This document shows, in pieces, positions 1-64,000 of a stretch of 64,000 bases of DNA; position 1 is the first letter of the stretch, and the number at the start of each line of letters is the position of its first letter. Under the pieces are notes generated by a model. That model searched no databases and was not told the origin of the DNA. It saw only the letters and a program-made list of their open reading frames with translations. The position numbers were made by a program, and so were the translations under genes. The DNA is taken from contig NZ_BBJR01000043.1 of NCBI RefSeq assembly GCF_000739875.1, forward strand, positions 1 through 64,000, given 5' to 3'. This DNA comes from Comamonas aquatica NBRC 14918 (GTDB taxonomy: Bacteria > Pseudomonadota > Gammaproteobacteria > Burkholderiales > Burkholderiaceae_C).

Positions 1-92
1 GTACTTTCAGGAAGAATTTTTTCTTCTTGCTCGCTGTCAGTTGTCGTGAGCAGCGAAGACCGCAATTCTATACCTATTTTTGGCACCCCCAG

Positions 93-133
93 GGAAATCC
101 CTTGGATTTCCTGCACCCGCTTGCAGCGGGTGC
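93..133. other. tandem hairpins 3' of gshB
   Basis: Two perfect 8-bp stem-loops lie just past the gshB stop codon: GGAAATCC/GGATTTCC with a 3-nt loop (93-111) and GCACCCGC/GCGGGTGC with a 5-nt loop (113-133). Neither has a clear U-tract on the minus strand, so they could be an RNA-stabilising 3' end or a weak terminator. Nothing else is recognised in 1-92. Confidence 0.4.
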
Positions 134-145
134 CTGATACCGCAC

Positions 146-1099
146 TCAGGCAGCGGCCTGGACCGCCTGCTCCAGCGCATCCACGAACAGCGCCGGCACG
201 TCGCAGCCGGTCTGCTGCTGGATCTCTTGGAAGCAAGTGGGGCTGGTGACGTTGATCTCGGTGACCTTGTCGCCGATCACATCCAGGCCCACCAGCAGCA
301 GGCCGCGTGCAACCAGGATGGGACCCAGCTTGTCGGCGATGGCACGGTCGCTGTCGCTGAGCGGCTGGGCCACACCCTTGCCACCCGCAGCCAGGTTGCC
401 GCGCACTTCATTGCCCTGCGGAATGCGGGCCAGGCAGTACGGCACGGGCTTGCCGCCAATGATGAGGATGCGCTTGTCGCCCTGGGCGATGGCAGGCAGG
501 AACTTCTGCACCATCACGCTGGTAGCGCCCTGCTGGTTCAGGGTTTCGATGATGGAGCCCAGGTTCATGCCATCAGCGCCGACGCGGAAGATGCCCATGC
601 CCCCCATGCCGTCCAGCGGCTTGAGGATGATGTCCTGGTGCTGGGCATGGAAGGCGCGGATGTCCTGGGGGTTGCGGGTGATGAGGGTGGGGCCCAGCAC
701 CTCGGGGAATTCCATCACCGCCATCTTCTCGGGGTGGTCACGCAGCGCCGCCGGCTTGTTGAAGACCTTGGCGCCTTCGCGCTCGGCCTGGCTGAGCATG
801 TGCGTGGCATAGAAGAATTCGCTGTCGAACGGCGGGTCCTTGCGCATCAGCACGGCATCAAAGTCGGCCAGCGCCTGCTGTGCCACACCCACTTCTTCGT
901 ACCAGTCGTGCAGATCGCCGGTCAGGCGCAGGGCCCGCACCTGGGCCACCACCTTACCCCCCACCTGCCAGCTGATGTCCCGGGGCTCGGTCGCGAACAC
1001 CGTATGCCCACGGCGCTGGGCCTCGCGCATCATGGCGAAGGTGCTGTCCTTCTTGGTGTTGAAAGATTCCAGGGGATCGGCGACAAACAGAAATTGCAT
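146..1099 (-). CDS. gshB: glutathione synthetase
   Basis: ATP-dependent ligase that joins glycine to gamma-glutamylcysteine, the second step of cytosolic glutathione synthesis. The 317-residue length matches the family (about 316). The N-terminus MQFLFVADPLESFNTKKDST is typical, so the in-frame extension upstream of 1099 was not used. MRKDPPFD (about 85-92) and the ATP-grasp glycine-rich loop KPLDGMGGMGIF (about 160-171) are intact. It is 42 bp downstream of the BenE-type transporter gene and on the same strand as gshA at 2.6-3.9 kb, but a terminator separates gshA from benE, so gshB may be transcribed independently of gshA. Confidence 0.96.
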   Translation of the reverse strand: MQFLFVADPLESFNTKKDSTFAMMREAQRRGHTVFATEPRDISWQVGGKVVAQVRALRLTGDLHDWYEEVGVAQQALADFDAVLMRKDPPFDSEFFYATHMLSQAEREGAKVFNKPAALRDHPEKMAVMEFPEVLGPTLITRNPQDIRAFHAQHQDIILKPLDGMGGMGIFRVGADGMNLGSIIETLNQQGATSVMVQKFLPAIAQGDKRILIIGGKPVPYCLARIPQGNEVRGNLAAGGKGVAQPLSDSDRAIADKLGPILVARGLLLVGLDVIGDKVTEINVTSPTCFQEIQQQTGCDVPALFVDALEQAVQAAA

Positions 1100-1141
1100 G
1101 GTGGGCTGGGGCAGCGCCCCGATCAAGAAAGAAGAAAAGGT

Positions 1142-2329
1142 TCAACGCGCTTTTGTACGCCAAGGTTGGTACTGTTGCACGAACAGGGTCAAGCCACCGG
1201 CGACCACGCCCCAGAAGGCCGAACCGATGCCGGCAATCACCACGCCGCTGAGCGTGACCAGAAAGGTGATGAGCGCCGCTTCACGGCTGCTGTCCTGCTG
1301 CAGCGCAGCCACCAGCCCCCCGCCAATGCTGCCCAGCAGCGCCAGCCCGGCAATCGCCATGACCAGCTCCTTGGGGAAGGCCGCCAGCAGCCCGGCCACC
1401 ACGGCCCCGAAGATGCCCAGCAGCACATAGAACAGACCGCACCAGACCGCTGCGGTGTAGCGCTTGGCCGGGTCGGCGTGGGCTTCGGTGCCCATGCAGA
1501 TGGCCGCCGTGATGGCCGCCAGGTTGATGCCGAAGGCCCCGAACGGCGCCAGCAGCAAGGTGACGACACCGGTGGTGCCCACCAGCCGGGACACCGGCAG
1601 CGCATAGCCGGCGGTGCGGATGACCGCCACCCCCGGCAGGTTCTGCGACGCCATGGTGACCACAAACAGCGGCAGCGCCACGCTGATGCAGGCCTGCCAG
1701 GTGAAGCTGGGCGTGGTGAACACCGGCAGGGCCAGGCGCCACTCCACCTGCGACCACTGCATCTGCCCCTGCCAGGCCGCACAGGCGATGCCGGCCATCA
1801 GGGTCAGCATGACGGCATAGCGGGGCCACAGCCGCCGCGACAGCACATAGGTCAGCAGCATGCTGAGCACCAGGGGCAGGGCCGTCTGCGCCGACTCGAA
1901 CACCTGCAGGCCAAAGCGGGCCAGCACCCCGGCCAGCAGCGCCGCCGCAATCGCCGCGGGGATGCGGTCCATCACCCGCTCGAACCAGCCGCTGAAGCCA
2001 CACAGCGCAATCAGTGCCGCGCTGACGATGAAGGCGCCCACGGCCTCGGCCATGCTGAAGCCGCCTGCCACCCCGGCGGCCGCCAGCACCGCGGCCCCGG
2101 GCGTGGACCAGGCCACCATCACCGGCTTGCGCAGCAGCAGCGAAGGCACGGCGCAGCACAGGCCGATGCCCCAGCCCAGGGCCCACATCCACGAGCTGAT
2201 CTCTGCCGGCGTGGCCCCGAAGGCCTGGGCCGCCTGGAACACCAGGGCCACCGAGCTGGTCACCCCCACCAACACCGCCACAAAACCGGCACTCAGCGCC
2301 GACAGGCTGAAGTCTCTGAAAAATTGCAT
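1142..2329 (-). CDS. BenE-family benzoate/H+ symporter-like permease
   Basis: Polytopic inner-membrane protein of 395 residues with roughly 10-12 hydrophobic segments. It resembles the BenE (benzoate membrane transport) family over its full length, including the early small-residue-rich stretch with LLLRKPVMVAWSTPGAA. Start set at MQFFRDFSLS; two other in-frame starts lie within 24 bp upstream. No aromatic degradation genes are nearby, so benzoate as substrate is a family label rather than a conclusion. It sits between gshA and gshB on the same strand. Confidence 0.85.
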   Translation of the reverse strand: MQFFRDFSLSALSAGFVAVLVGVTSSVALVFQAAQAFGATPAEISSWMWALGWGIGLCCAVPSLLLRKPVMVAWSTPGAAVLAAAGVAGGFSMAEAVGAFIVSAALIALCGFSGWFERVMDRIPAAIAAALLAGVLARFGLQVFESAQTALPLVLSMLLTYVLSRRLWPRYAVMLTLMAGIACAAWQGQMQWSQVEWRLALPVFTTPSFTWQACISVALPLFVVTMASQNLPGVAVIRTAGYALPVSRLVGTTGVVTLLLAPFGAFGINLAAITAAICMGTEAHADPAKRYTAAVWCGLFYVLLGIFGAVVAGLLAAFPKELVMAIAGLALLGSIGGGLVAALQQDSSREAALITFLVTLSGVVIAGIGSAFWGVVAGGLTLFVQQYQPWRTKAR

Positions 2330-2396
2330 GGCGCACATTGTGCGCACAGCCACCGCGCAGCGCCACCCGGCTCTGGCACGCCGGGGACGACGGCAT

Positions 2397-2427
2397 AAAA
2401 AAAGCGCAGACCCGGAGCTGCGCTTTG
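2397..2427 (-). terminator. intrinsic terminator of gshA
   Basis: Perfect 9-bp stem AAAGCGCAG/CTGCGCTTT with an 8-nt loop, followed on the minus strand by seven T. It lies between the gshA stop (2559) and the benE start (2329). Confidence 0.85.
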
Positions 2428-2428
2428 A

Positions 2429-2520
2429 AAACAGAAGCTGGTTGCGCTGGTTTTACAAGGATTTCTAATAGATTTATATCTGAATTCCTTGCACAACCAG
2501 CGCTGGCAGCTATTCTTTTT
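2429..2520. repeat. dispersed hairpin repeat R1, inverted pair
   Basis: Two about 38-nt arms in inverted orientation separated by about 16 nt of AT-rich DNA. Each arm reads A-rich, then AGCTG, GCGCTGGTT and CAAGGA. It is one of about 11 copies of this family in the window (others near 8.6, 15.9, 23.8, 32.8, 36.4, 46.8, 50.8, 54.7, 58.1 and 59.4 kb). It lies 3' of gshA next to its terminator. Confidence 0.7.
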
Positions 2521-2558
2521 ACACCACGGCCGTGTCGTGTCGTGTCCTGACCCAGACC

Positions 2559-3854
2559 TCAGTCGTAAACCTCGGCGTCGGGGTTGGTGGCTTCCAGCTC
2601 ATAGCTGGCGGCCAGCATGGCCAGGCGCGCGATGACGCCGTACATGTAGAAGCGGTTAGGCGCGCTGGCACCGGGGTGCATGCCGGGCTGGGGCATGTGG
2701 GTGCTGTGCGCGAACGCCAGCGGCACGTAGCTGGAGCCGGGGGCGTTCAGGTTCTCGTCGATGCCGCGCTCGGGGTGCATGCGGTAGAAGCCGCCAACCA
2801 CATAGCGGTCCAGGGTGTAGACCACGGGCTCGGCCACGGCGTCGTTCATGCGCTCCGAGGTCTGCACGCCTTCCTGGATGATGAAGTCCTGCACGGACAG
2901 CCCATCCTTGATGATGCCCATCTTGTTGCGCGCCTTCTTGGTCAGGTCGTCCAGCTCCTTGGCGTCGCGCACCGTCATCACGCCCATGCCATAGGTGCCG
3001 TTGTCGGCCTTGACGATGGCGAAGGGCTTCTCCTTGATGCCGTATTCCTTGTACTTGCGGCGCACCTTGGTCAGCAGCGCATCCACCTGGGTGGCCAGGT
3101 TGTCCAGTCCCGTGCCTTCGTTGAAGTCCAGCTGCTCCACCTTGGCGAACAGGGGGTTGATCAGCCAGTGGTCAATCCCCAGCAGCTTGCCGAAGCGCTT
3201 GGCCACCTCTTCGTAGCTCTGGAAATGGCGGCTCTTGCGGCGCACGCTCCAGCCCGCGTGCAAAGGAGGCAGCAGGTACTGCTCATACAGCTCTTCCAGG
3301 ATGCCTGGCGCTCCGGCCGACAGGTCGTTGTTCAGCAGGATGGTGCAGGGGTCGAAGTACTTCAGGCCGATGCGGCGCTTGGTGCGGATCACCGGCTCCA
3401 GCAGCACGCTCTCGCCGTTGGGCAGCTTCAGCTCGGTGGGCTTCTTGATGTCCGGACTGATGGAGCCCAGGCGCGCATTCAGCCCCGCCATCTTGAAGAT
3501 GCGCTGCAGCTGCGCCAGGTTCATCAGGTAGGAGGGGTTGCGGTTGTGGTTCTCCGGAATGATCAGGAGGTTGCGCGCCTCGGGGCAGATCTTCTCGATC
3601 GCGGCCATGGTGGCCTGCACCGCCAGGGGCAACATCTGGTCGGTCAGATTGTTCCAGTTGCCGGGAAACAGGTTGGTGTCCACAGGGGCCAGCTTGAAAC
3701 CGGAATTGCGGATGTCCACCGAGCTGTAGAAGGGCGGCGTGTGCTCCATCCACTCCAGGCGGAACCAGCGCTCGATGGCTGGCATGGAGTCGATGATGCG
3801 CTGCTCAAGCTCGTTGATCGGCCCGGTCAAAGCGGTGATGAGATGTGGAACCAT
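2559..3854 (-). CDS. gshA: glutamate-cysteine ligase (proteobacterial GshA family)
   Basis: Catalyses ATP-dependent ligation of glutamate and cysteine, the first step of glutathione synthesis. The 431 residues match the beta-proteobacterial GshA family (Pfam GshA), which differs from the E. coli type. Recognisable blocks include GNWNNLTDQMLPLA (about 65-78), IPENHNRNPSYLMNL (about 100-114) and FAIVKADNGTYGMGVMTV (about 288-305), the last probably nucleotide-binding. ATG at 3854 has GAGGA five bases upstream. A TACAAT -10-like hexamer lies about 30 bp upstream on the minus strand (3884-3889). A strong terminator follows the gene. Confidence 0.94.
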   Translation of the reverse strand: MVPHLITALTGPINELEQRIIDSMPAIERWFRLEWMEHTPPFYSSVDIRNSGFKLAPVDTNLFPGNWNNLTDQMLPLAVQATMAAIEKICPEARNLLIIPENHNRNPSYLMNLAQLQRIFKMAGLNARLGSISPDIKKPTELKLPNGESVLLEPVIRTKRRIGLKYFDPCTILLNNDLSAGAPGILEELYEQYLLPPLHAGWSVRRKSRHFQSYEEVAKRFGKLLGIDHWLINPLFAKVEQLDFNEGTGLDNLATQVDALLTKVRRKYKEYGIKEKPFAIVKADNGTYGMGVMTVRDAKELDDLTKKARNKMGIIKDGLSVQDFIIQEGVQTSERMNDAVAEPVVYTLDRYVVGGFYRMHPERGIDENLNAPGSSYVPLAFAHSTHMPQPGMHPGASAPNRFYMYGVIARLAMLAASYELEATNPDAEVYD

Positions 3855-3949
3855 GTATGTCCTCGAACGACGGTGGTTATGTAATTGTAGGTAATCGCTG
3901 CAAACTTAAGTGTTTACCCTTATGCCCTGAATCATACGCAGGTGCTCAC

Positions 3950-5416
3950 TCACCGGCGCCAGAATGCAGGGGTCAGCAGTGCGAGAAAGCTCAAAATCTC
4001 CAAGCGCCCCAACAACATACCGAGCGTGCAGACCCAGATCTGAAAGTCCGTCAGCCCCGCGTACGAAGAGGCCGGTCCGATGCTGCCCAGCCCCGGTCCC
4101 AGGCAGTGCACGCTGGCCACCACGGCCGAAAACGCCGTGATGGGATCCAGGTCCGTCAGCATCATCACCATGCTCAGCAGCACAATCGTGCCGCCATACA
4201 CCAGCATAAACGCCAGAACGGCAAAAATCATGCGGTTATCCACGACACGCCCACCGAGCACCACCGGTTGTACGGCGCGCGGGTGCACCAGCCGTGTCAG
4301 CTCACGCCGCGCCTGGCTGAACAGAATCAGCATGCGCATCATCTTGATGCCCCCGCCGGTCGAGCCCGCGCTGGTGGCCATGCCCGACAGGAACAGCATG
4401 AAGAACGGGGCGAACACCGGCCAGCTCAGGTAGTCGACCGTGGCAAAGCCCGTGGTGGTGGCCACAGAGACGGTGTTGAACATGCCGTAGCGGAAGGCCT
4501 CCAGCGGGCCGTACACGCCCTTGATCCACAGCAGCAGCGACACCAGCACACTGCTGCCCAGCAGCACGCCGACCGTGGCGCGCATCTCGGGGTCGCGCCA
4601 GAAGCCCTGCCAGTTGCCCTTGCGCATGGCCACGAAATACAGCGCGAAATTGCAGCTGGCCGCCACCATGAAGACGAAGGCGATGGCCTCCAGCAGCGGT
4701 GACTGGAAGTGGCCGAAGCTGGCGTCGTGGGACGACAGCCCGCCCAGGCTCACCGTGGTGAACATGTGCATCAGCGCATCCAGCGGCTCCATCCCCCCCA
4801 GCCAGAAGGCCAGCATGCAGGACACGGAAAACACCGCGTACACCCCCCACAGGCCCTTGGCCGTGCCGGTGATGCGCGGCGTCAGCTTGGTGTCCTTGAC
4901 CGGGCCGGCCGCCTCGGCACGAAACATCTGGCTGCCGCCCACGCCCAGCAGCGGCATGATGGCCACGGCCAGGATCAGGATCCCCATGCCGCCCACCCAC
5001 TGCAGGAAGGTGCGCCAGAGGTTGAGCGACACCGGCAGTTCGTCCAGGTTGGACAGCACGGACGAGCCCGCCGTGGTCAGCCCGGACACGGCCTCGAAAT
5101 AGGCATAGGTGAAAGGCAGCTCGCGCCCCAGCAGGTGGTAGACCGCCATCATCGGCAGGGCCGCCGACAGCGGCAGGCAGACCCACACCAGGGTCACCAG
5201 GATCACGCCGTGGCGCGGCTGCAGCTCGCGCTTGTGGTGGCGCATGCAGAACCACAGCAGCAGCCCGGCCAGCGCCGTGGCCGCCACGGCGGCCGGCCAG
5301 GCAGGCCAGACCCCGTCCTGCATCCACCAGGAGGCCGCCAGCGGCACCGTCATGCCGAGGGCGAAGAACACCAGCAGCACGCCCAACACGCGCAGTACGG
5401 GAAACAGGTCTTGCAT
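3950..5416 (-). CDS. trkH: Trk potassium uptake membrane subunit TrkH
   Basis: K+-translocating subunit of the Trk system, 488 residues in the inner membrane. The four pore (P-loop) regions are visible: VSGLTTAGSSV, ATTTGFATVDY, GSTGGGIKMMR and SVHCLGPGLGSIG, each with the filter glycine. It starts 16 bp after the trkA stop, so trkA-trkH is a transcription unit. No U-tract terminator was found in the 95 bp before gshA, which is on the same strand, so read-through into gshA is possible. Confidence 0.95.
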   Translation of the reverse strand: MQDLFPVLRVLGVLLVFFALGMTVPLAASWWMQDGVWPAWPAAVAATALAGLLLWFCMRHHKRELQPRHGVILVTLVWVCLPLSAALPMMAVYHLLGRELPFTYAYFEAVSGLTTAGSSVLSNLDELPVSLNLWRTFLQWVGGMGILILAVAIMPLLGVGGSQMFRAEAAGPVKDTKLTPRITGTAKGLWGVYAVFSVSCMLAFWLGGMEPLDALMHMFTTVSLGGLSSHDASFGHFQSPLLEAIAFVFMVAASCNFALYFVAMRKGNWQGFWRDPEMRATVGVLLGSSVLVSLLLWIKGVYGPLEAFRYGMFNTVSVATTTGFATVDYLSWPVFAPFFMLFLSGMATSAGSTGGGIKMMRMLILFSQARRELTRLVHPRAVQPVVLGGRVVDNRMIFAVLAFMLVYGGTIVLLSMVMMLTDLDPITAFSAVVASVHCLGPGLGSIGPASSYAGLTDFQIWVCTLGMLLGRLEILSFLALLTPAFWRR

Positions 5417-5432
5417 GCAGCGCTCCTGCGCG

Positions 5433-6890
5433 TTAGAAGAACGTGGCGCTGACGCGGAACAGCCGCTCCACCTCCTGCACCAAACGCTTGTTGGGCAGGA
5501 AGAAGACCACGTGGTCGTTGCTCTCGATCACGGTGTGGCTGTGCGGGATGATGACCTCGGGCTCCACCCCTTCGGCCTGGGCCTGGATGTCCTCGGTGTC
5601 CGGCAGGCCGCGGATGATCAGGCCGATGTGCACCTCGGGCGGCAGCTTCAGCGCCTCCACCGGGCGCCCCACCACCTTGGAGCTCTTGCGGTCGCCGCGC
5701 GCCACGATCTCCAGCGCCTCGGCCACGCCGCGGCGCAAGCTGTGCACGGCCTGCACGTCGCCCTTGCGCACATGGGCCAGGAACTCGCCCAGCATGGCCT
5801 GCGCGGGCGACAGCGCGATGTCGATCTGCGTGCCGTGCATCAGGTCGGCATAGCTGCGCCGGTTGATCAGCGCCAGCACGCGGCTGGCGCCCATGCGCTT
5901 GGCCAGCAGGCTGGCCATGATGTTGTTCTCGTCGTCCTCGGTGAGCGCCAGGAACAAGTCCGTCTCCTCCACGCTCTCGTCGGCGAACAGGTCCTCGTCC
6001 GTGGGGTTGCCCTGCAGCACCAGCACCTCGCTGGGCAGGGCCGCCGCCAGCACCTCACAGCGGCGCGGATCGCTTTCGATGATCTTGACGATGAAGCGCC
6101 CCGGCTCGCTCGCCAGGGCCTGGGCCAGGTGCAGGCTGACCGGATCGCCGCCTGCTATCAAAATACGACGCACTGCCCGCGCCGGCTGGCCGCTGGGGCG
6201 GTGAAAGACATTCAGCATCTGCTGCAGATGCTCGCTGGCGGCCAGCACGAAGACTTCGTCGCCCGGCTCGATGCGGGTGCTGCCGTCACAGCGCACGAAG
6301 CGGTCGGGCTCGTCGGCAAAGCGCCGGTAGATGGCCACGATGCGCATCGCCAGCTCCGGGTGGTGCATGCGCACGTCGCCGATGCGCATGCCCACGCCGG
6401 GCGCCCCCAGCCGCGCGCGCACCGAGGACAGGCAGGCGCGCCCGCCGGCGAACTCGCGCACCTGCAGGGCATCGGGGTACTCGATGAGCTTCAGGATGTA
6501 GCGCATCACCGAGGTTTCGGGACAGATGATGGTGTCCACCGCAAAGCCCTCGGGGCCCAGCAGCGGCTGCGACACATCGAAGCCCGCCGCCCGCACACGC
6601 GCCACGCGGGTGCGCACGCCGAACACCATGTGGGCGATCTTGCAGCAGACCAGGTTGGTTTCGTCCTGGGCCGCGCAGGCGATCAGCAGGTCGGTGTCGG
6701 CGGCGCCGGCCTCGGCCAGCACCTGCACGTCGATGCCGTTGCCCACGACCCCGCGCAGGTCGAACCGGTCCTGCAGCTCCTGCAGGCGCTGGGCATCGGT
6801 GTCGATGACGGTGATGTCATTGCGCTCGGAGACCAGGCTCTCCGCCACGCTGTAGCCGACCCGGCCCGCCCCCAAGATGATGATCTTCAT
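5433..6890 (-). CDS. trkA: Trk potassium transporter NAD-binding regulatory subunit TrkA
   Basis: Peripheral cytoplasmic gating subunit of the Trk channel. It has two tandem RCK halves; the first begins at the N-terminus with the Rossmann loop MKIIILGAGRVGYSVAE, the second near ILIAGGDPVSLHLAQAL about residue 235. Start placed at MKIIIL, the family N-terminus, instead of 45 bp upstream. Length 485, near the usual 458 with a slightly longer TrkA-C end. It lies 69 bp downstream of proA on the same strand and directly precedes trkH. Confidence 0.95.
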   Translation of the reverse strand: MKIIILGAGRVGYSVAESLVSERNDITVIDTDAQRLQELQDRFDLRGVVGNGIDVQVLAEAGAADTDLLIACAAQDETNLVCCKIAHMVFGVRTRVARVRAAGFDVSQPLLGPEGFAVDTIICPETSVMRYILKLIEYPDALQVREFAGGRACLSSVRARLGAPGVGMRIGDVRMHHPELAMRIVAIYRRFADEPDRFVRCDGSTRIEPGDEVFVLAASEHLQQMLNVFHRPSGQPARAVRRILIAGGDPVSLHLAQALASEPGRFIVKIIESDPRRCEVLAAALPSEVLVLQGNPTDEDLFADESVEETDLFLALTEDDENNIMASLLAKRMGASRVLALINRRSYADLMHGTQIDIALSPAQAMLGEFLAHVRKGDVQAVHSLRRGVAEALEIVARGDRKSSKVVGRPVEALKLPPEVHIGLIIRGLPDTEDIQAQAEGVEPEVIIPHSHTVIESNDHVVFFLPNKRLVQEVERLFRVSATFF

Positions 6891-6959
6891 GCCCTGTCCT
6901 TGTGATGCAGGCACCTGCCCAGGCCGCGCGGCCAACCGCCGCCGTCCGGCCTGCGGTCT

Positions 6960-8240
6960 TCAGCTGCGCACGTCGCCTTCGCCCAGCACGATGTATTTGA
7001 GCGAGGTCAGCCCCTCGATGCCCACCGGACCGCGCGCATGGAACTTGTCGGTGCTGATGCCAATTTCCGCGCCCAGGCCGTACTCGAAGCCGTCGGCAAA
7101 GCGGGTGCTGGCATTGACCATGACGCTGGCCGAGTCGACCTCGCGCAAAAAGCGCTGGGCGTGCACGTGGTCGCGCGTCAGGATGGCCTCGGTGTGGCCG
7201 CTGGAGTAGCGATTGATGTGGGCGATGGCGGCATCCAGGCCGTCCACCACCTTCACGCTGATGATGGGGGCCAGGTATTCCTCGCTCCAGTCGGCCTCGG
7301 TGGCCTCGGCCAGCTGGGCGCCGGCGACCTGGCGCAGGATGGCCAGGGCTTCGGGGCAGCCGCGCATCTCCACGCCCTTGGCGGCAAAGATGGCGCCGAT
7401 CTTGGGCAGGAACTCGTGCGCCACGCCACGCGCCACCAGCAGGCTTTCGGTGGCGTTGCAGGGGCTGTACTTCTGGGTCTTGGCGTTGTCCGTGACCTTG
7501 ACGGCCAGCTCGATGTCGCAGGGGTCGTCCACATAGGTGTGGCAGTTGCCGTCCAGGTGCTTGATCACCGGCACCTTGGCGTCGCGGCTGATGCGCTCGA
7601 TCAGGCCCTTGCCGCCGCGCGGAATGATGACGTCCACATAGGCGGGCATGGCGATCAGCTGGCCCACGGCCTCGCGGTCCGTGGTCTGCACCAACTGCAC
7701 GCCATGCTCGGGCAGTCCGGCTTCGGCCATGGCCTGGGCCACCAGGCGGGCCAGGGCCTTGTTGGAGTCGATGGCCTCGGAGCCGCCGCGCAGGATGCAG
7801 GCGTTGCCGCTCTTGATCGACAGGCTGGCGGCCTCGATGGTCACGTTCGGGCGGCTTTCGTAAATCATGCCGAACACGCCAATGGGCACGCGCATCTGGC
7901 CGACGCGGATGCCGCTGGGCTGCTGCTTCATGCCCGAGATCTCGCCGATCACATCCGGCATGTGGGCCAGCTGCTCGCAACCCTGGGCGCAGGTCTCCAG
8001 CACCTTGGGCGTCAGGCGCAGGCGGTCGACCATCGGGTCGGACAGTCCATTCGCCACGGCCCGCTCCAGGTCCCGGGCGTTGTCCACCTGCAGCGCCGCG
8101 ACGTTGTCGCGCAGCAGGCGTGCCAAGGCCAGCAAGGCCTTGCTTTTGGTAGCAGCATTCGCCCGTGCCATCTGGGCTGCAGCCACTTTTGCTTGCAAAC
8201 CCATGGTCTGCATGGTTTCGGCAATGTTCAGCGCGTTCAT
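6960..8240 (-). CDS. proA: gamma-glutamyl phosphate reductase
   Basis: NADPH-dependent reductase making glutamate-5-semialdehyde, second step of proline synthesis (cytosolic). 426 residues, typical length. Family blocks include [50 protein letters not shown] and the catalytic-cysteine segment [16 protein letters not shown]. proB is not in the window. First of a same-strand series proA-trkA-trkH. Confidence 0.96.
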
Positions 8241-8338
8241 GCCCAGATTCTCGCCGAGAAGCGAGGTCTGTGCGGTGACAGGGCTGTCTGCCGCGCCCTA
8301 CACTGCATACCAACACCCCGCCACCGAGGAGAACGGCC

Positions 8339-8626
8339 ATGACCGCCCACACCGACGCCCTGCTGCAGCTGCAGGCCCTGGACGACGCCCTGCTGCGCCT
8401 GGAGGACGGCAGCCTCAGCGCCGCACAGCTCAACGACCAGGCGCGCGCCGCCCACGCCCTGCTGGCGGCCCTGCCCGAGCGCTACGGCCCGGTGCTGCTG
8501 CAACTGCTGGACCGACTGGAGTCCAGCGCCCTGTTCACCGAGGAAAGCTGCTCCTTCAGCCAGAGCGACCTGCACACCCACCTGCACGGCTGGATGGCCA
8601 AGGCCCGCGCCCAACTGGTCGACTGA
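8339..8626 (+). CDS. small acidic protein of unknown function (95 aa)
   Basis: Not recognised. 95 residues, Leu/Ala-rich and acidic, predicted almost wholly alpha-helical (for example LLQLQALDDALLRLEDG and ALPERYGPVLLQLLDRLE). No signal peptide, cysteine motif or membrane segment; one Cys in ESCSFSQSD. A GAGGAGA ribosome binding site stands before the ATG, and codon use resembles its neighbours, supporting a real gene. It is divergent from proA (98 bp apart) and convergent with mnmA. It could be a small regulatory or chaperone-like protein, but nothing decides this. Confidence 0.7.
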   Translation: MTAHTDALLQLQALDDALLRLEDGSLSAAQLNDQARAAHALLAALPERYGPVLLQLLDRLESSALFTEESCSFSQSDLHTHLHGWMAKARAQLVD

Positions 8627-8675
8627 TTCCATAGCAACCCGCGCAGTCTGGATGGGCGCTAGCGCGTGATTTGAC
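8626..8675. repeat. dispersed hairpin repeat R2
   Basis: Copy of the dispersed family overlapping the stop codon of the 95-aa gene: CATAGCAACCCGCGC, a loop containing TGGATGG, then GCGCTAGCGC. Its first 13 nt (ATTCCATAGCAAC) recur exactly at 45772-45784 in front of gap. Confidence 0.6.
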
Positions 8676-8690
8676 CCAGATTTTGCGCAC

Positions 8691-8714
8691 AAAAAAAGGC
8701 ACGCAAGCGTGCCT
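8691..8714 (-). terminator. intrinsic terminator of mnmA
   Basis: Stem AGGCACG/CGTGCCT with loop CAAG, followed by seven T on the minus strand, 57 bp past the mnmA stop. Confidence 0.85.
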
Positions 8715-8770
8715 GGTGTTGGCCTGGGCTGGGGGCGTGACCGGCTCCGCGGCCCGCCGTGGCGCCGGCC

Positions 8771-9892
8771 TCAGTCCTGGGGATCGACGGCGGCGATCAT
8801 GCCGCCACCGAGGCAGACCTCACCGTCGTACAGCACGGCCGACTGGCCGGGCGTGACCGCCCATTGCGCCTCGGGAAAGTCCAGGCGGAACTGTGTGGCG
8901 CTGGGGCAGGCCCCCAGGAGGGCCGGCGAATCGGGCTGGCGGTAGCGGGTCTTGGAGCCATAGGTGCTGGGCACGGGCGCATGGCCCGCCACCCAGCTGG
9001 CGTTGTCCGCGTCCAGACGGTGCGACAGCAGCAGCGGGTGGTCATGGCCTTGCACCACGCGCAGGATGTTCTTCTCCACCTCCTTGGCGGCCACGAACCA
9101 GGGGGCATGGTCGCCCGCACCGCGCGCCGCGCCCTTGTCCTTGACGCCGCCGATGCCCAGGCCCGAGCGCTGGCCCAGGGTGTAGAAGCTCAGGCCCACG
9201 TGCTTGCCCAGCTTGCGGTTGCGGTCGTCCAGGATGGGACCGGGTTCCTTGCTGATGTAGCGGTTCAGGAAATCGCGGAATGGCCGCTCGCCGATGAAGC
9301 AGATGCCGGTGGAGTCCTTCTTCTTGGCGTTGGGCAGGCCGATTTCCTCGGCGATGCGGCGCACTTCGGTCTTGTGCAGCTCGCCCACGGGGAACAGCGT
9401 CTTGGACAGCTGGGCCTGGTTCAGGCGGTGCAGGAAGTAGCTCTGGTCCTTGGACGGATCCAGGCCCTTGAGCAGCTCGAACAGGCCGGTCGTGGCGTTC
9501 TGGCGCACGCGGGCGTAGTGGCCGGTGGCGATCTTTTCCGCCCCCAGGCGCATGGCGTGGTCCAGGAAGGCCTTGAACTTGATCTCAGCGTTGCACAGCA
9601 CATCGGGGTTGGGCGTGCGCCCGGACTCGTACTCGCGCAGGAACTCGGCGAAGACGCGGTCCTTGTACTCAGCGGCGAAGTTGACGTGCTCGATCTCGAT
9701 GCCGATCACATCGGCCACGCTGGCCGCGTCCAGGAAGTCCTGGCGGCTGGAGCAGAACTCGCTGTCGTCGTCATCTTCCCAGTTCTTCATGAAGATGCCG
9801 ACCACGTCATGGCCCTGCTGCTTGAGCAAATAGGCGGTCACCGCCGAATCCACGCCGCCGGACAGGCCGACGACCACTCTGTGCTTAGTCAT
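8771..9892 (-). CDS. mnmA: tRNA-specific 2-thiouridylase MnmA
   Basis: Thiolates U34 of tRNA-Glu/Gln/Lys in the cytosol, taking sulfur through the Tus relay. 373 residues. The PP-loop ATP site [10 protein letters not shown] is at 9-18. The two catalytic cysteines are present, Cys100 in VLCNAEIKF and Cys198 in [12 protein letters not shown]. Start at MTKHRVVVG (9892); the open frame runs further upstream through the next gene without meaning. Confidence 0.96.
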
Positions 9893-9939
9893 AGCGAAAT
9901 TATCCCCGGAGGTGGGCGGCGGTGCTGGCGCGCGCGGGC

Positions 9940-11175
9940 TTAGGCATGCTCGCCGTGGGCCAGGGCCTGGGCGATCTGGCGGCTGCCCTGGTCGGACGAG
10001 CGCTGGTACAGGGCCAGTCCAAACTGCGGCAGCACGCCGATCAGGTGATCGATGACATCGCCCTGGATGCCTTCGTACTCCACCCACACGGTGGTGGCGG
10101 TGTAGCAAAACAGCTGCAGTGGCACGCCGGTGGCCGTGGGCTCCAGCGTGCGCACCAGCATGAACATGCCGGGCGCCTTGGAGATGCCGGGGTGGGCCTG
10201 CAGGTAGGCATAGGCATAGGCCTTGAAGGCGGCCAGGTTGGTCACCATGTCCGGCGCCACGGCGGCCTGCGGGGGCAGCACGCCGCCCTGGCCGTCCTGC
10301 GCCAGCAGGCCCTCGCGCTCGCTCCAGAAACCATCCAGCAGGCGGATGCGCGCCAGGTTCTGGCGCTCGGCCGGGGTCAGCAGGTGCACGGTGGCGGCAT
10401 CCACCAGCAGCGAGCGCATGATGCGGCGCCCGCCGGACTGGAACATGCCGCGCCAGTTCTTGAAGCTCTCGGTCATCAGCCGCCAGGTGGGGATGGTGGT
10501 GATGGTCTTGTCCCAGTTCTGCACCTTGACGGTGTTCAGCGCGATGTCCACCACGAAGCCGTCGGCGCCGGCCTGGGGCATCTCGATCCAGTCGCCCACG
10601 CGCATCATGTCGTTGGAGGCGATCTGCACCCCGGCCACGAAGGACAGGATGGTGTCCTTGAACACCAGCATCAGCACCGCCGACATGGCGCCCAGGCCCG
10701 ACAGCAGCAGCAGCGGCGAGCGGTCCATGATGGCCGCCGCGATCAGCAGCGCACCCACGATGTAGGCCACCAGCTTGGCCAACTGCACATAGCTCTTGAT
10801 GGAGTGGGTCTGCGTGGCCTTGGGGCCGTCGTGGCGGTCGTGGGCATCGTTGATCTCGCCCAGCAGCGTGGCCACCACGCGCACCACGTGGTACACGGTC
10901 AGCGCCGTCGCCAGGTTGCCAATCGCCTTGGTCGCGTTGGGCGGCAGGTGCTGCACCCAGTGGATGCCCAACTGCACCACGACGGAGGGCACGATCTTGG
11001 CCAGGCGCACCAGCACATGGTCGTGCAGCAGGATGGGCGCCCAGCCCATGGCCGGCATCGCCCGGCGCCACAGGCGCACGAAATGCAGCAGCACGCCCTG
11101 CACCACGAAACGCGACACCAGGGCCAGCAGGGCCAGCAACACCAGGCCGGTACAGGCCTGGGCCCACGGCTCCAT
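9940..11175 (-). CDS. ybdG: mechanosensitive channel, MscS superfamily, YbdG-type
   Basis: Inner-membrane small-conductance mechanosensitive channel homologue that would release osmolytes on hypo-osmotic shock. It matches E. coli YbdG: four to five hydrophobic segments in the first half, then the pore/beta-domain block [34 protein letters not shown] and [21 protein letters not shown] at 11175 (MEPWAQAC) gives 411 residues, close to YbdG's 415. An in-frame TTG at 11238 is an alternative with no better ribosome binding site. It stands 47 bp upstream of mnmA on the same strand and divergent from leuS. Confidence 0.88.
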
Positions 11176-11385
11176 CCCGGCATACAAAGCAACAGCAGTC
11201 AAATCCACGGCACACACCCGCGTTTGGCACCAGTCCAAACGAATGTCAGAAAAAGTCAGTCAGAGAAGGGGATCTGCAGGCAAACCGCACCGAAAGGGTC
11301 GCCCGTTCGCGCGCCAAGGGAACCGTCCTAGCGCCTAAAATCCAGAGAAAGCAGTATTTTGACTGCACAACCGATCTACCAGCTC

Positions 11386-14094
11386 ATGCAAGACAAATAC
11401 AACCACACCGAGGTCGAACGCGCGGCGCACGACCATTGGGCCGCCCGCGATGCCTACCGTGTCGTAGAGGACAGCAACAAGAAAAAGTTCTATGCCTGCT
11501 CCATGCTGCCCTACCCCAGCGGCAAACTGCACATGGGCCACGTGCGCAACTACACCATCAACGACATGCTCACGCGCCAGCTGCGCATGCAGGGCTACAA
11601 CGTCTTGATGCCCATGGGCTGGGATGCCTTCGGTCTGCCCGCGGAGAACGCCGCGCTGAAGAACAAGGTGCCACCGGCCCAGTGGACGTACGACAACATC
11701 GCGTACATGAAGAAGCAGATGCAGTCCATGGGTCTGGCCATCGACTGGAGCCGCGAGATCGCCACCTGCGACCCCGAGTACTACAAGTGGAACCAGTGGC
11801 TGTTCCTGAAGATGCTGGACAAGGGCATCGCCTACCGCAAGACCCAGGTGGTGAACTGGGACCCGGTGGACCAGACCGTGCTGGCCAACGAGCAGGTCAT
11901 CGACGGCCGCGGCTGGCGCACCGGCGCCCTGGTGGAAAAGCGCGAGATTCCCGGTTACTACCTGGCCATCACCAACTACGCGCAAGAACTGCTGGACCAC
12001 GTGCAGGTCGGCAACGACAAGGCCACGCTGACCGGCTGGCCCGACAAGGTGCGCCTGATGCAGGAAAACTGGATCGGCAAATCAGCGGGTGTGCGCTTTG
12101 CGTTCACCCACGACATCAAGAATGCCGCCGGTGAGCTGATTCAAGACGGCAAGATGTACGTCTTCACCACGCGCGCCGACACCATCATGGGCGTGACCTT
12201 CTGCGCCGTGGCGCCCGAGCACCCTCTGGCCCTGCACGCCGCTGCCGCCAACGAGAAGCTGGCAGCCTTCATCGAGGGATGCAAAAAAGGCGGCACCACC
12301 GAAGCCGAGCTGGCCGTCAAGGAAAAAGAAGGCATGCCCACGGGCCTGTTCGTCACCCATCCCATCACCGGCACGCAAGTGGAAGTTTGGGTCGGCAACT
12401 ACGTGTTGATGAGCTATGGCGACGGCGCCGTGATGGGCGTGCCCGCCCACGACGAGCGCGACTTCGCCTTCGCCAACAAGTACGGCCTGCCCATCAAACA
12501 GGTGGTGGCCGTGGAAGGCCAGGCCGCTTATGACGACAAGCAGTGGAGCGACTGGTATGGCGACAAGGAGCGCGGCGTACTGATCAACTCCGGCGATCTC
12601 GACGGTCTGAACCACAAGGATGCGGTGCAGGCCGTGGCCAAGATCGTGGGCGACAAGGGTTTGGGCGAGCTCAAAACCACCTGGCGCCTGCGCGACTGGG
12701 GCATCAGCCGCCAGCGCTACTGGGGCACTCCCATCCCCATCATCCACTGCGCCGATTGCGGCGCACAGCCTGTGCCAGAGCAAGACCTGCCCGTGGTGCT
12801 GCCGCAAGACCTGGTCCCCGATGGCTCAGGCAACCCCCTGGTAAAAAGTGAAGCATTCCACGCAGGCGTGGTCTGCCCTTGCTGCGGAAAACCTGCCCGA
12901 CGCGAGACCGACACCATGGACACCTTCGTGGACAGTTCGTGGTACTTCATGCGTTATTGCGATGCGCAGAACGCCGACAAAATGGTGGCCGACGGCGCCG
13001 ACTACTGGATGCCTATGGACCAGTACATCGGTGGTGTGGAACACGCCATCCTGCACCTGCTGTACGCCCGCTTCTGGACCAAGGTGATGCGCGATCTGGG
13101 CCTGCTCAAGATCGACGAGCCCTTCACCAAGCTGCTGACCCAGGGCATGGTGCTGAACCACATCTACAGCCGCCGCACGGCCAAGGGCGCCAAGGAATAC
13201 TTCTGGCCCAAGGACGTCGAGCACGTCCACGACGAGACCGGCAAGATCATCGGTGCCAAGCTGAAGACAGAGGTTGACAGCGCCGACGGCCTGCTGCCCG
13301 TGGGCACGGCCATCGACTACGAGGGCGTGGGCACCATGTCCAAGTCCAAGAACAACGGCATCGACCCGCAGGAGCTGATCGAGAAGTACGGCGCCGATAC
13401 CGCGCGCCTGTACACCATGTTCACCGCACCGCCCGAGCTGACGCTGGAGTGGAACGACGCCGCCGTGGAAGGCAGCTACCGCTTCCTGCGCCGCGTCTAC
13501 AACTTCGGCGCCAAGCTGCTGGCCGGCAACTACGCCGCCGCCGAAGCCGCCACCGACGGCCTGTCCGACCTGTCCCAGGTGCAGTTCGGCAAGGACGCCA
13601 AGGCGCTGCGCCTGGAAATCCACACCGTGCTCAAGCAGGTGGACTACGACTACCAGCGCATGCAGTACAACACCGTGGTCTCGGGCGCGATGAAGATGAT
13701 CAACGCGCTGGAAGGCTTCAAGGGTCTGGACAGCGCCGACGGCCAGATCGCTGCCATCGAAGGCTTTGGCATCCTGCTGCGCGTGCTCTACCCTGCCACG
13801 CCGCACATCACCCATGTGCTGTGGAACGAGCTGGGCTACGCCAACAAGCAGGGCGACCTGCTGGATGCGGCCTGGCCCCAGGTGGATGCCTCGGCCCTGG
13901 TGCAGGACGAGCTGGAGCTGGTGCTGCAGGTCAACGGCAAGCTGCGCGGCGCGATCCGCGTGCCCGCCGCCGCCGACAAGGCCCTGATCGAAGCCACCGC
14001 CCTGGCCCACGAAGAAGCCCAGAAGTTCATCAACGGTGCCACCCCCAAGAAGGTGATCGTGGTGCCAGGCCGTCTGGTCAACATCGTCGTCTGA
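11386..14094 (+). CDS. leuS: leucyl-tRNA synthetase
   Basis: Class I aminoacyl-tRNA synthetase, cytosolic, with editing domain. The HIGH-type motif reads [15 protein letters not shown], the KMSKS-type motif reads [14 protein letters not shown], and the CP1 editing region lies between them, with [12 protein letters not shown]. About 902 residues, slightly longer than E. coli (860) because of an insertion around [12 protein letters not shown] in the C-terminal half. Start chosen at [11 protein letters not shown], the family N-terminus; a TTG 27 bp upstream is possible. A TAAAAT -10-like box is at 11336-11341. First gene of a leuS-lptE-holA unit. Confidence 0.95.
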
Positions 14095-14115
14095 CGACGC
14101 CTGAGGATGCACGCC

Positions 14116-14625
14116 ATGCGCAAACGTACGCTGCTTTCCCTGATGGTGCTGGCCCCCGTGGTCAGCGCCTGCGGCTTTCGCCTGCGTGGCGCGCCGTCCT
14201 TCCCCTTCAAATCGCTGTATGTGCAGGCCCCGGCGGGCTCGCCCTTCACCCGCGAAGTGCTGCGCCACCTGGCCACGGCCGGTGGCAACCTGACCGTGGT
14301 GCTGCCGCCCGCCAAGCCCGACACGGCCGAGGCCACCCTGCACCTGCTGGGCGAGAGCCGCCAGCGCGTGGTGCTGGCCAAGACCGTGTCCGGCCAGGTG
14401 CGCGAGGTGGAGCTGCGCCTGACCGGCCGCTTCAAGCTGGTCGACCGCGACGGCCGCGTCTGGATCGAGGACGCGGAAATCCAGCAAAAGCGCGACATGA
14501 GCTACAGCGAATCCCTGGCCCTGGCCAAGGACGAGGAAGAAGCCGCCCTGTACCGCAACATGTACGCCGACATGGCGCAGCAGCTGCTGCGCCGCCTAGC
14601 CGCCGCCCACCCCCCGGCGGAATAA
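14116..14625 (+). CDS. lptE: LPS-assembly lipoprotein LptE
   Basis: Outer-membrane lipoprotein that plugs the LptD barrel and helps place lipopolysaccharide in the outer leaflet. Signal peptide MRKRTLLSLMVLAPVVSAC with lipidated Cys19, followed by the family start CGFRLRG. 169 residues. ATG at 14116 has TGAGGA eight bases upstream, so it is preferred to the ATG nine bases earlier. It begins 21 bp after leuS and ends 6 bp before holA, an order seen in many proteobacteria. Confidence 0.93.
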   Translation: MRKRTLLSLMVLAPVVSACGFRLRGAPSFPFKSLYVQAPAGSPFTREVLRHLATAGGNLTVVLPPAKPDTAEATLHLLGESRQRVVLAKTVSGQVREVELRLTGRFKLVDRDGRVWIEDAEIQQKRDMSYSESLALAKDEEEAALYRNMYADMAQQLLRRLAAAHPPAE

Positions 14626-14631
14626 GCCCCC

Positions 14632-15696
14632 ATGCAACTGGCACTGAACCAGCTGGCCGCACACCTGCACAAAGGTCTGCGGCCTTTGTACACCCTGTAC
14701 GGCGACGAACCGCTGCAGCAGCAGGAGGCGGCCGACGCCATCCGTGCCGCCGCGCGCGCAGCCGGCCACACCGAACGCAGCGTGCACACCGTGCAGGGGG
14801 CGCATTTCGACTGGAGTGCGGTGCTGGCCGCCGGTGGATCGCTGAGCCTGTTTGCCGACAAGCAGCTGGTGGAGCTGCGCATCCCCTCGGGCAAGCCCGG
14901 CAAGGACGGCAGCGCCGCCCTGCAGCAGCTGGCCGCCCACGCCGCCCAGGACGAGCACACGCTGACCCTGGTCACCCTGCCGCGCCTGGACGCCCAGACC
15001 AAGAAGGGCGCCTGGTTCGCCGCGCTGGACGCCAACGGCGTGACCGTGGCCATCGACCCCATCGAGCGCGCCGCCCTGCCCACCTGGATTGCGCAGCGCC
15101 TGGCCCAGCAGGGCCAGCGCGTGGCCTCGGGCGAGGCGGGCCAGCGCACCCTGCAGTTCTTCGCCGACCGCGTGGAAGGCAACCTGCTGGCCGCGCACCA
15201 GGAGATCCAGAAACTGGGCCTGCTGCAGCCCGAGGGCGAGCTGAGCTACGAGGTGGTCGAACAGGCCGTGCTGAACGTGGCGCGCTACGACGTCTTTAAG
15301 CTGTCCGAGGCCGTGCTGTCCGGCAACCTGCCGCGCGCCATGCGCATGCTCGACGGACTGCAGGCCGAGGGCACGGCCGAGGTGCTGGTCCACTGGACGC
15401 TGGCCGAAGACATCCGCAACCTCAAGCGCGCCAAGGACGCGCTGGCCGGCGGCCAGCCCCTGCCCATGGTGCTGCGCGGCCTGCGCATCTGGGGCGCCAA
15501 GGAAAAGCTGTTCGAGCGCGTGGTGCCCCGCCTCACGCCCAATGCCGCCGTGCGCCTGCTGCACTCGGCCCACCTAGTCGACGGCATCGTCAAGGGCCTG
15601 CCCGCCGACGGCTGGCCGCGCGACAGCTGGCAGGCCCTGCGCAAGCTGGCCATGGACATGGCCAGCGCCCTGCAGGCCGCCCCCGCACGCCGCTGA
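14632..15696 (+). CDS. holA: DNA polymerase III subunit delta
   Basis: Clamp-loader subunit that opens the beta sliding clamp. 354 residues with the family start region LYTLYGDEPLQQQEAADAIR and the later block RYDVFKLSEAVLSGN. It is in one unit with leuS and lptE. Its stop codon overlaps the first copy of a tandem heptamer array, so changes at the array edge could alter the protein's C-terminus (AAPARR). Confidence 0.94.
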   Translation: MQLALNQLAAHLHKGLRPLYTLYGDEPLQQQEAADAIRAAARAAGHTERSVHTVQGAHFDWSAVLAAGGSLSLFADKQLVELRIPSGKPGKDGSAALQQLAAHAAQDEHTLTLVTLPRLDAQTKKGAWFAALDANGVTVAIDPIERAALPTWIAQRLAQQGQRVASGEAGQRTLQFFADRVEGNLLAAHQEIQKLGLLQPEGELSYEVVEQAVLNVARYDVFKLSEAVLSGNLPRAMRMLDGLQAEGTAEVLVHWTLAEDIRNLKRAKDALAGGQPLPMVLRGLRIWGAKEKLFERVVPRLTPNAAVRLLHSAHLVDGIVKGLPADGWPRDSWQALRKLAMDMASALQAAPARR

Positions 15697-15893
15697 GAGC
15701 TGAGAGCTGAGAGCTGAGAGCTGAGAGCTGAGAGCTGAGAGCTGAGAGCTGAGAGCTGCGGACTGCGGACTGCGGACTGCGGACTGCGGACTGCGGACTG
15801 CGGACTGCGGACTGCGGACTGCGGACTGCGGACTGCGGACTGCGGACTGCGGACTGCGGACTGCGGACTGCGGACTGCGGACTGCGGACTGCG
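15693..15893. repeat. compound heptanucleotide tandem array (9x CTGAGAG + 19x CTGCGGA)
   Basis: From 15693 there are nine perfect CTGAGAG units (to 15755), then nineteen perfect CTGCGGA units (15756-15888) and a partial unit. The holA stop TGA (15694-15696) is part of the first unit. The two unit types share the CTG..GA frame and differ by two substitutions, suggesting one arose from the other and both expanded by slippage. Seven is not a multiple of three, so every frame of the minus strand stays open, giving a spurious RSPQSAV peptide repeat. Confidence 0.97.
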
Positions 15894-15904
15894 CAGGGTT
15901 GCAC

Positions 15905-15997
15905 CAACCAGGAGCTGTCTGCGCAAGCCTGGCAAGGATTTCAGATACTTTTCAGCTTCAAAGCCACTACTGAAGAGCGCTGACCGCTCTCTTTTCT
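15905..15997. repeat. dispersed hairpin repeat R3, inverted pair
   Basis: First copy reads AGGAGCTGTCTGCGC then CTGGCAAGG (15909-15943). The second, inverted copy contains GAGCGCTGACCGCTC (15975-15989) followed by a T-rich end. The second half closely matches R8 (GAGCGCGGACCGCTC). It fills the space between the holA array and the purC terminator. Confidence 0.65.
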
Positions 15998-16010
15998 GCG
16001 AGCACGCACA

Positions 16011-16038
16011 AAAAAAGCAGCCCTCGGGCTGCTTTTTT
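16011..16038. terminator. bidirectional terminator (purC / holA side)
   Basis: 13-bp stem AAAAAAGCAGCCC/GGGCTGCTTTTTT with a 2-nt loop. It ends purC on the minus strand and can also stop holA transcripts on the plus strand. Confidence 0.88.
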
Positions 16039-16058
16039 CAGCGGCGCGTGGCGCCTGC

Positions 16059-16979
16059 TCAGGCCATCAGGCGCTGCAGGGCTTCGCGGTACTTGGCGGC
16101 GGTCTTCTCGATCACCTCCTGGGGCAGACGCGGCGCCGGGGCCGTCTTGTCCCACAGCTTGCCGTTGACCTTGGCCTGCTCCAGCCAGTCGCGCACGAAC
16201 TGCTTGTCGTAGCTGGGCGGGTTCTCACCCTTGGCCAGCGCGTCCTCGTAGCCTTCCACGGGCCAGTAGCGCGAGCTGTCGGGGGTCAGCACCTCATCCA
16301 TCAGCACCAGGGTGCCGTCTTCGGTCAGGCCGAATTCGAACTTGGTGTCGGCAATGATCATGCCCTTGGTCAGCGCGATCTCGGCCGCTTCCTTGTAGAT
16401 GCGGATGGCGGTGTCGCGGATCTGGGCGGCCAGTTGCTCGCCCACCATTTCCACGGTGCGCTCGTAGGTGATGTTCTCGTCGTGGTCGCCCATCTCGGCC
16501 TTGGCGGCGGGGGTGTAGATGGGCTCTGGCAGCTTGGCAGCGTTGGTCAGGCCGGCGGGCAGCTTCACGCCACAGACCGACTGCGAAGCCTTGTATTCCT
16601 GCCAGCCGCTGCCGGCCAGGTAGCCGCGCACCACGGCCTCGATCAGCACCGGCTTCAGGCGCTTAACCAGCATGGAGCGGCCTTCGACCTGCTTGACTTC
16701 CTCGGGCTTGACCACGGACTCGGGCGCTTCGCCGGTCAGGTGGTTGGGGCAGATGTGGCCCAGCTTGTCGAACCAGAACAGTGCCATCTGCGTCAGCAGC
16801 ACGCCCTTGCCGGGGATGGGTTCGCCCATGATCACGTCGAAGGCCGACAGACGGTCCGAAGCCACCATCAGGATGCGGTCGTCCCCCACGGCGTAGTTGT
16901 CACGCACCTTGCCGCGCGCCAGCAGCGGCAGGGACGTGATGTTGGAAGTGTGCAGGGCAGAAGTCGTGGGCTGTGTCAT
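16059..16979 (-). CDS. purC: phosphoribosylaminoimidazole-succinocarboxamide synthase (SAICAR synthetase)
   Basis: ATP-dependent step of de novo purine synthesis joining CAIR and aspartate. 306 residues, as in beta-proteobacteria and yeast-like forms. Motifs include [30 protein letters not shown] with ATP contacts, and TKFEFGL and [14 protein letters not shown] near the C-terminus. Start at MTQPTTSAL (16979), discarding a 36-bp extension. No other pur gene is nearby. The 379 bp upstream separate it from divergent hpf. Confidence 0.96.
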
Positions 16980-17358
16980 GGAGAAGGCAGACAAAAGGAA
17001 TTCGAAACTTGGCAAAGTCGCCGTGCCGGGCAGGCCGTGCTGCAGGCCAGGATTTTAGGGCGGGGCCAGACGCTGGCGCACGCAGCGCCCCTGGTTGCGT
17101 CAATGTCGATGCCGGTCCTGCGCAGCGGTGCACACGCCCAGCAGACCGCAGCAAAAACGCCCCATTTTGCGCTCATTTGCGCCCCCCGTCTGCCGGGCGG
17201 CCATTTCCCCGCGTGCTACCCCAGCATGCGCTTGCACACCCCGGTCAACAGGCGCATAGTGGTCCGCAAGCGACGAATGCGCATTCAACCGCCCCAGGCC
17301 GCACCCTCCGGTGTGCGGCCCCCAGCTTTGCCACCCTGAAAGCACAGGAGGTTGATTT
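16980..17358. other. purC-hpf divergent intergenic region
   Basis: 379 bp without a credible gene. It must hold the promoters of purC (minus) and hpf (plus), but I see no convincing -35/-10 pair. The only clear structure is a perfect 8-bp hairpin GGCCGCAC/GTGCGGCC (17297-17320) about 40 bp before hpf, followed by a near-consensus AGGAGGT ribosome binding site at 17347. Confidence 0.5.
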
Positions 17359-17706
17359 ATGAACTTGACCATCAGCGGCCACCATCTGGATGTCAGCCAC
17401 GCCTTGCGGGCCTACGTTCTCGCCAAACTGGACCGCGTGCTGCGCCATGTGGACCAAGTGATCCACGTGAAGGTGCTGCTGTCCACGCACAACGAAGCGC
17501 AAAAGGACGGGCGCCAGCGCGCCGAATGCAGCATCCTCGTCAAGGGCAATGCCCTGCACGCCGGCAGCAAGCACTTTGACCTGTACGCCGCGATCGACGA
17601 GTTGGCCGACAAGCTGGACCGCCTGGCCCTCAGCCACAAGACCCGCACCAAGTGCTGGCGCTGCACGCCGACCAAACACGCCGTGGCGGCCTTCGCGGCC
17701 CCTTAA
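17359..17706 (+). CDS. hpf: ribosome hibernation promoting factor (short HPF)
   Basis: Binds the 30S decoding centre and favours 100S ribosome dimers in stationary phase. 115 residues with the N-terminus MNLTISGHHLDVSHALRAYV and the segment HFDLYAAIDELADKLD typical of the HPF/RaiA fold. No long C-terminal dimerisation domain. Preceded by a near-perfect AGGAGGT. Adjacent to ptsN and hprK, as usual in beta-proteobacteria; rpoN, often just upstream, is absent here. A second HPF-like gene is at 49150-49521. Confidence 0.93.
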   Translation: MNLTISGHHLDVSHALRAYVLAKLDRVLRHVDQVIHVKVLLSTHNEAQKDGRQRAECSILVKGNALHAGSKHFDLYAAIDELADKLDRLALSHKTRTKCWRCTPTKHAVAAFAAP

Positions 17707-17756
17707 AGCACCTTGTCTTTTGCTTGAATGCAGATTTGGGTAAAGTCTGCCCTGAC

Positions 17757-17780
17757 AGGCCGCCAGTTGGCGGCCTTTTT
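17757..17780 (+). terminator. intrinsic terminator of hpf
   Basis: Stem AGGCCGCC/GGCGGCCT with AGTT loop and a run of five T, 50 bp after hpf and 55 bp before ptsN. This suggests hpf and ptsN are at least partly uncoupled. Confidence 0.85.
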
Positions 17781-17835
17781 GCTCCGGCGCACCAGCCAGC
17801 ATTCTGGGTCCGGGCGATGCATAATTCTTCCCAAC

Positions 17836-18303
17836 ATGAACCGTCTAGCTTCCATCCTGTCGCCCGCTCAAGTGCTTGTGAGCGTTGATGCCACCAGCAA
17901 AAAACGCGCTTTTGAAGAAGCCGGTCTTTTGTTTGAAGGACTGCACGGCCTGTCGCGCGCGCTGATCACGGACAGCCTGTTCGCCCGGGAGCGTCTGGGC
18001 TCCACCGGACTGGGCCATGGCGTCGCCATCCCCCACGGCCGCATCAAGGGCCTGAAGGCCCCGATGGCCGCGGTGTTCCAGCTGGCCCGCGCCATCGGCT
18101 TCGATGCCCCCGATGAGCAACCGGTGCAGCTGCTGATCTTTCTGCTGGTGCCCGAAGCCGCCACCCAGCAGCACCTGGAAATCCTGTCGGAAATTGCCGA
18201 GCTGCTGAGCGACAGCGGCCTGCGCGAGTCGCTCAAGAGCGCCAACGACGCCCTGGTCCTGCACGAACTGATTGCCACCTGGCAATCCGCTGCTGCCAAC
18301 TAA
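17836..18303 (+). CDS. ptsN: PTS-Ntr enzyme IIA
   Basis: Regulatory phosphotransferase protein of the nitrogen-related PTS; no sugar transport, but it controls potassium uptake and stress pathways in relatives. 155 residues. Phosphorylated His is His67 in GVAIPHGRI. Start at MNRLASILSP, the family N-terminus. It is followed 48 bp later by hprK. In E. coli, dephosphorylated PtsN binds TrkA; trkA is also in this window, though unlinked. Confidence 0.94.
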   Translation: MNRLASILSPAQVLVSVDATSKKRAFEEAGLLFEGLHGLSRALITDSLFARERLGSTGLGHGVAIPHGRIKGLKAPMAAVFQLARAIGFDAPDEQPVQLLIFLLVPEAATQQHLEILSEIAELLSDSGLRESLKSANDALVLHELIATWQSAAAN

Positions 18304-18351
18304 CCCCACCTTGCCTGCTGCGAGGGCCGGCAAGGTTTCACTGCCCCCGCC

Positions 18352-19317
18352 ATGCGCCACAAAGCCATCAACGCCAACCGGCTCTTCGAAGCTTTTCGTA
18401 CCACGCTGCGTTGGGAATGGCTGGCCGGCCTGGGCGCCTCGGAACGCCGCTTCGATGAAATGGCCGTGCGCTCCGCGCGCTCCGGCGCCGATCTGGTCGG
18501 CTACCTGAACTACATCCACCCCTACCGCCTGCAGGTGCTGGGGGAACGCGAGGTGGCCTACCTGCAGAACGCCACCCCCGAAGACTGCGCCCGACGCATT
18601 GCGCGCATCGTCAAGCTGGAGCCCCCGGTGCTGGTGCTGGCCGATGGCCAGGCGGCGCCCCCCGCCCTGCTGACCATGTGCGAACAGGCACAAATCCCCA
18701 TGTTCGCCACGCGCGAAGCCTCGGCCTTCGTCATCGACGTGCTGCGCGCCTACCTGTCCAAGCACTTTGCCGACCGCACCACCATGCACGGCGTGTTCAT
18801 GGACATCCTGGGCATGGGGGTGATGATCACCGGCGAGTCCGGCCTGGGCAAGAGCGAGCTGGGCCTGGAACTGATCACCCGGGGCAACGGCCTGGTTGCC
18901 GACGATGCCGTCGACCTGTACCGCATCAACCAGACCACCATCGAGGGCAAGTGCCCCGAGCTGCTGCAGAACCTGCTGGAAGTGCGTGGCATCGGCCTGC
19001 TGGACATCCGCGCCATCTTTGGCGAGACCGCCGTGCGCCGCAAGATGCGCCTCAAGCTCATCGTGCACCTGGTGCGCAAGGAAACCATGGAGCGCGAGTA
19101 CGAACGCCTGCCCCAGGAGCCCCTGACCCAGGACGTGCTGGGCATCCCGGTGCGCAAGGTGGTGATTCCCGTGACCGCGGGCCGCAACATTGCGGTGCTG
19201 GTGGAAGCCGCCGTGCGCAACAGCATCCTGCAGCTGCGGGGCATCGACACCTACCAAGAGTTTGTCGAGCGTCACCGCAAGGCGATGGAGCGCGACATGG
19301 GCCGCGGCGCCCAGTAA
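18352..19317 (+). CDS. hprK: HPr kinase/phosphorylase
   Basis: Bifunctional enzyme that phosphorylates and dephosphorylates Ser of HPr. 321 residues. Walker A GESGLGKS at 161-168, His146 in TTMHGVF, and the family signature around [16 protein letters not shown]. Many proteobacteria keep hprK beside ptsN as part of a purely regulatory PTS. Convergent with fur; their ends are 67 bp apart and share the terminator. Confidence 0.95.
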
Positions 19318-19325
19318 GGCGGCAT

Positions 19326-19350
19326 AAAAAAAGGCATCACGAGGATGCCT
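19326..19350 (-). terminator. intrinsic terminator of fur
   Basis: Stem AGGCATC/GATGCCT with a 5-nt loop and seven T on the minus strand, between the convergent ends of hprK and fur. Confidence 0.82.
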
Positions 19351-19384
19351 GGTCAGCAGCAGGGCACGCTCGGCGTGCCGGCGC

Positions 19385-19813
19385 TCAGCGCTTGCCCACC
19401 TTGGTCGTGCAGTCGGCACACTGGCCGTACAGCGACATGGAGTGATCCTGGATGCTCCAGCCCATGCGGTCGGCGATCATCTGCTGGCGCTTCTCGATCT
19501 CGGGGTCATAGAACTCCTCCACCTTGCCGCACGCCGTGCAGACGAAATGGTCGTGGTGCTGGCCCTCGTTGAGCTCGTACACCGCCTTGCCACTTTCGAA
19601 ATTGCTGCGCAGCAAGATGCCGGCCTGCTCGAACTGGGTCAGCACGCGGTAGACCGTCGCCAGACCAATGTCCGAACGCTCATCGAGCAGGACGCGAAAC
19701 ACGTCTTCGGCCGTCATATGGCGTTGCTTGCCACCCTGGAAAATCTCCAAGATCTTCAGGCGCGGCAGCGTCGCTTTCAGGCCTGTGCTTTTGAGGTCGT
19801 CGATGTTCTTCAT
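19385..19813 (-). CDS. fur: ferric uptake regulator Fur
   Basis: Iron-responsive repressor, cytosolic dimer. 142 residues starting [18 protein letters not shown], with the winged-helix recognition segment [18 protein letters not shown]. Metal sites: the HHDHFVC cluster, and structural Zn cysteines in CTAC and CADC. Start at 19813; upstream in-frame sequence overlaps the bamE promoter. A likely target in this window is the TonB receptor gene at 52-54 kb. Confidence 0.96.
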
Positions 19814-19924
19814 GGCGTAATTGAAAGTGGGTTGCGGCACAAGCTTACGACAGCTTGCCCCTGACAACAAAACGGCCCAAAACCGGGTGCGCAATTGCGC
19901 GCCAGCCCCGACAGCACCTGCCGC

Positions 19925-19930
19925 TACAAT
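19925..19930 (+). promoter_or_regulatory. candidate -10 box of bamE
   Basis: TACAAT 31 bp before the bamE ATG in the 147-bp fur/bamE divergent region. No good -35 at 16-18 bp is visible, so this is tentative. Confidence 0.35.
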
Positions 19931-19960
19931 GGGCCAGATCATATCCTTGGCTTATTACCC

Positions 19961-20506
19961 ATGCATGTACACGCCCGTTGTCGCCTCCGGGTGGCGCTGA
20001 CCCTGTCTCTCGTCTCGCTGCTGGCCGCATGTAGCAGCGTGAGTGAAACCACCCGCAATGCCATGAGCTCCATCACCCCCTATAAGGTGGAAGTGGTGCA
20101 AGGCAATTTCGTCTCGCGCGAACAGGTGCAGGCCCTGCAGCCTGGCATGAGCCGCCAGCAGGTGCGTGAAATCCTGGGCACGCCCCTGGTCACCAGCGTT
20201 TTTCACGCCGACCGCTGGGACTATGTGTTCACCATCCAGCGCCAGGGGGTGGAAGCCCAGAACCGCAAGCTGAACGTCTTCTTCGAAGGCGAACGCTTCG
20301 TGCGGGCCGAAGGCGATGAAATGCCCTCGGAATCTGAATTTGTGGCCACTCTGGGCAAGCCCACCGGCAAGCTGAAGGTGCCCAACCTGCAGGCCTCCGA
20401 AGAGCAGCTGGCCAAGTTTCCGGCCGCCAAGCCCAAGGCTGCGGACGCTGTCGCCCGCGACACCGCGCAACCCCAGCGCAGCTACCCCCCGCTGGAAGCC
20501 AACTGA
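19961..20506 (+). CDS. bamE: outer membrane protein assembly factor BamE
   Basis: Lipoprotein of the BAM complex that folds beta-barrel proteins. Signal peptide ends in LLAAC with Cys24; SmpA/OmlA fold blocks follow ([26 protein letters not shown], in two parts, then DRWDYVF). 181 residues, longer than E. coli (113) because of a charged Ala/Lys/Pro-rich tail common in beta-proteobacteria. Divergent from fur and followed 98 bp later by dapB, a frequent arrangement. Confidence 0.93.
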
Positions 20507-20604
20507 ATTTCTCTGCACATGCGCCTTGGCATGCTGCACACGGGCCGCTCGGTGCCTCAGGCGCTGGAGCGGCTTTGCACGTTCGACACACTGACAGGAT
20601 TGCT

Positions 20605-21432
20605 ATGACCGCCACCTCTTCGACCCCTCGCCTGCGCATCGCCATCGCAGGCGCATCTGGCCGCATGGGCCGCATGCTGGTAGAGGCCATCCAGAACAGC
20701 AAAGACTGCATGCTGACAGCGGCCCTGGACCTGCCCGGCAGCCTGGCCCTAGGCACCGATGCCGCCGCCTTTCTGGGCCAGAACAGCGGTGCGCTGATCG
20801 AAAGCGACCTGCACAGTGCACTGTCCAAGGCCGATTTCCTGATCGACTTCACCCGCCCCGAAGGGACACTGGAGCACCTGGCCGTGTGCGCCGAGCTGGG
20901 CGTCAAGGTAGTGATTGGCACCACCGGTTTCAGCGATGCGCAAAAGGCCCAGATTGCCGCCTACGCGCAAAAGACCGCCATCATGCTGGCGCCCAACATG
21001 AGCGTGGGTGTCAACGTCACACTGAAGCTGCTGGAGATGGCCGCCAAGGCGCTGGATACCGGCTACGACATCGAGATCGTCGAGGCCCACCACAAGCACA
21101 AGGTGGATGCGCCCTCGGGCACCGCCATCAAGATGGGCGAAGTGATTGCCGAAGCCCAGGGCACCAAGCTGGAAGACCGCGCCGTCTACGAGCGCTTTGG
21201 CCACACCGGGGAGCGCAAGGAAAACACCATCGGGTTTGCCACAGTGCGTGGCGGCGACATCGTGGGCGACCACACCGTGTTGTTTGCCGGCACGGGCGAG
21301 CGCATCGAGATCACACACAAATCCAGCAGCCGCGCCACCTATGCCGAAGGCAGCCTGCGCGCCGTGCGCTTCCTGGCCACCCAGGCGCAGGGCCAGTTCG
21401 ACATGTTCGACGTACTGAACCTGCGCGCCTGA
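20605..21432 (+). CDS. dapB: 4-hydroxy-tetrahydrodipicolinate reductase
   Basis: NAD(P)H-dependent reductase of lysine/diaminopimelate synthesis. 275 residues. Nucleotide loop GASGRMGR at 16-23 and the catalytic block [15 protein letters not shown]. Start at [16 protein letters not shown] with no extension needed. Convergent with the diguanylate cyclase gene. Confidence 0.96.
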
Positions 21433-21441
21433 ACACCGCCT

Positions 21442-21473
21442 GCGCAGCCCGGCCCGCAGGCCCCGGGCTGCGC
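21442..21473. terminator. hairpin between convergent dapB and diguanylate cyclase genes
   Basis: Perfect 11-bp stem GCGCAGCCCGG/CCGGGCTGCGC with a 10-nt loop and no T-run. It may act as a bidirectional stop or RNA end; the lack of a T-run lowers confidence. Confidence 0.5.
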
Positions 21474-21481
21474 GGGCGGGC

Positions 21482-22840
21482 TCAGCCTTCCAGCTCGGCC
21501 ACCTGCACCCGGTTGCGACCGGCGGTCTTGGCGCGGTACAGCGCCGCATCGCTTTGGCGCAGGATGCGCTGGTAGTCGGGATGGCCGTCGAAGGTCGCCA
21601 CCCCCACGCTGATGGTGACGCCCTGGGTCTGGTTGCGCGGCAGCTGAAAGCGCACCTGCTCCACCTGCTTGCGCAGCTTCTCGGCCACGCGCTGGGCCCC
21701 TTCGCTGCCGGTATCGACCAGCACCATCAGGAACTCCTCGCCCCCCAGGCGGAACAGGTAATCCCCCCCGCGGATGTTGTGGCTCAGCAGCGCCGCCATC
21801 TGCTGCAGCACCATGTCGCCACCCTCGTGGCCATGCTGGTCGTTGATCTGCTTGAAGAAGTCGATGTCGATGGTCAGCACGCTGAACGCCGCAGCGCTCT
21901 TGCGCGCATAGGACACCTCCTTGGACAGCACCACGGGCAGGAACTTGCGGTTGAGCAGTTGCGTCAGCACGTCGCGCCCGGCATCCAGTTCGCTATTCTG
22001 CGTGAACAAGGCCTCCAGATTCATGGCCATGTGACGAACCTGTTCGTGCAGCTGCAGCAGCGGCTGCGCCACCTCGCCGCCCTTGGCACGCATCAGGGCG
22101 GGCAGCAGCTCCTGGTCGATGCGTTCGATGGCGTCCAGAATGCTCTGCGCGGCCGGGGCGCCCTGGAACATGTCGGCGCCTTTGTGGCGGAACCACAGCC
22201 CGAAATTGGACGAGGCTAGGCTGCTCAGCGGCTGGCTTTCCGCGCCCAGCGCGTGCAGGTACAGGCACTGGTTCTCCCAGGCCAGCAGCTCGGCGCGCCG
22301 CTGCTCGCGCACGGTCGTGAGGTTCTGCGTCACGGAGAACAGGCGGTACGCCTCCTTGGTGCGCGAATTGCTGTCGCGCGACACCGCATAGCCTTGCGAC
22401 ATCGCCTCCATGGCGTGGTCGATCACGGCGGCCACCATCTGGCTGGCCAGCGTCTGCTGCTCGGGATGGTGCTGCGCCAGCAGGTGGTGCCAGCCGTCCT
22501 TGAGCCGGCGCGCGCCGCGCAGCACCAGGTGCACGGGCACGTCCACCCGCGCATGGATTTCACCGATCTTGACTTGGTGCTGCACCAGGGGCTCCAGGTC
22601 ATCCTCCGGCTGCGCGCTCAGCACCTGGGCAATCCACTGGCGCATGGACCCCATCAAACGGGCATGCACCTGTTCGTGCGACAGCAGGCCCGCCGCGGCC
22701 TCGTCTTCCAGCATGGCGCTGTAAAAGTGCTCGGCCAGCGCCTGGTTGTGGGCCTGTGCCATCTCCGCCACCAAGCACCGGATCTGCGGGGAAAAACTCG
22801 ACAACAGGCGACGCCATTGGTTGGCATAGAAAGAAGGCAT
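21482..22840 (-). CDS. globin-coupled diguanylate cyclase (DosC-like)
   Basis: Probable oxygen-sensing enzyme that makes cyclic di-GMP. 452 residues. The N-terminal half resembles the sensor globin of E. coli DosC: proximal His96 in KIGEIHARVDVPVH and distal Tyr40 in EHFYSAM. A helical linker follows, including FGLWFRHKGADMF (213-225), shared with DosC. The C-terminal GGDEF domain has an intact GGEEF active site (366-370) and an RxxD inhibitory site (RGGD, 357-360) five residues earlier. Start MPSFYANQWRR. Soluble, with no membrane segment. No partner phosphodiesterase gene (DosP type) is in the window. Confidence 0.88.
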   Translation of the reverse strand: MPSFYANQWRRLLSSFSPQIRCLVAEMAQAHNQALAEHFYSAMLEDEAAAGLLSHEQVHARLMGSMRQWIAQVLSAQPEDDLEPLVQHQVKIGEIHARVDVPVHLVLRGARRLKDGWHHLLAQHHPEQQTLASQMVAAVIDHAMEAMSQGYAVSRDSNSRTKEAYRLFSVTQNLTTVREQRRAELLAWENQCLYLHALGAESQPLSSLASSNFGLWFRHKGADMFQGAPAAQSILDAIERIDQELLPALMRAKGGEVAQPLLQLHEQVRHMAMNLEALFTQNSELDAGRDVLTQLLNRKFLPVVLSKEVSYARKSAAAFSVLTIDIDFFKQINDQHGHEGGDMVLQQMAALLSHNIRGGDYLFRLGGEEFLMVLVDTGSEGAQRVAEKLRKQVEQVRFQLPRNQTQGVTISVGVATFDGHPDYQRILRQSDAALYRAKTAGRNRVQVAELEG

Positions 22841-22954
22841 GGGACAGGCAGACAAAGCCAAAACCTTGCAGTCTGCCCAGAACTGCCCAAACCTGCGCCT
22901 GGGGCCCACAAACCCCGCGCCCGCATCCGAGTTCTAGGCCCCGGCTTGCGGGCA

Positions 22955-22987
22955 TAAAAAAACCCGCAGCGGGTGAACCGTGCGGGT
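22955..22987 (-). terminator. intrinsic terminator of ssb
   Basis: On the minus strand, ACCCGCA pairs with TGCGGGT across a 12-nt loop, followed by seven T, 23 bp past the ssb stop. Confidence 0.75.
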
Positions 22988-23009
22988 GGTGCGATCAGGC
23001 TGTGGCCGT

Positions 23010-23576
23010 TCAGAACGGAATGTCGTCGTCCATGTCGTCAAAGCCGGAGGCTGCGCGCTGGGGCGGTGGGGCCATGGGCGCGGGGGCCGCCGCGGGCGGG
23101 GCCATGCGCTGCTGGGGTGCGGCCTGGCGCGGTGCGGGCGCTGGCGCGCGGCGTGGGGCCTGGGCCTCGTAGCCACCGTTGTCGCCATAGCCGGCGTCAT
23201 CGCCATAGCCCTGGTTCTGGTTGCCGCCGCCCATGCCCTGGCGGCTACCCAGCATCTGCATACTGTCGGCACGGATTTCGGTGGCGTAGCGCTCCTGGCC
23301 GGTGGCCTGGTCGGTCCACTTGCGCGTGCGCAGGCTGCCTTCCACATAGACCTGCGAGCCCTTGCGCAGGTACTGGCCGACGATCTCGGCCAGGCGGCCG
23401 TTGAAGACCACGCGGTGCCACTCGGTGGATTCCTTGTTCTCGCCGGTGTTCTTGTCACGCCAGCGGTCGGTGGTGGCGATGGTGACATTGGCGACCTGGT
23501 CCCCGCTGGGGAAAGTGCGCATTTCGGGGTCGCGCCCCAAGTTGCCGACGATGATGACCTTGTTGACGGATGCCAT
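23010..23576 (-). CDS. ssb: single-stranded DNA-binding protein
   Basis: Replication/repair/recombination SSB. 188 residues: OB-fold in the first about 110 ([20 protein letters not shown]), a Gly/Gln/Pro/Ala-rich disordered linker, and the acidic tip DDMDDDIPF that recruits partner proteins. uvrA and an MFS gene lie upstream, an order common in beta-proteobacteria. Confidence 0.96.
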
Positions 23577-23755
23577 GGTGAATACCTTTGTGCAAGTAGC
23601 GCGGGCAAAAAGTGGGGAGGTTCCCGCGCCAGATCAGTGAGTGCAGCACCCCCCGGTATGACTGCAGGCTGGCAGCATACCGCACCTGCCGCGCGTCGTG
23701 CAGCCCCGCACAACAACACCTGTGCGCCTGCCGGACATGCGGCGCAGGACGTTTC

Positions 23756-23848
23756 AAAAATCAGAGCAGGCCGCGCTGATTTAGAAATGGCTTCCATGCA
23801 TTTCCGCATGGAAGCCATTAATCAGCCAGCGCTAGATGCTCTGTTTTT
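23756..23848. repeat. dispersed hairpin repeat R4: about 90-bp palindrome
   Basis: Inner stem is a perfect 14 bp, AATGGCTTCCATGC/GCATGGAAGCCATT, with loop ATTTCC (23786-23819). Outside it CTGATT/AATCAG pair (23776-23781 with 23820-23825), and CAGAGCA (23762-23768) pairs with TGCTCTG (23837-23843). The outer arms match the dispersed family (minus strand AGCATCTAGCGC; compare AGCTGCTAGCGC in R6 and R11). It starts at the MFS stop codon and ends in a T-run on the minus strand, so it probably ends that transcript. Confidence 0.75.
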
Positions 23849-25029
23849 TAATGACGTGGCGCACGCCCAATCGGCTGCAGCGGCCAGGTGATCACCAGCC
23901 ACAGCAGCATCAGCGCCGCCGTGGCCGTGAACAGGGCCGGCATGCCGCCCCACTTGGCCAGCCCCCCGCCCAAAAAGCCACCAGCAAACAGCCCCAACGA
24001 CTGCAGGGTGTTGTACGCCCCCAGGGCCGCGCCACGCAGCGCCGCAGGGGCCATGCGCGAGACCAGGCTGGGCTGGCTGGCCTCCAGCGCGTTGAAGCCC
24101 ACGAAGAACAGGAACATCAGCCCGCCCAGCAGCGCCAGCGAGGCCGGCAGCACCGCCTGGGCCACGGCCCCCAGGCCGATCTGCACCACCAAGATCAGGC
24201 CGATGGAGCCCAGCAGGGCGGCGCGCAGACGCCCCCGGCGCTCCAGGGCAAACAAACCGCCCATGGCGACGAAGGACAGCACCACGGCCGGCAGGTACAG
24301 CTTCCAGTGCACATCCTTGGCCAGCCCGGCCGACACCAGCAGCGCCGGCACGGCCACCCACATCGCCATCTGCACGGTGTGCAGCAGGAACACGCCGGCG
24401 TTCAGGCGCAGCAGATCGGGGTGCTGCCACAGCTCGGACGCCTTGCCGCGCGGTGCGTCCGAGTGCCGGACCGGCTCGGGCGGCACCACCAACAGCACCA
24501 CGGCGATGCCGGCCAGCGTGAGTGCAAAGGTCAAGCCGAAAATGCCGGGCAGCCCGCCCCAGGCCGCCAGCAGCGGGCTGAGCACCAGGGCCAGCGCAAA
24601 CATCAGGCCGATGGAGCCACCCACCAGGGCCATGGCCTTGGTGCGCACGCTGTCACGCGTCAGGTCGGCCATCAGCGCCGTCACGGCGGCCGAGACCGCG
24701 CCCGCGCCCTGCAGCGCCCGCCCGGCCATCAGCCCGAGCAGGGAATCGGCCAGGGCGGCCACCAGGCTGCCCAGCGCGAACACGGCCAGCCCGGCCACGA
24801 TGACGCGCTTGCGGCCCCAGCGGTCCGAGGCCAGGCCCAGCGGCAGCTGGAACACGGCCTGCGTCAGCCCGTACAGGCCCATGGCCAAGCCCACCAGGGC
24901 CGCGTCCTGGCCGCCCGGGTATTTGGCCGCCTCCAGCGCGAACACCGGCAGCACCAGGAACAGCCCCAGCATGCGCAGCGCAAAAATCAGCGCCAGGCTG
25001 GCGCTGGCGCGGCGCTCCAGCGGGGTCAT
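23848..25029 (-). CDS. MFS transporter (YajR-like exporter)
   Basis: Major facilitator superfamily protein, 393 residues, 12 predicted membrane helices. The loop 2-3 signature reads [13 protein letters not shown]; motif C-like glycines lie in [14 protein letters not shown]. The N-terminal half resembles YajR/drug exporters; substrate unknown. ATG at 25029 (MTPLERRAS) has a poor ribosome binding site; an in-frame GTG at 25089 is an alternative. Divergent from uvrA. Confidence 0.85.
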
Positions 25030-25115
25030 CGTGCTGCCGACGGCGGTGTCAGGCGAGGTGGAGGGGGTATCGGTGTGGGGCTGGGACACGCAACAAAACC
25101 AAGGTGGAACGGCAC

Positions 25116-25162
25116 AAAAAAGCCGCAATCCGCGGCGCACGGAGCCCCGGTACAGCGGCTCC
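25116..25162 (-). promoter_or_regulatory. possible leader attenuator of the MFS gene
   Basis: In the divergent uvrA/MFS region, minus strand: hairpin GCCGC/GCGGC (25122-25136) followed by six T, an intrinsic-terminator shape upstream of the MFS start. A second stem, GGAGCC/GGCTCC (25141-25162), lies just 5' of it. A terminator before the gene it precedes suggests attenuation, or a stop for antisense transcripts of uvrA. Confidence 0.35.
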
Positions 25163-25225
25163 AACAAGTCCTTATTGTCTGCGATTGGGCAGATGACCGC
25201 CACACACCGGGCGGGCCAAATCTCT

Positions 25226-28276
<3,051 letters not shown>

Positions 28277-28288
28277 GTCCGCCCTCAG

Positions 28289-28316
28289 CCAGCTAGGCCG
28301 ATGGCGGCCTAGCTGG
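28289..28316. terminator. strong hairpin between convergent uvrA and pilus operon
   Basis: Perfect 12-bp stem CCAGCTAGGCCG/CGGCCTAGCTGG with loop ATGG. No T-run on either strand. Confidence 0.55.
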
Positions 28317-28351
28317 CCCTCGGTCCGCTGCGCGGCCGACTCCACCAGTGG

Positions 28352-30526
28352 CTACAGATAGCGCGACCACTGGACCTGCACCTGGGCATTGGGGTCCGTG
28401 GACTCGCCGCCCGTGCCCGGGGTACCGGGCTTGCCCCCGCCAGGGTCCATGGTTTTGGGCAGGTTGCGCAAATCAAAGGTGGTGCTGCCTCCCATGGAAT
28501 TCTTGGCCGCCGTACCCTGCGCCAGGGCGGTGACATAGCCATGCACCGTGGTGCTGCCGCCGCTGGTGAATTCGTTGCCGGCCTTGACGCTGCCATAGAT
28601 GTAGGCCGAAGAGCCCAGCGTGATGTTGCCGCCAACATAGCTGGCCAGATCCGCATAGTTCTCATCGCTGCGGCTGCCTGCCAGCATGGCGTAATTGCCC
28701 AGGCCTTCCAGGCCAGTCTGCAGGTACTTGGCTCCGGCCTTGTCGCACAGGTCCGTGGGGTACAGCCCCGGAAAGTAGCTGTTCTCGCACACCCCGGTCG
28801 GCGCATACTGCACGCCATCCACCCGGCCGCTGTAGCCGGCGTAATTCGGGGCGTAGACGCTGGTGCCGCCTGCCGTGGTAATGTTGCTGCTGGCAATGAA
28901 GGTGTTGTAGTACACGCCATTGCCCACCTCGAGATTGCCCTGGAACCACGCGATGCCGGGCGCGGCACTGGTGCCGTTGATGGACCACGTCTGGGTTTTG
29001 CTGTTGAAGGCAAAGCAGCTGTTGTACTCCGAATAGCCCTTGCACAGCGTGATGGACTGAGCGGGCAGGGGGTCGGCGCAGCGCACGGAAGACCCGCTCC
29101 CCGTCACCTTGGTGCACAGACGATCCTTGTAAGGCCCGCTGTCATAGTCCGCCAGGAAGTATTCGCCATCCTGAATCCCGGCCACGTGGCGCACCACCAC
29201 TTTCTTGGAACCGGCTGCATTCACGAAGAACACATAGTTCGCCAGGTGGCGCACATCGTTCGCATTGAAGGTCTCTTTCGCCGCCTCCACCTTGGCCACC
29301 GCCGACACATCGACCACCAATCCACTGGTGACCTGGACATTGATCTTGTTGTTCCAGTTGGGTTTGCTCACGGTGCCACCGACGCGCCCCCCTGCCACCG
29401 TCGCATCGCTGTTGACCGTCAGCTTGCCCTGGGCCGTCAGTGCGGTCACCGTACCCGAAGCCAGCGTGACATCGCCCGCCGTCTGCACCTGGCGCGCGCC
29501 GGCACTGCCGGCACTCAGGTCAACCCCCCGCACCGCGGGCGCCGCACAGGTGGACGCAGCGGCGGAATTCCAGGGCGGGCTGTAACCGGGGGCCGCACAG
29601 GCGCCCACGTCCTCGGGATTGACCCGGGCGTACACCTCGCCGTTCTGCGACACCCCGGACTCCAGCTTGGCTGAACCGTTGGCCCGCAACACGCCCGGCA
29701 CGCTGGCCCCGCCCAGCACGCAGGCATTGCGGCGGGCGTTGATCGTCTTGGCCGTCACGCTGCCGTCAATGAACACGTCGCAGTTCGCGTGCAGCTCATC
29801 GAAGGAGGAGCCGCTGCCGATCCGGATCGAACCGGTCGAAGTGATCTTCTTGACCCCGGTGATGGAGTTGCCGTCGGTGGAGACATCGCCGATCACCGAA
29901 ATCTCATAGGCCTCGGCCCCCGCATCCTGCAGCACATTGATGCTGCCCCCCAGCTTCAGGTTGCGGCTGAACGTGATCACCCGATGATCGGGCTGCGCCG
30001 GTGTGCCACCGTTGCCGCCCGTGCCCTCCTCGCCATTGCCACCACTGCCGGGCATGGCATAGACGACTTCCAGGCCCACACGGGCCTCGGCCGGAGACCC
30101 TTGCGCCGTCATGCCCACGATCTGCGCGGTCACGGTCTTGGCCGTCGTGTTCACGGCCGTGAGCTGCGCCTCGACCACCCCGTCGACGCCTTCGCCCTGC
30201 AAGGTCAGCGTCTGCGGGAACGTGGCCCCCATCAACTGGGTCCACTGACCCTGCTGCCGGACATGCTGCAGGTACTGACGCACCAGTTCCGCGCCGGTCC
30301 AGGCCTTGAGCTGCGCCTGCGTCTGGGCGTGGTTGCTCAGGGTATAGACCTGCTGCTGGCGCAAGTACGCCGACGAGCCCAGCACCATGACCGTCAGCGT
30401 CAGCCCGACCAGCAACAACAGCAACACGGTGGCCACACCCTGCTGCCTACCGGCATGCCCTGGCCTGTGACCCCGCGCAGATGCTCGCTGCCCAGGCTTG
30501 TGCCCCCCCCATGCCCGTACTTCCAT
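28352..30526 (-). CDS. large PilX-like pilus assembly protein with predicted beta-helix region
   Basis: 724 residues, far longer than ordinary PilX (about 170-200). N-terminus: a 30-residue basic leader, then a PilX-type helix QQGVATVLLLLLVGLTLTV (28-46) and GAELVRQYLQ. No Glu at +5 after Gly30. From about residue 150 it is Gly/Ser/Thr/Val-rich with repeating short strands (for example NVLQDAG, VIGDVSTDG, STGSIRIGSGS, NCDVFIDGSV), like bactofilin or polymer-forming beta-helices. It has several Cys in the C-terminal half and a Pro/Gly-rich end. ATG overlaps the pilW stop by one base. Last gene of the pilus operon, where pilY1 is usually found. Confidence 0.72.
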   Translation of the reverse strand: MEVRAWGGHKPGQRASARGHRPGHAGRQQGVATVLLLLLVGLTLTVMVLGSSAYLRQQQVYTLSNHAQTQAQLKAWTGAELVRQYLQHVRQQGQWTQLMGATFPQTLTLQGEGVDGVVEAQLTAVNTTAKTVTAQIVGMTAQGSPAEARVGLEVVYAMPGSGGNGEEGTGGNGGTPAQPDHRVITFSRNLKLGGSINVLQDAGAEAYEISVIGDVSTDGNSITGVKKITSTGSIRIGSGSSFDELHANCDVFIDGSVTAKTINARRNACVLGGASVPGVLRANGSAKLESGVSQNGEVYARVNPEDVGACAAPGYSPPWNSAAASTCAAPAVRGVDLSAGSAGARQVQTAGDVTLASGTVTALTAQGKLTVNSDATVAGGRVGGTVSKPNWNNKINVQVTSGLVVDVSAVAKVEAAKETFNANDVRHLANYVFFVNAAGSKKVVVRHVAGIQDGEYFLADYDSGPYKDRLCTKVTGSGSSVRCADPLPAQSITLCKGYSEYNSCFAFNSKTQTWSINGTSAAPGIAWFQGNLEVGNGVYYNTFIASSNITTAGGTSVYAPNYAGYSGRVDGVQYAPTGVCENSYFPGLYPTDLCDKAGAKYLQTGLEGLGNYAMLAGSRSDENYADLASYVGGNITLGSSAYIYGSVKAGNEFTSGGSTTVHGYVTALAQGTAAKNSMGGSTTFDLRNLPKTMDPGGGKPGTPGTGGESTDPNAQVQVQWSRYL

Positions 30527-31179
30527 CACGATGCCCTCATATTCGCCAGACAGATGCTGGTGTGCAGCACCTGGCCGCTGCTGCTGGTTGCACTGAACGT
30601 CAGGCGAACCTGTTCCGCGGCCGGCCCGATGCCGAACGGTGCACAGGTCGCCGTGCTTTGCGCCAGGGTGATGGCGCCCTGCGGCACACGGTCCAGACTG
30701 CGCGGCGTACCCCATGCCAGGCTGGACCAGGCCGTCACATTGGCGCAGGCCACCGGCCCCAGCAGGCGCAAGCCACCGCCTTGTGCCGGGGCCCACAGCA
30801 CCCGGCACTGCAACGCCCCGGTGATGTTGTCGCTCCACACCACGGCATTGCCCTGGCCATCGGCACTGTTCTGGCCGGTCAGCCGCTGGTGCTCGGCATC
30901 CCATGCCAGGTCCTTGAGCACCATGCCATGCGTGCCCCAGACGGCATCGGCAATTCCGAAGCCGGCCGACTGCAGGATCAACCCGGCCGACACGAAGCTG
31001 GCGTTGCGCTGCGCATTGGATTGGGCGTCCTGGCGGGCGTTCACCGTGGTCTTGACCATGCGCTGGAACAGCGACAGCGCCGCCAGGATGACGAGCATGG
31101 AAATGGCTAGCCCCACCAGCAAGCTGATCAGCGTCACGCCGCGCGGGCGCCGCATGCGGAAACCGGCCCCGCGCCTCAT
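30526..31179 (-). CDS. type IV pilus minor pilin, PilW-like
   Basis: 217-residue prepilin-like protein. After a basic leader, RPRGVTLISLLVGLAISML is a class III signal, but the residue five after the cleavage Gly is Ser instead of the usual Glu. A Cys-containing globular domain follows. It overlaps pilV by the ATGA 4-base junction and the next gene by one base, so it is translationally coupled. PilW assignment rests on size, order and the N-terminus. Confidence 0.75.
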   Translation of the reverse strand: MRRGAGFRMRRPRGVTLISLLVGLAISMLVILAALSLFQRMVKTTVNARQDAQSNAQRNASFVSAGLILQSAGFGIADAVWGTHGMVLKDLAWDAEHQRLTGQNSADGQGNAVVWSDNITGALQCRVLWAPAQGGGLRLLGPVACANVTAWSSLAWGTPRSLDRVPQGAITLAQSTATCAPFGIGPAAEQVRLTFSATSSSGQVLHTSICLANMRAS

Positions 31180-31610
31180 TGGTGGATCACCACGCTGCCC
31201 TGGCCCAGCAACTGCGTCGCCTGCGCATCACTGCCGGGAGTGGCGTAGCGCAGCTGCGTCACAACCGAGGTGATGGGCGCGGTCATCGCGGGCAAGCCGC
31301 CGCCAGCGGGCACCGTCACGCTCACCGACTGGGTCTGGCACTGCAGCGTCGGTGTCAGTTGCGCCGCACCGATCTGCAACGGCCCCACCGCCCCACCGCA
31401 CAGGGCCTGCAAGCCCTGCGACTCCAGGGCAAAGCGCATCTGGCCCAGGGCCAGATCCTGCGTATTGGCATAGCGCTGCTGCGCCAGGATGCGCGCCGTC
31501 GCGTACGACAGCCCCAGCCCCAGCACGCCCAGCAAGACCATGCCTACCAAAGCCTCCAGCAGCATCTCGCCACGCTGCTTTCGGCGCTCAGTACCACTGG
31601 ATCGTCTCAT
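31176..31610 (-). CDS. type IV pilus minor pilin, PilV-like
   Basis: 144 residues. Prepilin site QRG|EMLLEALVGMVLLG keeps the conserved Glu at +5. Start MRRSSGTERR (31610) lies inside the end of the upstream gene (23-base overlap). Minor pilins of this type prime pilus assembly in the inner membrane. Confidence 0.75.
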   Translation of the reverse strand: MRRSSGTERRKQRGEMLLEALVGMVLLGVLGLGLSYATARILAQQRYANTQDLALGQMRFALESQGLQALCGGAVGPLQIGAAQLTPTLQCQTQSVSVTVPAGGGLPAMTAPITSVVTQLRYATPGSDAQATQLLGQGSVVIHQ

Positions 31611-32103
31611 CGTTCTGAGCCCCCCCTCTTTGCACGACCAGGGAAGCGCCGGTCGCACCGACCGGCAACCCGCGGTTGTCGATGCCCCAGCTGTGTTGCG
31701 CGCCTTCGGACAGGGCAGCGCCATCAACCAGCACCTGGACCCCGGCCGGCAACTGTGCCGACCACGTGGGCACGGTGCGGCTGGACAGGTAGTTGCATGT
31801 GGCACTGCCCTGCGCCGCCTCCACCAGCAACCGATAACCGGCGCCCGCCAGGTGTTCCAGCGTCAGCACGGCCGCGGCCTGGCCTTCATGCGTCTGACAG
31901 GGGTTGCGCAGCGCCAGGGCCTTGGCCACCCCCCACCCCTGCTCCAGATCGCTGCGGGCCTGTTGGGTGCGCGATCCGTTAACCCAGTCACCGCCCAGCG
32001 AGACGCCAAGCAGCAGCAGGAAGGCCATGACCGTCAGCGTGACCATCAGCTCGATCAAGGTCAGACCCGCCTGGGCCGACAGGCCTGGGCGACCGCTCAC
32101 CAT
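31588..32103 (-). CDS. type IV pilus minor pilin, FimT/GspH-like
   Basis: 171 residues. Prepilin site AQAG|LTLIELMVTLTVMA with Glu at +5, and a GspH/FimT-like globular part ending GAQNDETIQWY. Start MVSGRPGLS at 32103 overlaps the preceding gene by seven bases. Second gene of the operon. Confidence 0.8.
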   Translation of the reverse strand: MVSGRPGLSAQAGLTLIELMVTLTVMAFLLLLGVSLGGDWVNGSRTQQARSDLEQGWGVAKALALRNPCQTHEGQAAAVLTLEHLAGAGYRLLVEAAQGSATCNYLSSRTVPTWSAQLPAGVQVLVDGAALSEGAQHSWGIDNRGLPVGATGASLVVQRGGAQNDETIQWY

Positions 32104-32555
32104 GCACCCAGGGCCGGGCACGCGCTGGCCGCATTGCGCACGTTGTTGGCATCGAGGCTCAAGGTGCAGGCACCACTCTTGCGCGTCGCCGTCAGGGTGT
32201 AGGTCGTGCTGTCCGAGGTCACCCGGTAATCAAACAACTCCCCTTGCGTCGGTACCCAGGCGCTGAAGTCGGTCTGCATGCTGCCTTCACGGGCCGCCAC
32301 GGTCCGCGGGACCAGCGCGTTCGCGTAGGTGGGGTAGACCAGGGTCTTCTGGAACCGGTTCTCCAGCACCAGGCTCAGCGCCACCAGATCGGCCGACGCG
32401 GCACGCGCTTGGCTCTTGGCCATGTACTGGCTGTACATGGGCATGGCCACGGCCGCCAGGATGGCCACCAGCGCCACCACGATCATCAACTCAATCAGCG
32501 TAAACCCTCGAGCAGCCACCGACCGGCTTGCCCGAACACCTGCAGAAAAATCCAT
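32097..32555 (-). CDS. type IV pilin, PilE-like
   Basis: 152 residues. Classical prepilin N-terminus AARG|FTLIELMIVVALVAILA with Glu at +5, then an Ala/Gln-rich helix. A C-terminal disulfide pair (GACTLSL and SACPALG) resembles the pilin D-loop. Start MDFSAGVRAS. Probably a minor rather than the major pilin, since it heads a minor-pilin operon and is closely overlapped by the next gene. Confidence 0.8.
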   Translation of the reverse strand: MDFSAGVRASRSVAARGFTLIELMIVVALVAILAAVAMPMYSQYMAKSQARAASADLVALSLVLENRFQKTLVYPTYANALVPRTVAAREGSMQTDFSAWVPTQGELFDYRVTSDSTTYTLTATRKSGACTLSLDANNVRNAASACPALGAW

Positions 32556-32820
32556 AACTCTGGCCAAAAAACTTCTATGTGCGCGTAGAACGCTGGAAAC
32601 AACAGAATATCGTGCGACTCGCGCAAAGCGATTGCGAAGGGACATAGGCTACAGGCCAGGCCCTGCTCAGGCCGTTGGTCGGCCTATTTCTGACAAGGGT
32701 TAACATTTATGCTGGGTCTAAACAACACCGCACGCCCTGCCACGCCCACCGTGCACCAAGGTGATGCACGCTGCTATCGTATTGCATGGCAATTAACGCT
32801 GGCCGTTACAGCGTTTCGCG

Positions 32821-32872
32821 CACTTTTCAAAGCCAAATCCAGTACTGGCAAGCGCTGCGCGCTCTCCATAAA
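32821..32872. repeat. dispersed hairpin repeat R5
   Basis: ACTTTTCAAAGCC, then CCAGTACTGG, then AAGCGCTGCGCGCTCTC. The left end matches R9 and the right half matches the second half of R3. Confidence 0.55.
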
Positions 32873-32884
32873 TTCAAAGCATGG

Positions 32885-32905
32885 AAAAAGGAGCCGCAGC
32901 TCCTT
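32885..32905 (-). terminator. intrinsic terminator of chemoreceptor gene
   Basis: Stem AAGGAGC/GCTCCTT with CGCA loop, then T5 on the minus strand, 23 bp past the stop codon at 32928. Confidence 0.8.
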
Positions 32906-32927
32906 GAGGGGGGACAGGCCACGCGCC

Positions 32928-34928
32928 TCAGGCCAGGGCCAGTGACGGGCTGCGGGCCGACCGCACGTGCGGCACGGCCACGGCCTGCGCGGCGGGGGCG
33001 CCGTCCCAGCGGAACAGGGACACCGCCTGCACCAGCTCCTGCCCCTGCAGGTTCAGGCTGTTGGCGGCGGCGGCCATCTCTTCCACCAGGGCGGCATTTT
33101 GCTGTGTGGCCTGGTCCATCTGCTGCACCGCTTCGCCCACCTGGGCCACGCCGCTGGCCTGTTGCTGGCTGGCGCTGCTGATGGCGGCGACGATGTCGTT
33201 CACCTTCTGGATGGCGGCCACCACATCGTCCATGGTGTCACCGGCCTTTTGCACCAGCACATTGCCCTCGCCCACTCGCGCCACGCTGGCCTCGATCAGT
33301 TGCTTGATCTGCTTGGCCGCATCCGCGCTGCGCTGCGCCAGGCTGCGCACTTCGCTGGCCACCACGGCAAAACCGCGGCCCTGCTCGCCCGCGCGGGCGG
33401 CTTCCACCGCCGCATTCAGCGCCAGGATGTTGGTCTGGAAGGCGATGCCGTCGATGACGCCGATGATGTCGGCAATCTGGCGGCTGCTGTCGTGGATGCC
33501 CTGCATGGTCTGCACCACCTGGCCCACCACCGCGCCGCCCTGCACCGCCACATCGCGGGCCGAATGCGCCAGGTGGCTGGCCTCGCGCGCGTTGTCGGCG
33601 TTGTGGCGCACGGTGGCGCTGAGCTGTTCCATCGAGGCGGCGGTTTCCTCCAGCGCACTGGCCTGGCTTTCGGTGCGGCTGGACAGATCCAGGTTGCCCT
33701 GGGCGATTTCGGCGCTGGCCAGGGCCACACTGTCCGCACCCCGGCGCACCTGGGCCACCATGGGACGCAGGTGCGCGCGCATGGCCTGCTGCGCCTGCAG
33801 CAATTCACCCACTTCGTTGCTGCCCACGGCGTGGTCTTCACCACTCAGGTCCCCCTGGGCCACGGCCTGGGCCATGGCCACCGCCTGGTGCAGCGGCTGG
33901 GTGATGGAGCGCACGAACACCACGGCCAGCCACAGCCCGCCCGCCAGGCCCGCTGCCATCAGCGCCAGCATCGCGGTCAGTTGCTGGCGCAAGCGGCGCT
34001 CCTCGGCGCGCAGGGCCTCGGTCAAGGCCTCGGTGCCGCCCACGGCCAGTCCATTCACGGCCTCGATGCTGCGCGTCAGCGCGTCAAAAAAGGTCGGCGC
34101 GGCCAGGGACAGCTGCGGCGCGTTGATCAACTGGTCGGCCGCCATCTTCAGGCTCTCGCTGCCCAGCTGCTGGGCCTGGCCCCACGGTGCCTCCAGCACC
34201 TGGCGGTAACGGGGGTTGAGCTGCATGGCGCGCTTCAGCGAACGGCCCACGGACGCTTGCAGGTCCGCCACCCGCTGGTGCAGGGCGCGCAGACTGCCGC
34301 GGTTTTCAGGCGGCAGCGTGCCCTGGGCCAGGAAGCCGGCGCCCTGCCCGCGCAGCAGCCCCAGGCTTTCACTGAGCAGCGGGGCCTGGGTCAGCAGCGC
34401 CTGGATCATGGCCTGGCTGTCATCACGGGCCGTGGTGTTCAGGGCATAGGTGTGCAGCAGCGCTTCGTTGAGCAGCAACAGCTGCACCACCAGCTGGGTG
34501 TGCTGCGCCATGCTGTCGGGGCCGCGGATGCTGCGGCTGGCCACCGCCTGCTCCAGCGTCTTCCAGCGCTGCACCAGCTGGTCCAGTTGCTGGCGCAGCT
34601 CGGGCGGCGCCTCGGCCTGCGCCAGGGCCTGCTGGGCCTGCGCCAGGCGCTGGTGGACCGTCTCGCGCACCGCGTCGCGGCGGGCGGCCATGGTGGCATC
34701 GCCGCCCAGCATGCCGGCGGCCGTGCCGCGGTGCACCTGCAGCTGCTGCACGGCGGCATTGACGGCCATCATGGGCGGCATGCCGGTGGCCTCGCTGCGC
34801 GCGTGGCGCAGATTGCCCAGCACATCGGTCACATACAGCGACAGGGGCAGCGCCACCATCACCAGCGCCACCAAACCCAGAATCAGCAGCTTGTGGGACA
34901 AGCGCATGCGATGCAGCACAGAGGTCAT
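32928..34928 (-). CDS. methyl-accepting chemotaxis protein with NIT-like sensor region
   Basis: Inner-membrane chemoreceptor of 666 residues. TM1 about 13-34; periplasmic all-helical domain about 35-315; TM2 about 317-339; HAMP about 340-390; signalling hairpin about 494-525 (GIAFQTNILALNAAVEAA). The segment QQLQVHRGTAAGMLGG (61-76) followed by long helices resembles nitrate/nitrite-sensing (NIT) domains, so nitrate or nitrite is a possible but unproven ligand. No C-terminal NWETF-type CheR tether. Start MTSVLHRMRLSHKLL (34928). Confidence 0.88.
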   Translation of the reverse strand: MTSVLHRMRLSHKLLILGLVALVMVALPLSLYVTDVLGNLRHARSEATGMPPMMAVNAAVQQLQVHRGTAAGMLGGDATMAARRDAVRETVHQRLAQAQQALAQAEAPPELRQQLDQLVQRWKTLEQAVASRSIRGPDSMAQHTQLVVQLLLLNEALLHTYALNTTARDDSQAMIQALLTQAPLLSESLGLLRGQGAGFLAQGTLPPENRGSLRALHQRVADLQASVGRSLKRAMQLNPRYRQVLEAPWGQAQQLGSESLKMAADQLINAPQLSLAAPTFFDALTRSIEAVNGLAVGGTEALTEALRAEERRLRQQLTAMLALMAAGLAGGLWLAVVFVRSITQPLHQAVAMAQAVAQGDLSGEDHAVGSNEVGELLQAQQAMRAHLRPMVAQVRRGADSVALASAEIAQGNLDLSSRTESQASALEETAASMEQLSATVRHNADNAREASHLAHSARDVAVQGGAVVGQVVQTMQGIHDSSRQIADIIGVIDGIAFQTNILALNAAVEAARAGEQGRGFAVVASEVRSLAQRSADAAKQIKQLIEASVARVGEGNVLVQKAGDTMDDVVAAIQKVNDIVAAISSASQQQASGVAQVGEAVQQMDQATQQNAALVEEMAAAANSLNLQGQELVQAVSLFRWDGAPAAQAVAVPHVRSARSPSLALA

Positions 34929-35068
34929 AGCAAATTGCGATACAGCCACTGCTGTCCGCACAGTCAGTGCCCACACCGGCTCGAAAAAAGTTGGTGAAGC
35001 AAGTATCCGCAGTAAGCCTGTCAGCGCAGCGATCCGGCGGGCAAAAAAGTGGAGGCTTGCATCCAAAA

Positions 35069-35082
35069 TTGACACAGATCAA
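35069..35082. promoter_or_regulatory. FNR/Anr-type palindrome
   Basis: TTGACACAGATCAA fits TTGAY-N4-RTCAA in the 233-bp divergent region between the chemoreceptor (start 34928) and the FAD oxidoreductase (start 35162). It could serve either gene; distance to the oxidoreductase ATG is about 80 bp. Confidence 0.45.
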
Positions 35083-35161
35083 GCAAAACACCGCCTGGGA
35101 AACCCCTGGGCCGTCGCCACCACCCCTTCACAAGGGCCAGAACCCGCGTATCGTTGCAGGC

Positions 35162-36331
35162 ATGAGCGAAGCAACTAGCAATATGCAGGCCCAGCAATGG
35201 GACATCGTGGTGATTGGCGCCGGCATGGCCGGGGCCAGCACGGCCTGGCAGCTGGCGCAGGCGGGCCAGCGCGTGCTGGTGCTGGAGCGCGAAACCCAGC
35301 CCGGCTACCACACCACAGGCCGCTCGGCGGCCTTGTTCGAAGAGCATTACGGCCCCCCCCAGGTGCAGGCGCTGACGCGCGCCAGCCGCGCCTTCTATGA
35401 AAATCCGCCCCCCGGCTTCACCGATGTGCCGCTGCTGCACCCGCGTGGCGTGATGTACGTGGCCACGGCCGCGCAAAAACCGCTGATCGATAGCGCCTAT
35501 GCCGAGGCGGTGCGCCACTCCCCGGGCGCCCAGCGCCTGGACGGCGATGCGCTACGCGCCCTGGTGCCGGTGCTGAACGCCAGCATCGTCGATGGCTTTG
35601 TGGACGATGGCGCGCGCGACATCGAGGTCCACGCCCTGCACCAGGGCTTTCTGCGCGGCCTGCGCCAGCAGGGCGGCCAGGTCTGGTGCCAGGCCGAGGT
35701 CACCGGCCTGCAGCACGACGTGTTCGCCAGCCGCTGGACGGTCACGCTGGCCGACGGGCGTCAGCTGCAGACCCACGCACTGGTGAATGCCGCCGGCGCC
35801 TGGGCCGATGGCCTGGGCGAGCTGGCCGGGGCCCGCGCCATCGGCCTGGTGCCGGCGCGCCGCAGCGCCTTCACCTTCCCCGCACCCGAGGGGATGGAGG
35901 CCGCGCACTGGCCGGCCGTCATCAGCGCGGACGAGAGCTTCTACTTCAAGCCCGATGCCGGGCAGCTGCTGGGTTCCCCGGCGAATGCCGACGCCACCTA
36001 CCCCCACGATGTGCAGCCCGAGGAGGAGGACATCGCCACCGGCATCTGGAACATCGAGCAGGCCACCACGCTGCGCATCCGCCGCCCCTCGCACACCTGG
36101 GCGGGGCTGCGCTCCTTCGTCGCCGATGGCGAGATGGTGATCGGCTGGGATGACGAGGTCCCCGGCCTGTTCTGGGTGGCCGCCCAGGGCGGCTACGGCA
36201 TCCAGAGCGCCGCCGCCTACAGTCTGCTGGCGCGCAACCTGCTGCTGGACGAGCCCATCGACCCCAGCCTGATGGACGAGGGCGTGGACCTGGCCGCGCT
36301 GGAGCCGGCACGCCTGCAGCGCGAGCGTTGA
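35162..36331 (+). CDS. FAD-dependent oxidoreductase (DAO family)
   Basis: 389 residues. The Rossmann FAD loop is near the N-terminus (VVIGAGMAGASTAWQLA, then VLVLERE) and a second conserved block is GRSAALFEEHYG. C-terminal FWVAAQGGYGIQSAAA is typical of D-amino-acid oxidase/sarcosine-oxidase-like proteins. No signal peptide. Substrate not deducible; a glycine-oxidase or D-amino-acid dehydrogenase-like role is possible. Start MSEATSNMQ; a second ATG lies 21 bp downstream. Confidence 0.85.
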   Translation: MSEATSNMQAQQWDIVVIGAGMAGASTAWQLAQAGQRVLVLERETQPGYHTTGRSAALFEEHYGPPQVQALTRASRAFYENPPPGFTDVPLLHPRGVMYVATAAQKPLIDSAYAEAVRHSPGAQRLDGDALRALVPVLNASIVDGFVDDGARDIEVHALHQGFLRGLRQQGGQVWCQAEVTGLQHDVFASRWTVTLADGRQLQTHALVNAAGAWADGLGELAGARAIGLVPARRSAFTFPAPEGMEAAHWPAVISADESFYFKPDAGQLLGSPANADATYPHDVQPEEEDIATGIWNIEQATTLRIRRPSHTWAGLRSFVADGEMVIGWDDEVPGLFWVAAQGGYGIQSAAAYSLLARNLLLDEPIDPSLMDEGVDLAALEPARLQRER

Positions 36332-36370
36332 TCCACAAAGCAGAGCAGGTAGCGCAGGTTCTGCAACCCT

Positions 36371-36428
36371 TTCCAGCGCTTTCAGGCCTGCAACCCTTGC
36401 CAGACAAGCGCTAGCAGCTCCTTTTTTG
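36371..36428. repeat. dispersed hairpin repeat R6
   Basis: CCAGCGCTTTCAGG, a spacer, then AAGCGCTAGCAGCTCC and six T. The 15-mer GCGCTAGCAGCTCCT (36408-36422) is identical to one inside topB at 59458-59472. Confidence 0.7.
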
Positions 36429-36440
36429 ATAAACCACCAT

Positions 36441-36472
36441 AAAAAAATCCCGTCCGGCGCTAACCGGACGGG
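36441..36472 (-). terminator. intrinsic terminator of the Bug-type gene
   Basis: 9-bp stem CCCGTCCGG/CCGGACGGG with a 6-nt loop, followed by seven A on the plus strand (T7 on minus), 37 bp past the stop codon. Confidence 0.88.
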
Positions 36473-36509
36473 CTTTGGGGTGGGCTCAGGGCATGCCTGC
36501 GCAGCCGGC

Positions 36510-37490
36510 TTACAGTTCGATCTTCGCGACGTCGATGATCTTCTTGTACTTGGCGATTTCGCCGTTGATGTACTTGCCCGCATCCAACTTGCTGTCCATC
36601 ACGGACGCGCCGGCGTCTTCCATCTTCTTGCGGAACTCGGGCGAGGCCATGGTCTTGTCCAGCGCCGCCTTCAGCTTGGCCGCGATGGGCGCGGGCAGGT
36701 TGGCGGGGGCCATCATGGCGAACCAGGAGTTGATGTCCACATTCTTGAACTCGGGCGTTTCCGCCAGGGCAGGAATGTCGGGGGTGGCGGCGTAGCGCTT
36801 GGCTTCGGTGGTGCCGATGGGGGTCACCTTGCCGGCCTTGATCAGCGGCAGGCCCGAGGACAGCACGAACACGCCGTACTCGATGTTGTCGCCCAGCACG
36901 TCGTTCGTCAGCGCAGGCACGCCGCGGTAAGGCACGTGCTGCATGTCGATCTTGCCCTGGTCCTTCATCATTTCACCGGCCAGGTGCAGGGCCGTGCCCA
37001 CGCCCGACGAACCGTAGCTGAACTTGCCGGGGTTGGCCTTGACGGCCTTGACGAACTCGGCGGCATTCTTCACGCCGGCCTTCTTGGAAGCCACCAGCAC
37101 CATGGGCTGCGACGCCACCATGCCGATGGGTGTGAAGTCGCTGATCTTGTACTTCACGGCCTTGTTGATCTGGTTGGCAATGGCGATTTCGTTGTTCGCG
37201 CCCACCAGCAGCGTGTAGCCGTCGGGCTTGGCGCTGGCCACCTTCTGTGCACCAATGGCGCCACCGGCGCCGCCCAGGTTCTCGACCACCACGGTCTGGC
37301 CCAGGTGCTTTTCGATTTCGTTGGCCACCAGACGGCCCACCAGGTCGGTTGAGCCGCCCGCAGGGTAGCCCACGACGATGGTCACGGGCTTGTTGGGGAA
37401 GGAAGCGGCGTCATCCGCCAACGCGGAGCCGGCTGCCAGCATGGCAGCACCGCAGGCAATCAGGGTGCGACGAAGAATGGTTGTGGTCAT
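36510..37490 (-). CDS. Bug/TctC-family periplasmic substrate-binding protein
   Basis: 326 residues. Signal peptide MTTTILRRTLIACGAAMLAA ending at about Ala25, then the family opening FPNKPVTIVVGYPAGGSTD with the ligand-contact segment, and GANNEIAIANQIN, VASQPMVLVA and YGSSGVGTALHLAGE. Such receptors bind carboxylates in Burkholderiales and are often orphans. No tctAB transporter gene is nearby. AAGGAC precedes the ATG. Two tight palindromes upstream suggest specific control. Confidence 0.92.
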   Translation of the reverse strand: MTTTILRRTLIACGAAMLAAGSALADDAASFPNKPVTIVVGYPAGGSTDLVGRLVANEIEKHLGQTVVVENLGGAGGAIGAQKVASAKPDGYTLLVGANNEIAIANQINKAVKYKISDFTPIGMVASQPMVLVASKKAGVKNAAEFVKAVKANPGKFSYGSSGVGTALHLAGEMMKDQGKIDMQHVPYRGVPALTNDVLGDNIEYGVFVLSSGLPLIKAGKVTPIGTTEAKRYAATPDIPALAETPEFKNVDINSWFAMMAPANLPAPIAAKLKAALDKTMASPEFRKKMEDAGASVMDSKLDAGKYINGEIAKYKKIIDVAKIEL

Positions 37491-37510
37491 AAAAGGTCCT
37501 TGTTGCCCGG

Positions 37511-37532
37511 ATTGTGAACAACTTTTCACAAT
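37511..37532. promoter_or_regulatory. operator-like palindrome 1 before Bug gene
   Basis: Perfect inverted repeat ATTGTGAA-N6-TTCACAAT, 21 bp upstream of the Bug-type ATG. It resembles a CRP half-site pair, but TGTGA and TCACA are eight apart rather than six, so another regulator is more likely. Confidence 0.55.
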
Positions 37533-37534
37533 GT

Positions 37535-37552
37535 TTGCATGAATATATGCAA
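37535..37552. promoter_or_regulatory. operator-like palindrome 2 before Bug gene
   Basis: Perfect inverted repeat TTGCAT-GAATAT-ATGCAA, three bases beyond palindrome 1 in the Bug-type promoter region. Confidence 0.5.
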
Positions 37553-37663
37553 TGTTGACATGCCACATGCGCAAGACCGGCGACCCGAAACAGGGCGCCC
37601 GTCCCGTGCAGGGTGCACCCCGCACCAAGATGGCACCTGCAGCAAAGCCGCCACGCACCCATG

Positions 37664-37692
37664 AAAAAAGCCCGCAGGCAATGCCTGCGGGC
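37664..37692 (-). terminator. intrinsic terminator of fba
   Basis: Stem GCCCGCAGGC/GCCTGCGGGC with a 3-nt loop, then T6 on the minus strand, 41 bp after the fba stop. Confidence 0.9.
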
Positions 37693-37733
37693 CGGGGTCT
37701 GTCAGGCGCGGGGCGCCGGCAGCGTCAGTGCGC

Positions 37734-38798
37734 TCAGTTCACAACCTGGGCCAGTTCGCCCGCGGCGTACTTCTTGGCCATCTGCTCCAGGCTGTAGCCC
37801 TTGATCTTGCCGCCCTGGCCTTCGCAACCGAACTCCAGGTAACGCGCCTTGCAGACCTGCTTGGCGGCTTCGCGCGCGGGCTTGAGCCATTCGCGGGCGT
37901 CGAACTTGTCGGGGTTCTCGGCCAGGAACTTGCGCACCGCACCGGTCATCGCCAGGCGGATGTCGGTGTCGATGTTCACCTTGCGCACGCCGTACTTGAT
38001 GGCTTCCTGGATTTCCTTGACGGGCACGCCGTAGGTTTCCTTCATCTTGCCGCCGTACTGGTTGATGATGGCCAGCAGTTCCTGGGGCACGGAGGAGGAG
38101 CCGTGCATCACCAAGTGGGTGTTGGGGATGCGGGCGTGAATTTCCTTGACGCGGGAAATCGCCAGGATGTCGCCCGTAGGGGGGCGGCTGAACTTGTAGG
38201 CGCCGTGGCTGGTGCCGATGGCGATGGCCAGGGCGTCCAGCTGCGTGGCCTGCACGAACTGGGCGGCTTCCTCAGGGTCGGTCAGCATCTGGCTGTGGTC
38301 CAGCTTGCCTTCGGCGCCAATGCCATCTTCCTCGCCGGCTTCACCGGTTTCCAGGTTGCCCAGGCAGCCCAGTTCGCCTTCGACGGTGGCGCCGATGCGG
38401 TGGGCCATGGCCACGACCTGTTTGGTCACGTCCACGTTGTAGTCGAAGGACGAAGGCGTCTTGCCGTCGCTCATCAGCGAGCCGTCCATCATCACCGAGC
38501 CGAAGCCCAGGTTCAGCGCACCCTGGCACACCTCGGGGGTGGTGCCGTGGTCCTGGTGCATCACCAGGGGGATGTGGGGGTACATCTCGGCGGCGGCCTG
38601 GATCAGGTGCTTGATGAAGGGCTCACCAGCGTACTTGCGGGCGCCGGCGCTGGCCTGCAGGATCACGGGTGCGCCGACTTCGTCAGCCGCAGCCATCACG
38701 GCCTGGACCTGTTCCAGGTTGTTCACGTTGAAGGCGGGGATGCCATAGCCGTTTTCGGCGGCATGGTCGAGCATTTCACGCATCGAGATCAGAGGCAT
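37734..38798 (-). CDS. fba: fructose-bisphosphate aldolase, class II
   Basis: Zn-dependent aldolase of glycolysis, gluconeogenesis and (in autotrophs) the Calvin cycle (CbbA type). 354 residues. Metal-binding [10 protein letters not shown] and the glycine-rich [17 protein letters not shown]; later HGSSSVPQE and NIDTDIRLA. 140 bp downstream of pyk on the same strand; pepP-pyk-fba could be one unit. Strong terminator follows. Confidence 0.96.
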
Positions 38799-38938
38799 GG
38801 TCGTGGTCCGGTCAAAAAAGTTGGAATGTAGCGCGGCCGTAACCGCGTCGTAACCGCCGATTTTAACCGCCCCTACCCCGGCTGACCATGGCGCGGCGCA
38901 ATCGCCCGCCCGCCCGCTGGGGTGGCGGCGCGCCGCCC

Positions 38939-40390
38939 TCAGGGCACGCGGCAGATCTGCAGCATGTTGGTGCCGCCGGGCTGGCCCATGGGCTCGCCGC
39001 AGGTGATGGCGTAGACATCGCCGGACTGCACGATGCCGCGCATGCGCAGGTGGCTTTCGGCCTGCACCAGGGCGGTGTCACGCTCGGCGCTGGTGTCCAT
39101 CAGCAGCGGGCGCACATTGCGGTACAGCGCCATCTTGCGCTGGGTGCTGACCTTGGGGGTCAGCGCGTAAATGGGCGTGTGGATGCGGTGGCGGCTCATC
39201 CACAACGCGGTCGAGCCGCTGTCCGTCATGGCCACGATGGCCTTGGCGTCCAGCTTGTGGGCGGTGAACAGCGCGCCCAGGGCGATCGCCTGGTCGATGC
39301 GGGTGAACTCGCGCTCGCCGAACTGTGCGTCCTGGCTGCGGTCCTCGGCGGCCTCGGCCGCGGCGCAGATGTGGGCCATCTCACGCACCGTCTCCAGCGG
39401 GTACTTGCCGGCCGCGGTCTCGGCGCTGAGCATCACGGCGTCCGTGCCGTCGAGCACGGCGTTGGCCACGTCGCTGACCTCGGCGCGCGTGGGCACGGGG
39501 TTGGTGATCATGCTCTCCATCATCTGGGTCGCGGTGATCACCACCTTGTCCATGTCGCGCGCCATGCGGATCATCTTCTTTTGCAGTGCCGGCACGGCGG
39601 CGTTGCCCACCTCCACGGCCAGGTCGCCACGCGCCACCATGATGCCGTCCGAGGCCTTGAGGATTTCCTCCAGCAGCGGGATGGCCTCGGCGCGCTCGAT
39701 CTTGGCGATCAGGCCGGGGCGGTGGCCGCTGCCGGCGCAGGCCACGGTGCACAGCTGGCGCGCCATTTCCATGTCGGTGGCGTTCTTGGGGAAGCTGACC
39801 GCCACGTAGTCGGCGCCCAGGGCCATGGCGGTCTTGATGTCCTCCATGTCCTTGGCCGTCAGCGCCGGCGCCGTCAGGCCGCCGCCCTGCTTGTTGATGC
39901 CCTTGTTGTTGGACAGCTCGCCGCCGATGGTCACCGTGGTGTGCACGGCATCGCCCAGCACGCGCTCCACGGTCAGCACGATCAGGCCGTCGTTGAGCAG
40001 CAGCACGTCGCCCGCCTTCACATCGCGCGGCAGCTCCTTGTAGTCCAGGCCCACGCCCTGCAGGTCGCCCGGCTCCTTGCGGCTGGCATCCAGCACGAAG
40101 CTGGCCCCCGCCACCAATTGCACCTTGCCGTCTGCGAACTTGCCGACGCGGATCTTGGGGCCTTGCAGGTCGGCCATGATGGCCACTTCGCGCCCGGCCA
40201 GCACGGCCGCCTCACGCACGGCCTTGGCGCGGTCGATGTGGTCCTGGGCGGTGCCGTGGCTGAAGTTCAAGCGCACCACGTTCACGCCCGTGGCAATCAT
40301 CTTGGCGAGCAGATCCACCTCGCTCGAGGCGGGGCCCAGGGTGGCCACGATCTTGGTGGCACGGCGGATGTACAGGTCTTGCAGGCTCAT
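38939..40390 (-). CDS. pyk: pyruvate kinase
   Basis: Phosphoenolpyruvate to pyruvate with ATP formation. 483 residues: N-terminal [27 protein letters not shown], the catalytic region [18 protein letters not shown] and [22 protein letters not shown], and a C-terminal regulatory domain. ATG at 40390 shares its A with the pepP stop (TGATG), so translation is coupled. Confidence 0.96.
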
Positions 40391-41796
40391 CAAACAGGTC
40401 TCTCTTGGGGGGGGTAATCGCGCATCAGGGCTTCGATCTCGGCCACCTCCACGGGCACGCCGCGGGTGATCAGCTCGCAGCCCGTGTCGGTCACCACGGC
40501 ATCGTCTTCGATGCGGATGCCGATGTGGTGGAAGGCTTGCGGCACGCCGGGCGCTGGGCGCACGTAGATGCCGGGCTCGATGGTGGTGACCATGCCGGGG
40601 CGCAGGATGCGGCTGGGCCGGGTGGTCACCACCTGGCCGCTGAGCGCATCGGTGTGCTGCGTGCTCTGGTCGATCTCGCTCGGCTCCACGTAGCTGCCGC
40701 AGTCGTGCACGTCCATGCCCAGCCAGTGGCCGGTGCGGTGCATGTAGAACTGGAAGTAGGCGCGCTGCGCGATCACGTCCTGGGCCGTGCCGTAGACGTT
40801 GCGGTCCAGCAGTCCCACGTCCAGCATGCCCTGCGCCAGCACGGCCACGGCGGCATCGTGCGCATCGCTGAAGCGGTTGCCGGCCTTGGTCACCGCCACT
40901 GCGGCCTTCTGGCTGGCCAGCACCAACTGGTACAGATCGCGCTGCGGGCCGCTGAACTGGCCGTTGGCCGGGAAGGTGCGGGTGATGTCGCTGGCATAGC
41001 CGTCCAGCTCGCAGCCGGCGTCGATCAGCACCAGCTCGCCGGCGCGCACGGGCGCCTTGTCGGCGCGGTAGTGCAGCACGCAGGCGTTGGCGCCGGCGGC
41101 GACGATGGACTCATAGGCCACGCCATTGGCACCGCCCTGGCGGAATTCGTGCAGCAGCTCGGCGTCCAGGTGGTATTCGCACACGGCCTCGCCGGCGCGC
41201 AGCATGCGGGCCGAGCGCTGCATGGCACGGATGTGGGCGCGGGCGCTGATCTGGCCGGCGCGGCGCATGAGGTCCAGCTCGTGCGCGTCCTTGACCAGGC
41301 GCATCTCGTCGAGCAACGTGCAGACATCACCCTGCGCCGCCGGGCACAGCGCCCCGGCACGGGTGCGGGCGCGCACCTGGCCCAGCCAGCCTTCTACGCG
41401 CGCGGCCAGCCCCTCGTGGGTGGCAAACGGCCACCAGACGGTGGCCTGGTTTTCCAGCAGGCGCGGCAGGCGCGTGTCGAGGTCATCGATGGACAGCGCC
41501 TCGCTCACGCCCAGGGTCTGCACCGCGGCCTGCGGGCCCAGGCGGTAGCCGTCCCAGATCTCGCGCTCCAGGTCCTTGGGCTGGCAGAACAGGGTGCTGC
41601 TGCCATCGGCCCGCAGCACCAGGCAGGCGCCGGGTTCGGTGAAGCCCGTCAGGTAGTAAAAGTAGCTGTCATGCCGGTACAGATAGCTGTTGTCGCGGTT
41701 GCGACCGCGCTCCGGTGCCGTGGGAATGATGGCGATGCCGCCATCGCCCAATTGGGCGGCCAGGCGGGCGCGGCGTTGTGCGTAAACAGAAGTCAT
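40390..41796 (-). CDS. pepP: Xaa-Pro aminopeptidase (aminopeptidase P)
   Basis: Mn-dependent peptidase (family M24) that removes an N-terminal residue before proline. 468 residues. Metal-ligand blocks: LIDAGCELDGYASDITRTFP, HRTGHWLGMDVHD and TTIEPGIYVRP. Start MTSVYAQRRARLAAQLG. It overlaps pyk by one base, an unusual link between peptide turnover and glycolysis. Confidence 0.95.
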   Translation of the reverse strand: MTSVYAQRRARLAAQLGDGGIAIIPTAPERGRNRDNSYLYRHDSYFYYLTGFTEPGACLVLRADGSSTLFCQPKDLEREIWDGYRLGPQAAVQTLGVSEALSIDDLDTRLPRLLENQATVWWPFATHEGLAARVEGWLGQVRARTRAGALCPAAQGDVCTLLDEMRLVKDAHELDLMRRAGQISARAHIRAMQRSARMLRAGEAVCEYHLDAELLHEFRQGGANGVAYESIVAAGANACVLHYRADKAPVRAGELVLIDAGCELDGYASDITRTFPANGQFSGPQRDLYQLVLASQKAAVAVTKAGNRFSDAHDAAVAVLAQGMLDVGLLDRNVYGTAQDVIAQRAYFQFYMHRTGHWLGMDVHDCGSYVEPSEIDQSTQHTDALSGQVVTTRPSRILRPGMVTTIEPGIYVRPAPGVPQAFHHIGIRIEDDAVVTDTGCELITRGVPVEVAEIEALMRDYPPQERPV

Positions 41797-41839
41797 GCCA
41801 CCGATGGTACTGCGCCGGAATGCCCCTGCGCGCCAGGGT

Positions 41840-42580
41840 TCAGGCCCATAGCAGGCTGACACCGGCCAGCATCAGCAAGGCGCACACCAGCCACTGCAGG
41901 GCCCGCTGCGGCAGCGGCGGCGGATGCCGCGCCACCAGCCACGTCACGGCGGCCACCACGGGCAGGGCCACCGCGCTGACCAGCACCGAGGACCAGGCCA
42001 GCTCGCCCATGGCGATGACCACCCCCAGGCGCAGTACATTGCCCATCAGGAACAGGGCCAGCAGGCTCTGGCGCACCACCAGCGGCGACAGCGGCTGGCG
42101 ATACAGGTGGTAGACCAGGGGCGGGCCGGACGTGGAAAACAGGCCGCCCAGCACGCCCGCCAGGCCCCCGGCCAGCCACGTCGACGGCCAGGGCGAGGGC
42201 GCCGTGCGCTGCGCCTTCTGCAGCAGCAGGACCACGGCGCACAGCACGATGGCCGCGCCCAGGATCATGCGCAGCACGCCCAGGGCGCTGCCGCTGAGCC
42301 AGTGCAGCAGCGCCAGCCCCAGCAGCGTGCCCAGCAGGCTGGTGATGGCCAGCGGCTGGAGCACGTCCCAGCGCGGCTCGAACGGGTGGCTGCGCAGGTA
42401 GACCGCACCGTTGACCAGCGACAGCAGGCAGGCCACGTTGGCGGCGTCGGCGATCGGCATCAGCTGCAAGGCCCCGGCCACGCCCACAAAGATCAGTCCA
42501 AAGGCAAAGCCCGTGAGGTTCTGGCACATCGACGCCAGGGCCACCACCACGAACAATTGCGCGTATTCCCACACCACCAT
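41840..42580 (-). CDS. TSUP (TauE/SafE) family membrane protein
   Basis: 246 residues with about eight hydrophobic helices in two similar halves, each starting with the family motif (SMCQNLTGFAFGLIFVG and GLAGVLGGLFSTSGPPLV). Proposed exporters of sulfite or organosulfonates; substrate unknown here. 43 bp upstream of pepP on the same strand. Confidence 0.85.
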   Translation of the reverse strand: MVVWEYAQLFVVVALASMCQNLTGFAFGLIFVGVAGALQLMPIADAANVACLLSLVNGAVYLRSHPFEPRWDVLQPLAITSLLGTLLGLALLHWLSGSALGVLRMILGAAIVLCAVVLLLQKAQRTAPSPWPSTWLAGGLAGVLGGLFSTSGPPLVYHLYRQPLSPLVVRQSLLALFLMGNVLRLGVVIAMGELAWSSVLVSAVALPVVAAVTWLVARHPPPLPQRALQWLVCALLMLAGVSLLWA

Positions 42581-42729
42581 CTCGGGTCTCCCATGCGGCG
42601 CCCCCGGGCCCTGCCGCGGCGGAATGCGCCGCATCCAACGAAAAAAGGATCTGCACGCGCGCGTCCCACCTGGGTTTCAAAGCCCTAAGCCTTGAAAACC
42701 TCGGCGCAGCGCGCGCCACCTGCTCTTTT

Positions 42730-43500
42730 TTATACAGCCTGGTTCAAGGCCGCCAGGCGCTCGGGCGTGCCCACATCGGTCCAGCGGCCGGTGTACAGCG
42801 AGGCCCCGCAGCGCCCCGCATCCATGGCCTGGCGCAGCAACGGTGCCAGCGGCGCGGCCACGCCCTGCGGGTTGCCGGCGGCGATGTCGCACCAGGGCGC
42901 GGCAAACAGCGCCGCCTTGAGCAGGGCGATGGTGCTGTAGGTGTAGCGCGGCGGCGCACCGGCCTGGCCGGCCGGTGCGGGCGGCAGGTTCAGCGCGCGG
43001 CCCGTGCCGCTGCCGGGCGTGCTTTCCTGCAGGCCAAAGTCGCCACCCGGGTGGTGCGCCGGGTTGGGCACCAGCCACACATGGGCCAGATCGTCGGACG
43101 CGGCAAAGGCCTGCGCCTGGGCCGCGTCGAAGACGAAGTCCGGCGCGTACACATCGCCCGCCGCCAGCCAGAACGCGGCGCCCAGCCGGGGCACGGCGCG
43201 GGCGATGCCGCCAGCGGTTTCCAGGGCTTGGCCGAAGTCGTCCTGCTCGTGCGAGTACTGCAGCTGCAGGCCCTGCGCGGGCCAGACGGCATCCAGGTGC
43301 GCAGGGATCTGGGCGCCCAGCCAGGCGGTGTTGACCAGCACCTGGCGCACGCCATCGCGCTGCAGGGCCCCCAGGTGCCAGTCCAGCAGGGCACGGCCTT
43401 GCACCGTCAGCAAGGGTTTGGGGGTGGTGTCGGTCAGGGGGCGCATGCGCTCGCCGCGGCCGGCGGCCAGCAGCATGGCGGGAAGGGAGGCAAAAGTCAT
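42730..43500 (-). CDS. MurU-like sugar-phosphate nucleotidyltransferase
   Basis: 256 residues. N-terminal signature AMLLAAGRGERMRPLTD and TPKPLL, followed by the uridylyltransferase fold. It resembles N-acetylmuramate-1-phosphate uridylyltransferase (MurU) of the peptidoglycan recycling route that bypasses fosfomycin. amgK, its usual partner, is not visible beside it, so the exact substrate is uncertain. Start MTFASLPAM. Divergent from tkt. Confidence 0.8.
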   Translation of the reverse strand: MTFASLPAMLLAAGRGERMRPLTDTTPKPLLTVQGRALLDWHLGALQRDGVRQVLVNTAWLGAQIPAHLDAVWPAQGLQLQYSHEQDDFGQALETAGGIARAVPRLGAAFWLAAGDVYAPDFVFDAAQAQAFAASDDLAHVWLVPNPAHHPGGDFGLQESTPGSGTGRALNLPPAPAGQAGAPPRYTYSTIALLKAALFAAPWCDIAAGNPQGVAAPLAPLLRQAMDAGRCGASLYTGRWTDVGTPERLAALNQAV

Positions 43501-43604
43501 GGCGTAGCAGTTTTCTCTGGCGTGCGCAGGCACGCAGCAGCCCACACTGTAGGCGATGCAGGGGGCTATGTAATCGACTGGAAACCGCCGCCAGCCCACA
43601 CCGG

Positions 43605-43610
43605 TAAAAT
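43605..43610 (+). promoter_or_regulatory. candidate -10 box of tkt
   Basis: TAAAAT 45 bp before the tkt ATG in the 154-bp divergent region; no clear -35 hexamer. Confidence 0.35.
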
Positions 43611-43654
43611 CCCGCAATTCTTTGCACCAACACCAACCCCGGAGCCAATCTCCC

Positions 43655-45697
43655 ATGGCAAACACCCCGATGATGGCCAACGCAATCCGTGCGCTGGCAA
43701 TGGACGCCGTTCAACAAGCCAACTCCGGTCACCCCGGCGCCCCCATGGGCATGGCCGACATGGCCGTGGCGCTGTGGAGCCGCCACCTGCAGCACAACCC
43801 CACCAACCCCCTGTGGGCCAACCGTGACCGCTTCATCCTGTCGAACGGCCACGGCTCGATGCTGATCTACGCGCTGCTGCACCTGAGCGGCTACGACCTG
43901 CCCCTGCAAGAGCTGAAGAACTTCCGCCAGCTGCACAGCAAGACCGCCGGCCACCCCGAAGTGGGCATCACCCCCGGCGTGGAAACCACCACAGGCCCCC
44001 TGGGTCAGGGCATCACCAATGCCGTGGGCTTCGCCCTGGCGGAAAAGCTGCTGGCCGCCGAGTTCAACCAGCCCAAGCACGCCATCGTCGACCACCACAC
44101 CTTCGTGTTCATGGGTGACGGCTGCCTGATGGAAGGCATCAGCCACGAAGCCGCCGCCCTGGCCGGCGCCTGGAAGCTGAACAAGCTGATCGCCCTGTGG
44201 GACGACAACGGCATCTCCATCGACGGCCAGGTCACGCCCTGGTTCGGCGACGACACCCCTGCGCGCTTCGAAGCCTACGGCTGGAACGTGATCCGCGCCG
44301 TGGACGGCCACAACGTGGACGCCGTGGACGCCGCCATCGCCCTGGCCAAGAAGAGCAAGGACAAGCCCACACTGATCTGCTGCAAGACCAGCATCGGCAA
44401 GGGCTCGCCCAACCGCGCCAACACCGCCAAGGCCCACGGCGAACCCCTGGGTGCCGACGAAATCGCCCTGACCCGTGCCGCCCTGGGCTGGACGCACGCG
44501 CCCTTCGAGATCCCCGCCGAGGTCTACGCCGACTGGGACGCCAAGGCCGCCGGCCAGAAGGCCGAAGCCGCCTGGAACAAGAAATTCGCGGCCTACGCCA
44601 AGGCCTTCCCCGCCCAGGCCGCCGAATTCACCCGCCGCATGGCCGGTGACCTGCCCGCCAACTTCCTGCAAGTGGCCGCCCAGATCGCGTCCGACGCGCA
44701 CGACCAGGCCGCCACCGTGGCCAGCCGCAAGGCCAGCCAGCTGGCCCTGGAAGGCCTGACCGCCGCCCTGCCCGAACTGCTGGGCGGCTCGGCCGACCTG
44801 ACAGGCTCCAACCTGACCAACACCAAGTCCACCCCTGCCTTCCGCGTGGACGCCAAGGGCGCCGTGGTCAAGACCGAAGCCGGCCAGATCGGCCGCCACA
44901 TCAACTACGGTGTGCGCGAGTTCGGCATGGCCGCCATCATGAACGGCATTGCGCTGCACGGTGGCTTCATCCCCTACGCCGGCACCTTCCTGACCTTCTC
45001 CGACTACAGCCGCAACGCCATCCGCATGGCGGCCCTGATGAAGCAGCGCGTGGTGCACGTGTTCACGCACGACTCCATCGGCCTGGGCGAAGACGGCCCC
45101 ACCCACCAGTCCATCGAGCATGCCGCCTCGCTGCGCCTGATCCCCGGCCTGGACGTGTGGCGCCCCGCCGACACCACGGAAACCGCCGTGGCATGGACCG
45201 TGGCCCTGAGCCAGAAGCACAAGCCCACGGCCCTGCTGCTGAGCCGCCAGAACCTGGCCTACGCACCCAAGAGCGAAGACGCGCTGGACCACATCGCCAA
45301 CGGCGCCTACGTGCTGTCCGAGCCCAAGGATGTGGGCCTGAAGGGCAAGGCCCAGGCCGTGATCATCGCCACCGGCTCCGAAGTGCAGCTGGCCCTGGCC
45401 GCGCAAAAGCAGCTGGCCGCCCAGAAGATTGCCGTGCGCGTGGTCTCCATGCCCAGCACCACCACCTTCGACAAGCAGGACGTGGCGTACAAGACCAGCG
45501 TGCTGCCCGCCGGCCTGCCCCGCATCGCCGTCGAAATGGGCGTGACCGACTTCTGGTGGAAGTACGGCTGCGCCGCCGTGGTGGGCATCGACACCTACGG
45601 TGAATCGGCCCCCGCACCCGTGCTGTTCAAGCACTTCGGCTTCACCGCCGAAAACGTGGCCGCCACCGTGATCGAGGCGATCCAGCGCAACAAGTAA
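43655..45697 (+). CDS. tkt: transketolase
   Basis: Thiamine-diphosphate enzyme moving two-carbon units in the pentose phosphate pathway (and Calvin cycle). 680 residues. [19 protein letters not shown], thiamine-binding [14 protein letters not shown], and catalytic-Glu region [14 protein letters not shown]. Start [12 protein letters not shown]. Followed by its own terminator and gap. Confidence 0.97.
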
Positions 45698-45705
45698 TCA
45701 CGACT

Positions 45706-45743
45706 GAAACACCCGCCCACGCCTTGGCCGAGGCGGGTGTTTT
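45706..45743 (+). terminator. intrinsic terminator of tkt
   Basis: 11-bp stem AAACACCCGCC/GGCGGGTGTTT with a 15-nt loop, ending in T4, between tkt and gap. Confidence 0.8.
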
Positions 45744-45754
45744 ACGTACAGTGA

Positions 45755-46792
<1,038 letters not shown>

Positions 46793-46810
46793 TCTTCCGG
46801 ATTACCTGCC

Positions 46811-46860
46811 AAAACAGGCTCCAGCGCTTGCCCATCCAGCGCTGGCAGCTATGAAAAAAG
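46811..46860. repeat. dispersed hairpin repeat R7 (compact form)
   Basis: AAAACAGGCTCCAGCGCT, a 9-nt loop TGCCCATCC, then AGCGCTGGCAGCTATG and A6. Shows the basic unit: CAGCGCT/AGCGCTG stem with partly complementary outer arms. It abuts the gap terminator. Confidence 0.7.
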
Positions 46861-46885
46861 CCAAGTCATCGACTTGGCTTTTTTT
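46854..46885. terminator. bidirectional terminator between gap and the 85-aa gene
   Basis: Stem AAAAAAGCCAAGTC/GACTTGGCTTTTTT (14 bp) with loop ATC and a T7 run on the plus strand. Confidence 0.93.
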
Positions 46886-46917
46886 GTGCCATGGCCCCCG
46901 GGGCCGGTGGCGGCGCC

Positions 46918-47175
46918 TCAGCGCAGGATGGCGATGCTGCCCTCGTCCACGTAGTACATGAACTCCTCGCGCGCCAGCGTCACCGTGACCGGCTGGCCCT
47001 CGCTGGTCCAGGACACCACCATGCTGGCCAGGGCCACGTCCACCTGCACTTCCTGCCCTTGGGGGATATCGTCCAGCGGGCCATCGCCTACGCGGTGCTG
47101 GACCCGGCCTTCGATGCGTGCCTGAAAGCGTTCGGGCAACTGGGTGATGGCGTCGGTCTCTGGGATTGTTGTCAT
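46918..47175 (-). CDS. small protein of unknown function (85 aa)
   Basis: Not recognised. 85 residues, acidic, beta-rich by appearance: a central strand-turn pattern (VQVDVALASMVVSWTSEG) and an end rich in aromatic/acidic residues (EEFMYYVDEGSIAILR). No Cys, signal or membrane helix. The ribosome binding site AGGAGG five bases before ATG is near ideal, suggesting high expression. It stands alone between terminators, convergent with gap and divergent from aspA across 459 bp. Confidence 0.8.
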   Translation of the reverse strand: MTTIPETDAITQLPERFQARIEGRVQHRVGDGPLDDIPQGQEVQVDVALASMVVSWTSEGQPVTVTLAREEFMYYVDEGSIAILR

Positions 47176-47634
47176 AGGTTCCTCCTAGTTTGCGGGGCGC
47201 GGCCGTGGCCGGCGCTGGGCCTGCCATCTGAACATGCCGCGCGCGCCCTGTCTGTCAGCCAGGGGGCCGTATCACCGCCCCGACCGCAGGAACCCAGGGC
47301 CGCTGATACACCGTTTTAGACACATGTTTTCGCACTGCTTCAGTGCGATATGCGACAAAAACCACTAATCTATGCAATTTATTCATTTTTATGCGATTTA
47401 TTTAGGCAAATACACGCAAAAAGCACCTTGAAAGTGCAAATGCACGGCATCTATGCACAAATGCGGTGCAACCCATGCGCACGGCTTTCATAATCCCTGG
47501 CAATGCCCCGCGGCGCCCCCGGCCCTGCGACCGGGCACACGGCCCCGCCATCCGGGCCCTGCACGCCGCCTGTCCGGGCGGCGTTTGCACGTCTGGCGGG
47601 TCGGCACGCCATTCAACGAGAGAGCCACACCGCC
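47176..47634. other. long AT-rich regulatory region before aspA
   Basis: 459 bp without a credible gene; its middle (about 47330-47480) is clearly more AT-rich than the surroundings. It holds TATGCRA repeats (47349-47402) and a small hairpin CACTG/CAGTG (47335-47345). It divides the 85-aa gene (minus) from aspA (plus) and probably contains both promoters. Confidence 0.6.
47349..47402. promoter_or_regulatory. direct repeats TATGCRA(TTTATT) upstream of aspA
   Basis: TATGCAATTTATT at 47371-47383 and TATGCGATTTATT at 47390-47402, 19 bp apart, plus TATGCGACAAAA starting at 47349, 22 bp before the first. The roughly two-helical-turn spacing suits cooperative binding of a regulator on one DNA face. 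Confidence 0.5.
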
Positions 47635-49041
47635 ATGCGCCAGGAACACGACTTTTTGGGTCCCAAGGACATCCCCGACCACGCCTACTGGGGCGTGCAC
47701 TCCGCCCGGGCGGTGGAGAACTTCCCCATCACCGGCCACACCGTGGCGCAGATGCCGGCCCTGGTGCGCGCCCTGGCGCATGTGAAGCAGGCCGCGGCCG
47801 CCGCCAACCTGCGCCTGGGCGTGATCAGCCAGACCCAGGCGGATGCGATTGCCCAGGCCTGCCAGCGCCTGATCGCCGGCCAGCACCATGAGCAGTTCGT
47901 GGTGGACGTGCTCCAGGGCGGAGCCGGCACCTCAACCAACATGAACGCCAATGAGGTGATCGCCAACCTGGCGCTGGAAATCCTGGGCCTGCCCAAGGGC
48001 CGCTACGACGTGATCCACCCCAACGACCACGTCAACGCCTCGCAGTCCACCAACGATGCCTACCCCACGGCGGTCAAGCTGGCCACCTACTTCGGCATCC
48101 AGGACCTGCTGGCGGCACTGGCTGCGCTGCGCGGCGCCTTCCAGGCCAAGGCCGGGGAGTTCGCCCACATCCTCAAGATCGGCCGCACGCAGCTGCAGGA
48201 CGCCGTGCCCATGACGCTGGGCCAGGAGTTCACGGCCTTTGCCCAGATGATTGCCGACGATGAGCAGCGCCTGCGCGAATCGGCGACCCTGATGTGCGAG
48301 ATCAACCTCGGCGGCACCGCCATCGGCACCGGCATCAACGCCCCCGTGGGCTATGTGGACGTGGTGGTGCCCACGCTGGCCGCGCTGTCCGGCGTGCCCG
48401 TGGTCAAGGCGCGCGACCTGATCGCCGCCACAGGCGACACCGGCGCCTTTGCCGACATCTCCGGCATCCTCAAGCGCATCGCCGTCAAGCTGTCCAAGAT
48501 CAGCAACGACCTGCGCCTGCTGTCCTCCGGCCCGCAGGCCGGCGTGGGCGACATCCGCCTGCCCGCACGCCAGGCTGGCTCGTCCATCATGCCGGGCAAG
48601 GTCAACCCGGTGATACCGGAGGTGGTGAACCAGGTTTGTTTCGAGGTCATCGGCCATGACGCGGCCATCACCATGGCCGTGGAAGGCGGGCAGCTGCAGC
48701 TCAACGCCTTCGAGCCACTGATGGCCTGGGCCCTGCACCAGAGCCTGAGCCACCTGGGCCGCGCCTGCCACACCCTGCAGCGCAACTGCGTCGAGGGCAT
48801 CGAGGCCAACACCGCCCTGCTGGACGCGCGCATCCACGAGTCGGTGACGCTGGTGACCGCCCTCAACCCACTGATCGGCTACGAGAAGGCCGCCCAGATC
48901 GCCAAGACGGCCATGGCCTCGGGCAAGCCCATCACCCTGGTGGCCGAGGAGCTGGGCATCATGGACCAGGCGCAGATGCGCGCGCTGCTGGTGGCCGACA
49001 AGCTGACCACGCCCGGCGCGCTGACGGCCACGGCGGCCTGA
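47635..49041 (+). CDS. aspA: aspartate ammonia-lyase
   Basis: Reversible deamination of aspartate to fumarate. 468 residues, close to E. coli AspA (478). Closer to AspA than FumC: EHDFLGPKDIPDHAYWGVHS at the start, MGRTQLQDAVPMTLGQEF-like IGRTQLQDAVPMTLGQEF, and the catalytic loop signature GSSIMPGKVNP. Start MRQEHDFLG (47635); the frame continues upstream with low-complexity sequence. Ammonia and fumarate from this enzyme feed central metabolism and anaerobic fumarate respiration. Confidence 0.93.
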   Translation: MRQEHDFLGPKDIPDHAYWGVHSARAVENFPITGHTVAQMPALVRALAHVKQAAAAANLRLGVISQTQADAIAQACQRLIAGQHHEQFVVDVLQGGAGTSTNMNANEVIANLALEILGLPKGRYDVIHPNDHVNASQSTNDAYPTAVKLATYFGIQDLLAALAALRGAFQAKAGEFAHILKIGRTQLQDAVPMTLGQEFTAFAQMIADDEQRLRESATLMCEINLGGTAIGTGINAPVGYVDVVVPTLAALSGVPVVKARDLIAATGDTGAFADISGILKRIAVKLSKISNDLRLLSSGPQAGVGDIRLPARQAGSSIMPGKVNPVIPEVVNQVCFEVIGHDAAITMAVEGGQLQLNAFEPLMAWALHQSLSHLGRACHTLQRNCVEGIEANTALLDARIHESVTLVTALNPLIGYEKAAQIAKTAMASGKPITLVAEELGIMDQAQMRALLVADKLTTPGALTATAA

Positions 49042-49085
49042 ACCAGGCAGCAGCGCAGGCCGGCCTTGCGCGGGCCCGGCCCATG

Positions 49086-49116
49086 AAAAAAGCCATGGCC
49101 GAAAGGCCATGGCTTT
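49086..49116. terminator. terminator between convergent aspA and HPF-like gene
   Basis: 12-bp stem AAAGCCATGGCC/GGCCATGGCTTT with a GAAA loop. Six T on the minus strand, three on plus. Confidence 0.9.
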
Positions 49117-49149
49117 GGGGTACAGAAACTGTCGGTGGCGGTGTGGGAA

Positions 49150-49521
49150 TCAGCCGTTCGTGCCGGTGGCCGCGTCGTCCACCCCGCGCACGCTTTCACG
49201 GCCGTTCTTGTCGCGCAGCTTGTCCAGATCGGCTTCCACGGTGCGGCGCAGCTTTTCCAGCGCGGCATTGAATGCGTCCTTGACCTTTTCCGCCTCGGCA
49301 TTCACGGCCACCGGAGGGCGACCGTTGGCCCGGGTTTCCAGCACGCACTTCTTGCCCGGGCCGCCCGTGGCTTTCAGGGCATCCACCCCGGTCAGGAACA
49401 CCTCGACGCGCACCACATGCTCCTTGAGCCGGGCCAGTTTGGTGTTGATTTCCTCATGGGCCCATGTCTCCAGCGAATCGCCACCCTGGATGGTTGCGTC
49501 GGTATGGACTTGTACTTGCAT
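49150..49521 (-). CDS. HPF/RaiA-fold ribosome-associated protein (second paralogue)
   Basis: 123 residues. MQVQVHTDATIQGGDSLETW, TKLARLKEHVVRVEVFLTG and AFNAALEKLRRTVEADLDKL fit the sigma-54 modulation/S30EA fold. It is more diverged than the hpf gene at 17.4 kb and has a charged tail (LRDKNGRESVRGVDD). AAGGAGAG precedes the ATG at 49521. An FNR-type palindrome lies about 170 bp upstream, hinting at low-oxygen induction. Confidence 0.82.
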   Translation of the reverse strand: MQVQVHTDATIQGGDSLETWAHEEINTKLARLKEHVVRVEVFLTGVDALKATGGPGKKCVLETRANGRPPVAVNAEAEKVKDAFNAALEKLRRTVEADLDKLRDKNGRESVRGVDDAATGTNG

Positions 49522-49852
49522 GCATCTCTCCTTGTCACCAAATGCCGTGCCCTTGATCGCACGACGGGTTTTGCTGAGGCCAGCGGAAATCAGGTTGCTG
49601 CACACATCCTAGCAGCGCTGCAGCCACCTGCCGCCCGACAACCACAGTGTGGGGTCAAAAACTGCCGCTGCAAGTCAGTCCAGGGCGTCTGATTGACCCG
49701 GATCAACCCGACCACCGCCGCCGCGGCGTCGGCCGGTCGCCACACCCCGGCCGGGCCGCGGGGCCGGATAGACTCAAAATACATAGCACGCCAGCCAGTC
49801 TGGATGGATGCCACCGGGCGGCGTTCTGCGGCAGTTGCGGCAGCTCTCCTAC
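49522..49852. other. divergent region HPF-like / C26 amidotransferase
   Basis: 331 bp without a gene. Contains an FNR-type palindrome at 49693-49706 and GC-rich DNA. No other clear promoter element seen. Confidence 0.5.
49693..49706. promoter_or_regulatory. FNR/Anr-type palindrome
   Basis: TTGACCCGGATCAA fits TTGAY-N4-RTCAA. It lies 172 bp upstream of the HPF-like ATG and 147 bp upstream of the amidotransferase ATG. Confidence 0.5.
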
Positions 49853-50788
49853 ATGACAAAACCCGGGGACGCGGTTACAAACCCAAGCATCGCCATCCCT
49901 GCCGTGCCTGTCGCCATGTCCCCACCTGCCTCGCGCCGCCTCAAGATCGGGCTGTCCGCCTGCTTCTCCCACGCCGACCCCAGCCGCCCGTTGTTCACCG
50001 GCAAGACCCTGCAGTACGTGGAGCAGTCGATCGCGCACTGGATCATGTCCTCGGGCGCGATGGTGGTGATGGTGCCCTGCCCCATGGGCGAGACCGCCAA
50101 GGGCGATGTGACCCTGGCGCATTACGCGCAATGGCTGGACGGCGTGGTCATGCACGGCGGCGCCGATGTCTGGCCCGGCAGCTATGGCGAGGAGCCGCTG
50201 CGCCCCGAATGGCTGGGCGACCGCGTGCGCGACCTGTACGACCTGGCCGTGGTCGAGGCCTTCAGCCAGGCGGGCAAGCCCATCTTCGGGGTGTGCCGCG
50301 GGTTGCAGCTGATCAACGTGGCCTTTGGCGGCACGCTGTACCAGGACATCCTGACCCAGGTGCCGGGCGCGCAGATGCACCGCAACGCCACCACCTACGA
50401 CCGGCACCAGCACGACATCCACATCGTCAAGGGCTCGCGCCTGGCCCAGCTCTACCCCAACACCTACATGGCGCGGGTCAACAGTATCCACCACCAGGGC
50501 ATCAAGGACGTGGCACCGGGCTTCGAGGTGGAGGCCTGGAGCGTGCCCGACCACATCCCCGAGGCCATCTACCGCCGGGCCCCGGGCCAGAGCTACATCG
50601 CTGCCACGCAGTGGCACCCTGAGTTTCATCACCCGGACAGCCCCATCATCGACAGCAGCGTGCTGCTGGGCGACTTTCTGACCGCCTGCCAGCGCGCCAA
50701 GTTCCAGCCCGCGGTGGGCCACAGCCCGTTCCGCATCCGCGACCGCGCCGCGCGCCTGCTGCGCCGGGCACTGCTGCGCAGGCGCTAA
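49853..50788 (+). CDS. class I glutamine amidotransferase-like hydrolase (peptidase C26, PuuD-like)
   Basis: 311 residues. Nucleophile Cys in FGVCRGLQLIN, catalytic His/Glu in ATQWHPEFHH, and VMHGGADVWPGSYGEE near the start of the domain. The family hydrolyses gamma-glutamyl bonds, as in gamma-glutamyl-GABA of putrescine breakdown; no other puu gene is nearby. Start uncertain: ATG 49853 (used) or ATG 49916 (MSPPASRRLKIG, closer to the domain). Confidence 0.85.
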   Translation: MTKPGDAVTNPSIAIPAVPVAMSPPASRRLKIGLSACFSHADPSRPLFTGKTLQYVEQSIAHWIMSSGAMVVMVPCPMGETAKGDVTLAHYAQWLDGVVMHGGADVWPGSYGEEPLRPEWLGDRVRDLYDLAVVEAFSQAGKPIFGVCRGLQLINVAFGGTLYQDILTQVPGAQMHRNATTYDRHQHDIHIVKGSRLAQLYPNTYMARVNSIHHQGIKDVAPGFEVEAWSVPDHIPEAIYRRAPGQSYIAATQWHPEFHHPDSPIIDSSVLLGDFLTACQRAKFQPAVGHSPFRIRDRAARLLRRALLRRR

Positions 50789-50880
50789 AAAAAGGAGCAG
50801 TCCGCACCCATCCTGCGCTGGTCTTACATGCAAAACGCATCAAAAACCACCTAAGACGAGCGCGGACCGCTCACTTTTTT
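50787..50880. repeat. dispersed hairpin repeat R8, inverted pair
   Basis: Arms AAAAAAGGAGCAGTCCGC and GCGGACCGCTCACTTTTTT lie about 60 bp apart and are nearly complementary; inner GGTCTTA and TAAGACG also pair. It sits between the convergent amidotransferase and PepSY genes and could end both transcripts. Confidence 0.7.
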
Positions 50881-50917
50881 CACCAACCCCACCGCAGCGG
50901 GGCTGCCGGCCCGTCGC

Positions 50918-52186
50918 TCAGGCGCTGTCGCCCACCAGGGCCTGCGGGGCGCGCGCCGCCGCGCGGCGGGCGCGGCGCTTGCGCTCCCAGATGACGATGC
51001 CCGTGACCGACAGCATCACCACCATCAGCCCCATGACCGACATCAGGATGCGCCCGGGCAGGCCCAGGATGCGGCCGGAGTGCAGGGGCAGCTGCAGCTG
51101 CACGAAGACATCGGCCGCCGTGCCATGCCAGGGGCGGTGCTGGCCCAGTACCGCGCCGTCCTCGGCGCTGACGTAAAGGTTCGACAGCCCCATGCCCTGC
51201 GCACCCAGCTCGTTGCTGGGGTCGAAGAAGGAGACGTTGTAGAACGGAAAGTCGCCGCCGTACCAGATGCCCCCGGGCGGATGCTCGAAGCCCTGGCGCT
51301 CGCCCTCCGCGCGCGCGATGTCGATCGCCTGGGCGAACGAGATCTTGGGCTCGATGAAGCTGCCAAACGGTGCGGGCGTCAGCGTTTCGTAAGGGCCCGG
51401 CGTGGTGGTCGATATCTGGCGCATCACGGGATAGAACACCTCGCGGTACAGGTTCAGCGAGAACGAGGTGAAGGACACCACGATGATGATCAGCCAGACC
51501 CACAGCCCTCCGGCCCGGTGCAGGTCGAAGTTGAGCTTGTAGCCGCCAGCACGCCAGCGCACCACCCATGCGGGCTGCCAGCGGGCCCACCACGAGCGCG
51601 CCGGCGCGGGTGCCGCGCGTGCCCTGCGCACGGCCGCCAGGCGGCGTGGCAGCGTCAGGTACAGGGCCACGAAGCTGTCGATCAGCCACATCAGCGCCAC
51701 GCCCCCCATCAGCCAGAAACCCCAGCGGTCGCTGCCCCAGAAGGCCGGCATGTGCAGGCTTTCGTGCAGGTGGCGCAGCCAGGGCATGAGGTTGCGCTGG
51801 CTCAGCACCAGGCTCTTGGAGTTGCGCTGGCCCGTCACCTGGGCGGTCACGGGGTCGACGAACACGTTGTTGTAGCCCAGGGCGTAGGGCGCACCGGTCG
51901 CCGGGTCCTTGCGCGGACGCACCAGGAACGAGGCGGCATGGCCTTCCTCCAGCCCCAGGGTCATGTACGACACCTCGGCGCGCGGATCGTGCGCCTCCAC
52001 GGCCGCGGCCAGCGCCAGCGGGTCCTGCAGCGCGCCCCGGCCGGGCGTGTGCATGATGTCGGCGTTCAGCCACTCGTCGATCTCGTGGTCCCAGGAAATC
52101 ACGGCGCCGGTGGCCCCGGCGACGATGAGGAACAGCGCCACCGTCAGGCCCAGCCAGCGGTGGACCACGGTCCAGAATTCACGCAT
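50918..52186 (-). CDS. PepSY-associated TM protein, probable ferrisiderophore reductase
   Basis: Inner-membrane protein of 422 residues with four main helices: about 8-30 (after MREFWTVVHRWLG), about 160-180, about 228-250 and about 375-400. Conserved His include HRWLG, HLHESLH and DLHRAGGLW, typical of PepSY-TM (PiuB/FoxB-like) proteins, which are thought to pass electrons to ferrisiderophores. It begins 12 bp after the TonB receptor gene, so the two form an iron-uptake operon. Confidence 0.88.
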   Translation of the reverse strand: MREFWTVVHRWLGLTVALFLIVAGATGAVISWDHEIDEWLNADIMHTPGRGALQDPLALAAAVEAHDPRAEVSYMTLGLEEGHAASFLVRPRKDPATGAPYALGYNNVFVDPVTAQVTGQRNSKSLVLSQRNLMPWLRHLHESLHMPAFWGSDRWGFWLMGGVALMWLIDSFVALYLTLPRRLAAVRRARAAPAPARSWWARWQPAWVVRWRAGGYKLNFDLHRAGGLWVWLIIIVVSFTSFSLNLYREVFYPVMRQISTTTPGPYETLTPAPFGSFIEPKISFAQAIDIARAEGERQGFEHPPGGIWYGGDFPFYNVSFFDPSNELGAQGMGLSNLYVSAEDGAVLGQHRPWHGTAADVFVQLQLPLHSGRILGLPGRILMSVMGLMVVMLSVTGIVIWERKRRARRAAARAPQALVGDSA

Positions 52187-52198
52187 GCGAGCCTAGCC

Positions 52199-54391
52199 TC
52201 AGAAGTCCACGCTGGCGCTGAGCGTGAAGGTGCGGGGCGCGCCCTGGACCAGGTAGCCGCTGCCTGGGTAACCACCGACCGAGGCCCAGTAGTCGCGGTC
52301 TGCCACGTTGTCGATGCGGGCGTTCAGCGTGACCAGCTTGCCGCCGACCTCCATCAGGTAGCGCGCACCCAGGTCCAGGCGGGTCCAGGCGGGCACGCGC
52401 AGGGTGTTGGCGGCATTCGCCTGCTGCGCCCCGGTGTAGATGGCGCGGGCGTTGAGCGACAGGCCCTGCACGCCGGGCACATCCCATTCCGCACCCAGGT
52501 TGGCCTGGCTGCGCGGGACCCCCACCACACGGCGGCCGTCGTTGGCCTGGTTGGCGGTGGAGCGGTAGGTGGCGTCCAGCAGCGTCAGGCCCCCCAGTAC
52601 CCGCAGGCCCTTGACCGGTTCACCAAACAGGTTGAATTCCAGGCCCCGGTTGCGCTGCTCGCCAAACACGCCATAGACGTTGTTCTCCACATAGGCGCTG
52701 GGCATGTCGGTGGTGAAGAAGGCGACGCTGCCGCCGATGCGGCCGCCGTCGTACTTCAGGCCCACTTCCTTCTGGCGCGAGACATAGGGCGCGAACACCT
52801 GCCCGGCATTCAGCACCGGCTGGCCGCCATTGGTCGCGGGCGCCGTGCCGCCCTTGACCAGCCCTTCGATGTAATTGGCATACAGCGACAGGTCGGGGCG
52901 CAGCTTGAACACGGCTCCGGCCACCGGCGTCACGCGGCTTTTCTCGTACTGGCCTGAACTGGCACCCGTGGTGGCGTCAAAGCCTTCCACCTCGATGGTC
53001 TGGTGGCGCAGACCCAGCGTGAGGCGCACACGGTCGTCCATGAACCCCAGGGTGTCGGCCACAGCCAGGCTGGTGTTCTTGATGCGCTCGGTTTCACGTG
53101 GGCTGCCCAGGATGCCGCCAAAGCCGGTCAGGGGCGGCGGGGTCAGGGCCACGGGCTGGTAGATGTTGTTGCTCAGGCCGGTGCCATAGTTGTAGCCCCA
53201 AGCGTTGCGCTCGCTGGAATCAAACAGGTTCAGCGACGCCACGACCGCGTGCGTGACGGCACCGGTGGCGAACTGGCCACGCAGGCCCAGCTCGCCGGTT
53301 TGGATGTGGTTTTCGCGGGTGTTGTCAAAACGGTTGACTGTGGCATCGCCCGCAGCGCTGGACAGCGTCAGGCCCGACAGGCGGTTGTCCTCCTTGCCAC
53401 GGCGCATGCCCACGGCGGCCCAGCCGGTCCATTGCGCGTTGAAGTCGAACTCGCCGCGCACGGTGCCAAACAGGTCCCGGCTGTTGGAGTACGTCCAGGG
53501 CTGGCCGTAGTTGGTGGCCGCGTCCGGCGCCTGGGGAATGGGCAGTGCGGCGCTGGGCGTGACGGCGGGGCGCGTGCCGCTCATGTTGTGCTCCTGCCAG
53601 CCCAGGTCGGCCGACAGGCGCGCACGGCGGCTGCGCCAGTCCAGGCCCAGCGATGCCACGGTGGTGCGGGCCTTCTCGTCATCCACGCCGGTGCCCCCGC
53701 TGCGGCGCGCCAGGTTCAGGCGCACGCCGGTGGCATTGTCGGGACCGAAGCGGCGCGACAGATCGGCCCCGCCATAGCTTTGCCCGCCACTGGCGCCGCC
53801 GACCGTGACCCGGTTGAGCGGCTCATTGCTGGCGCGCTTGGGCACCACGTTGATCAGCCCGCCCAGGCCACCACCGCTGACGCTACCGGCGCCCGCACCG
53901 CTCAAGAACGCGTTGGCGCCGCGAAACACCTCGACGCGCTCGACGAACTCGGTCGCCATGTACTGCCGCGGCACCAGACCGTACAGGCCGTTGTAGGCCA
54001 CATCGTCCGAGTACAGGGTGAAGCCGCGCACGAAATAGGTCTGCTGGAAGTTGCCAAAGCCGCGCGCCTGGCGCACCCCGGCGTCATTGAGCAGCACGTC
54101 CCCCACGCTCTTGGCCTGCTGGTCCTGAATCAGGCTGCTGGTGTAGCTGGTGGCGGAGAACGGCACATCCATCATGTCTTGCGTGCCCAGCACGCCCGCA
54201 CGCGCACCGCGCGCCACCTGGCCGCCGGCAAACGGCTTGGACAGGCCTTCGGCCGAGGCATCGGCACTGGCTTCGACCGTGACGGTCTCCAGGGTGGCGG
54301 CAGCCTGGTTCTGCGCGGATGCGGCCGAACCCAGGGTCCAGAACGACAAAGCGACCGCAACCGGTCGCAGGGGGAAGGCAGGAGAATGCAT
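52199..54391 (-). CDS. TonB-dependent siderophore receptor
   Basis: Outer-membrane gated barrel of 730 residues. Signal peptide ends at about Ala26; TonB-box-like LETVTVEAS follows; plug domain with FVRGFTLYSDDVAYNG and GANAFLSGAGAGSVSGG; C-terminal barrel ends in Phe (RTFTLSASVDF). Resembles ferrichrome/ferrioxamine-type receptors; the exact siderophore is unknown. An AT-rich Fur-box-like site immediately precedes the ATG. Confidence 0.93.
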   Translation of the reverse strand: MHSPAFPLRPVAVALSFWTLGSAASAQNQAAATLETVTVEASADASAEGLSKPFAGGQVARGARAGVLGTQDMMDVPFSATSYTSSLIQDQQAKSVGDVLLNDAGVRQARGFGNFQQTYFVRGFTLYSDDVAYNGLYGLVPRQYMATEFVERVEVFRGANAFLSGAGAGSVSGGGLGGLINVVPKRASNEPLNRVTVGGASGGQSYGGADLSRRFGPDNATGVRLNLARRSGGTGVDDEKARTTVASLGLDWRSRRARLSADLGWQEHNMSGTRPAVTPSAALPIPQAPDAATNYGQPWTYSNSRDLFGTVRGEFDFNAQWTGWAAVGMRRGKEDNRLSGLTLSSAAGDATVNRFDNTRENHIQTGELGLRGQFATGAVTHAVVASLNLFDSSERNAWGYNYGTGLSNNIYQPVALTPPPLTGFGGILGSPRETERIKNTSLAVADTLGFMDDRVRLTLGLRHQTIEVEGFDATTGASSGQYEKSRVTPVAGAVFKLRPDLSLYANYIEGLVKGGTAPATNGGQPVLNAGQVFAPYVSRQKEVGLKYDGGRIGGSVAFFTTDMPSAYVENNVYGVFGEQRNRGLEFNLFGEPVKGLRVLGGLTLLDATYRSTANQANDGRRVVGVPRSQANLGAEWDVPGVQGLSLNARAIYTGAQQANAANTLRVPAWTRLDLGARYLMEVGGKLVTLNARIDNVADRDYWASVGGYPGSGYLVQGAPRTFTLSASVDF

Positions 54392-54400
54392 GAACTGAAG

Positions 54401-54426
54401 TATTATTGAGAACTATTTTTATTTAT
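54401..54426 (-). promoter_or_regulatory. Fur-box-like AT-rich element
   Basis: On the minus strand AATAGTTCTCAATAATA, about 10 bp before the receptor ATG. Partial match to the Fur 19-mer; the only AT-rich tract in a GC-rich neighbourhood, in front of an iron-uptake gene. Confidence 0.5.
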
Positions 54427-54644
54427 ACCACTCCAAGCCCGCCTGCTCCAGGCAGGAGCCCCATTCGCAGTGGGGACTAACACACGCGCTCACCGATGGC
54501 ACCGCGCCGGCATGGCAGTGCGCGCCCCTGGGATCAAGGGTGCCCTAGCCAAATGCGCTGGCCAGGTCCGTGCGCACCGCTCTGTGGCCTGCCCACCACC
54601 AACTCTCCCGGGCCCCAGCCAGCCCGCTGCACGGCGGGATCCAT

Positions 54645-54706
54645 ACTTTTCAAGCCTTTTCGGCATCCAGCCCTTGCCCTGCCTGCGCCAAGCGCTCCTG
54701 TTTTTC
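54645..54706. repeat. dispersed hairpin repeat R9
   Basis: ACTTTTCAAGCC, CATCCAGCCC, then GCGCCAAGCGCTCCTGTTTTT. Its minus strand begins AAAAACAGGAGC, like R11. Confidence 0.6.
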
Positions 54707-54718
54707 GAGAAAACACCA

Positions 54719-54742
54719 TAAAAAAACCGCCTGACGGCGGTT
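54719..54742 (-). terminator. intrinsic terminator of slyD
   Basis: Stem AACCGCC/GGCGGTT with TGAC loop, followed by T-run on minus, 23 bp after the slyD stop. Confidence 0.88.
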
Positions 54743-54764
54743 CTTCCTGCGGGGTGCAGCGGGC

Positions 54765-55250
54765 TCAATGGTGGTGGCCGTGGCCGCCGTGCACGTGGCG
54801 GTGCGCTACTTCCTCTTCCGAGGCGGCACGCACTTCGGTGATCTTGCAGCTGAAGCGCAGCGCCTTGCCGGCCAGGGGGTGGTTGCCGTCCAGCTGGACC
54901 ACGGGGCCCTTGATCTTCACCACGTTGTAGATCTGGGGCAGGCCCTGGTCGTTGGTGCCGCGCAGCTGGCCGCCCACCTTCACGCCCGCGGGGAATTCGC
55001 CCTTGGGGATGGTGCGCTGCAGGCTGGGGTCGTGGGGGCCGAAGGCCTCGTCCACGCTCAGGTCCACGGTCAGCGACTCGCCCACGGCCTTGCCGTCCAG
55101 CGCGGCCTCGACCTTGGCAAACAGGTTGTCGTAGCCACCGTGCAGGTAGGCCACGTCGCCCTTGTCCAGCAAGGCGCCGGCGATGCCGCCCTGCAGCAGT
55201 TCGTGGATCTTGTAGTTCAGCGTGACCGCCGTGTCTTGGGTGATGTTCAT
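54765..55250 (-). CDS. slyD: FKBP-type peptidyl-prolyl isomerase SlyD
   Basis: Cytosolic prolyl isomerase/chaperone and metallochaperone. 161 residues. FKBP half with an inserted chaperone (IF) domain (AFGPHDPSLQRTIPKGEFP); GNHPLAGKALRFSCKI near the end; His-rich tail HRHVHGGHGHHH, the Ni/Zn-binding site. Start MNITQDTAVTLNYK. Confidence 0.95.
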   Translation of the reverse strand: MNITQDTAVTLNYKIHELLQGGIAGALLDKGDVAYLHGGYDNLFAKVEAALDGKAVGESLTVDLSVDEAFGPHDPSLQRTIPKGEFPAGVKVGGQLRGTNDQGLPQIYNVVKIKGPVVQLDGNHPLAGKALRFSCKITEVRAASEEEVAHRHVHGGHGHHH

Positions 55251-55352
55251 GTGCGTTGCCACAAAAAAGTGGCGGCCAGGCCGCCACGGTTGGAATGCGC
55301 TGCATTGTCCACCATCGCCCGCCTGCCCTGCAGGCACCGGGTGGGCATCACG

Positions 55353-56393
55353 TCAGGCGGATGCGGGCACTTCGTCCGCGGTCTGCCCCGGATGGCGCGC
55401 AAAACGGCGCGGCGTGGCGCCGTGCACCGGGGCCTGGCTGTCCCAGGGCCAGCCCCCGAACTGCGTGCGGCGGAAGTCCTGCATGGCCTGCATGATCTGC
55501 TGCTGCGTGTTCATCACGAAGGGGCCGTACTGCACCACGGGTTCACCCAGCGGGCGGCCCTGCAGCAAGAGCAGCTCGGCCACCTCGTCCCCGGTGTTGA
55601 CCAGGGCCAGGTCGCGCCCGGCCTCCACCTGCAGCGCGGCGTGCGCGCCCAGGTCCTCGCCCTCCAGCTGCAGGGCATCGCCCACAAACCAGTACAGCAT
55701 GCGGCGGGTGGCCGCCCCTGCGGCCCGGGGCAGGGTCCAGCGGGCGCCGGGCTGCAGGCGGAGGGTCCAGATGGCGACGTCGGCCTCGGCCTGGGAGGCC
55801 CAGGATTCGGGCGGCGGGGGCAACGGTGCCCCCGCCCCTGCCAGGGCACCGGCGACCACGGTCACCGTGGTCTGGCGCCCGGCGGCATCGGTGTGCTGCA
55901 GGCGCGGGATGCGCTCGTTCCACAGCATGGTGAAGTGGGGCGGGACCATCTTCTGGCTGGCCGGCAGGTTCAGCCAGATCTGGAACAGCTCCAGCGGGTT
56001 GGAGCGGTCGGTGTGCAGCAGCGGAAACATCTCCGAGTGCATGATGCCGGCGCCGGCCGTCACCCACTGCACGTCGCCGCCGCCAAAACGCGCGGCCGCG
56101 CCCAGCGAATCGGCATGGTCAATCAGGCCTTCGCGCACCAGGGTCACGGTTTCAAAGCCGCGGTGGGGGTGGCCCGGGAAGCCCGGCACATGGTCGCCGT
56201 GGTACATGGAAAAGCCGTCCTTGCCGCTGAAGTCGCTGCCCATGGGGCGGTCTTCCAGCTCGACGGCCTGCACGCCCAGGGCGCCGTCCCCGGCGGGGTA
56301 GGCGTCGTTGTGGTGGGCGCAGAACAGAAAGGGGTCGATGCACGGCCACTGATTGCCCAGAGGCAGGCGTTGAAGGATGGGGGATGCGGACAT
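55353..56393 (-). CDS. pirin-family protein
   Basis: 346 residues, longer than most pirins (about 230-300). Cupin metal-site residues: FPGHPHRGFETVT and AGIMHSEMF. C-terminal region EPVVQYGPFVMNTQQQI is typical. Some bacterial pirins oxidise quercetin; the role here is unknown. Proline-rich segment APLPPPPESWA in the middle. Start MSASPILQRLP. Confidence 0.88.
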   Translation of the reverse strand: MSASPILQRLPLGNQWPCIDPFLFCAHHNDAYPAGDGALGVQAVELEDRPMGSDFSGKDGFSMYHGDHVPGFPGHPHRGFETVTLVREGLIDHADSLGAAARFGGGDVQWVTAGAGIMHSEMFPLLHTDRSNPLELFQIWLNLPASQKMVPPHFTMLWNERIPRLQHTDAAGRQTTVTVVAGALAGAGAPLPPPPESWASQAEADVAIWTLRLQPGARWTLPRAAGAATRRMLYWFVGDALQLEGEDLGAHAALQVEAGRDLALVNTGDEVAELLLLQGRPLGEPVVQYGPFVMNTQQQIMQAMQDFRRTQFGGWPWDSQAPVHGATPRRFARHPGQTADEVPASA

Positions 56394-56656
56394 GGCCGTC
56401 GCTCCTGCTGGGTGCCGCCATCCCCGTCCCCTGCGGACGGGCAACACTGCGGCGTTGCACATGCTCCGAAGATAAGGGCGCGGGCCGCCCGCTCCAAGCC
56501 CTGCCACTGCAACAGAGCGTTCCAGCAGCAAGACGGTGGCAGCGCAGGCACCGCCAACGTCCCAGCGGACAAGCGCAGGGCCACGGCCCGCAGCGGGTGC
56601 GCGGGGTGCGCAGCCTCACCCCTGCCCGTGCGCAGCGGGCCCCTTGCGCGCCGTGC

Positions 56657-57367
56657 TCAGGCCGCCGCGGCAGCAGGCACGCACAGGCCGCGCTGCACGG
56701 CGGGGCGCGCCAGCCAGGCCTGCAACACGCGCTGCACGTTGGCGTAGTCGGCCAGGCCCAGCAGGGCATCGGCCTCGTAGTTCACCGACAGGCAGCGCAC
56801 CCAGGGCAGCACGGCGATGTCGGCGATCGTGTAGTCGGTGCCCAGGATCCAGTCGCGGCCCTGCAGGCGCGCATCCAGCACCCCCAGCAGGCGCTTGGCC
56901 TCGGTCACATAGCGCTGCAGCGGGCGCTTGTCCTCGAAGTCCTTGCCGCCATAGCGCCAGAAGAAGCCCACCTGGCCGAACATGGGACCGGCACCGCCCA
57001 TCTGCCACATCAGCCACTGCAGGGCTTCATAGCGCCGCGCAGGGTCCTGGGGCAGGAGCTGACCGGTTTTTTCGGCCAGATAGACCAGGATGGCGCCGGA
57101 TTCGAACAGGCCCAGCGGCTGGCCGCCCGGGCCGTTCGGGTCCCAGATGGCGGGGATCTTGTTGTTGGGGTTGAGCGCCAGGAATTCGGGTGTGAACTGG
57201 TCGCCGGCCTGGATGTCCACGCGGTGGGCTTCGTAGGGCAGACCCACCTCTTCCAGCATCACCGAGACCTTGATGCCATTCGGTGTGGGCAGCGAATACA
57301 GCTGCAGGCGCTGCGGGAACTGGGCCGGCCACTTGCCGCCGATGGGGTGTGCGTGGGATTGCTGCAT
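56657..57367 (-). CDS. glutathione S-transferase-like disulfide-bond oxidoreductase (YfcG-like)
   Basis: 236 residues. N-terminal thioredoxin fold begins LYSLPTPNGIKVSVMLEE, lacks the usual GST Tyr/Cys site, and has NNKIPAIWDPNGP and LFESGAILVYLAEKTG, as in E. coli YfcG, which reduces disulfides with bound glutathione. The window also encodes glutathione synthesis (gshA, gshB). Start MQQSHAHPIG. Confidence 0.9.
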   Translation of the reverse strand: MQQSHAHPIGGKWPAQFPQRLQLYSLPTPNGIKVSVMLEEVGLPYEAHRVDIQAGDQFTPEFLALNPNNKIPAIWDPNGPGGQPLGLFESGAILVYLAEKTGQLLPQDPARRYEALQWLMWQMGGAGPMFGQVGFFWRYGGKDFEDKRPLQRYVTEAKRLLGVLDARLQGRDWILGTDYTIADIAVLPWVRCLSVNYEADALLGLADYANVQRVLQAWLARPAVQRGLCVPAAAAA

Positions 57368-57468
57368 CAAGTCGTACCTCCGTCCATGGGCCGGCCACCA
57401 TGGCGGCCCCGAGTCGTCCGATGGTAGCGGCGCCGGCAACAACACCGCGGCGCCTGCGGGCAAGGGCC

Positions 57469-58038
57469 TCAGGGCTTGGCCGCCGCGTCCTTGGCGACGA
57501 TGGCCACGTCCAGCCCCTGCGGGGTCACGGTGATGGCGCCGGGCTGCAGGCCCAGGCTGTCGGCCAGCTGCAGCTCCTCGGGCTTGACGTGGTACAGCGC
57601 AAAGGCCTCCAGCGCCTGCGAGGCCAGGCGCGGGCCATAGGTGGAGACCATGTCGGCCACGGCGGGATCGGCGCCGTCGAACTGCAGGCTCAGCACCTCC
57701 ACGCGGTGCGCACGCACGGTGCGGTCCTGGGGCTCGTAGCGCAGGGCAAAGCGCACCTCCATGCGGCCGGCATAGCTCTGGCGCAGGGCGGGGCCGGACA
57801 GTTGCACGGGCAGGTGCGTCTGCAACTGGTTGCTGGCCGGCAGCAGCTGCAGGGCGGGGCGCTGCATTTCCAGCTGCAGCAGGCCGGCGACGGGGAAGCG
57901 CTTGGGGAATTGCTGCAGCAGGCCCTGCTCGAGCTGGGCCTGGCTGACGCTGATCTTGGTGGGCACGGCCTGGGAGCAGGCGCTGAGGGTCAAAGTCGTG
58001 GCGGCGGCAACGGCCAACAAAAAATGGCGGCGGGACAT
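57469..58038 (-). CDS. DUF1439 lipoprotein (YceB-like)
   Basis: 189 residues. Twin-Arg-like start MSRRHFLLAV, lipobox TLSAC with Cys21, then the SMP-like DUF1439 fold (ISVSQAQLEQGLLQQFPKRF). Function unknown; probably outer-membrane anchored. Start at 58038. Confidence 0.82.
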   Translation of the reverse strand: MSRRHFLLAVAAATTLTLSACSQAVPTKISVSQAQLEQGLLQQFPKRFPVAGLLQLEMQRPALQLLPASNQLQTHLPVQLSGPALRQSYAGRMEVRFALRYEPQDRTVRAHRVEVLSLQFDGADPAVADMVSTYGPRLASQALEAFALYHVKPEELQLADSLGLQPGAITVTPQGLDVAIVAKDAAAKP

Positions 58039-58103
58039 GGCGGGCTCGGTTGCAAGACCGCAGCCAGCCCGGACAGCGCGGGCAGCCGCAGCCTCAATTT
58101 GTA

Positions 58104-58156
58104 TCAAAACAGCAGTAAACGCTGATCCATCCTGCGCTTGGCGCTCTTAATTTTGT
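58104..58156. repeat. dispersed hairpin repeat R10
   Basis: AAAACAGCAGTAAACGC, ATCCATCC, then GCGCTTGGCGCTCTTAATTTT. Between the tyrosine phosphatase stop and the DUF1439 start. Confidence 0.55.
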
Positions 58157-58198
58157 GAAGTTTAGCGCAAGCCGCAGCGGGGTGCTGTCGCGCGCCGC

Positions 58199-58972
58199 TC
58201 AGCCTTCCAGGTAACGCTGGGCCAGGCGCTGGCGGGCCGCGGCGTCCACGCCCAGCACCTCGGCCAGGTAGCGGTCCATGCTGCCGGCGTGCTGCTCGGC
58301 CAGCACGAAGGCGCTGTCCAGAAACGGCATCTGCACGCGCCACAGCACGTCCAGGATGTCCTGCGGCACGGACTGCGCGGCCTTGGCCGCCAGCTCGGCC
58401 GGACGGCGGTAGAGCTGGTTGGTCAGCAGGTAGTCCTCGCGCACCGCCTCGCGCGACACGCCCAGCGCCAGCAGGATCAGCGCAGCGGCCCAGCCGGTGC
58501 GATCCTTGCCGGCGGTGCAGTGGAACACCAGCGGCTGGTCGCTGTCCTGCAGCAGGCGGAACAGGTGGGCAAAGCGGTCGGCGTTGTCGATGACGAAGCT
58601 GCGGTAGGTGTCCTGCATCAGGCCCACGGTTTCGTCGGCGGTCAGGCGGTGGCCCTGCTGCACCAGGGCCAGGGCACGCTGCACCACGGTGGGCTCGATG
58701 CCCAGCACTTGCTGGTCCAGAAACGGCCAGACATAGCCCTGGTTGGCACGCTCCTGCTCACCACGGAAATCCACGGCGCGCACCACGCCCAGGGCCTGCA
58801 GGGTCTGCAGATCGGCCGGACTCAGCCCCGCCAGATGGTCCGAGCGGAACAGCCTGCGCCAGCGCACGGCACGCCCGTCGGCCCCCAGGTAGCCGCCCAG
58901 ATCGCGGAAGTTGGTCGTACCTTGCAGGGCGATGCTGCGCGTCAGCGGTGCGGGGGCGGTGGCCAGGTCCAT
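58199..58972 (-). CDS. tyrosine-protein phosphatase (Y_phosphatase3-like)
   Basis: 257 residues. Phosphate-binding loop FHCTAGKDRTGWAAA contains the catalytic Cys and Arg; an N-terminal NFRDLGGYLGADGR block is typical of PF13350 phosphatases. Homologues act on phosphotyrosine or phosphoinositides; substrate unknown. Start MDLATAPAPL. Confidence 0.88.
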   Translation of the reverse strand: MDLATAPAPLTRSIALQGTTNFRDLGGYLGADGRAVRWRRLFRSDHLAGLSPADLQTLQALGVVRAVDFRGEQERANQGYVWPFLDQQVLGIEPTVVQRALALVQQGHRLTADETVGLMQDTYRSFVIDNADRFAHLFRLLQDSDQPLVFHCTAGKDRTGWAAALILLALGVSREAVREDYLLTNQLYRRPAELAAKAAQSVPQDILDVLWRVQMPFLDSAFVLAEQHAGSMDRYLAEVLGVDAAARQRLAQRYLEG

Positions 58973-59129
58973 GGGAACGACTCCTTGAGGCAAACATCCA
59001 GGGCGGGCGGCAGATGCCGCCACGGGACAGGCCATGCTGCCAGCAGCGTATGTCCGGGCCATGAACCCAGGCGACACACCGCCTGCGTGCCCGGCAACGG
59101 GTGCCGGCGCGCGGCCTGCCCGCAGGGGC

Positions 59130-62060
59130 TCAGGCCTCGCCCTGGTTCACCAGGTGCTGGCCCACGATGCCGGTCAGCTCGAACATGTTGATGCGGTCCT
59201 TGCCGAACACGGGCAGCAGCTTGGCATCGGCCACGATGACGCGCTTGTCCTGGGGGTCTTGCAGGTTGTGGGCCTTGACGTAGTCCCAGACCTTCTTGAC
59301 CACCTCGGTGCGCGCCACGGCGCCATCGCCGATCACGGCGGCCAGCGCGGCATCGGGCCGGTAGTTGGCGGCCGCGGGCTTGCGCGCCGCGGTCTTCTTG
59401 GCCGCAGGGGCCTTCTTGGCAGCGGGTGCTTTTTTGGCTGCAGCGCTCGTCCTGGCTGCGCTAGCAGCTCCTGTTTTTGCTGCCGCGGTCTTGCGCGCCG
59501 GGTACTTGGACTCGCGCTGCTCGAACTCGAAGTTCACCTTGCCCGCTTCCTTGTCCCAGACCAGGAAGGCCTTGAAGGCGCGGCGCGTGCGGTTGGAGAC
59601 GAACTTCTCCAGCAGGTCGGTCTTGCCGGTGGCCAGCAGCTTGCCCATCTGCTCGCGCTCGATGGGCTGCTGCAGGATGATCTGGCCGCTCTTGAAGTCG
59701 CAGCTGGGCACGGCCTGCTGCGGCGTGGGCACGGCCTTGGCGCAGACATAGTTGGCGCCATGCTCGAACACAGGCGCGCCGCACTTGGGGCAGGCGCCCA
59801 GGCTGTGCTGGTGGCTGAAGTCGACGATCTCGCCGGACTCCTCGTCCTTGTCGTCGCCGAAGTCGAACTCCAGCTTGAAGTTGCCAGCCTCCTCATCGCG
59901 CACGATGCCGACCTCGGCCACGAAGGGCCAGCCGGCCTTGGAGCGGAAGCCCTCCAGCGGGCCGATGCGGCGGTCGCGCAGCAGCTGCTCGGCCTCGGCG
60001 GTCTCGAAGGTGCGGCCCGCGGGCGACTTGGTGAAGGAGAAGCCACAGCCCTCGCTGGTGCCGTGCACGCCGGTGCAGGCGTAGCGGCGGTAGTTTTCCT
60101 TGACGATGCCGCCGCAGTTCGGGCAGGGCGTGGCCAGCGTCGCGTAGTCCCCGGGGATGGTGTCGCGGTCGTATTCCTTGGCCTTCTTCACCATGCGCTC
60201 GGTCATGGCGGCGATTTCCTGCATGAAGGCGGCGCGCGACAGCGCACCCTTTTCCATCTGCGACAGCTTGTACTCCCACTCGCCGGTCAGGTCGGCGCGG
60301 CACAGCTCGTCCACCTCCAGGCCACGCAGCAGCGTCATCAGCTGGAAGGCCTTGGCCGTGGGGATCAGCTCGCGGCCTTCGCGCAGCATGTACTTCTCGG
60401 TCAGCAGGCCTTCGATGATGGCCGCGCGCGTGGCGGGCGTGCCCAGGCCTTTTTCCTGCATAGCGCTGCGCAGCTCTTCGTCGTCGATCTGCTTGCCGGC
60501 GCTTTCCATGGCGCCCAGCAGCGTGGCTTCGGAGTAGCGCGCGGGCGGCTTGGTCTTCAGGCCCTTGGACTGGGCATCGCTGGTGCGCGGCTGCTCGCCG
60601 GGCTGCACCGCCACCAGGGGCTGGCCCTTGTCGCCTTCCTTGGCATCCTCCACCTCGTTGGCGGCTTCCTTGCCGTAGATGGCCAGCCAGCCGGGTTTGA
60701 CCAGCACCTTGCCCTCGGTCTTGAAGCTGTGCTGCTCCACCTTGCTGATGCGCGTGGTGACTTGGTATTCGGCGCTGGGGAAGAACACGGCCATGAAGCG
60801 GCGCACCACCAGGTCGTAGAGCTTCTGTTCGGCCTCGCTTAGGCCCGATGGGGCCTGGGTGGTGGGGATGATGGCAAAGTGGTCCGACACCTTGCTGTTG
60901 TCGAAGATACGCTTGCTGGGCCGCACATAGCCCGCGCCGATGGCCTGCTGGGCGAACGGCTCCAGGTGGCGCATGCCGCTGGCCGCCAGCATCTCGAAGG
61001 TCTGCTTGGCCACGGGCACGTAATCCTCGGGCAGGGCGCGCGAATCGGTACGCGGGTAGGTCAGGGCCTTGTGGCGCTCGTACAGGCTTTGCGCCAGCGC
61101 CAGCGTGGTCTTGGCCGAGAAGCCGAACTTGCCGTTGGCCTCGCGCTGCAGGCTGGTCAGGTCGAACAGCAGGGGCGAGGCCTGGGTGGTGGGCTTGCTC
61201 TCTTCCGTGACGGTGGCGGGCTTGCCTTTGACCGCTGCGGCAATCGCTTGCGCTTCGGCAGCGCTCCACACACGGTCGGCCTTGGCCTCGGCGTCTTCGG
61301 TTTTCTTCCACTGGGGGTTGAACCACTTGCCCAGGTACTGGCCGGCCTGGGCGTCGAAGGTGCCGTGCACTTCCCAGTAGTCACGGCTGACGAACTTGCG
61401 GATCTTGTCCTCGCGGTCCACCACCAGCGACAGCGTCGGCGTCTGCACGCGGCCCACGGTGGTCAGGAAGAAGCCGCCATCGCGCGAGTTGAAGGCCGTC
61501 ATGGCACGCGTGCCGTTGATGCCCACCAGCCAGTCGGCCTCAGAGCGGCTGCGCGCCGCATCGGCCAGGCCCTGCATCTGCTGCTCGCTGCGCAGCTTCT
61601 CGAAGCCTTCGCGGATGGCCTGCGGGGTCATCGACTGCAGCCACAGGCGCTGGATGGGCTTGCCCAGGCCGCCCTTGGCGCCGCCGGCGTACTGCTCGAT
61701 CAGGCGGAAGATCAGCTCCCCTTCGCGGCCCGCGTCACAGGCGTTGATCAGCTGCGTCACATCCTTGCGCTTGGCCTGCTTGACCACGGCATTCAGGCGG
61801 CTCTTGGTCTTGTCCACGGGCTTGAGGTCGAAGCGCGGGGGGATCACCGGCAGGTTGGCAAAACTCCATTTGCCGCGTTTGACGTCGAACTCCTCGGGCG
61901 CCTGGATCTCCACCAGGTGGCCCACGGCACTGGTGACCACGAACTGCTCGTTCTCGAAATGGTCCTCGTGCTTGTCAAACTTGCCGTAGGCGGGCGTGAG
62001 GGCCCGCACGATGTCCTGTGCCACCGACGGTTTTTCCGCTATCACCAAGGTCTTTGTCAT
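59130..62060 (-). CDS. topB: DNA topoisomerase III with C-terminal SWIB domain
   Basis: Type IA topoisomerase, 976 residues. N-terminal TOPRIM with TLVIAEKPSVAQ and acidic DAGREGELI (109-117); catalytic Tyr335 in LTYPRTDSR; Cys-rich zinc-ribbon segments CPNCGG and CPKCGAP. After about residue 857, a 43-residue Lys/Ala histone-H1-like linker (AAKKAPAAKK repeats), then a SWIB/MDM2-like domain (about 900-976: YRPDAALAAVIGDG, KKVWDYVKAHNLQDP, MFELTGIVGQHL). Start MTKTLVIAEKP. Divergent from a SET-domain gene. Confidence 0.95.
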   Translation of the reverse strand: MTKTLVIAEKPSVAQDIVRALTPAYGKFDKHEDHFENEQFVVTSAVGHLVEIQAPEEFDVKRGKWSFANLPVIPPRFDLKPVDKTKSRLNAVVKQAKRKDVTQLINACDAGREGELIFRLIEQYAGGAKGGLGKPIQRLWLQSMTPQAIREGFEKLRSEQQMQGLADAARSRSEADWLVGINGTRAMTAFNSRDGGFFLTTVGRVQTPTLSLVVDREDKIRKFVSRDYWEVHGTFDAQAGQYLGKWFNPQWKKTEDAEAKADRVWSAAEAQAIAAAVKGKPATVTEESKPTTQASPLLFDLTSLQREANGKFGFSAKTTLALAQSLYERHKALTYPRTDSRALPEDYVPVAKQTFEMLAASGMRHLEPFAQQAIGAGYVRPSKRIFDNSKVSDHFAIIPTTQAPSGLSEAEQKLYDLVVRRFMAVFFPSAEYQVTTRISKVEQHSFKTEGKVLVKPGWLAIYGKEAANEVEDAKEGDKGQPLVAVQPGEQPRTSDAQSKGLKTKPPARYSEATLLGAMESAGKQIDDEELRSAMQEKGLGTPATRAAIIEGLLTEKYMLREGRELIPTAKAFQLMTLLRGLEVDELCRADLTGEWEYKLSQMEKGALSRAAFMQEIAAMTERMVKKAKEYDRDTIPGDYATLATPCPNCGGIVKENYRRYACTGVHGTSEGCGFSFTKSPAGRTFETAEAEQLLRDRRIGPLEGFRSKAGWPFVAEVGIVRDEEAGNFKLEFDFGDDKDEESGEIVDFSHQHSLGACPKCGAPVFEHGANYVCAKAVPTPQQAVPSCDFKSGQIILQQPIEREQMGKLLATGKTDLLEKFVSNRTRRAFKAFLVWDKEAGKVNFEFEQRESKYPARKTAAAKTGAASAARTSAAAKKAPAAKKAPAAKKTAARKPAAANYRPDAALAAVIGDGAVARTEVVKKVWDYVKAHNLQDPQDKRVIVADAKLLPVFGKDRINMFELTGIVGQHLVNQGEA
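59430..59477. repeat. dispersed hairpin repeat R11 inside topB
   Basis: T-rich edge, GCTGCAGCGC, loop, GCGCTAGCAGC, TCCTGTTTTT. It shares a perfect 15-mer with R6. It lies in frame in the linker of topB, encoding about KTGAASAARTSAAAKK. Confidence 0.75.
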
Positions 62061-62082
62061 TGAGTGCTCTCGTCTTTTTGCA

Positions 62083-62112
62083 GCGGTGGCCGCCACGCCG
62101 GGCAGCCACCGC
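62083..62112. other. hairpin in the topB leader
   Basis: GCGGTGGC/GCCACCGC, 8-bp stem with a 14-nt loop, 23 bp before the topB ATG on the minus strand. Possible mRNA-level control. Confidence 0.35.
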
Positions 62113-62128
62113 TTCTACAATCCATCTT

Positions 62129-62179
62129 CACGCACGCGTGCGTGCGCATGCACATGTGCGCGCATGTGCGCATGTGTGC
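62129..62179. repeat. 51-bp alternating purine-pyrimidine tract (Z-DNA-prone)
   Basis: Every base from 62129 to 62179 alternates pyrimidine and purine with no break (CG, CA, TG steps), including the palindrome ACGCACGCGTGCGT at its left. It fills the centre of the 143-bp divergent promoter region between topB and the SET gene. Confidence 0.93.
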
Positions 62180-62203
62180 CTATTTAAGTTATCAGAGATT
62201 CCA

Positions 62204-62728
62204 ATGCCCAGCACTGCCAATCCCCCATCTCACGGCAAGCGCATCCAGGCGCGCCGCTCCGGCGTCCATGGCAGGGGCGTGTTCGCCGTGCAGGACATTG
62301 CGGCCGGCGAAACCATCATCGAGTACCGGGGCGAGGTCATCAGCTGGGACGAGGCACAGCGCCGCCACCCGCACGACCCCAGCCAGCCCAACCACACCTT
62401 CTACTTCCACGTGGACGAGGATGTGGTGATTGATGCGGCGCATGGCGGCAATTCGGCACGCTGGATCAACCACAGCTGCGCGCCCAACTGCTACACCGAC
62501 GAACGCGGGGGGCGCATCTTCATCGTGGCGCTGCGCAACATTGCCGCCGGGGAAGAGCTGAACTACGACTACGGCCTGATCATCGAGGAGCGCTACACGC
62601 CCAAGCTCAAAGCCGAGTACGCCTGCTGGTGCGGCGCCCCCACCTGCCGCGGCACCATGCTGGCGCCCAAGCGCGGCTGGCGCCCGCCCATGCCCGAGGA
62701 CTTCGCCGCGCAAGGAACCACCCCGTGA
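62204..62728 (+). CDS. SET domain protein lysine methyltransferase
   Basis: 174 residues. Eukaryotic-type SET motifs: GRGVFAVQD (23-31), cofactor/substrate block RWINHSCAPNC (86-96), and ELNYDYG (118-124) with the catalytic Tyr; post-SET zinc cysteines CWCGAPTC (141-148). All catalytic motifs are intact. The substrate is unknown; candidates are Lys-rich proteins such as the topB linker. Start MPSTANPPSH. Overlaps birA (GTGA). Confidence 0.9.
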   Translation: MPSTANPPSHGKRIQARRSGVHGRGVFAVQDIAAGETIIEYRGEVISWDEAQRRHPHDPSQPNHTFYFHVDEDVVIDAAHGGNSARWINHSCAPNCYTDERGGRIFIVALRNIAAGEELNYDYGLIIEERYTPKLKAEYACWCGAPTCRGTMLAPKRGWRPPMPEDFAAQGTTP

Positions 62729-63582
62729 GCACCACCCCGACCCGCTGGCCCGCGGAAGACCTGTGGCTGGAGATCGCCCCGCGGCTGCCGGGCTTCACGG
62801 TCGAAGTCCTGCCCGAGATCGACTCCACCAACACCGAGCTGATGCGCCGCGCGCGCAGCGGCCAGGTCGATCCCATCGTGCTGGTCGCTGAATCGCAGAC
62901 CGCCGGCCGCGGACGCCTGGGGCGCCAGTGGATCAACCAGCCCGGGGATTGCCTGATGTATTCGCTGGGCCTGATGCTGCAGCCCGCCGACTGGTCCGGC
63001 CTGTCCCTGGTGGTGGGACTGAGCATTGCCGAGTCGCTGCAGGCCGCGCCCGACGCCAGCACCCCGCGCCTCGGCGTCAAGTGGCCCAACGACCTGTGGC
63101 TGTGGGACGGGCGCAAGCTGGCCGGCACCCTGATCGAGACCGCCAACGTGCCCGCCGACCTACTGGCCCCGGCCCATGGCAGCGGCCCCGGGCCGGCACG
63201 CTTTGTCATCCTCGGCACCGGCATCAACGTCTGCCCGCCACCGTCCCGCAGCGACGCCCTGCCCACCCCGGTCGCCTGCCTGCAGGACCTGGACCCGCGC
63301 TGGAGCGCCCCGCTGGCGCTGCAGCGATTGCTGCCACGGCTGGTGGAGGACGTGCTGCTGTTCGCCGACCACGGTCTGGCGCCATTCGTGGACCGCTTTG
63401 CACACCGCGACGTGCTGCGCGGTCGGGGCGTGCACCTCAGTGATGGCAGCCAGGGCGTGGCCGAAGGCATTGCCGCCGACGGCAGCCTGTTGCTGCGCAC
63501 CCCCCAGGGACTGCGCCCCGTCATCAGCGGCGATGTCAGCGTGCGCCCGATCGACATGGCCTTGCCCACTGCCCGCCCCTAA
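62725..63582 (+). CDS. birA: biotin--[acetyl-CoA-carboxylase] ligase
   Basis: Attaches biotin to the carboxyl carrier protein AccB. 285 residues. EIDSTNTELMRR, biotin-binding QTAGRGRLGRQW, and KWPNDLWLWDGRKLAGTLIE. No N-terminal DNA-binding HTH, so it is enzyme only. GTG start overlaps the SET stop by four bases (AAGGAA upstream), so the two are translationally coupled. Confidence 0.93.
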   Translation: MSTTPTRWPAEDLWLEIAPRLPGFTVEVLPEIDSTNTELMRRARSGQVDPIVLVAESQTAGRGRLGRQWINQPGDCLMYSLGLMLQPADWSGLSLVVGLSIAESLQAAPDASTPRLGVKWPNDLWLWDGRKLAGTLIETANVPADLLAPAHGSGPGPARFVILGTGINVCPPPSRSDALPTPVACLQDLDPRWSAPLALQRLLPRLVEDVLLFADHGLAPFVDRFAHRDVLRGRGVHLSDGSQGVAEGIAADGSLLLRTPQGLRPVISGDVSVRPIDMALPTARP

Positions 63583-63599
63583 CCCACGGAGCTGCTGCC

Positions 63600-64000
63600 A
63601 TGTTGCGTTTTGCCTTGCTTGTCTTGCTGCTGGCCAATGCGGGTTACCTGGCCTGGACCCAGGGCTGGATGGCGACCCTGGGCTGGACCCCGGCCGTGCA
63701 GTCCGAACCCCAGCGTCTGGCGCGCCAGGTGCGGCCCGACGTGCTCAGCGTGGTGCGCGAGCCCACCGTCACGGCGCCCCCTGCGCCTGCACCCCAAGCC
63801 GCCCCCGCAGCCCCAACACCGGCCATCCCTGCGCCCGACGTGGCGCTGCCGGCACCCACCGCGCCCGTGGCCGCAGCGGCCGCGGCGCCCGAACCCCTGG
63901 TCTGCCTGCAGACCGAGAGCATGGACGAAGCCCAGGCCAACCGGCTGCGCCAGGCCCTGCGCCAGAGCGAGCTGCCCGCCAGCAGCTGGGAATGGCAGAC
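63600..64000 (+). CDS. probable SPOR-type membrane-anchored protein (partial)
   Basis: Runs off the window after 133 codons. N-terminal helix MLRFALLVLLLANAGYLAW, then SEPQRLARQVRPDVL, then an Ala/Pro-rich linker, then PLVCLQTESMDEAQANRLRQ, the beginning of a SPOR-like domain. Such genes follow birA in Comamonadaceae. Only a peptidoglycan-binding role typical of SPOR domains is inferred; the rest lies outside. Confidence 0.65.
   Translation, partial: MLRFALLVLLLANAGYLAWTQGWMATLGWTPAVQSEPQRLARQVRPDVLSVVREPTVTAPPAPAPQAAPAAPTPAIPAPDVALPAPTAPVAAAAAAPEPLVCLQTESMDEAQANRLRQALRQSELPASSWEWQ

Follow-up and report, generated by a model that had tools for sequence, protein, structure and literature searches.

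A conserved divergent topB/SET-birA unit with a Z-DNA-prone alternating tract, possibly supercoil-sensing, in its promoter region

Why does the gene of a bacterial DNA topoisomerase that ends in a SWIB domain stand back to back with a gene for a SET-domain protein, and what keeps the two together? An earlier note on the DNA analysed here (the window, a stretch of 64,000 nucleotides from Comamonas aquatica NBRC 14918) had read the pair as a chromatin-like module, in which the SET enzyme could methylate lysines of a linker that precedes the SWIB domain, or of other Lys-rich nucleoid proteins. The answer proposed below, which we consider about equally likely to be right or wrong, is that topB and SET-birA form a conserved unit of divergent genes, and that its promoter region contains a supercoil-sensing, Z-DNA-prone tract kept for its alternation. 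The features concerned are the following:

59130..62060, minus strand: topB, DNA topoisomerase III with a C-terminal SWIB domain, 976 aa from the ATG (Pfam and NCBIfam)
59151..59363, minus strand: SWIB domain, TopB residues 900-970 (Pfam PF02201, PDB match)
59367..59507, minus strand: Lys/Ala-rich linker, about residues 852-898, with 10 Lys counted by eye in the translation
62116..62121, plus strand: TACAAT box, -10-like, towards SET (TANAAT pattern across the family loci)
62129..62179, no strand: perfectly alternating purine/pyrimidine tract, Z-DNA-prone, 51 bp, intergenic between topB and SET
62183..62197, no strand: SET-side box, TTTAAGTTATCAGAG in the window, which may include the SET ribosome-binding site (family pattern)
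62204..62728, plus strand: SET-domain protein, 174 aa, with post-SET cysteines (PF00856, PDB match)
62725..63579, plus strand: birA, biotin-protein ligase, overlapping SET by 4 bp (Pfam and NCBIfam)

The domain identities of TopB and of the SET protein are settled by profile and PDB matches. In TopB, Pfam finds Toprim, Topoisom_bac, two stretches of Toprim_Crpt and, at residues 900-970, SWIB (PF02201, E 9.1e-25, 86.7 bits against a cut-off of 25); a SWIB search of the whole genome led to the same place, and among PDB chains residues 888-976 match yeast UAF30 and the SWIB domain of SMARCD, the best match being UAF30 (E 5.4e-15). Residues 1-970 match PRK14724, the NCBIfam model named 'DNA topoisomerase III', with 2021.5 bits (cut-off 1088), against 203.9 bits for the topoisomerase I/SWI fusion model PRK06319, under its cut-off of 868, so that this TopB does not belong, as the chlamydial SWIB-TopA does, to the TopA subfamily of type I topoisomerases. 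Since the PRK14724 match is full-length and far above its cut-off, the SWIB-TopB fusion as such is already catalogued (PRK14724 / NF011313).

The SET protein matches PF00856 (Pfam, E 3.5e-27), its nearest solved chain is KMT2A/MLL1 (PDB, E 1.2e-27), and its translation contains NHSC, ELNYDY and the post-SET CxCx4C; judged by these sequence features (SET domain, NHSC, YDY, post-SET CxCx4C), it is a putative KMT2-like SET-domain lysine methyltransferase. Its sole NCBIfam match, to LegAS4/AnkI, stays far under the cut-off (46.6 bits against 550). Simple text patterns applied across loci recovered the NHSC-type, YDY-type and post-SET motifs in 81, 80 and 81 of the 81 loci formed by the window and 80 relatives, in 29, 40 and 41 of 42 further loci of the window's family, and in 27, 21 and 31 of 32 loci of other families. 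The structural part of the earlier note is thus borne out, with exact coordinates: TopB ends in a SWIB domain preceded by a Lys/Ala linker, and an intact SET gene diverges from topB across 143 bp (62061-62203).

A chromosomal SET gene is found by Pfam in 141 of 150 genomes of the window's family, and G137, which lacks one by this measure, carries the start of a SET gene at a contig end. Where both genes are listed, topB and SET are close and divergent in 131 of 137 family genomes, a number that rises to 134 once three broken or partial loci are read: G017, G045 and G131 are tabled as unlinked, and L119, L271 and L011 show SET beside topB in each (at L119 as a partial match). The linkage cannot be judged in G065, where both genes lie at contig ends, the genes are 8 kb apart in G079, and G140 is the one clearly unlinked genome. 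The underlying table omits 6 of the 150 genomes, which have no topB row, and enters four two-piece topB matches as one. In the window and the best 80 of 220 relatives, the two genes are divergent in 81 of 81 cases. Conservation of the gene pair, a point that the earlier note had raised, is confirmed; its dependence on the SWIB domain is not. SET faces TopB in 68 of 71 cases with SWIB and in 60 of 63 without (family genomes with both genes listed, a TopB counting as SWIB-less when its PRK14724 match stops short of the SWIB part), which rules out a SWIB-dependent linkage.

The gap between the genes holds a second conserved element. Its 51-bp tract is the only alternating purine/pyrimidine run of at least 26 bp in the 3.73-Mb genome: every 26-bp alternating match listed for the genome falls inside it, 13 in one phase and 13 in the other, which are exactly the counts that one 51-bp run gives. 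A long alternating run such as this, in which CG and CA/TG steps abound, has the sequence character of Z-DNA-forming DNA; in the longest runs of a set of 211, AT/TA steps account for 439 of 5502. The earlier reading of the sequence did not mention this tract, nor the 4-bp overlap of SET and birA.

Across the window and the best 80 of 220 relatives, 80 of 81 loci have a run of 18-63 nt, the remaining one (L047) having only 6, and the 781 kb taken from the best 80 of 220 relatives contain 79 runs of at least 18 at the topB/SET gap and 3 elsewhere. A family census drawn on 143 genomes, in a sample from about 140 genera, gave 135 SET-side intergenics (47 to 806 nt, except in G079, which is included with a run of 14), 7 genomes labelled as having no SET and 1 without a topB start; the label of G045 is a contig-end artefact, and its tract measures 50 nt. 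Runs of at least 18, 15 and 12 occur in 101, 115 and 124 of the 135 intergenics, with a median of 24; the control, 20,000 random 170-bp stretches elsewhere, has 12 of at least 18 and 55 of at least 15. As the run is shorter than 15 in 20 of the 135 and shorter than 12 in 11, the tract is not indispensable. Of the 54 census genomes whose locus has a run of at least 26, 43 have no other of that length genome-wide. Fifteen genomes were recorded with long runs elsewhere only; four of them, G045, G065, G083 and G089, had no census intergenic, and G045 does have the 50-nt tract. In a sample of the order, the 26-bp pattern occurs anywhere in 16 of 160 genomes, 3 of them in the window's family, or in 20 of 160 if runs in the other phase only are counted.

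The tract has a median length of 24 beside SWIB TopBs and of 24.5 beside SWIB-less ones. It does not follow topB alone: upstream of 15 topB genes from other families, no run above 12 was found within 400 nt, so that the tract is a trait of one family, and in the unlinked G140 there is no tract at topB nor at SET. Nor does it follow SET alone, since the second SET genes of two family genomes (L272, L273) lack it. Six family loci in which topB has no adjacent SET have runs of 21, 17, 6, 7, 11 and 11, and G140, whose SET sits elsewhere, is one of the four short ones.

In 69 sister pairs, drawn from genome sets that overlap in part so that some sequences are counted twice, the tract shows 141 transitions and 27 transversions over 2093 sites, and the flanks 388 and 665 over 6717; transversions thus affect 1.3% of tract sites versus 9.9% in the flanks, and total change 8.0% versus 15.7%. 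Indels are even in 51 cases and odd in 5 within the tract, and even in 161 and odd in 228 in the flanks. The alternation of the tract persists while its letters drift.

The cost of a B-to-Z transition was estimated with the dinucleotide energies of Table 1 in PMC3024258, which treats B-Z transitions driven by stress in theory (SIBZ), and with assumed values for the superhelical constant and the junction twist. So calculated, the critical superhelix density of the tract would be -0.0385 in a 5-kb domain, -0.0465 in 2 kb and -0.0346 in 10 kb, and the tract is predicted to be the easiest B-to-Z site of the 64-kb window (5-kb domain); the median calculated threshold in the census is -0.0391 (n=133). 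As to promoters, a scan of the 143-bp gap located no full sigma-70 site and no topB promoter. Among the 119 tract-bearing intergenics in which box patterns were examined, 106 have TANAAT in the 40 nt preceding the tract, against 0 on the minus strand, and the tract begins 7-10 nt past this -10-like box in 84 of the 106. On the SET side, the pattern T[TC]CAnnnTAnC, from which the window copy differs at one base, occurs in 64 of the 119, and its reversed control in 1.

The linkage, the alternation kept despite letter change, the near uniqueness in many genomes and the low calculated B-to-Z cost are the observations on which the proposed unit is built. A more specific account is tentative, with somewhat less than even prospects: a Z-DNA switch, chosen for alternation and not for letters, would run the topB and SET promoters, and SET would be a second output, modifying the nucleoid or the enzymes of DNA topology. 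We infer that the tract takes the Z-form in cells. Local negative supercoiling beyond about -0.04 would flip it to that form, which would absorb several turns and change the activity of both promoters. Type IA topoisomerases such as TopB remove negative supercoils, and for this reason a feedback loop would close. With less weight, SET may methylate a nucleoid protein or a component of the DNA-topology machinery.

Other explanations of the pairing must be weighed against this. The one put forward in the earlier note, that methylation of TopB linker lysines by SET tunes how the SWIB-topoisomerase binds DNA, would agree with the conservation of the two neighbours and with the lysines of the linkers (besides the window's, 4-9 in each of 69 tabled SWIB-TopB linkers, under an automatic rule narrower than the count by eye), but is highly improbable given that the SET linkage is independent of SWIB and follows lysines no better. 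In the family f6, SET adjoins TopBs with 0 Lys in their tails (L147-L150), and in the window's family linked tails go down to 1-3 Lys (L123, L125, L126). Conversely, G026 (locus L114) has both SWIB and a Lys-rich linker with no SET match in its genome, and Lys-rich tails of other families (L139, L141) have no adjacent SET. The tail comparison started from 102 TopBs, of which 6 offered the rule no anchor and were dropped; L086 is listed in it as SWIB-less by mistake. A Lys-rich tail is rejected as the cause of the pairing, the chromatin-like module is not supported, and the SWIB-linker in particular is probably not the SET substrate. SET might instead belong functionally with birA or with something else, its place beside topB being inherited chance. 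The overlap in the window speaks for this, as do the birA gene that comes after SET on the same strand at 109 of 110 loci of the family (L059, which stops at a contig end, is the exception) and the 26 of 32 other-family loci where SET has neither gyrB nor topB as neighbour. We nevertheless consider it improbable: a search with the window's birA found none at the 32 other-family SET loci, SET adjoins gyrB in 5 of them and topB in 4 (6 of 32 in all), and inherited chance would not preserve the tract. The 6 loci belong to two families, one genus each, and differ in order (gyrB-SET, or gyrB-SET with a convergent topB), and the gyrB identity is supported by NCBIfam in the 4 examined of the 5. Since SET adjoins a topoisomerase gene there in another order, a tie of SET to DNA topology is plausible.

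The tract, too, has been read in other ways. Because it begins 7-10 nt past a -10-like box, a role at the RNA level is possible, and the tract could be an RNA or start-site element, the first transcribed part of the SET leader (or, on the other strand, of topB), chosen for the transcript and not for Z-DNA. The strand asymmetry points in the same direction: in 85 of 102 tracts the share of C among pyrimidines is higher than that of G among purines, the reverse holding in 13, which counts against a reading by Z-DNA only, since Z-DNA alone does not predict it. An RNA role would not in itself require strict alternation or even indels, however, and the hairpin energy beyond alternation is weak (mean z -0.27; 13 of 102 below -1.64 and 3 above 1.64). 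Rfam found no family at gathering score at the locus, with one miRNA match at chance level (E 0.22), and a hairpin or structured RNA is rejected as the cause of the tract; the wider RNA explanation is rather unlikely. Still less probable, and indeed quite improbable, is a mutational by-product, in which a dinucleotide seed grew by slippage and decayed from C to T, with alternation arising without selection. Slippage and deamination would yield the even indels and the transitions, and the steps of the tract are mostly CG/GC and CA/TG-type, but such a process accords poorly with the deficit of transversions and of total change relative to the flanks, with a tract at this one position in 115 of the 135 family genomes sampled, and with the lack of any other such run in 43 of 54.

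A selected role for Z-DNA in bacteria is an old open question. Here the element stands at one place beside a topoisomerase gene, as a run of at least 15 in most family genomes, frequently with no other long one in the genome, and it carries its own signature of kept alternation and free letters. If the more specific account, the Z-DNA switch, is true, this would be a natural, conserved supercoiling sensor across a bacterial family, and in it DNA twist would be coupled to protein methylation; the simple chromatin-like story is corrected, the SET linkage being independent of SWIB. Among the matches listed, the titles and abstract openings of the literature searched do not mention a conserved Z-prone promoter tract.

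Parts of the locus have known counterparts. The Chlamydia parallel drawn in the earlier note holds in that Chlamydia trachomatis TopA is a type IA topoisomerase ending in SWIB (PMC12445093) and chlamydiae also possess SET proteins (PMC3980110); it fails in that SWIB sits there on TopA, and commonly on TopB in the window's family, so that the parallel is an analogy and not membership. According to the abstract of PMC12445093, TopAs with SWIB do not occur outside Chlamydia. The bacterial SET proteins covered in the review PMC3980110 (Chlamydia, LegAS4/RomA, BtSET, BaSET), described as acting on host histones, share the SET domain, whereas the window's gene is chromosomal, family-wide and beside a topoisomerase gene. 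PRK14724 / NF011313 is the same enzyme, as the TopB match indicates, but its description names the enzyme only, without the SET neighbour or the tract. The promoters of E. coli gyrA, gyrB and topA are supercoiling-sensitive topoisomerase promoters. The logic expected here is the same, DNA twist feeding back on a topoisomerase gene; the locus differs from those promoters in having a long Z-prone tract that is itself a conserved promoter property.

The arrangement described in the earlier note, a SWIB-bearing topoisomerase III with a Lys/Ala linker facing an intact, divergent SET gene 143 bp away, is confirmed by domain matches and coordinates, and the gap between the two genes also holds a perfectly alternating purine/pyrimidine run, referred to here as the tract:

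59130-62060, minus strand: topB, full DNA topoisomerase III of 976 aa, SWIB domain at the C-terminus
62129-62179: perfect alternating purine/pyrimidine tract, 51 bp, inside the 143-bp gap
62204-62728, plus strand: SET gene, intact, divergent from topB
62725-63579: birA, overlapping SET by 4 bp

Ahead of SWIB, TopB has a Lys/Ala linker spanning some 47 residues, 10 of them Lys. The closest solved relative of the window SET protein is human KMT2A/MLL1, and the motifs NHSC and ELNYDY and the post-SET cysteines are retained. A search of the whole genome gives a single SET match and two SWIB matches, namely the TopB C-terminus and a free-standing one within a 174-aa open frame (G000:C58:46469-46687, L001). 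Short-frame SWIB proteins are listed in many genomes of the family, and the free-standing form may have supplied the domain fused to TopB.

Among 150 genomes of the window's own family, Burkholderiaceae_C, a SET domain is present in 141, a SWIB domain on any protein in 148 and a TopB-type match in 149, the latter exceeding in 144 the cut-off of PRK14724, the NCBIfam model of the SWIB form of DNA topoisomerase III. The conservation of the gene pair, which the earlier note had set as a check, holds in the family: topB and SET are divergent and close in 131 of the 137 genomes listing both, and in 134 after reading of the loci, which added L011, L119 (with a partial SET match) and L271; in the remaining three the genes are 8 kb apart, undecidable and unlinked, respectively. 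All 80 named relatives examined, for the most part Comamonas, Acidovorax, Delftia and their kin, likewise have the pair, a sample which, being the best 80 of 220 found via SET, is biased to close relatives and tests linkage rather than presence. The SET-birA order is found in 109/110 family loci; at four SET-less loci (L113-L116) birA directly adjoins topB, as if SET had been lost. One locus of Comamonas/Acidovorax type (L059) comes from a record titled Pantoea sp. 18069, which may therefore be mislabelled or contaminated.

The pairing is independent of SWIB. Scoring SWIB on TopB by the reach of the PRK14724 match, SET faces TopB in 68/71 genomes with the domain, in 60/63 without it and in 3/3 with a truncated match. 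Lys/Ala tails on TopB occur both with and without SWIB, and also in families whose SET gene does not adjoin topB (L139, L141). Furthermore, in f6, another family of the order Burkholderiales whose SET and topB genes lie side by side and converge, Lys is missing from each of the four TopB tails (L147-L150), and one genome (G026) carries SWIB and a Lys-rich linker on TopB, yet has no SET match. The linker thus probably does not account for the pairing, and the earlier proposal that SET methylates it finds no support here; TopB might still be methylated at some lysine. Some SET proteins of other families (L250, L252, L146) have H1-like Lys/Ala tails of their own.

In families of the order other than the window's, 32 SET loci were read, most of them with some 3.5 kb of flanking sequence at either end and some truncated where a contig stops. 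Five have gyrB immediately upstream of SET; they belong to one genus of the family f32 (L135, L137) and one of f6 (L147, L148, L150), and the identity of gyrB is backed by NCBIfam in all four of the five that were examined. The three f6 loci show the order gyrB, SET and topB facing SET, and the fourth (L149) begins too near a contig end for gyrB to be visible. Neither gene adjoins SET in the other 26 loci, including two of another f32 group (L140, L142), and topB lies 4 to 9 kb away in three of these (L133, L134, L144). With gyrB or topB beside SET in 6/32 loci of two families, the company of SET and topoisomerase genes is recurrent, not universal.

Across the whole 3.73-Mb genome, 26-bp alternation matches only the gap tract. 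Runs of 18 to 63 nt are present in 80 of 81 genomes (window plus 80 relatives), and in 781 kb of the relatives' sequence runs of at least 18 occur 79 times in the gap and three times elsewhere. The relative without a tract (L047; longest run 6) keeps a TACAAT box and the gene pair. A family census of 135 SET-side intergenics has a median run of 24, with at least 12 in 124, at least 15 in 115 and at least 18 in 101; the corresponding counts in 20,000 random 170-bp stretches elsewhere in the relatives' loci are 857, 55 and 12, and the longest run in 34 non-coding-like stretches elsewhere is 15. Where the gap run is at least 26 (54 census genomes), it is the sole such run genome-wide in 43 and accompanied by others in 11. 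Another 15 genomes have such runs solely outside the gap, four of them having no intergenic in the census, and in one of these four (G045) a 50-nt tract was found later. Across an order sample of 160 genomes the 26-bp pattern is found in 16, or 20 counting runs in the other phase only, three being of the window's own family.

In 69 sister pairs, with tract boundaries taken from one member only, 2093 tract sites show 141 transitions against 27 transversions, and 6717 flanking sites 388 against 665 (odds ratio 8.95, p 2.5e-31); as some genomes were entered twice, independence of the pairs is incomplete and the p-values overstate the significance. Even and odd indels number 51 and 5 in the tract and 161 and 228 in the flanks (odds ratio 14.4, p 5e-13), a figure that mostly repeats the conservation and gives little separate proof, since aligners prefer in-phase placement of alternating sequence. 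What is conserved in these alignments is the alternation, not the letters. Slippage and deamination without selection could account for part of this pattern, but would hardly lower transversions by more than 7-fold at a single place across so many genera, and the alternation is very probably under selection.

In the 119 intergenics carrying a tract, a TANAAT box stands within 40 nt upstream in 106 (opposite strand, none), 7-10 nt ahead in 84, and a T[TC]CAnnnTAnC box follows in 64 (reversed control, 1). In one genome (G055, L006) an additional gene, which may be of thioredoxin type, lies between topB and SET, oriented to topB, and the tract remains on the SET side. The tract is distant from topB in five more genomes with intergenics of 600-730 nt, and other long-intergenic genomes may resemble G055; two (G032, G049) have no tract. 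With SET 8 kb off (G079) an interrupted tract is kept on the topB side, and with the genes apart (G140) neither gene has one. These placements are read as tying the tract to the divergent promoter. On the SET-sense strand C exceeds G in 85/102 tracts and the reverse holds in 13, a bias that Z-DNA does not explain, so that the tract may have an RNA-level role.

B-to-Z transitions were calculated with dinucleotide energies and junction cost from PMC3024258 and assumed values for the superhelical-term constant and junction twist. In a 5-kb domain the calculated threshold for the window tract, the easiest site in the 64 kb, is a superhelix density of -0.0385, against a median of -0.0489 for the best sites in 500-bp blocks; across the census the median is -0.0391, with 127 of 133 intergenics calculated to lie beyond the window's 95th percentile. 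The chances that the tract acts as a supercoil-sensing Z-DNA switch are about even; those of an action of SET on the nucleoid or the topology machinery are lower. The lasting result is a conserved Z-DNA-prone element between topoisomerase and SET genes.

In the literature searched, which included few subscription papers, nothing was found on SET with topoisomerase III and SWIB, with topoisomerase and Chlamydia, or with gyrB and Burkholderiales, and among the titles and abstract starts listed for Z-DNA together with Comamonadaceae, topoisomerase or bacterial genomes, none concerned the pair or the tract. The SWIB-TopB fusion itself is already catalogued in NCBIfam. A reported Burkholderia effector, BtSET (YP_443833; PMC3980110), might belong to the same widespread chromosomal SET family, which, if true, would bear on its effector reading. 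In Chlamydia, according to PMC12445093, which reports no SWIB-containing TopA outside Chlamydia, SWIB is carried by TopA, whereas in the window it is carried by TopB, a different enzyme.
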